A stretch of 21,003 bases of DNA from a virus. The translations under genes and the position numbers were made by a program. Shown in pieces: positions 1-21,003 of this stretch. Within the stretch, counting starts at the first letter, position 1, and each line of letters starts with the position of its first letter. The stretch is from positions 1 through 21,003 of the IMG/VR virus record IMGVR_UViG_3300042691_008312; one strand, written 5' to 3'. The notes below the pieces were generated by a model, which worked only from the letters and a program-made list of their open reading frames with translations, searched no databases and was not told the DNA's origin.

Positions 1-1
1 G

Positions 2-193
2 GTCAGTGCAGAAAAGATGGCTGCGGATTTGTTGCGCGAGTTCAGGAACGGCGCGTTCGTTCAACACACCGCCCTGCGCCAATGGCAAGGGCTGACGGAT
101 GAGGAGCTTAACCAGATTTACGCCGAGCCACAGACACACGCTGGGCAGTATGCCCGCGCCATCGAAGCCAAGCTCCGGGAGAAAAACACATGA
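2..193 (+). CDS. small unknown phage protein, 5' truncated
   Basis: The frame is open from base 2, so the gene is either cut by the window edge or starts at the ATG at 17. No clear ribosome binding site precedes that ATG. The C-terminal half reads WQGLTDEEL, then YARAIEAKLREKN at the very end, and the same tail recurs in the next gene (WQGLTDDEI ... YARAIEAKL). The two are therefore tandem paralogues at their C-termini. The stop TGA overlaps the next ATG (ATGA, 190-193), indicating translational coupling. This short tail is common in phage hypothetical proteins and has no function known to me. Confidence 0.65.
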   Translation, partial: VSAEKMAADLLREFRNGAFVQHTALRQWQGLTDEELNQIYAEPQTHAGQYARAIEAKLREKNT

Positions 194-513
194 CAGACCG
201 CACGCGCCACAAAATGATGCTAGCGATGACAAAAGAACATTGGCGATCAATCGACCCGCAATGGAAAGATGATCCCGAGCTTTGTCACGCTATGGGGTAC
301 GAGGCAGGTTACAACGACGCAGTAGCTCAAAGGGTAGAGCCTCCGGCAGCGGAGAGTGGTGCAGGGTTCGAGTCCCTGCCTGCGTCACCTAAATGGCAAG
401 GGCTGACAGATGATGAGATCGTGCTGATCTGCGGTGAGTGCGCTGCGTCTCACGCTGACGATATCAGCTACGCCCGCGCCATCGAAGCTAAGCTGAAGAC
501 TAAGAACTCATGA
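190..513 (+). CDS. unknown phage protein with paralogous C-terminal tail and tRNA-like insert
   Basis: This 107-residue protein starts at an ATG overlapping the previous stop and ends in ATGA with the next gene. Residues about 70-104 (WQGLTDDEI ... YARAIEAKLK) repeat the tail of the gene before it. Residues about 43-67 are the translation of a tRNA-like sequence (316-390). The peptide VAQRVEPPAAESGAGFESLP is the kind produced when a tRNA is read as protein. The N-terminal part (about 1-42, with GYEAGYNDAV) looks like ordinary coding sequence. Either the tRNA-like DNA was inserted in frame as a linker, or the ORF runs over a degenerate tRNA by chance. Function unknown. Confidence 0.6.
   Translation: MTDRTRHKMMLAMTKEHWRSIDPQWKDDPELCHAMGYEAGYNDAVAQRVEPPAAESGAGFESLPASPKWQGLTDDEIVLICGECAASHADDISYARAIEAKLKTKNS
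316..390 (+). tRNA. tRNA-like sequence, probably degenerate
   Basis: A cloverleaf can be drawn. The acceptor stem is GACGCAG (316-322) with CTGCGTC (380-386), 7 of 7 pairs. TA follows at positions 8-9. The D arm is GCTC/GAGC (325-328, 337-340) with an 8-base loop containing GG. The T arm has the loop TTCGAGT (367-373) in a CAGGG/CCCTG stem, extendable to 6 pairs. The base after the acceptor is A, followed by CCT rather than CCA. The anticodon arm is abnormal: CTCCG/CGGAG (341-345, 350-354) leaves a loop of only 4 bases, so no anticodon can be assigned. It lies wholly inside an open reading frame. A decayed tRNA, a captured host tRNA segment, or an old attachment site are all possible; a working tRNA is unlikely. 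Confidence 0.45.
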
Positions 514-692
514 CTGACCAGCTAACCTCCGATCTAGCGATGATTGCCCGCAACGCTATAGACAAGATCATCGAACTGGAGAAAGCAAAAGCAAGCCGCA
601 CACCTTTCTGTTGGTATCACCCGGTCTCTGGTAGATATCGTATGGATGGCAAGAACCTCCCCCCTTCGTGGATTCCTCTCTATAAGGACTGA
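510..692 (+). CDS. small unknown phage protein
   Basis: This 60-residue protein begins at an ATG overlapping the preceding stop by four bases (ATGA, 510-513), so it is likely translated by coupling. The first half is predicted helical (LAMIARNAIDKIIELEKAK). The second half is rich in aromatic residues and proline (WYHPVSGRYRMDG, PPSWIPLY), suggesting a small folded unit. I do not recognise the family. Its only support is its position in the gene string, the overlap and plausible composition. Confidence 0.6.
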   Translation: MTDQLTSDLAMIARNAIDKIIELEKAKASRTPFCWYHPVSGRYRMDGKNLPPSWIPLYKD

Positions 693-694
693 CT

Positions 695-874
695 ATGTGG
701 AAGCCGACAGCAGAACTGAGACTAGTCACAAAGACTAAAGCCGAAAGGGTTGATCACAACTTCATGAACGAGCGACCGATACAAGTTCTCCAGCAGAAAT
801 GGATCAAGGAAGGGTTCCAAGATGACAAGACCTACGTCATTGAAGCCGAATGGCGTGACATACCGGAGGAATGA
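695..874 (+). CDS. small unknown phage protein (59 aa)
   Basis: The frame runs from ATG 695, two bases after the previous stop, to TGA 872-874. The stop overlaps the ATG of the next gene (ATGA, 871-874). The product begins MWKPTAELRLVTKTK and ends VIEAEWRDIPEE, with an internal segment PIQVLQQKWIKEGF. The charged N-terminus and the closing EAEWRDIP pattern resemble small phage proteins that form a single beta-rich domain, but I cannot name a family. Without this gene the string would have an unexplained 180-base hole. Coupling on both sides supports it being real. Confidence 0.6.
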   Translation: MWKPTAELRLVTKTKAERVDHNFMNERPIQVLQQKWIKEGFQDDKTYVIEAEWRDIPEE

Positions 875-1197
875 TGGATTGGTACAAGTTCAACGTAGCC
901 GAGTACCGCAGGTTTGAGCTGCCTGATGCTGAGGATCTAGCTCTCAGGCGGATGATTGATCTCTACTACCTGAGAGAAGGGCCACTCCCTCTTGATCACT
1001 GGGAGATCGAGCAGCTTGTAAAGCTCGACTGGGACTGCATAGAGCCTGTTCTGAGGGACTTTTTCTACCTCACCACTAGGGGATACGTCAACGATGCTCT
1101 ACAGAACGACGTAGAGAAGCGTCTGTCTAGAACAAAGGTGAACAAAGCATCAGGAAAGAAAGGGGGGAGGCCAAAAAAGATTGACAAAGCAAAGTAG
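871..1197 (+). CDS. DUF1376 (YdaU-like) domain protein
   Basis: The 108-residue product consists mainly of one DUF1376 domain: MDWYKFNVAEYRR, then DLALRRMIDLYYLREGPLPLD, then a WEIEQL...VLRDFF segment. The family keeps the order 'WYKF/YPxHIGDY ... YxxLLxxYYxxExPLPxD'. It is usually found at the N-terminus of phage replication-initiator-like proteins. Here the protein stops after a short basic tail (KKGGRPKKIDKAK) that could contact nucleic acid. ATG codons at 871 and 874 are both possible; 871 gives the usual ATGA overlap. The protein two steps on (1354-2094) carries a second DUF1376 domain, so the phage has tandem diverged paralogues. A role in replication initiation is inferred from family and position. 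Confidence 0.8.
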   Translation: MMDWYKFNVAEYRRFELPDAEDLALRRMIDLYYLREGPLPLDHWEIEQLVKLDWDCIEPVLRDFFYLTTRGYVNDALQNDVEKRLSRTKVNKASGKKGGRPKKIDKAK

Positions 1198-1239
1198 GGT
1201 GTTTTATCGTTGTCTCAGCGCCGTGGAAAGCGCAAAAGG

Positions 1240-1353
1240 GGCATCGCAAGCAGTCTCCAGAGGGGACGGCCTCAGATGCCGTAAAGCCACTGCAACGGTG
1301 GACAGCCCCCGGTAATTTCCACACTGGGGTCGTCCACCTCTGGAGATTGAGTT
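1240..1353 (+). promoter_or_regulatory. structured RNA leader covering the ribosome binding site of the next gene
   Basis: The 156-base gap before the GTG at 1354 folds strongly. Bases 1254-1268 (TCTCCAGAGGGGACG) pair with 1331-1346 (CGTCCACCTCTGGAGA), giving 15 pairs with a single bulged A at 1336. Between them are three short hairpins: GGC/GCC (1268-1270, 1278-1280), CCAC/GTGG (about 1287-1301) and CCCCGG/CTGGGG (1307-1312, 1324-1329). This gives a four-way-junction layout. GGCATC (1240-1245) can also pair with GATGCC (1275-1280), which would form a pseudoknot across the main helix. The only good ribosome binding site for 1354, GGAG at 1342-1345, lies inside the main helix. The simplest reading is control of translation. 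No known RNA family recognised. Confidence 0.5.
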
Positions 1354-2094
1354 GTGTTCTATTACAAGCATCACATAGGCGATTTCATCAGGGCTACATC
1401 ACGCCTGACGGACGCTCAGACGATGGCTTACTTGCGCTTGATCTGGCGGTACTACGACAAGCAGCAGCCCCTTCCTGACGACCTTGAGCTTCTTGCCTTT
1501 CAGATTGGTAGCGATCAAGAGACGGTTCGCCTGATCCTGAATTCGTACTTCCAGTTAGACGATCAAGGGGTCTGGAGGCACTCAAGGTGCGACAAAGAGA
1601 TTGAAGAGTACGAAGCAACACAAGAGAAGAAATCAAGGGCTGGCAAAGCATCTGCTGAACGGAAGAAGAACGCTAGTGAGACACCCGTTAAACGGAAGAG
1701 CAACAGGCGTTCAACACCTGTTGATCAGGTGTCCGACAGTAGTTCAACAGATGAGCAACTAACCATAAACCATAAACCAATAACCAATAACCAAATAAAA
1801 GATATACCCCCCCTACCCCCCAAGGGGGGTGCTTGCAGGTTTGATGAGTTTTGGGAGGCATATCCGAAAACAAATCGAAAGGTAGGTATGGCTGCTTGTT
1901 TGAGTGCTTGGAAAAAAAACAAACTGGATGATGATGCAGACAAGATCATGGCTCACTTGCAAGCTATTAAAAAAAGTGTGCCTTGGACAACCGGCTACGA
2001 GCCAGCGCCGTTGACTTACATCAAGCAGTATCGGTGGATGGACGGCCTGCCTGAAGCTGCTACAGACGAGTTTGGGAACCCATCATGGAGCTGA
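1354..2094 (+). CDS. replication-initiator-like protein with N-terminal DUF1376 domain
   Basis: This 246-residue protein starts at GTG 1354, 8 bases after GGAG. Residues 1-95 form a DUF1376 domain (MFYYKHHIGDFIRATSRL, then YLRLIWRYYDKQQPLPDD). Residues about 93-125 are basic and low-complexity. Residues about 163-236 match the FDEFWEAYPK ... AWKK ... WMDGL module found at the C-terminus of phage O/DnaT-like replication proteins. The arrangement suggests an origin-binding protein that recruits the helicase encoded directly downstream, which overlaps it by 10 bases. The central linker is encoded by 7-bp direct repeats followed by a GC hairpin (1763-1830), a possible origin. Assignment to a replication role rests on family knowledge and context. 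Confidence 0.85.
   Translation: MFYYKHHIGDFIRATSRLTDAQTMAYLRLIWRYYDKQQPLPDDLELLAFQIGSDQETVRLILNSYFQLDDQGVWRHSRCDKEIEEYEATQEKKSRAGKASAERKKNASETPVKRKSNRRSTPVDQVSDSSSTDEQLTINHKPITNNQIKDIPPLPPKGGACRFDEFWEAYPKTNRKVGMAACLSAWKKNKLDDDADKIMAHLQAIKKSVPWTTGYEPAPLTYIKQYRWMDGLPEAATDEFGNPSWS
1763..1830 (+). repeat. 7-bp iteron-like repeats plus GC hairpin, possible replication origin
   Basis: Five A+T-rich units begin with CC at exact 7-base spacing: CCATAAA (1763), CCATAAA (1770), CCAATAA (1777), CCAATAA (1784) and CCAAATA (1791). They are followed by a C7 run (1807-1813) and the hairpin ACCCCCC-AA-GGGGGGT (1815-1830). Because 7 is not a multiple of 3, the repeated units are read in three different frames, so the repetition is better explained at DNA level than by protein selection. 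Iterons inside the initiator gene are the known arrangement of the lambda origin. Function as an origin here is inference. Confidence 0.45.
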
Positions 2095-3026
2095 TTTACG
2101 ACATTGACGTTGAGGAGTGGTACGAGCCGAAGGAGATGTCTCGGAAGGTTCGGGATGTGATCCTCTTCCAAGCTGACTTTGAGGGGGCGATGCTGTCCCC
2201 CCAGAAGCGCGGTATCACGATGCCTTGGTCGCAAAGCTGGGATGACTTCGAGTTCCGCCCCGGAGAAGTAACGGTCTGGGCAGGTTCTAACGGCTCAGGC
2301 AAGTCAATGCTGACCACTCAAGTCGCTCTAGGGCTATGCAAGCAGAACCAGAAGGTTGTTATTGCTAGCTTTGAGATGACGCCTGTCAGAACCTTTGAGC
2401 GTATCGCCCAGCAGTTCTATCAGAAGAACTTCCGCGCTCCGCAGTTTCAGAGTCTGGAGACTTGGTTTGACAAAAACCGCATGAGGTTAGTGGATGCCCT
2501 TCACAAGAAGATGTACCTCTACGACCAACAAGGATCTACGTCTTCAAGGGAAGTGATTGCGATGTGCAGATACTCCGCGGTGGAGATTAAAGCTAATCAC
2601 ATCATTATCGATAACTTGATGAAGTGCGTTGCTGGCGAAGACGATTACAACGGCCAGAAACAGTTTGTTGATCAATTGACTTCAATTGCAAGAGACCATC
2701 AGGTTCACATTCATTTAGTTCATCACATCAGAAAAAGCGGAAGTGAAGAAGATCGTCCCAACAAAATGGACATCAAAGGATCAAGTTCTATTACAGATCA
2801 GGTCGATAACGTATTCATCGTTTGGAGAAACAGAAAGAAGGAGAACGCATTGAAAGATGGGAAACCTATTGGATCGGATGTGCCGGATATGCTTTTAATG
2901 TGTGAGAAACAAAGAAACGGTGGTGCTGAAGAACGATACAAACTCTGGTTTCATCGTGATTCACTTCAGTATCTAGAAAGTCCTGAAGCAGTACCGATGG
3001 CGTTTGATGATGCCGGGGACTTTTGA
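2085..3026 (+). CDS. DnaB/Twinkle-like replicative helicase ATPase
   Basis: The 313-residue protein has a RecA-fold ATPase core. Walker A is AGSNGSGKS (66-74). SFEM (95-98) is the segment that in DnaB-like helicases carries the catalytic glutamate. Walker B is HIIIDN (172-177, D176). A polar motif follows at HLVHHIRK (210-217), then KGSSSITDQVDNVF (231-244) with arginines 248 and 250 placed as finger residues. This is the hexameric 5'-3' helicase pattern. It lacks a primase domain and a DnaB N-terminal domain, having only about 60 residues before the core, so a separate primase or the host's would be required. ATG 2085 overlaps the initiator-like gene by 10 bases, fitting a coupled pair. Confidence 0.9.
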   Translation: MELIYDIDVEEWYEPKEMSRKVRDVILFQADFEGAMLSPQKRGITMPWSQSWDDFEFRPGEVTVWAGSNGSGKSMLTTQVALGLCKQNQKVVIASFEMTPVRTFERIAQQFYQKNFRAPQFQSLETWFDKNRMRLVDALHKKMYLYDQQGSTSSREVIAMCRYSAVEIKANHIIIDNLMKCVAGEDDYNGQKQFVDQLTSIARDHQVHIHLVHHIRKSGSEEDRPNKMDIKGSSSITDQVDNVFIVWRNRKKENALKDGKPIGSDVPDMLLMCEKQRNGGAEERYKLWFHRDSLQYLESPEAVPMAFDDAGDF

Positions 3027-3216
3027 AACTGGCGAGGACTTGTTTAGGCACCAGTGTTTAGTGAGATGGTTGATCAAGTATCGAATGCAAGACCGATCAC
3101 GAGCGCACGAGTGGCTGAACAAGTGGAACAACAACCACCCCGGATCTCGATTAGAAGCTGATACGAAAGATCAGTGGACGAAAGGTAACCGCGGGGAATA
3201 CGGAGATTGGCGATGA
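3007..3216 (+). CDS. small unknown phage protein
   Basis: The product is about 69 residues. ATG codons at 3007 and 3010 (and TTG at 3004) are possible starts, all overlapping the helicase C-terminus. I chose 3007. The core RHQCLVRWLIKYRM...RAHEWLNKW is helical and amphipathic and resembles short phage proteins in which a conserved Cys-x-x-Arg-Trp helix is followed by a charged helix. The last residues (NRGEYGDW) are polar. The stop overlaps the next ATG by four bases. No function can be assigned; the position between helicase and RusA suggests a replication accessory. Confidence 0.7.
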   Translation: MMPGTFETGEDLFRHQCLVRWLIKYRMQDRSRAHEWLNKWNNNHPGSRLEADTKDQWTKGNRGEYGDWR

Positions 3217-3500
3217 GCAAGGTTGATTTGACGGACTTTCAGAAACGCTTCCTGTTGGGTGCCGGAGCGCAGCAGACGCTGTACACCGAGAAGGAGTTCG
3301 CTGAAGCTGTAGCGCAGGCCAAGGCCGAGATCATGGCGATAGCTATCCAGACCTCAAAGCAGGCCCTGCTGATCGAGCGTGATGAGTGCGCTCACTTGGC
3401 GGAAGATGCCGCGACCTACGAGGATGACCCAGCCGTCAAGCAGGCGTTCATGGTGCTTGCCGAGCGCATTCGCAACCGTATCCCGAGCCAGCGTCAATGA
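3213..3500 (+). CDS. small unknown phage protein
   Basis: The start is ATG 3213, which forms ATGA with the previous stop and lies 7 bases after GGAG (3202-3205). An in-frame TTG at 3207 sits too close to that site. The protein (95 aa, MSKVDLTDFQKRFLLGAG...) is almost entirely helical. A TEKEFAEAVAQAKAEIMAIAI helix precedes a C-terminal helix with PAVKQAFMVLAERIRNRIP. That second part resembles a short tail common in phage proteins ('...CAxxAExxxxxD...IAxxIRxxIP'). It ends in an ATGA overlap with rusA. No enzymatic motif is visible. Confidence 0.75.
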   Translation: MSKVDLTDFQKRFLLGAGAQQTLYTEKEFAEAVAQAKAEIMAIAIQTSKQALLIERDECAHLAEDAATYEDDPAVKQAFMVLAERIRNRIPSQRQ

Positions 3501-3886
3501 TCACGTTACCTTGGCCCCCTTCGGTGAATCAGATGTGGAGGATGTTCCGCAATCGGTTGATTATTTCTAAGGTCGGCAGGGAGTATCGAAAAGCGGTAGC
3601 GGAGCAGATACAGATTCAGGATGCAGCAAAAGAATTGAAAGGCGCGTTAAGAGTTTCAATCGTTGCATACAGACCTGATAACAGAAAACGCGACCTCGAT
3701 AATCTTTACAAGGGAGTTTTGGACAGTCTCACTCATGCAAAAGTTTGGGAGGATGATTCACAGATTGTAGATTTAAGAATCTGCTGGGGTGAATCAATTG
3801 GCGGGTATTTGAAAGTAGAGGTTGAAGTTGTTGACGACCCAAGAGCAGGACGAAGTAATCAAGTTCGTAAAGAAGATAATCCGTAA
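3497..3886 (+). CDS. rusA: RusA-family Holliday junction resolvase
   Basis: This 129-residue protein starts at an ATG overlapping the previous stop. It matches RusA along its length: the N-terminal ITLPWPPSVNQMWR, then the catalytic segment RDLDNLYKGVLDSL (65-78), then WEDDSQIVDL (84-93). Residues D66, D68, K72 and D87 correspond to the essential D70, D72, K76 and D91 of the Escherichia coli enzyme. RusA dimers cut four-way DNA junctions, so it likely resolves recombination or replication intermediates before packaging. Length agrees with the family (about 120). Its last 56 bases overlap a small gene read in another frame (3831-4001). Confidence 0.95.
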   Translation: MITLPWPPSVNQMWRMFRNRLIISKVGREYRKAVAEQIQIQDAAKELKGALRVSIVAYRPDNRKRDLDNLYKGVLDSLTHAKVWEDDSQIVDLRICWGESIGGYLKVEVEVVDDPRAGRSNQVRKEDNP

Positions 3887-4001
3887 TGACAGAAACCGGA
3901 GATCACGACTAGCGAAATATTTGATATCAGAGAAAGCGGCGAGAGAAGGCGAAAAGAAAGACTACGAAGAACTGAGATATGTTCTGAAGGATTTAGGATG
4001 A
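3831..4001 (+). CDS. small basic unknown protein, TTG start, overlapping rusA
   Basis: The frame is open from 3819 to TGA 3999-4001. The best start is TTG 3831, with AGAGG (3817-3821) 9 bases upstream. TTG 3822 and 3828 are alternatives. The 56-residue product starts TTQEQDEVIKFVKKIIRND and continues with a very charged helical stretch (LAKYLISEKAAREGEKKDYEE). It fills the otherwise empty 111 bases between rusA and the next gene, and its stop forms ATGA with ATG 3998, the same coupling seen throughout this block. Unknown function; a small nucleic-acid-binding or accessory helix is possible from the charge. Confidence 0.55.
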   Translation: MTTQEQDEVIKFVKKIIRNDRNRRSRLAKYLISEKAAREGEKKDYEELRYVLKDLG

Positions 4002-4330
4002 GCGACCCACACAAAGCTGTTGACTTCATCATTGCGAACTCAAGAAAGTACGCACAGGCAAAAGCGCATAGGATTTTTCTTGAAGAATTTCGCAAGAGTA
4101 AGAAAGCTCTGCTGATGAAAGACGCCCTAGCTAGGGGGTATGAGGCTGTGAACGCTCAGGAGAGGGAAGCGTACAGCGATCAGAACTACTTGGAGATCCT
4201 TGCCGGGATCAAAGAGGCGACCGCGGAGGAAGAGGAGCTGAGGTGGCTTCTCGAAGCAGCGAGGATGCGCTGTGACATCTGGAGGACAGAACAAGCGAAC
4301 CAGAGGTTGCAGGGAGCTGTAACCCTGTGA
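3998..4330 (+). CDS. unknown phage protein, helical
   Basis: This 110-residue protein starts at ATG 3998 in an ATGA overlap. It is predicted to be nearly all helix. The first region, KAVDFIIANSRKYAQAKAHRIFLEEFRKSKKALLM, is basic. The second ends in EELRWLLEAARMRCDIWRTEQ. The closing pattern 'WLLxAAxxRxxIWRxxQAN' is one I associate with small phage proteins lying beside recombination nucleases. I know of no tested function. The stop overlaps the GTG start of the PD-(D/E)XK-like gene by four bases (GTGA), so the two are probably made together. Confidence 0.75.
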   Translation: MSDPHKAVDFIIANSRKYAQAKAHRIFLEEFRKSKKALLMKDALARGYEAVNAQEREAYSDQNYLEILAGIKEATAEEEELRWLLEAARMRCDIWRTEQANQRLQGAVTL

Positions 4331-4743
4331 GGCCGATGTACGAGAACGAAGCCAGCCTGAAAGCTGAGAGGGAGGTAGCCCAGCAGCTAGAGAAACGGTG
4401 GCGATGCAAGCTCATGAAGCTTCCGATCTCGTACCGAGCGGATTACCTAGCGATCAGAGAGAAGCCTGTGGCGGTGATTGAGATTAAATGCAGGGGCCGG
4501 AAGTACCCGAAGATGTTCTTGTCCCTGCATAAGTTCTTAGAAGCTAGGGGGCTAGCTAGATCCCTATCTACTGATCGTGAAGTGCCGTTTATCCTTGTGT
4601 ATGGCTTCCCTGAAGGCATCTGGTGGGGCAACGTCACGAACTATCCGCTAGACATCGAGGTAGGGGGGAGAACAGACCGCGGTGACTGGCAAGACACGGA
4701 GCCGATGCAGATGTTCGACCTAGCGGGTTTTAAGAAACTGTGA
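4327..4743 (+). CDS. probable PD-(D/E)XK nuclease
   Basis: The 138-residue product starts at GTG 4327 (GTGA overlap). ATG 4336 is a possible later start, but the GGGAG upstream is better placed for 4327. After an N-terminal helix (EASLKAEREVAQQLEKRW) comes ADYLAIREKPVAVIEIKCR (38-56). D39, E52 and K54 have the spacing and strand context of the PD-(D/E)XK catalytic core, followed by a helix after KMFLSLHKFLEARGLA. This is the layout of small phage restriction-endonuclease-like or VRR-type enzymes that cut branched or single-stranded DNA. Substrate is unknown. RusA upstream and Ref downstream make a three-nuclease recombination cluster. Confidence 0.65.
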   Translation: MRPMYENEASLKAEREVAQQLEKRWRCKLMKLPISYRADYLAIREKPVAVIEIKCRGRKYPKMFLSLHKFLEARGLARSLSTDREVPFILVYGFPEGIWWGNVTNYPLDIEVGGRTDRGDWQDTEPMQMFDLAGFKKL

Positions 4744-5036
4744 ACAACAAGCTGACAGCAAAAGAGCGGGCATACCTCCAGAGAGTCAAAGAGCTGCCCT
4801 GCTCAGTCTGTGACGCCCCCGGCCCGAGCGAAGCCCACCACATCAAGCAGCACCGTCAGTACACCTGCATAGCTCTGTGCGTTGACTGTCATCGAGGCCC
4901 GGTGATGGGCTGGCACGGCCAGAAGCGGATGTGGGCGATTAAGAAGATGGATGAGCTGGATGCGCTAAACGTCACCATCCAAAGAATCACGGATGCCTCG
5001 CCAAGCCCTTTTAACGGGCCTACAAGCGATTTTTAG
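4740..5036 (+). CDS. Ref-like HNH-type recombination nuclease
   Basis: The 98-residue protein starts at GTG 4740 (GTGA overlap). It begins LTAKERAYLQRVKELPCSVC and has metal-binding pairs C21-x2-C24 and C47-x2-C50 with H51. H33 and H34 (EAHHI) and H59 (GWHGQ) complete the set. This arrangement matches the Ref family of phage P1-type recombination enhancers, which are RecA-dependent HNH-like nucleases acting at displaced loops. It is shorter than P1 Ref because it lacks the basic N-terminal extension, as usual for these compact relatives. It ends the replication and recombination block; 215 bases of regulatory DNA follow. Confidence 0.85.
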   Translation: MNNKLTAKERAYLQRVKELPCSVCDAPGPSEAHHIKQHRQYTCIALCVDCHRGPVMGWHGQKRMWAIKKMDELDALNVTIQRITDASPSPFNGPTSDF

Positions 5037-5041
5037 ATGGC

Positions 5042-5066
5042 GGTTGGTATCAGGAGCCCAACCCTT
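5042..5066 (+). terminator. weak hairpin after the recombination block
   Basis: GGTTGG (5042-5047) pairs perfectly with CCAACC (5058-5063) around a 10-base loop, right after the stop at 5036. The bases that follow are only CTTTC, so intrinsic termination would be weak. It may act as an mRNA 3' end barrier or a pause. Confidence 0.3.
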
Positions 5067-5103
5067 TCAAAAAAACGCCTCAAATCACACCGCAGTCGGT
5101 TGT

Positions 5104-5115
5104 GAAGAATTCTTC
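5104..5115. promoter_or_regulatory. 12-bp perfect palindrome, possible operator
   Basis: GAAGAATTCTTC is a perfect 12-bp palindrome in the 215-base gene-free stretch, nested in a looser inverted repeat TGTGAA (5101-5106) / TTCACA (5126-5131). It lies about 60 bases upstream of the -35 element of the promoter at 5173. Dimeric repressors commonly bind such sites. No other copy was noticed, so this is suggestive only. Confidence 0.3.
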
Positions 5116-5172
5116 CGGCTAATTTTTCACACAAAAAATGGAACGCTTAGGGTTTCCCCTACTAAAAAAGGC

Positions 5173-5207
5173 TTGCACAGCCTAGAAATCTACTTTACAG
5201 TTACACC
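5173..5207 (+). promoter_or_regulatory. promoter cassette copy 1
   Basis: TTGCAC (5173-5178), 17 bases, then TACAGT (5196-5201), continuing TACACC. The stretch TTTACAGTTACAYC recurs at 5849-5861, and TATAGTTACACC recurs at 6329-6340, each ahead of a gene. Downstream, the leader carries ACAGCGA twice (5234-5240 and 5244-5250), just before ATG 5252. The three-fold repetition of both -10 region and leader supports a shared phage promoter better than the hexamers alone would. Confidence 0.6.
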
Positions 5208-5251
5208 TATCGCATCAATACCTGATGTGAACAACAGCGACGGACAGCGAA

Positions 5252-5557
5252 ATGAACATGACCGAAATCACCTCCCTGACCGAGTCCCTCACCAACGACA
5301 TCGACACCCTCGCGGTGTTCGACCGTCAGATAAAAGACCTGACCGCTAAGTGCAAGGTTCTTAAAGAGAACATCTCCAACACCTACGGCGAGGGCAAGCA
5401 TCGCGGCCAGCAGTACGGTGTACGGGTCACCATCGAGAACCGAAAAGGTTCTGTAGACATGGAAGCCCTCTGCAAAGCCTTCGGCATCACCGAAGAGCAG
5501 CTTGATAGCTTCCGCGGCGAGTCCAGCGCCGTCATCAAAGTCGCTTCGATTGCCTAA
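5252..5557 (+). CDS. unknown phage protein, coiled coil plus small beta domain
   Basis: This 101-residue protein is the first gene behind promoter copy 1. ATG 5252 is preceded by CGGACAGCGA; ATG 5258 is also possible. Residues about 5-45 are a coiled coil (LTNDIDTLAVFDRQIKDL, AKCKVLKENI). Residues about 50-100 read YGVRVTIENRKGSVDMEALC, then FGITEEQLDSFRGES and VIKVASI. This resembles a group of small phage proteins that pair a helical hairpin with a 'xVxWxxLAxxLG' segment, whose role is not known. A UUCG-loop terminator follows 7 bases after the stop, so it is probably a single-gene unit with some read-through. Confidence 0.75.
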   Translation: MNMTEITSLTESLTNDIDTLAVFDRQIKDLTAKCKVLKENISNTYGEGKHRGQQYGVRVTIENRKGSVDMEALCKAFGITEEQLDSFRGESSAVIKVASIA

Positions 5558-5564
5558 GACTAAC

Positions 5565-5582
5565 GGGGCTTCGGCCCCTTTT
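5565..5582 (+). terminator. rho-independent terminator with UUCG loop
   Basis: GGGGC (5565-5569), TTCG (5570-5573), GCCCC (5574-5578), then TTTT (5579-5582). It has a five-pair G+C stem, an extra-stable tetraloop and a short T-run, starting 7 bases after the stop at 5557. The T-run is short, so read-through into the next gene is likely; the next gene's ribosome binding site GGAGAG begins one base later. Confidence 0.8.
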
Positions 5583-5592
5583 GGAGAGCACC

Positions 5593-5781
5593 ATGCTGAT
5601 GATAGAAGCCATCAAAAACGCAACGATTTCTAAATTCCGCGCCTCGCGTTGCTACGGAGAGCCGACAGTGTTTGCAATGATTGTTGACGAAACCGGTTAC
5701 GCAAACGAGATTGAGTTTGCGGACGCCGAAGAAGCGCAAAAATTTGTTGACGCCATCAACGCGCTGGCAAAGAAGCGATAG
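5593..5781 (+). CDS. small unknown phage protein
   Basis: Start ATG 5593 follows GGAGAG (5583-5588) by 4 bases; ATG 5599 is also possible and better spaced. The product (62 aa or 60 aa) reads MLMIEAIKNATISKFRASRC, then FAMIVDETGYANEIEFADAE, then EAQKFVDAINALAKKR. It looks like a beta-hairpin followed by a C-terminal helix. No family recognised. It lies directly after the terminator with no promoter of its own visible, so expression probably depends on read-through from 5173. Confidence 0.65.
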   Translation: MLMIEAIKNATISKFRASRCYGEPTVFAMIVDETGYANEIEFADAEEAQKFVDAINALAKKR

Positions 5782-5795
5782 CTATTGAATACTCC

Positions 5796-5825
5796 GGGGC
5801 GATAGAAATATTTTTCATCGACCCC
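5796..5825 (+). other. hairpin just upstream of promoter copy 2
   Basis: GGGGCGAT (5796-5803) pairs with ATCG (5817-5820) and CCCC (5822-5825), with one bulged A at 5821 and a T-rich 13-base loop. There is no T-run after it; the -35 of the next promoter starts 2 bases later. It may end read-through transcription or insulate the promoter. Confidence 0.4.
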
Positions 5826-5826
5826 C

Positions 5827-5861
5827 TTGTGCGGCATACAAATATTCTTTACAGTTACATC
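5827..5861 (+). promoter_or_regulatory. promoter cassette copy 2
   Basis: TTGTGC (5827-5832), 17 bases, then TACAGT (5850-5855) followed by TACATC. The spacing is identical to copy 1. The leader ends GGACAGCGAAAGGAAAGC, with the ribosome binding site AAAGGAAAG before ATG 5896, and ACAGCGAAAGGAA is shared with copy 3. Assigned by repetition. Confidence 0.6.
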
Positions 5862-5895
5862 ACTGCAATTTGCAGGACAGCGAAAGGAAAGCAAA

Positions 5896-6111
5896 ATGAA
5901 AGCTAACGATCTTCAGAATGTGCGGCGTCTGATTGATGTTCTTCACGAGGTTGCGAACCCCTCGTTCGAGAACCCGGAAGCCGCTAAGGCGATCTGGGAA
6001 GCTGTACGAGTAGCCTTAGAGAAGCGCGGGATGAACTACGCAAGCATCATCTCTGGTGGTGTTGTGATGGATCTGATGCTGGAGCGCATGAATGAAACCG
6101 AAGGTGTCTGA
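5896..6111 (+). CDS. small unknown phage protein
   Basis: The 71-residue product starts at ATG 5896 behind AAAGGAAAG and promoter copy 2. It is helical throughout: DLQNVRRLIDVLHEVANP, EAAKAIWEAVRVALEKRG and a closing VVMDLMLERMNE. It has three to four short amphipathic helices, no cysteines, and a compact charged surface, which is compatible with a small regulator or inhibitor. I cannot name a family. It overlaps the next gene by 20 bases. Confidence 0.7.
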   Translation: MKANDLQNVRRLIDVLHEVANPSFENPEAAKAIWEAVRVALEKRGMNYASIISGGVVMDLMLERMNETEGV

Positions 6112-6307
6112 GAACTACCAGAGGGGCGGGGTCTACGCGAAGATCACCGGCAAGCAGATCTTCGAGGTGAGGCCCCATGAAGAGGATGATCGCTATGTCC
6201 TGATCGGCCCCAACCACTGGTCGATTCACCGCGGGTACTACGAAGCGGTCAAAGAGGGGATAGCGTTAGCCTCTCAAGCATCCAGCGACGATAAAAAAGA
6301 TTCATGA
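6092..6307 (+). CDS. small unknown phage protein
   Basis: Start ATG 6092 lies 8 bases after GGAG (6080-6083), inside the end of the preceding gene. The product (71 aa) begins MKPKVSENYQRGGVYAKI, followed by FEVRPHEEDDRYVLIGPNHW and a C-terminal helix YYEAVKEGIALASQAS. It seems to be a small beta-barrel-like fold with one helix. Unknown function. Its stop lies against the third promoter cassette. Confidence 0.7.
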   Translation: MKPKVSENYQRGGVYAKITGKQIFEVRPHEEDDRYVLIGPNHWSIHRGYYEAVKEGIALASQASSDDKKDS

Positions 6308-6340
6308 CAGCCGCCCAATAATTGATGCTATAGTTACACC
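6306..6340 (+). promoter_or_regulatory. promoter cassette copy 3
   Basis: TATAGT (6329-6334) followed by TACACC, then a short leader with AACAGCGAAAGGAAGCG ahead of ATG 6371. The -10 is the best of the three copies. The -35 is weaker: at the 17-base spacing it reads GACAGC, and ATGACA would need 19. Support comes from the shared TAYAGTTACAYC and ACAGCGAAAGGAA elements. Confidence 0.5.
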
Positions 6341-6370
6341 AGATTGATCAACAGCGAAAGGAAGCGAATC

Positions 6371-6613
6371 ATGGAAATGGAATACAGAATCTCCGGCATC
6401 CCCTGCATCATCCGTGTTACTCATTTTGAGAGCGTTAAGGGCAGCTTCAGCCGGAATGCTGACAGCGATCTTGACTACTACGGTTACGTTGACGCGAGCT
6501 GGGAGGTGTGTGATCGTCGCGGCCGTCCCGCTCCGTGGCTAGAGCGGAAGGTTACGGATCGGATCGAAGACGAGATCTACAACGCTCTGATTAGTTTTGT
6601 AAGGGGGAACTGA
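6371..6613 (+). CDS. small unknown phage protein
   Basis: ATG 6371 follows AAAGGAAGCG of the third cassette. The 80-residue product reads MEMEYRISGIPCIIRVTHFE, then DSDLDYYGYVDASWEVCDRR, then PAPWLERKVTDRIEDEI and a final helix. The beta-strand pattern followed by 'D..GY.D..WEV.DR.G....L...' resembles short phage proteins of unknown function carrying a glycine- and aromatic-rich central strand. The stop TGA shares its last base with the next ATG, so translation is coupled. Confidence 0.7.
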   Translation: MEMEYRISGIPCIIRVTHFESVKGSFSRNADSDLDYYGYVDASWEVCDRRGRPAPWLERKVTDRIEDEIYNALISFVRGN

Positions 6614-6957
6614 TGGACTTCCAAACCCAACAATGCAGGTACTTGCTGGCGTCGGTGATCAACCTAGCGGTGGCTGACGCTTGTCAGCATCCCGGTAGGG
6701 ACAGGCCCAGCACTGACGCTCTCACAGCTATGCGGTTTCTGTTTGATGAGTCGGTGTCTGGCTTAGCTGAATACGCCGAGCTGCTAGACATCAACCCCGG
6801 GCAGTTCCGTTCGCGCCTATTGAAAACCATGAAGGTTACTGGTGTTGGTGAGATCAACGGATTCACCGAGTCTCAGCGAATGCACTTCATGAAGAACTTC
6901 CGTTTCTGGCAGAAGAACCCCATCAACTTTGAGGAGCTTGCAGATGTTGACGATTGA
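6613..6957 (+). CDS. unknown phage protein, possible helix-turn-helix
   Basis: The 114-residue product starts at ATG 6613, sharing a base with the previous stop. Residues about 5-28 form a helix (CRYLLASVINLAVADAC). DALTAMRFLFDESVSGLAEY follows, then LLDINPGQFRSRLLKTMK (about 56-73). The 'A..FLF......YAELLDINP..FR.RLL' arrangement is a pattern I associate with small phage proteins carrying a helix-turn-helix-like turn, so a transcriptional role is plausible but unproven. The C-terminal part (MHFMKNFRFWQKNP) is basic and aromatic. It overlaps the next gene by 14 bases. Confidence 0.7.
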   Translation: MDFQTQQCRYLLASVINLAVADACQHPGRDRPSTDALTAMRFLFDESVSGLAEYAELLDINPGQFRSRLLKTMKVTGVGEINGFTESQRMHFMKNFRFWQKNPINFEELADVDD

Positions 6958-7153
6958 ACAGAAGTTGCGCCTGAAGATGGCCGTCAGAGTCCCCGCGGAC
7001 TACACCAAAGAGAACAAAGAGCTTGACAGGGTGATCGCTCAGGTCAGGTCAGAGTCTCCTCATCTTTACTGGACGCCGGAAACCCTGATTCTCAGGAAGT
7101 TTTTCAACAGACCGAAGTACCCTATCCCCTGCCAGAGCTGGAAACATGATTGA
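6944..7153 (+). CDS. small unknown phage protein
   Basis: Start ATG 6944 lies 7 bases after GAGGAG (6931-6936), inside the end of the previous gene. The product is 69 residues: a basic start (LTIEQKLRLKMAVRVPADY), a charged helix (NKELDRVIAQVRSES), then LYWTPETLILRKFFNRPKYP. It looks like a compact helical protein. It overlaps the next small gene by 8 bases (7146-7153). No family recognised. Confidence 0.65.
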   Translation: MLTIEQKLRLKMAVRVPADYTKENKELDRVIAQVRSESPHLYWTPETLILRKFFNRPKYPIPCQSWKHD

Positions 7154-7325
7154 TTACATTGAAGGCGTTATCGAGCTGAAACAGCGCCTGCAAGGCATCG
7201 AAGACGCTATGCTGAAGAAAGACATCCGCGGAGCGCGTCTGTTGCTTGCAGACATCCGCTTTCTAGCTGAAGAAACCGATTCGCATTTATGCAAACAGTT
7301 CCCACGGGAGACCGGGCATGGATGA
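7146..7325 (+). CDS. small unknown helical protein (59 aa)
   Basis: ATG 7146 overlaps the previous stop; the frame closes with TGA 7323-7325. The product reads MIDYIEGVIELKQRLQGIED, then MLKKDIRGARLLLADIRFLA, then EETDSHLCKQFPRETGHG. Two amphipathic helices of similar length suggest a helical hairpin or coiled-coil dimer. It overlaps the 20-residue peptide that follows by 8 bases. Overlap on both sides and a plausible sequence are the support; function unknown. Confidence 0.55.
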   Translation: MIDYIEGVIELKQRLQGIEDAMLKKDIRGARLLLADIRFLAEETDSHLCKQFPRETGHG

Positions 7326-7380
7326 GATCCTTGCGTGGACAATCATGGCAGGGCTATTCTGTCTTCCGCTGTTGCTGTAA
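7318..7380 (+). CDS. possible 20-residue single-span membrane peptide
   Basis: ATG 7318, overlapping the previous gene, runs to TAA 7378-7380. The product MDEILAWTIMAGLFCLPLLL is an acidic N-terminus followed by an unbroken hydrophobic stretch of about 16 residues, long enough to cross a membrane once. It is the last frame before 520 gene-free bases. Such a peptide could be a tiny membrane-active or leader peptide. Very short frames arise by chance, so confidence is low. Confidence 0.35.
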   Translation: MDEILAWTIMAGLFCLPLLL

Positions 7381-7860
7381 GCCCAGCGGGAGGTGGTTCA
7401 ACGCCCGCAGCCGGTCACGCCTAAACCCTGTGCGGGTGTTGTCTCCTCGGGCGGGGGCCGGTTGACAGCCGGGAAAGACCGGCACTTGACAAGCATAATT
7501 ATCGGAAGCAAACTATGAACTGTTGGCGTCGAAACCGACATCAGAGCCCTTGCTCATGCATCCCGCCCCAGTCAACTTGGGGTTTCGACCGGGGTGCAGC
7601 AGCAAGGGTTTTTTGTTTCTACGCTGACTGGCACAGAGACCTATACGTCGAATCTCGGTTCTTCTCTGTGCGAGAGCGGTAGAACGACAGCCAAAACCGC
7701 AGGCGTGCCGAATCCCTTGGCGCAGGCTTGACTCAGGTGCATGAGGTAGCAAGGGACAGCCGTAGATCGCACTAGATCTCGGTCAGCGAGATGAAGGTAC
7801 CGACGGGAGGTATTTCGCTGAGAGGACTCAACCTAACTTAATCGTTGGGTTGGGCCTCTC
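7381..7860 (+). ncRNA. candidate large structured phage RNA
   Basis: About 480 bases without a convincing gene hold a row of strong helices: GCGGG/CCCGC (7386-7390, 7404-7408); TGTTGG/CCGACA (7521-7526, 7535-7540); the long hairpin at 7547-7608; GCACAGAGA/TCTCTGTGC (7631-7639, 7663-7671); GCGGT/ACCGC (7676-7680, 7696-7700); TCCCTTG/CAAGGGA (7713-7719, 7750-7756); AGCGAGAT/ATTTCGCT (7785-7792, 7812-7819); and GAGAGG + CAACCTAAC pairing with GTTGGGTTG + CCTCTC (7820-7860). Loop bases GTCGAAA (7528-7534) complement TTTCGAC (7583-7589), a possible kissing interaction. Some helices exclude each other (7776-7781/7787-7792 against 7785-7792/7812-7819). This fits a large ornate phage RNA in the sense of ROOL or GOLLD, or a transcription-control region. 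I cannot assign it to a family. Bases 7861-7902, between this and the next gene, show nothing beyond a GGGGAGGG ribosome-binding-like run. Confidence 0.4.
7547..7614 (+). terminator. long hairpin with T-run, probable rho-independent terminator
   Basis: CCCTTGCT (7547-7554) pairs with AGCAAGGG (7601-7608), 8 perfect pairs. After a 3x3 internal loop, GCATCCC (7558-7564) pairs with GGGGTGC (7591-7597). Inside, CCCCA (7566-7570) pairs with TGGGG (7578-7582). TTTTTT (7609-7614) follows at once. It would end transcription from the early/middle genes. The same 3' arm sequence AGCAAGGG recurs at 7748-7755 and could pair with the same 5' arm, which would undo this hairpin. Confidence 0.6.
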
Positions 7861-7902
7861 TTGCTCAAATCAGGAAACACTCGGGGAGGGTTTTTCAACA
7901 TC

Positions 7903-8082
7903 ATGCAAATTTGCAAGTGTGGAGGTAAACTCCAAACCACCGAGTTAACCTACAGTTGGAGAGTTAAATGTCTCTCTTGTGGTAGGTACGAACTGTTTAA
8001 CTTACCTATCGGAGAGGAATATGCCCAAGGCAGAAACCCCGAAGAAACCCGCAGAGAAGAAGAAAACCGGCAGGCCGAGTAA
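7903..8082 (+). CDS. small zinc-ribbon protein
   Basis: The best start is ATG 7903, 12 bases after GGGGAGGG (7883-7890); the frame is open from TTG 7861, but the residues before 7903 do not look like protein. The 59-residue product begins MQICKCGGKLQT, with a second pair at VKCLSCGRYELF. C4-x-C6 and C23-x2-C26 would bind one zinc ion, a compact ribbon. The C-terminal third is highly charged (RNPEETRREEENRQ) because it shares DNA with the first 62 bases of the small terminase gene in another frame. Function unknown; placement just before the terminase genes suggests a regulatory or packaging accessory. Confidence 0.6.
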   Translation: MQICKCGGKLQTTELTYSWRVKCLSCGRYELFNLPIGEEYAQGRNPEETRREEENRQAE

Positions 8083-8557
8083 GTACAACCCCGAGATCGC
8101 CACAGAGATTTGTCAGCGTCTCAGCAACGGAGAACCCCTCCGTCAAATCTGCCGTGATGATCATATGCCAGCATGGCAAACCATCTACGATTGGATGTAT
8201 CGGGATGATGAGCTTGGTGAGGGCGGAGTCGGTCTTTCCAGAGCCATCGCGCGAGCGAGGGAACAAGGATACGAAGCTATCGCAGAAGAGTGCCTGCTGA
8301 TTGCTGACAATCCTCAGTTCGGTCAGAAACAGGTGATGTCCGATCAAGGTACATCAACGACTGTTGAGGATATGCTGGGTCATAGGAAGCTACAGATTGA
8401 AACCCGCCTCAAGCTGTTGGCTAAGTGGGATCCTAAGAGATTCGGCGACCGCGTAGCCCTCACAGGTGCCGATAATGCTCCTCCGATTCAAGTAGAAAGC
8501 AAGCTGCTGTTTGATGCTGTTTTGCAGAATCTAGAGTCCAAGCGGCAGGTTGAATGA
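8021..8557 (+). CDS. terS: terminase small subunit, Sf6-like
   Basis: Start ATG 8021 follows GGAGAGG (8011-8017); the same frame is open to 7979, but residues before 8021 belong to the overlapped zinc-ribbon region. The 178-residue protein begins with a lysine/proline-rich tail, then GRPSKYNPEIATEICQRL and EPLRQICRDDHMPAWQTIYD, a homeodomain-like helix-turn-helix for recognising viral DNA. A helical oligomerisation region follows (LSRAIARAREQGYEAIAEEC), then KLQIETRLKLLAKWDPKRFG. This is the arrangement of Sf6 gp1-type small terminases, which form a ring that selects DNA and stimulates the large subunit. Its stop overlaps a small frame (8554-8640) leading to the large subunit. Confidence 0.88.
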   Translation: MPKAETPKKPAEKKKTGRPSKYNPEIATEICQRLSNGEPLRQICRDDHMPAWQTIYDWMYRDDELGEGGVGLSRAIARAREQGYEAIAEECLLIADNPQFGQKQVMSDQGTSTTVEDMLGHRKLQIETRLKLLAKWDPKRFGDRVALTGADNAPPIQVESKLLFDAVLQNLESKRQVE

Positions 8558-8640
8558 CGCAGTGCAACAGACTAGTGGATACAGGCCCGAAAAAATCGGC
8601 ACTTTCCCAGTGTGATGCGGCGCAACAAAAGTGGATGTAG
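8554..8640 (+). CDS. possible 28-residue bridging minigene
   Basis: ATG 8554 overlaps the small terminase stop (ATGA), and the frame closes at TAG 8638-8640, ten bases past the GTG start of the large terminase. The product starts MTQCNRLVDTGPKKSALSQC and ends with DAAQQKWM. Its appeal is that the large terminase has no clear ribosome binding site, and a bridging minigene would deliver ribosomes to it. It could equally be chance; the 73-base gap otherwise shows only short weak inverted repeats (CCGA/TCGG, CACT/AGTG). Confidence 0.25.
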   Translation: MTQCNRLVDTGPKKSALSQCDAAQQKWM

Positions 8641-10052
8641 TCGAGATCCTCAAAGATCCTAAGACGAGGGCTGAGTTCGAGAAGCTAGCTCCGCAGGATC
8701 AGATAGCGTTTAGTTGGCGGGCGCAGTGGCTTTCTAAGGCTCATAAGCACCAGATCCTTCCTCCGGGAGACTGGTGGTCAATTTGGCTCATGCTAGCAGG
8801 CAGGGGGGCAGGCAAGACTCGAACCGCGGCAGAGCAGATTGGCTGGTGGGCTTGGTCTTATCCGAACACTCGTTGGTTGGTAGCTGCCCCTACAAGCTCT
8901 GATGTCAGGGCAACCTGCTTCGAGGGCGATTCAGGGCTACTGTCAGTTGTTCCTCCTCAGTTGGTAGCCGACTACAACAAAGCCCTACACGAACTGAAGC
9001 TGACGAACGGTAGCCTGATCAAAGGCATCCCTGCTAGTGAGCCTGAGCGTTTCCGCGGGCCACAATTCCACGGAGGGTGGTGCGACGAGCTGGCTGCTTG
9101 GGACTATCTTCAGGAAGCGTGGGATCAGATGCAGTTTGGCCTGCGCCTGAAGCTGCCTAATATGCCTACGAGGCTGATCTGTACCACGACCCCGAAGCCG
9201 AAGGATCTGATTGTCGATCTGGTCAGCAGAGAGGGTGAAGACGTAGCCCTGACGACCGCTAGCACCTACTCGAACCTCGACAACCTGTCTGACTCGTTCC
9301 GCAAACAAATTTTGCAGTACGAAGGCACGAAGCTAGGCCGTCAGGAGATCAACGCTGAGATCATCGACCCGGAAGATGGGGGAATCGTCCGCCGAGACTG
9401 GTTCAGGCTCTGGCCTGCTGGCAAAGAGTTCCCGCGGTTCGAGTACATCGTCCAAAGCTATGACTGTGCAACGTCAGAGAAGACAATCAACGATCCGACC
9501 GCGGCAGAGACGTTCGGGGTATTCAAGCCTCTTGACGGCCCGATGTCCGTGATGCTGATCGATTGCTGGCAGGATCGCCTCCAGTATCCCGAGCTTAGAG
9601 AGAAGGTTCAGGAAGAGTACGAGGTCATCTTCGGTGAGGGTAAGGACAAGAAGCGGGTGGACACGATCCTCGTTGAAGACAAGTCCGCTGGGATTTCGTT
9701 GATCCAAGACTTGAGGCGGGCGCATCTGCCTGTCGCTGCTTACAACCCCGGCAAGGCAGACAAGATCCAGAGACTGAACATCGTCTCCCACATCATCGCT
9801 CGTGGCCGGGTGTGGATCCCTGAGTCAGACAAGAGGAAGGGGTTTGTAAAAGACTGGGCCGAGCCTCTTGTGAGCCAGATCTGTTCGTTCCCTGACTCAA
9901 CCCACGACGACTTCGTCGATGCTTGTACGCAGGCTTTGAGATGGCTTAGAGATGCTGGCTGGCTAGAAGTTGATCCCCCGCCGAGAGACGACTGGGACGA
10001 GGATGATTACGTCGATACGGGGCGGAAGAGAGAGAACCCATATGCGGTTTGA
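8631..10052 (+). CDS. terL: terminase large subunit (packaging ATPase/nuclease)
   Basis: This 473-residue protein starts at GTG 8631; the frame is blocked by a stop at 8613, so no much earlier start exists. The ATPase domain has Walker A LAGRGAGKT (55-63), Walker B GGWCDE (148-153, D152-E153) and the coupling motif TTTPK (185-189). The nuclease domain has three acidic clusters: D278 (SYDCA), E349-D350 (VEDKSAG) and D426-D427/D430 (THDDFVDA), the RNase H-like metal site. It cuts concatemeric phage DNA and drives it into the prohead through the portal. Length is normal. The gene ends in a very acidic tail (DDWDEDDYVD) and overlaps a possible ATG of the next frame. Confidence 0.97.
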   Translation: MDVVEILKDPKTRAEFEKLAPQDQIAFSWRAQWLSKAHKHQILPPGDWWSIWLMLAGRGAGKTRTAAEQIGWWAWSYPNTRWLVAAPTSSDVRATCFEGDSGLLSVVPPQLVADYNKALHELKLTNGSLIKGIPASEPERFRGPQFHGGWCDELAAWDYLQEAWDQMQFGLRLKLPNMPTRLICTTTPKPKDLIVDLVSREGEDVALTTASTYSNLDNLSDSFRKQILQYEGTKLGRQEINAEIIDPEDGGIVRRDWFRLWPAGKEFPRFEYIVQSYDCATSEKTINDPTAAETFGVFKPLDGPMSVMLIDCWQDRLQYPELREKVQEEYEVIFGEGKDKKRVDTILVEDKSAGISLIQDLRRAHLPVAAYNPGKADKIQRLNIVSHIIARGRVWIPESDKRKGFVKDWAEPLVSQICSFPDSTHDDFVDACTQALRWLRDAGWLEVDPPPRDDWDEDDYVDTGRKRENPYAV

Positions 10053-10099
10053 TGGACTTGACTGCCCCCAAAAGTTATGATGCGGGCAAGGAGATTCCT

Positions 10100-13000
10100 A
10101 TGAACGACGAAATCAAAATCATCGCCGACCAGTTAATGCAGAGCGGCATGGAGATGGACTCCGCCATAGATGAGGCGATTCGTCTTTCTAGGCAACCAAG
10201 CGAAGAAGATCTCAGGTTGCAAGACCTTGAAGATCAAGTGATGGGGCGCTCTCGTCCGTATAAGCGAGGCGAGCGCATGTTAAGGCTGCTAGACCCATCG
10301 CAAGACCCGCTGACGGGTGAGCGCAACATCCGTGACTTTGGCAGGCAGAAGATCGCTAACATTATTCCCGGCATGACGCTGATCGGAAGAGAGAAGGTGT
10401 TTCAAGGCCATAACCCGTTGTACAACCTTCTTCAGGAAGCAAACCGGGTCAGCAAGGCGTATCACGGCCAAGATTATCTAAAAGAACTCCATCACCGTGT
10501 CATGCAAGCCGGTAGAGGGCGAGTAGATAAAGATTTTGGATACGAGTCGTCGTTTGCAGACGGCGGGCAAGTGTTTGCGTCAGATACCGACAAAATCGCA
10601 CAAAAACTGATTGAGCAAGGGCTAGACCGAGAGACGGCTATGGCTGCTGCTCTAAGGATGGCCCAAAGCCGCCAACAGGCGAACGAATCTATTCTGGGTG
10701 GTGTTCCTACCCAGCCGCCGACATCGGACGTTCCCCCGGCCACAGAGATCCTTGGCGGCGATCCTTCGAGGCTGTTCCAACGACAGCCGACGGCAATGGA
10801 GAGGATCAGAGACCTTCCTAAAGACGTACTCGGTGCTGGCGAGGCTCTAGTGTCGATGGGATCGCTGGCTGCTCTAGCGCCTGCGTCAATGCTGTACGCT
10901 CTCAGGCCGGGCCAAAAGACCCAAGGCGACCCGATGGAGTTCGCCCTGCGGAATATGTATATGCCGCGGTCAGAACGTGGCCCGAGCCATCTAGCGGGGC
11001 TTGGAGAAGTTCTGGAGTCGCTTCCTCAGACCGGGCCATTGCCTGAGCTGCAAGCGTTTACAGGAGTTGGTAGGGGTGTCGGCAGGCAACTAGCGGAGAA
11101 GGGTAGGCAAGCCGGTGAAGCGATGGCTCCTAAAGCCGGTGAAATGATGGACGCCTATATGAGGCGTACAGGGATGGCGTTGGAGATGTCGCCCGAACAA
11201 AATTTAACAGGAACTTTGTATGAAACAAGACAAGAAGGCCCGTTCTACCGAGTCAAACCGCGGTCTGCTCAAGCGGCTCGACCAAAGGATCGGGGAGTTC
11301 GAGAAGAAGTACGGCAAGCCGACCCTGTCGGAGGATCAGGTGGAAGCGATGTTCCGCAACCAGTATCGGACGAGGCGATCAGCCTACTGATCAAAGACCC
11401 GTCGAACTTCGTTTACCGCACGGCGGACGACTACAGTCAGCGGGTGACCGGGCAAAGATACCAACTGCCGCAGATGCCGCCATCAAGCCTTGCCAAGCAG
11501 TCGGCCATCGGTCGCACCTTCCAGTTGGCAGCCGATGGCGACGACGCCTACAAGAAGTCGGTCTTCGAGGCATATGGCAGGCGCTACCCTGAACTGGTTG
11601 AGGCCACGGGCGCGAAGAATTACGACCAGTTGCTGGAAGCGTCCTACCGCCAGTTGGCCAAGGAGACCGCCGATCAGTTCCGCGCTCTGCCGGTCAATAT
11701 GTCCTATCACCGCGCCGGAGAGGGTAACTACCAGTCCAGCGGCGAAATGCTCAAGGACATCTACGGCAACCGGCACTTGTATGTCTACCAAGGTGGTGCC
11801 CCGCACGACTTCCTGAACGCCATCGATCCAGAGACTGGCCTGAACACCAACGAGATGTTCCGGGCCATCCACGATTTCTACGGGCACGCCGTCCACGGCA
11901 ACCCGTTCGGCCCCAAGGGTGAGGAGATCGCCTTCGGTGCTCACGCCCAGATGTTCTCGCCCCTTGCACGCATGGCGATGGCCAGCGAAACCCGGGGCCA
12001 GAACTCGTTCGTGAACTACACCCCGGTCAACGCCGAACTCAAGCAGCGCATCAACCGCCTGAACGAGGCCCGCTACGAGGCCAACCGGCGCGGCCAAACG
12101 GCGGATGTGGCCGAGATCGACAAGTTGCTGGGCGAGGCATGGCAGGGCTTCCAGTTTGCGCCTCAGAAGAGCGTGCTGCTGCCGCCCGAGTTCGTGGACA
12201 CCGCCTACACCGGCGGGATGCCGGGCTACATCCAACCGCTGATCCGACCCGAGCCGGGCACGACGGCCTCGGAGATGCTGACCCACTTCAGCCATTCGCC
12301 CGACCTCCAGATGCTCGACCCGACCCGGTACGGCACCGGCATCAAGGGCCGCGAGATGGAGCGCCTGCTGGGCACGCAGAACCCGGTGATGGAGCGCACC
12401 TACGCCTACACCGGCGACCCGTCCCGCGTTCGCCCTGAACCCGGTCTGGGCCGGTTCCGCTACGGCACCCGCAGCGAGGGCCTGTACGACCTTTCCGCTG
12501 ACCCGCTGCTGCTTCGCACGCTGGCAGCCGAGGCCAACCGCACGCCCTTCACCGCCAAGTACAACAAGGGCATGGCCGACCCGACCCAAGCCTTCACCGA
12601 TGTGGAGCGCATGGCCAAGGAGTACGGCTACGAGGGTCTGATGAACCCGCAGCAGGGTACGGCTATCCTGTACCACCCGACACCTATTACGCCGTTCAAA
12701 AAAGGCGGCTCAGTCAACCATAAAGCCGTAGCTTCAGCCCGTAGAGCCTTAGAGAAGGCAATGGCTAAGGGTGGCGAAGTCAAGATGGGAACCGGCGGCA
12801 GTATGCTGGGAACTGTTGCAGGGCGGGCTGCTGCTGCTGGCAAGAAAAGCACTCAATGGGCACAGGAGGCTGCTGCTGCAAAGAGAGCGCCAGCAAAGTC
12901 AAAGGAAGAGATTGAGGCGATAGCAAGGCGCATGGCCGCTCAGACACAGCCCGGATTTGTGAGGGCATCTGAAGAGCAGTCGATCAACCCTGCTGGCAAA

Positions 13001-14566
13001 TCTCAGTTGTTGTATGAGATGGAGCAGCGCACGCCGATGGTGGTTGAAAGCACGATAGCGGATCGGCCAGTGCCTAACGTGGATTATGAGCAGCAGCTTG
13101 GCAAAGTGATCGTAGGCGTGCCGGGTGATCCGACTATGGGGCAGGTTGCCGTACCGGGGAGCTTGGACGCCCCGACAAGAGGCGGCAAGCAGTTAGTGCA
13201 AGTCGGGGATGTGAGGCCAGAAACGCCGGTGCAGTTGTATGGAGGCCCGCAGTATGGCGCTAACTTAGACGAGACCTTCTGGGCTTCTAACCTGAGTCCT
13301 GCGAGAGCCGTTCAGAATCTTGTGCAAGAGATGGCGCAAAAGTATGGCGCAGAGCAGGTTCTAGGCAAGTACATCAAGATGTCGCCTGAAAGCTCTAGGT
13401 TTGCAATGCACAATCTGGACGCTCTGATATCAGTGCTTCAACCAGAAAAGCTAGACAAAGACAAAGTTGAGTTATTGAACAACTTAGTCAGGAAGGGCAA
13501 CCCGAAGAATAAGTTTCCCGAGTTTGCTGGGTTTGAAGACCCGATAAATGTGTTGTTGCAAGCTCAGATGAACTCGAAGCTTCGTAAACAGATCTCTGAA
13601 GTGTTAGAGAAGCCATCTGTTGCTAAACAAGTCGGCTTCCCGTTTCCCGGCAAGGTTGTGCAAACGGCGATTACAGAGCCTGAGTTGCGTAACGTTGAAA
13701 CAGGTGTAACTGGGTTTGCGATGGGCAAAATGAACCCAGAGGGGAAACTTAGCTTTTCAAGTCATCCGACCTACGACTATGACATTCCGGGGCAGGCGAT
13801 TGGAAGATCAAAGTATTTGATTCCGTCAGAGCTGTCGTTCCCAGACTTTATGGCTTGGTATCGGTCACGGCCAGATGTTCAAGCTAAAGTTGACCCGATC
13901 AACATGATGAAGAGCTACGGCCCGCGGCAAGTAATCGATCAGCAGTACATCGACGAAATTAAGATGTATGAAGAGGCTATGAAGCAACTGACCGGCAGAA
14001 AGAAAGGCGGTGCAGTGAAAATGGCAGGCGGTGGTGCGTTATCAAAAGCTGCGGCAGCGGCAGCAAAGAATTCAAAGTCTTTGCGTGAACCAATTTTAAT
14101 AAATCCGAAATCACTAACGTTTAGGGAATCTGACCAAAATCGACTACAAGAGGTTCGTAATTTATTTCCTAAAGACACGCCTATGAATCCGATAGTTGCT
14201 ATTCAAGAGCCAGATGGTTCCTTGGTTATTCTTGATGGGCATAATCGTGCAGTAGTGGCGGCAGAGCGCAAGCAAAAGTTGCCAATGGTTTCTGTTACAA
14301 GACAAGAATACGAAGATTTAACAAATCGTGGGTTTGACGATATGGAAATATCATTTGCGGCTTTAACAAGAACCAAGCAAGATGAAGCCGCATCAGATTT
14401 GAATCGACAATTTCCCGGCGCGGATGTAGGTGGTCGTGGAATGTCTGCGTGGATGAATTTGCCTGACGTTGAAGAAGCTCCTGTTGTTAGTGGCGCGGTA
14501 AAATCGACCGATATTACAAAACGCAAGGGCGGCAAAGTTGGCGGCTTATCCGCCTTGAGGAAATAA
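10100..14566 (+). CDS. giant multidomain phage protein with C-terminal ParB/Srx-like motif
   Basis: I chose ATG 10100, 6 bases after AAGGAG (10088-10093), over ATG 10052, which has no good site; the product is 1488 aa. Two similar helical segments open it (IIADQLMQSGMEMDSAIDEA; KIAQKLIEQGLDRETAMAAA). Residues about 500-680 contain HDFYGHA (591-597), FGPKGEE and SETRGQNSFVNY, a motif set I associate with large polyvalent phage proteins. Residues about 727-860 (LTHFSHSPDLQMLDP ... GYEGLMNP) look like a separate, possibly ADP-ribosyltransferase-related, domain; this is uncertain. A third block includes SFSSHPTYDYDIPG. ILDGHNRAVVAAERK (1377-1391) is ParB/Srx-like. Motifs (K/D)GG-x-V occur at 152-158, 866-872, 889-894, 1301-1306 and 1476-1480. 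Base composition changes in blocks, so the gene looks assembled from modules. Position between terL and portal suggests a virion-associated or injected protein; not shown. Confidence 0.8.
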   Translation: MNDEIKIIADQLMQSGMEMDSAIDEAIRLSRQPSEEDLRLQDLEDQVMGRSRPYKRGERMLRLLDPSQDPLTGERNIRDFGRQKIANIIPGMTLIGREKVFQGHNPLYNLLQEANRVSKAYHGQDYLKELHHRVMQAGRGRVDKDFGYESSFADGGQVFASDTDKIAQKLIEQGLDRETAMAAALRMAQSRQQANESILGGVPTQPPTSDVPPATEILGGDPSRLFQRQPTAMERIRDLPKDVLGAGEALVSMGSLAALAPASMLYALRPGQKTQGDPMEFALRNMYMPRSERGPSHLAGLGEVLESLPQTGPLPELQAFTGVGRGVGRQLAEKGRQAGEAMAPKAGEMMDAYMRRTGMALEMSPEQNLTGTLYETRQEGPFYRVKPRSAQAARPKDRGVREEVRQADPVGGSGGSDVPQPVSDEAISLLIKDPSNFVYRTADDYSQRVTGQRYQLPQMPPSSLAKQSAIGRTFQLAADGDDAYKKSVFEAYGRRYPELVEATGAKNYDQLLEASYRQLAKETADQFRALPVNMSYHRAGEGNYQSSGEMLKDIYGNRHLYVYQGGAPHDFLNAIDPETGLNTNEMFRAIHDFYGHAVHGNPFGPKGEEIAFGAHAQMFSPLARMAMASETRGQNSFVNYTPVNAELKQRINRLNEARYEANRRGQTADVAEIDKLLGEAWQGFQFAPQKSVLLPPEFVDTAYTGGMPGYIQPLIRPEPGTTASEMLTHFSHSPDLQMLDPTRYGTGIKGREMERLLGTQNPVMERTYAYTGDPSRVRPEPGLGRFRYGTRSEGLYDLSADPLLLRTLAAEANRTPFTAKYNKGMADPTQAFTDVERMAKEYGYEGLMNPQQGTAILYHPTPITPFKKGGSVNHKAVASARRALEKAMAKGGEVKMGTGGSMLGTVAGRAAAAGKKSTQWAQEAAAAKRAPAKSKEEIEAIARRMAAQTQPGFVRASEEQSINPAGKSQLLYEMEQRTPMVVESTIADRPVPNVDYEQQLGKVIVGVPGDPTMGQVAVPGSLDAPTRGGKQLVQVGDVRPETPVQLYGGPQYGANLDETFWASNLSPARAVQNLVQEMAQKYGAEQVLGKYIKMSPESSRFAMHNLDALISVLQPEKLDKDKVELLNNLVRKGNPKNKFPEFAGFEDPINVLLQAQMNSKLRKQISEVLEKPSVAKQVGFPFPGKVVQTAITEPELRNVETGVTGFAMGKMNPEGKLSFSSHPTYDYDIPGQAIGRSKYLIPSELSFPDFMAWYRSRPDVQAKVDPINMMKSYGPRQVIDQQYIDEIKMYEEAMKQLTGRKKGGAVKMAGGGALSKAAAAAAKNSKSLREPILINPKSLTFRESDQNRLQEVRNLFPKDTPMNPIVAIQEPDGSLVILDGHNRAVVAAERKQKLPMVSVTRQEYEDLTNRGFDDMEISFAALTRTKQDEAASDLNRQFPGADVGGRGMSAWMNLPDVEEAPVVSGAVKSTDITKRKGGKVGGLSALRK
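11220..11390 (+). CDS. possible overprinted 56-residue ORF inside the giant gene
   Basis: In a different + frame from the host gene, ATG 11220 follows AGGA (11209-11212) by 7 bases and runs to TGA 11388-11390. The product begins MKQDKKARSTESNRGLLKRL, continues DQRIGEFEKKYGKPTLSEDQ and ends FRNQYRTRRSAY. It reads like a natural basic helical protein. In the same stretch the giant frame is low-complexity (about residues 380-425, rich in R, G, P, S, Q). It may be a true overlapping gene, or the stub of a gene joined into the giant one when the GC-rich block was acquired. Confidence 0.3.
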   Translation: MKQDKKARSTESNRGLLKRLDQRIGEFEKKYGKPTLSEDQVEAMFRNQYRTRRSAY

Positions 14567-14567
14567 C

Positions 14568-17102
14568 ATGGCAACCGAATTCCCGATTGAGCAAGACTAC
14601 GGGCGTGCTATCCCCGGAATGGGTGGACTAGCGCAGGGAGACAAACTACAAGAAGAGCCGGTAGAGCTTAACCTTGAAGAGTCGGAGATTGAGGAGCTGC
14701 CTGATGGCTCCGCGGTTGTCACGCTTCCTGAAGGCCCGATGGAAGATCCTGACTTCTACGAGAACCTTGCAGATTCTGACGCTATTGATAGCTTAACCGT
14801 TGCTGGCTTTGCTCTGAAGTACATCGAGCTGATTGAGAAAGATAAGGAAGCTCGTAAGCAGCGGGATAAGCAGTACGAAGAAGGTATCCGCAGGACTGGT
14901 TTGGGTAATGACGCCCCCGGCGGTGCTTCGTTCAATGGTGCCTCGAAGGTCGTTCACCCGGTGATGGCAGAAGGGTGTGTTGACTTTGCTTCGAGGGCGA
15001 TCAAAGAGCTGTTTCCGCCTGACGGCCCGACTCGAACGAAGATCCTCGGCGACGTAGACAAAGAGAAAGTAGAGATTGCGGAGCGTAAGCGTGACTTCAT
15101 GAACTGGCAGCTCACGGAGCAGATCCCTGAGTTCTCAGACGAGATGGAGCAGATGCTTACGCAGCTACCTCTTGGGGGGTCTCAATACCTGAAGCTCTGG
15201 TACGACGAGCGGATGAAGCGTCCTTGTGCGGAGTTTCTGCCGATTGATAACGTCATTGTTCCGTTTGCGGCAACGAACTTCTACAACGCTCAGAGGGTTA
15301 CGGAAGTCCACGATATCTCAAACTACGAGTATCGCCAGAGGATGATGTCTGCGCTTTACAGGGATACGTCGTACATCCGAGCCACGATGGATCCTGAGCC
15401 GACCGGGCCTCAGAAGGCTAATGACAAGATTGAGGGTCGGTCACCGAACGACAATGAAGACGGAGTTCGTCGGGTCTACCACACCTATACATGGTTGGAG
15501 ATTGAAGGCGACCGTTACAGCAAAGGCAAGCTTGCACCTTACATTCTGATGATTGACGAGTTGGAGACTGAAGTCATTGGTCTTTATCGTAATTGGGAAG
15601 AAGGTGACGACACGATGGACAAGCTCGACTGGATTGTCGAGTTCAAGTTCATCCCGTGGCGGGGTGCTTATGCGATTGGTCTTCCACACCTTATTGGAGG
15701 CCTCTCTGCGGCCCTTACAGGCGCTCTGAGGGCGTTGCTGGACTCTGCCCACATCAACAACGCTGCAACGATGCTAAAGCTCAAGGGGGCGAAGCTATCG
15801 GGTCAGAGCCAACAGGTTGAGGTGACGCAGGTTGCCGAGATTGAAGCGGCCCCGGGTGTTGATGACGTTCGCAAGATTGCGATGCCCTTCCCCTTCAATC
15901 CTCCGAGTCCGGTGCTGTTTCAGCTCTTAGGTTGGCTGACTAACGCGGCAAAGGGGGTTGTAACGACCGCGGAAGAGAAGATTGCTGATGTCAATGCTCA
16001 GACGCCGGTAGGAACGACTCAGGCGCTGATTGAGCAGGGTGCTGCTGTCTTTTCGAGTATTCATGCAAGGCTTCACAAGAGCCAGTCGCGGGTGCTGAGG
16101 ATTCTCCAGAGGATTAACCGCTGGTATCTGGAGGATATGCGGCGTGACGAGGAGATGGTTGATCTGGATATCAAGCGGGAAGACTTCGCTAAGGTCAGCG
16201 ATGTTATTCCCGTATCAGATCCGCACATCTTCTCTGAGACTCAGAGGATGGCGCAGACCCAAGCGGTCATGTCCATCATGGACAAAAACCCGGATCTGTT
16301 CAATCGAAAGATTGTGATTCAGCGGTTCCTTAAACAGCTTAAGGTTCCGGGTATCAACGAAATCATGGTTGATATGCCGGGGCCGACGAAGATGGATCCC
16401 GCTAATGAAAACGTAGCGATGACGATTGGTCAGGCAGCGTTTGCGTATCCGGAACAAGATCACCTTGGTCATATTCAGGCTCACTTGGACTATGCCAAGA
16501 ATCCGGTGTTCGGTGGTAACCCGATGATTGCCCCGTCGTTCCTTCCGAAGGCGATGGAGCACATCAAGCAGCATTTAGCTCTCTGGTATCTCAATCGGAT
16601 GGAAGGTTATATCCATCAGTCGATTGGCGAGAAGCCTGACGATTATGACCTTCTTGATGATCCGAAGGCGCTAGACAAGCTGTACGGCAGTGCTTCTCAA
16701 CATGTTGATATGGATGCACAGCAGACATTGTCAGGAATCATGCCGGTGATTCAGAAGATGGTTCAGACGATGCAGCAGTACAAGCCGAAGCCCGACCTTA
16801 CGCCTGATGGGCAGGTTCTTCTCCAGACCAGTATGGCTGAGACTGAACGCAGGAAAGCGCGGGATCAGGCGGAATTGCAGCTCAAGGGTCAAGAGATGCA
16901 GCAGAAGCTTCAGTTGGATATGTTGGAGCTTCAGCAGAAGCAACAGATGGAGATGGAAGATCTTCAGCTCCGGATGGCGATAGCTCAGGGAGATCAGGAA
17001 ACCAAAGAGCGGATTGAAACCGCCCGGTTGACGAGAGATGCCGCAAGGCTGAAGTTGGATCAGGATAAGACGGTCGTAGATTTCTCAACCAAGCTTCAAT
17101 AG
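14568..17102 (+). CDS. portal protein, P22-type
   Basis: This 844-residue protein starts at ATG 14568, one base after the previous stop, with GAGG upstream. It has an acidic N-terminus with DGSAVVTLPEG (46-56). The region GGASFNGASKVVHPVMAEGC is followed by KELFPPDGPTRTKILGD and LTQLPLGGSQYLKLWYDERM, which lead into the clip/wing of large portals. The segment IGGLSAALTGALRALLDSAH precedes the channel region. The C-terminal 110 residues are a glutamine-rich coiled coil (LQLDMLELQQKQQMEMEDLQ), consistent with the long helical barrel of P22-like portals. Twelve copies form the DNA channel to which the terminase docks. It is longer than P22 portal (725). The DGSAxVxLPEG motif recurs in the scaffold-like protein. 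Confidence 0.88.
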   Translation: MATEFPIEQDYGRAIPGMGGLAQGDKLQEEPVELNLEESEIEELPDGSAVVTLPEGPMEDPDFYENLADSDAIDSLTVAGFALKYIELIEKDKEARKQRDKQYEEGIRRTGLGNDAPGGASFNGASKVVHPVMAEGCVDFASRAIKELFPPDGPTRTKILGDVDKEKVEIAERKRDFMNWQLTEQIPEFSDEMEQMLTQLPLGGSQYLKLWYDERMKRPCAEFLPIDNVIVPFAATNFYNAQRVTEVHDISNYEYRQRMMSALYRDTSYIRATMDPEPTGPQKANDKIEGRSPNDNEDGVRRVYHTYTWLEIEGDRYSKGKLAPYILMIDELETEVIGLYRNWEEGDDTMDKLDWIVEFKFIPWRGAYAIGLPHLIGGLSAALTGALRALLDSAHINNAATMLKLKGAKLSGQSQQVEVTQVAEIEAAPGVDDVRKIAMPFPFNPPSPVLFQLLGWLTNAAKGVVTTAEEKIADVNAQTPVGTTQALIEQGAAVFSSIHARLHKSQSRVLRILQRINRWYLEDMRRDEEMVDLDIKREDFAKVSDVIPVSDPHIFSETQRMAQTQAVMSIMDKNPDLFNRKIVIQRFLKQLKVPGINEIMVDMPGPTKMDPANENVAMTIGQAAFAYPEQDHLGHIQAHLDYAKNPVFGGNPMIAPSFLPKAMEHIKQHLALWYLNRMEGYIHQSIGEKPDDYDLLDDPKALDKLYGSASQHVDMDAQQTLSGIMPVIQKMVQTMQQYKPKPDLTPDGQVLLQTSMAETERRKARDQAELQLKGQEMQQKLQLDMLELQQKQQMEMEDLQLRMAIAQGDQETKERIETARLTRDAARLKLDQDKTVVDFSTKLQ

Positions 17103-17111
17103 GAGTGTGTC

Positions 17112-17246
17112 ATGAGCGATAAAGAGCAGAAAAGCGAGTTTGTTAAACAACATAAGCGGATTGCTATGGGTGTGCCTCTTAACGGCCAGTCGTTGCAGGC
17201 TAAAGAACAACCTAAACAGGAGCCGAAGCTACTTAAGAAGAAATGA
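17112..17246 (+). CDS. small basic unknown protein (44 aa)
   Basis: ATG 17112 follows AGGAG (17101-17105), which itself overlaps the portal stop. The product MSDKEQKSEFVKQHKRIAMG ... QPKQEPKLLKKK is lysine-rich and probably disordered apart from a short central VPLNGQSLQ. Its stop TGA overlaps the ATG of the next gene (ATGA, 17243-17246). Strong ribosome binding site and coupling support it. No family recognised; a small virion or assembly accessory is plausible from its position. Confidence 0.65.
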   Translation: MSDKEQKSEFVKQHKRIAMGVPLNGQSLQAKEQPKQEPKLLKKK

Positions 17247-17428
17247 AAACACTAAGTGACCTGATCTCTGGGATCAAAGCCTCACAGAGCGAAATAGCTC
17301 TTTCCTTGGCGAATGGAAACGCGCCTACATGGGAGGCCTATCAGAGGATGGTCGGTGAGTATCGAGGGCTGCAAAGCTCACTCGATATCCTTAACAATCT
17401 CTTGCGAGAAGACGATGAACATGAATGA
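17243..17428 (+). CDS. small unknown helical protein (61 aa)
   Basis: ATG 17243 is in an ATGA overlap. The product MKTLSDLISGIKASQSEIAL, then WEAYQRMVGEYRGLQSSLDI, then LLREDDEHE is a two-helix protein. The 'WExYQRxVGxxxGLxxxxxxL' signature is widespread in small head-region phage proteins of unknown role. It overlaps the GroES-like gene by 14 bases, so these small genes, the co-chaperonin and the scaffold-like gene form one coupled string. Confidence 0.75.
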   Translation: MKTLSDLISGIKASQSEIALSLANGNAPTWEAYQRMVGEYRGLQSSLDILNNLLREDDEHE

Positions 17429-17840
17429 GCCGGTAGCGTCTAACAACGCTGAGTTAGCTTGGGCATTTCCGAGCGTTGAACCCGGTGCGAAACCTCTTGG
17501 CGGACGAATCCTTGTGCAACTGCGTCGCGTCAAGAAGAAGAGTCAGGGTGGCCTAATCCTCGTTTCGGAGACGAAAGAGGCAGAGAAGTGGCAAAACATG
17601 GTAGCCAAAGTAGTAGAGATTGGCCCGCTGGCCTATAAGCATCGGGACACGATGCAGGGGTGGCCGGAAGGATCGTGGTGCGTGGCTGGCGACTTCGTTC
17701 GAGTCCCCAAATGGGGAGGAGATCGCTGGGAAGTCCCCGTAGATGGGGACGATGAGCCTGCACTGTTTGCCATTTTTAACGATCACGAGGTTATCGCTAA
17801 GGTAACTGCGGATCCCCTGTCCATGAAGGCATTTGTATGA
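17415..17840 (+). CDS. phage GroES-like co-chaperonin
   Basis: The start is ATG 17415 or ATG 17421; 17415 is listed (141 aa), with GAGAAG (17405-17410) upstream as a weak site. The domain covers about residues 25-132: KPLGGRILVQLRRVKKKSQG, with mobile-loop GGLIL (45-49), then AKVVEIGPLAY, then AGDFVRVPKWGG (91-102) and a final strand FAIFNDHEVIAKV. These are the hallmarks of Cpn10. GroES (97 aa) caps GroEL; phage versions such as T4 gp31 enlarge the chamber so capsid protein can fold. It lies four genes before the major capsid gene, fitting that role. Extra length is in the N-terminal extension, the WPEGSW insert and the C-terminal tail. Confidence 0.87.
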   Translation: MNMNEPVASNNAELAWAFPSVEPGAKPLGGRILVQLRRVKKKSQGGLILVSETKEAEKWQNMVAKVVEIGPLAYKHRDTMQGWPEGSWCVAGDFVRVPKWGGDRWEVPVDGDDEPALFAIFNDHEVIAKVTADPLSMKAFV

Positions 17841-18775
17841 ACGATCCTAAACTTAAAGAAGAGGAACTAGCCGTAAAGGAAGAGCAGGACGGTTCTGCAA
17901 CCGTTGAACTTCCTGAAGGAATGGCTCCTGAAGAGAAAGAAGAGCCTGTAGAGATGGCAGAAGGCGGTGATACGTCGGATGAAGATCATCCGGACGACAC
18001 TGACGCTATTCGGGCTGCTCGCAGGGCAAGGCGGAGGGCTAAGAAGGAGTATGTAAAGAAGACGAACGAAGAAAAAGATCGTCGTCTTGAGCTTCTTCAA
18101 AGGCAGAATAATGAGTTGATGGAGCGTTTAGCGGTTGTTGAACGCAAAACTCATTCTTCCGACCTTGCAAGGTTAGATAAAGCGATTGAGGACGAAGAAC
18201 TACGGCTTCAATATGCTCTAGCGAAAATGAGGGAAGCGGGAGATCACTCAAACGGAACGGAGTTAGCTAAAGCCCAAGAGCTTTGGTATGAAACCCGCGG
18301 ACGAGTAGAGACTCTCAAACGAGCGAAAGAAGAAGCGGCAAGAGCGCAGACGCAAGAAAGCGGCGCTGTTAATCCGCAATTAGTTCGTCATGCTCAACGG
18401 TGGATGAATAGCAACCCGTGGTATGACCCAACTGGAAATGATGAAGATAGCGAGATCGCAAAAATGATTGATCAGCGTCTTCATAAAGAAGGTTGGGATC
18501 CCGGTACTGAAGAGTATTGGGATGAGCTTGACAACCGCTTGCAAAAACGCTTGCCACATCGGTATACTCAAAGTCAGGAAGAATCCACAAGGAGACGCCC
18601 TAGAAGTTTTGTAACCGGATCAGGACGCGAATCATCTCCCAGCCGCGGGGGTAATACTTTTGTTCTTGAACCCGAACAGGTTCGAGCGATGAAAGATGCG
18701 GGATTCTGGGATGACCCTGTAAAACGGGCCAAGATGATTAAACGTTATGCCGAACAATCACGGAATAGGGGTTAA
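17837..18775 (+). CDS. probable scaffolding protein
   Basis: This 312-residue protein starts at an ATG overlapping the previous stop. The N-terminus is very acidic with DGSATVELPEG (18-28), shared with the portal. An arginine-rich helix follows (RAARRARRRAKKEY), then a long coiled coil (about 75-165). A globular part has HAQRWMNSNPWYDP and YWDELDNRLQKRLPHR. The C-terminus is FVLEPEQVRAMKDAGFWDDP followed by a basic helix. Acidic tail plus coiled coil plus a short C-terminal helix-turn-helix, just upstream of the capsid genes, is how phage scaffolds look. It would template prohead assembly and then leave. No catalytic motif for a maturation protease is seen. Confidence 0.65.
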   Translation: MNDPKLKEEELAVKEEQDGSATVELPEGMAPEEKEEPVEMAEGGDTSDEDHPDDTDAIRAARRARRRAKKEYVKKTNEEKDRRLELLQRQNNELMERLAVVERKTHSSDLARLDKAIEDEELRLQYALAKMREAGDHSNGTELAKAQELWYETRGRVETLKRAKEEAARAQTQESGAVNPQLVRHAQRWMNSNPWYDPTGNDEDSEIAKMIDQRLHKEGWDPGTEEYWDELDNRLQKRLPHRYTQSQEESTRRRPRSFVTGSGRESSPSRGGNTFVLEPEQVRAMKDAGFWDDPVKRAKMIKRYAEQSRNRG

Positions 18776-18779
18776 CCAA

Positions 18780-19319
18780 ATGGATTCACGCCTTAAGAAA
18801 TCTCTCAACGCCGGTGGACGCGAAACTCGCGCAAGTGAGGACGCCAGCCGGTCGTCAGTGGAAGATTCTTTCCATTCAGCGCAGGAACGTCGCAAGATGT
18901 GGAGCGATGAGTGGACGCAGTCAGCACTCCCAAAAACCCCGGAGATCCCGGGATGGCATATTTGCTGGCTTTCGACCACCAACAGTTACGACAGTATTGA
19001 TAAGCGGATGCGGCTTGGGTATGTACCTGTGAAAGCAGAAGAGATCCCCGGGTTTGAAAATTACCGCGTAAAAGCTGGCGAGAACACTGGTTTTATCTCA
19101 TGCAACGAGATGGTCTTGTACAAGATTCCTATGGAGTTGTATCAGGATGTCATGTTGCATATGCACCATCAGCTTCCGATGGAGGAAGCCGAGAAGGTTC
19201 GGTATCAAGCTGAACAGGCTCAGGGTCGAGATAGCCGAGGCAGGTCTCTCGGTGAGGTCGAGGGTGAAGGTTTTGGGATGCTGGACGAACAAGTCAAAAC
19301 GCCCGTATTTCATGGGTAA
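18780..19319 (+). CDS. unknown head-region protein
   Basis: I chose ATG 18780, behind GGGG of the previous stop region; the frame is open upstream inside the scaffold-like gene. The 179-residue product has a disordered, charged N-terminus, then EIPGWHICWLSTTNSYDSID, KRMRLGYVPVKAEEIPGFEN, and SCNEMVLYKIPMELYQDVML, ending in an acidic tail with GEVEGEGFGM. The core 'WHxCWLSTTNxxDSIxKRxxLGYxPVxxEEIPGFE' is one I recognise from head gene clusters of related phages, without a known role. It may be a minor capsid or assembly protein. Confidence 0.72.
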   Translation: MDSRLKKSLNAGGRETRASEDASRSSVEDSFHSAQERRKMWSDEWTQSALPKTPEIPGWHICWLSTTNSYDSIDKRMRLGYVPVKAEEIPGFENYRVKAGENTGFISCNEMVLYKIPMELYQDVMLHMHHQLPMEEAEKVRYQAEQAQGRDSRGRSLGEVEGEGFGMLDEQVKTPVFHG

Positions 19320-19336
19320 CCATTAAGGAGCTTGCA

Positions 19337-19960
19337 ATGTCTGCAACTAGTGCTCCGTTTGGCCTGCGTCCCGCGTTTCACCCGAGCGGTCTGGATCGCG
19401 CACAGGCGCTTGCCAACGGTATTCAAGCAGTTTCGACCAGCGGAAATGTTTCTGCTGGCTATGCGTCCAACATCCTGAAGGGCCAGCCGGTCAAGATGGA
19501 TACGGGCGGTTATATTGTCGTCGCCGGTGCTGGTGATGCGTTCCTCGGAGCTTTTGCTGGCGTCGAGTGGACGGATGCTACTGGCCGTCGTCGTGTTTCT
19601 AACTACTGGCCTGCCAACGAGTCGTTCCAAGTTGGTTCGGTTGTCGCCTATTTCTACAGCGATCCCAGCATCGTTTACGAGATTCAGGCTGACGGTTCGT
19701 TGCTCCAGACCTCGATTGGTGATGAGGCCGACCTGAGCAACACCACGGACGGTTCGACGACCACGGGTCTGTCGCAAGCCACGCTGTCCACCTCGCTGGT
19801 GGGTGCTAACGGCGAAGCGCAGATGCGTATCGTTGATATTGCTCCATATCCGGACAACGACTGGGGCGATAACTTTGTAATCGTTCGCGCCACTATTGCT
19901 CAACATCAATACGGCCAGATTCGTGTAGCTACCACGAATTACTCGCCGATTGCCGTATAA
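19337..19960 (+). CDS. probable capsid decoration/head-stabilising protein
   Basis: Start ATG 19337 follows AAGGAG (19325-19330) by 6 bases. The 207-residue product opens SATSAPFGLRPAFHPSGLDR and is rich in beta strands, glycine, serine and threonine (AFLGAFAGVEWTDATGRRRV, VGSVVAYFYSDPSIVYEIQA). The start 'SATSAPFGLRP' and the 'FLGVFxGVEYTDxxGRxxxSNxWP' block are features of abundant virion proteins lying immediately before the capsid gene. Decoration proteins bind capsid trimers after expansion. The assignment is from position and composition, not from a catalytic motif. Confidence 0.65.
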   Translation: MSATSAPFGLRPAFHPSGLDRAQALANGIQAVSTSGNVSAGYASNILKGQPVKMDTGGYIVVAGAGDAFLGAFAGVEWTDATGRRRVSNYWPANESFQVGSVVAYFYSDPSIVYEIQADGSLLQTSIGDEADLSNTTDGSTTTGLSQATLSTSLVGANGEAQMRIVDIAPYPDNDWGDNFVIVRATIAQHQYGQIRVATTNYSPIAV

Positions 19961-19973
19961 GGAGGGCTAAGTC

Positions 19974-20888
19974 ATGGCAGCCCCGATGCGTAGTACCGAC
20001 TTTCGTTCCATCGTCGAACCAATTCTGAACGAATGTTTCGACGGCGTTTACGATCAACGGACGGACGAATGGTCACGAGTCTTCCGCGAACAGGAAGGCA
20101 TTCCCCGCAACTATCACGAAGAGCCGGTTCTGTACGGCTTCGGCGCGGCTCCCCAGCTTCCTGATGGCACCCCGGTGACCTATCAGCAGGGTGGTGTGCT
20201 GTTCCTGAAGCGGTACGTCTACAAGGTCTACGGTCTTGCCTTCGCGCTGACCAAGGTTCTTGTTGAGGACGGTGATCACATCCGTATCGGTCAGGTGTAT
20301 GCGCGTCATCTGGCTCAGTCGCTGATTGAGACCAAAGAGACGCTGTCGGCTAACGTTCTGAACCGCGCCTTCAACTCGTCCTATCCGGGCGGTGACGGCG
20401 TGTCGCTGAACAGCGCGTCGCACCCGATTGTCAACGGCACGTTCTCGAACCTGCTGACGACCGCGGCGGTTCTGTCGCAGACTTCTCTGGAGCAGATGCT
20501 GATCCAGATTCGTCAGGCGGTGGACAACAATGGCAAGAAGATTCGTCTGGTTCCCCGCCAACTGGTTGTGGCTCCGGGCAACGTCTTCCAAGCCGAGGTT
20601 CTGCTCAAGTCCGTGCTGCGTGCTGGCAACGCGAACAACGACATCAACCCGATCAAGTCCATCGGACTGCTGGATGAGGGTGCTGCCGTTCTGTCGCGTC
20701 TGACCAGTGCTACGGCATGGTGGGTGCAGACCGATGCGCCGGAAGGTATGAAGCTGATGATGCGCCGTCGTCTGGAGAAGACGATGGAAGGTGACTTTGA
20801 GACCGACACCATGCGGTACAAGGCCACCGAGCGTTATGACGTTGGCTTCACCGATCCACGCGCCATGTACGGCACGCCCGGCGTCTAA
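19974..20888 (+). CDS. major capsid protein, HK97 fold (Mu gpT-like group)
   Basis: Start ATG 19974 follows GGAGG (19961-19965). The 304-residue protein has an N-terminal arm (MRSTDFRSIVEPILNECFDG), then KRYVYKVYGLAFALTKVLVE (E-loop region), a long spine-like helix (YARHLAQSLIETKETLSANV), then RLVPRQLVVAPGNVFQAEVL and a final GDFETDTMRYKATERYDVGF that closes the axial domain. This agrees with the Mu-type major head subunit group. It assembles into the icosahedral shell. No N-terminal scaffolding delta domain is visible, consistent with a separate scaffold upstream. Confidence 0.85.
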   Translation: MAAPMRSTDFRSIVEPILNECFDGVYDQRTDEWSRVFREQEGIPRNYHEEPVLYGFGAAPQLPDGTPVTYQQGGVLFLKRYVYKVYGLAFALTKVLVEDGDHIRIGQVYARHLAQSLIETKETLSANVLNRAFNSSYPGGDGVSLNSASHPIVNGTFSNLLTTAAVLSQTSLEQMLIQIRQAVDNNGKKIRLVPRQLVVAPGNVFQAEVLLKSVLRAGNANNDINPIKSIGLLDEGAAVLSRLTSATAWWVQTDAPEGMKLMMRRRLEKTMEGDFETDTMRYKATERYDVGFTDPRAMYGTPGV

Positions 20889-20912
20889 GTAACCAAGAAC
20901 TGGAGTTAAATC

Positions 20913-21003
20913 ATGTCCCTGACTAATTTCCCGAATGGGATTACTAGTTTTGGGGTGCCGGTTCTTGGAACCATCGGCGGTCTTCCGTTCACTGGGAACT
21001 ACT
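20913..21003 (+). CDS. unknown virion protein, 3' truncated
   Basis: ATG 20913 follows GGAG (20902-20905) by 7 bases and stays open to the window edge. The 30 visible residues begin MSLTNFPNGITSFGVPVLGT and end with GGLPFTGNY. Glycine-, phenylalanine- and proline-rich starts of this form are usual for virion proteins encoded right after the capsid gene. The rest of the gene lies outside the window, so the family cannot be given. Confidence 0.7.
   Translation, partial: MSLTNFPNGITSFGVPVLGTIGGLPFTGNY

Follow-up and report, generated by a model that had tools for sequence, protein, structure and literature searches.

A mosaic of structured RNAs, with a candidate attenuated small RNA, in the gap between early and late genes of a phage

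Comparison with related sequences indicates that the gap between the early and the late genes of this phage (positions 7381-7860 of the window, by which we mean the whole 21,003-base stretch analyzed, a virus record of its own) is composed of several structured RNAs that are independent of one another, a mosaic whose parts are referred to as modules A, B and C, and not of one ornate RNA. The explanation that we favor, to which we assign a probability of about one half, is that module B combines a small RNA with an attenuator and that module A is a separate leader RNA that would be read by a universal factor. The relatives used for comparison are largely metagenomic contigs. The features of the region are the following:

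7386-7483, plus strand: module A, a three-stem RNA
7386-7390/7404-7408: stem P1 of module A, loop GGUGG..AAC
7410-7415/7457-7462: stem P2 of module A (P3 is the hairpin on the next line)
7463-7484, plus strand: hairpin UGACA-GCCG-GGAAAGAC-CGGC-A, common to phages of many bacterial phyla
7486-7628: module B, consisting of a sigma70-like promoter, a pseudoknotted RNA of ~93 nt and an intrinsic terminator
7486-7514, plus strand: predicted sigma70-like promoter, -35 TTGACA at 7486-7491 and weak -10 CAAACT at 7509-7514
7522-7614, plus strand: module B RNA, an H-type pseudoknot, with its presumed start at 7522 (GUUG) and its presumed end at the U-run
7522-7535, plus strand: segment X, GTTGGCGTCGAAAC, with three alternatives, H1 (7522-7526/7535-7539), Y and Z
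7547-7614, plus strand: predicted intrinsic terminator, outer stem 7547-7554/7601-7608, middle stem 7557-7564/7591-7598, inner stem 7566-7569/7579-7582, U6 at 7609-7614
7583-7589, plus strand: segment Y, TTTCGAC, within the terminator hairpin; its partner is X 7528-7534
7615-7628, plus strand: segment Z, GTTTCTACGCTGAC, located 3' of the U-run; can pair with X at 13 of 14 positions
7629-7860, plus strand: module C, a putative noncoding leader with a strong hairpin at 7821-7860

Composition of the gap between early and late genes

The gap begins after a 20-aa ORF (7318-7380) and extends to an ATG at 7903. On its early side lie genes for DUF1376/primosomal proteins, a DnaB-like helicase, RusA and a PDDEXK nuclease, and on its late side those for the small and large terminase subunits, portal and capsid. 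The 20-aa ORF, which adjoins module A, is hydrophobic (MDEILAWTIMAGLFCLPLLL) and is retained, with conservative changes, in loci L002 and L003. A small zinc-ribbon-like ORF (CKCGG..CLSCG; 7903-8082), present in L002 too, lies upstream of the small terminase gene, and positions 7883-7889 read better as the Shine-Dalgarno sequence of ATG 7903 than as an attenuator arm. Farther downstream, in the terminase-portal interval, a 1505-aa ORF (10049-14566) contains repeated GGxV-type segments and has no match in Pfam.

Within 7381-7860 we found no convincing protein, the overlapping ORFs all being short and unconvincing. The stretch has a fold energy of -210.1 kcal/mol, compared with -175.7 (sd 5.9) for its shuffles (z -5.9), and none of 100 shuffles folded as well. 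Hence, dense RNA structure without a real gene, as proposed in a previous sequence-only reading together with a comparison to shuffled sequence as a check, is borne out. The minus strand folds less strongly (z -3.8). When the parts are considered separately, z is -6.2 for module B, -4.4 for 7740-7860, +0.5 for 7633-7740 and -1.4 for module A, so that the value for the whole stretch is driven by module B and 7740-7860. The terminase relatives align to the region piecewise: L002 over the full length, L003 and L004 with ~245 nt inserted after 7484, and L016, L027 and L042 only over ~7522-7625. This shows that the region is modular, and the earlier treatment of it as a single unit gives way to several units.

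The type of module C present in the window is common only to L002 and L441 among the loci compared, and in these three close sequences most of its helices could be due to chance, which for modules A and B is refuted. Thirty-four of 41 downstream regions form one similarity cluster, unrelated to module C of the window. Downstream of module B in L017, L021, L048, L067 and L422 there are ~220 nt with conserved blocks, closed by CGGTGGTG/CACCACCG, likely a structured RNA that replaces the module C type of the window. A second attenuator formed by 7821-7860 and 7855-7889 was considered and rejected, as its terminator arm looks weak.

Module B as a portable cassette with three alternative pairings

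The -10 box of the module B promoter is better in the relatives than in the window, and in the relatives 6-7 nt separate the end of the -35/-10 pair from GUUG, a spacing that is kept. The RNA that would follow is almost fully paired across the alignment (99.8% of cells, n=25 sequences; covariance model R2, 101 bits). The outer and middle stems of the terminator are paired in 100% of cases, and eight of the 11 pairs in the lower terminator stem are double-changed (both n=25 sequences). Directly 3' of this covarying GC-rich stem, nearly all members retain the U-run, and a promoter and a terminator are present in every member inspected. A GC-rich hairpin directly before a U-run and kept in relatives is the mark of an intrinsic terminator, and we therefore predict one here; it corresponds to the terminator-like hairpin with six T residues that had been noticed before (outer stem 7547-7554/7601-7608 with further helices inside it, and U6 at 7609-7614). 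The 8-mer AGCAAGGG indeed occurs twice, at 7601 and 7748, and both copies are complementary to 7547-7554, but the second is unsupported by the relatives and may be due to chance. A micro-ORF starting from a conserved AUG in CUCAUGC was rejected, since its stops and frame vary between members (by eye).

The 5' segment X can enter three pairings, H1, X-Y and X-Z, that are mutually exclusive, in agreement with the helices excluding one another in the sequence-only reading, and two of them covary (alignments were made by MAFFT, and the shuffle controls given here and below ignore relatedness among the sequences). The loop contact 7528-7534/7583-7589 proposed in that reading, which is X-Y, is paired in 98.6% of cells in 10 sequences, with seven double changes and 0 of 500 shuffles reaching this level, and in 99.4% in 25 sequences. 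X-Z is paired in 92.8% of cells (n=10 sequences, eight double changes, 2 of 500 shuffles), and H1 shows few changes only. Because the search pattern for module B had fixed most of Y, we compared own with swapped partners in 46 sequences, 15 of which had not been chosen by the Y pattern, with 20 distinct X. Own partners were better than swapped ones for both X-Y and X-Z, and 0 of 5000 permutations reached the own-partner mean. L048 and L067 have a quite different X, yet matching Y and Z. The region had also been called switchable, and for this module B provides good support: besides a predicted promoter and terminator of its own, it has three alternative pairings, of which two covary strongly.

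The covariance model detects one good forward copy of module B per record in 20 of 25 records; weaker hits on the reverse strand result from the hairpin being read backwards. Module B starts roughly 27-60 nt after TerL in nine terminase relatives, and elsewhere it precedes replication-, exonuclease-, methylase- or capsid-like operons (by eye, from predicted protein starts). The single copy per record and the variable genome position suggest a portable small-RNA/attenuator cassette, and not only a late-gene switch. The label early-to-late thus holds for where the cassette is placed in this phage, but not for those relatives in which it follows TerL or precedes operons of other kinds. In L049, L056, L068, L074 and L079 the place of module B, about 1 kb upstream of TerL, is occupied by another long hairpin with a U-run (up to 18 bp), and weak module A hits lie just upstream of it.

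Module B is most likely an attenuated small RNA. Most transcripts would stop at the U-run, yielding a stable small RNA whose 5' end is held in the X-Y helix, while those that read through would refold, with X pairing to Z, and have a closed 5' domain before module C and the downstream genes. Being located 3' of the U-run, Z cannot determine whether transcription terminates and would act only on RNA that has already been read through. It should be noted that, with a strong terminator at 90 nt from the start, the RNA may simply end there, which leaves Z hard to explain, and that a conserved Z could mean that the functional RNA is the longer form.

Module A and the UGACA hairpin

The fold of module A is, in terms of aligned sequences, demonstrated by covariation and not by energy (z -1.4): in 15 sequences 98.3% of cells in its stems are paired, with 41 double changes versus 9.7 in shuffles, and 0 of 500 shuffles reached this number. 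Covariance model R1 gives 70 bits for the window, 70-90 bits for the window and nine terminase-relative loci, some of them near-identical, and 57-94 bits for six unrelated loci. Module A is absent from many records with module B and is an RNA independent of it, which would be transcribed from upstream. The nearest long downstream ORFs are on the same strand in 193 cases and on the opposite one in 32 (simple ORF calls, among the matches listed), and the proteins downstream of UGACA-hairpin/module A loci are mostly unrelated to each other. Module A therefore looks like mainly a leader element that is not bound to one gene. A role as a 3'-end element was rejected because the same-strand bias is stronger downstream, and a pseudoknot between the P1 loop and CUCC because it is inconsistent across members.

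The third stem of module A is far more widespread than the module. UGACA-stem-GGAAAGAC-stem-A occurs at more than 200 distinct places in phage or bacterial genomes of many phyla, with exact copies in named phages, at least 120 IMG/VR stretches and at least 118 genome stretches. The latter, among the matches listed, come from Proteobacteria, Bacteroidota, Firmicutes, Spirochaetes, Patescibacteria and others, and are presumably prophages. BLAST of the region against named phages gave nothing at 1e-5, and at E up to 10 the only recurrent match was this hairpin (23 nt). Among the matches listed, the free stem position forms a standard pair in 247 of 249 distinct hits. A stem-free scan gave 107 distinct hits, of which 73 have the full 4-bp stem (21 different sequences) and 17 have none. 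Again among the matches listed, nearby sister hairpins (at least 3 bp) share the strand of the first one in 56 cases and lie on the other in 0, the tRNAs found within 1 kb have the orientation of the hairpin in 89 of 89 cases, and 17 tRNAs start 1-6 nt after it. A local upstream stem ending two bases before GACA is seen in 30% of distinct cases versus ~5-16% at other offsets (matches listed). One case is located in a convergent gap after an integrase. A terminator role was rejected, as a U-run follows only 27 of 331 hairpins, and so was a lambda nut role, there being no boxA enrichment around 281 hairpins (both among the matches listed). Lambda boxB is a small hairpin with a GA-rich loop and a stem like GCCC/GGGC. 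The UGACA hairpin resembles it in its small size, GA-rich loop and similar stem, and differs in its six-nt loop GAAAGA, the conserved UGACA before it and the lack of boxA enrichment.

Phages of many phyla retain the loop and the flank of the hairpin but differ in its stem, which points to a universal bacterial reader. The hairpin would most likely be read by something present in all bacteria, be it RNA polymerase, the ribosome or a general processing enzyme, and module A would act as a leader signal for such a common factor. More tentatively, at odds clearly below even, the hairpin may be a pan-bacterial phage RNA signal for a universal host machine (RNA polymerase, ribosome), with which phages of many phyla mark noncoding RNAs, arrays of tRNAs and the leaders of operons; module A would then represent one of several classes of RNA with this hairpin at their end.

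Several other sequences accompany the hairpin. A recurring element, AACACGCATGRGGATTGG.., is found directly 3' of it in L003 (2364-2620) and also in L007, L010, L057, L098 and L180, and probably represents another structured RNA module in these noncoding islands. The unrelated phages mEp390 (L081) and DIBBI (L333) have a common second block, CAAACGGGAAAGG..GGCCGATGAGTTCAA..GGCAATAAAGAAC, before the hairpin, and the pre-terminase gap of DIBBI is filled with tRNA-like stretches. The hairpin loop GGAAAGAC (window 7472-7479; letters GGAAAGACC) equals the segment of 23S rRNA around A2058 (PMC7449152); mimicry of A2058 was considered, but the identity may be a coincidence.

Known systems and alternative explanations

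No family of Rfam 15 matched the window at the curated threshold, and a search of 7280-7980 with E relaxed to 10 yielded nothing relevant; on 18 UGACA loci tRNA alone was detected, and on 14 module B loci no family. With no Rfam match for any module, a large RNA like ROOL, GOLLD or HEARO, one of the two options initially offered, is not supported. The modules share with these RNAs being structured and located in phage intergenic regions near tRNAs, but are much smaller, separate and without a covariance-model match. The open-access literature, in the part covered, contains no description of these motifs, and their novelty is judged mainly from the lack of an Rfam match. Attenuators and riboswitch-type leaders resemble module B in having alternative helices around a terminator; they differ in that Z of module B follows the U-run and that no ligand or peptide is known for it.

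An unlikely alternative to the attenuated small RNA is that B and C form, by read-through, one large ornate RNA (~330 nt), whose 5' domain is closed by X-Z and in which the terminator is an internal hairpin. Such an RNA would account for the covariation of Z with X, for the noncoding DNA of about 290 nt or more that follows module B in most members, and for the clustering of 34 of 41 downstream regions; it is at odds with the U-run kept after a covarying GC-rich stem in nearly all members, with the different type of module C in the window and with the lack of an Rfam match. We regard as improbable a late leader as in lambda (pR', 6S RNA, tR'), where a phage antiterminator protein such as Q would switch on the late genes, even though module B lies between early genes and terminase and, like that leader, has a constitutive-looking promoter, a short RNA and an intrinsic terminator upstream of late genes. 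An element of the pR'-tR' kind would always be placed before the late operon, whereas in relatives module B is found after TerL or before other operons; its portability, its covarying pseudoknot, which lambda is not known to need, and its third partner Z also set it apart. Among the window proteins scanned no antiterminator was recognised, many small early proteins being unassigned or outside this set. Still less probable is a replication-origin primer, as RNA II of ColE1: there is one copy per record and the three-way pairing recalls alpha/beta/gamma of RNA II, but five longer records have no GC-skew extreme at module B, a weak test given that the skew is mostly one-way.

For module A, it is unlikely, though worth considering, that it acts through the UGACA hairpin as an RNA antiterminator on RNA polymerase. 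The put RNA of HK022 is a phage leader of about 70-100 nt with adjacent stem-loops (PMC9378689), and module A is alike in its leader position and strand bias and in its adjacent stems with a short linker; its wide host range would fit a universal target such as RNA polymerase. In contrast to put, module A is built of three stems and carries UGACA/GGAAAGAC as its signature, and an action on RNA polymerase, for a put RNA through binding to the zinc-binding domain of beta', is hypothetical for it. Also against it, GGAAAGAC occurs in HK022 24-34 kb at chance level (a comparison of the loop sequence and not of the whole put), there is no boxA nearby, and the hairpin is located in one case in a convergent gap after an integrase and in others 1-6 nt before tRNAs. 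Finally, that the helices reflect chance or the base composition of a GC-rich gap is hardly credible: module A and 7633-7740 do fold no better than shuffles, but an alignment check for compensating changes, as originally suggested, showed modules A and B to covary far more than shuffled and slid controls do.

Structured phage RNAs are already known, and the large ornate ones are still without functions. To these, modules A and B add two compact, strongly covarying RNA families, both absent from Rfam. The tiny hairpin in phages of many bacterial phyla implies a common reader, and module B would be a cassette, present once per record, with a three-way switch.
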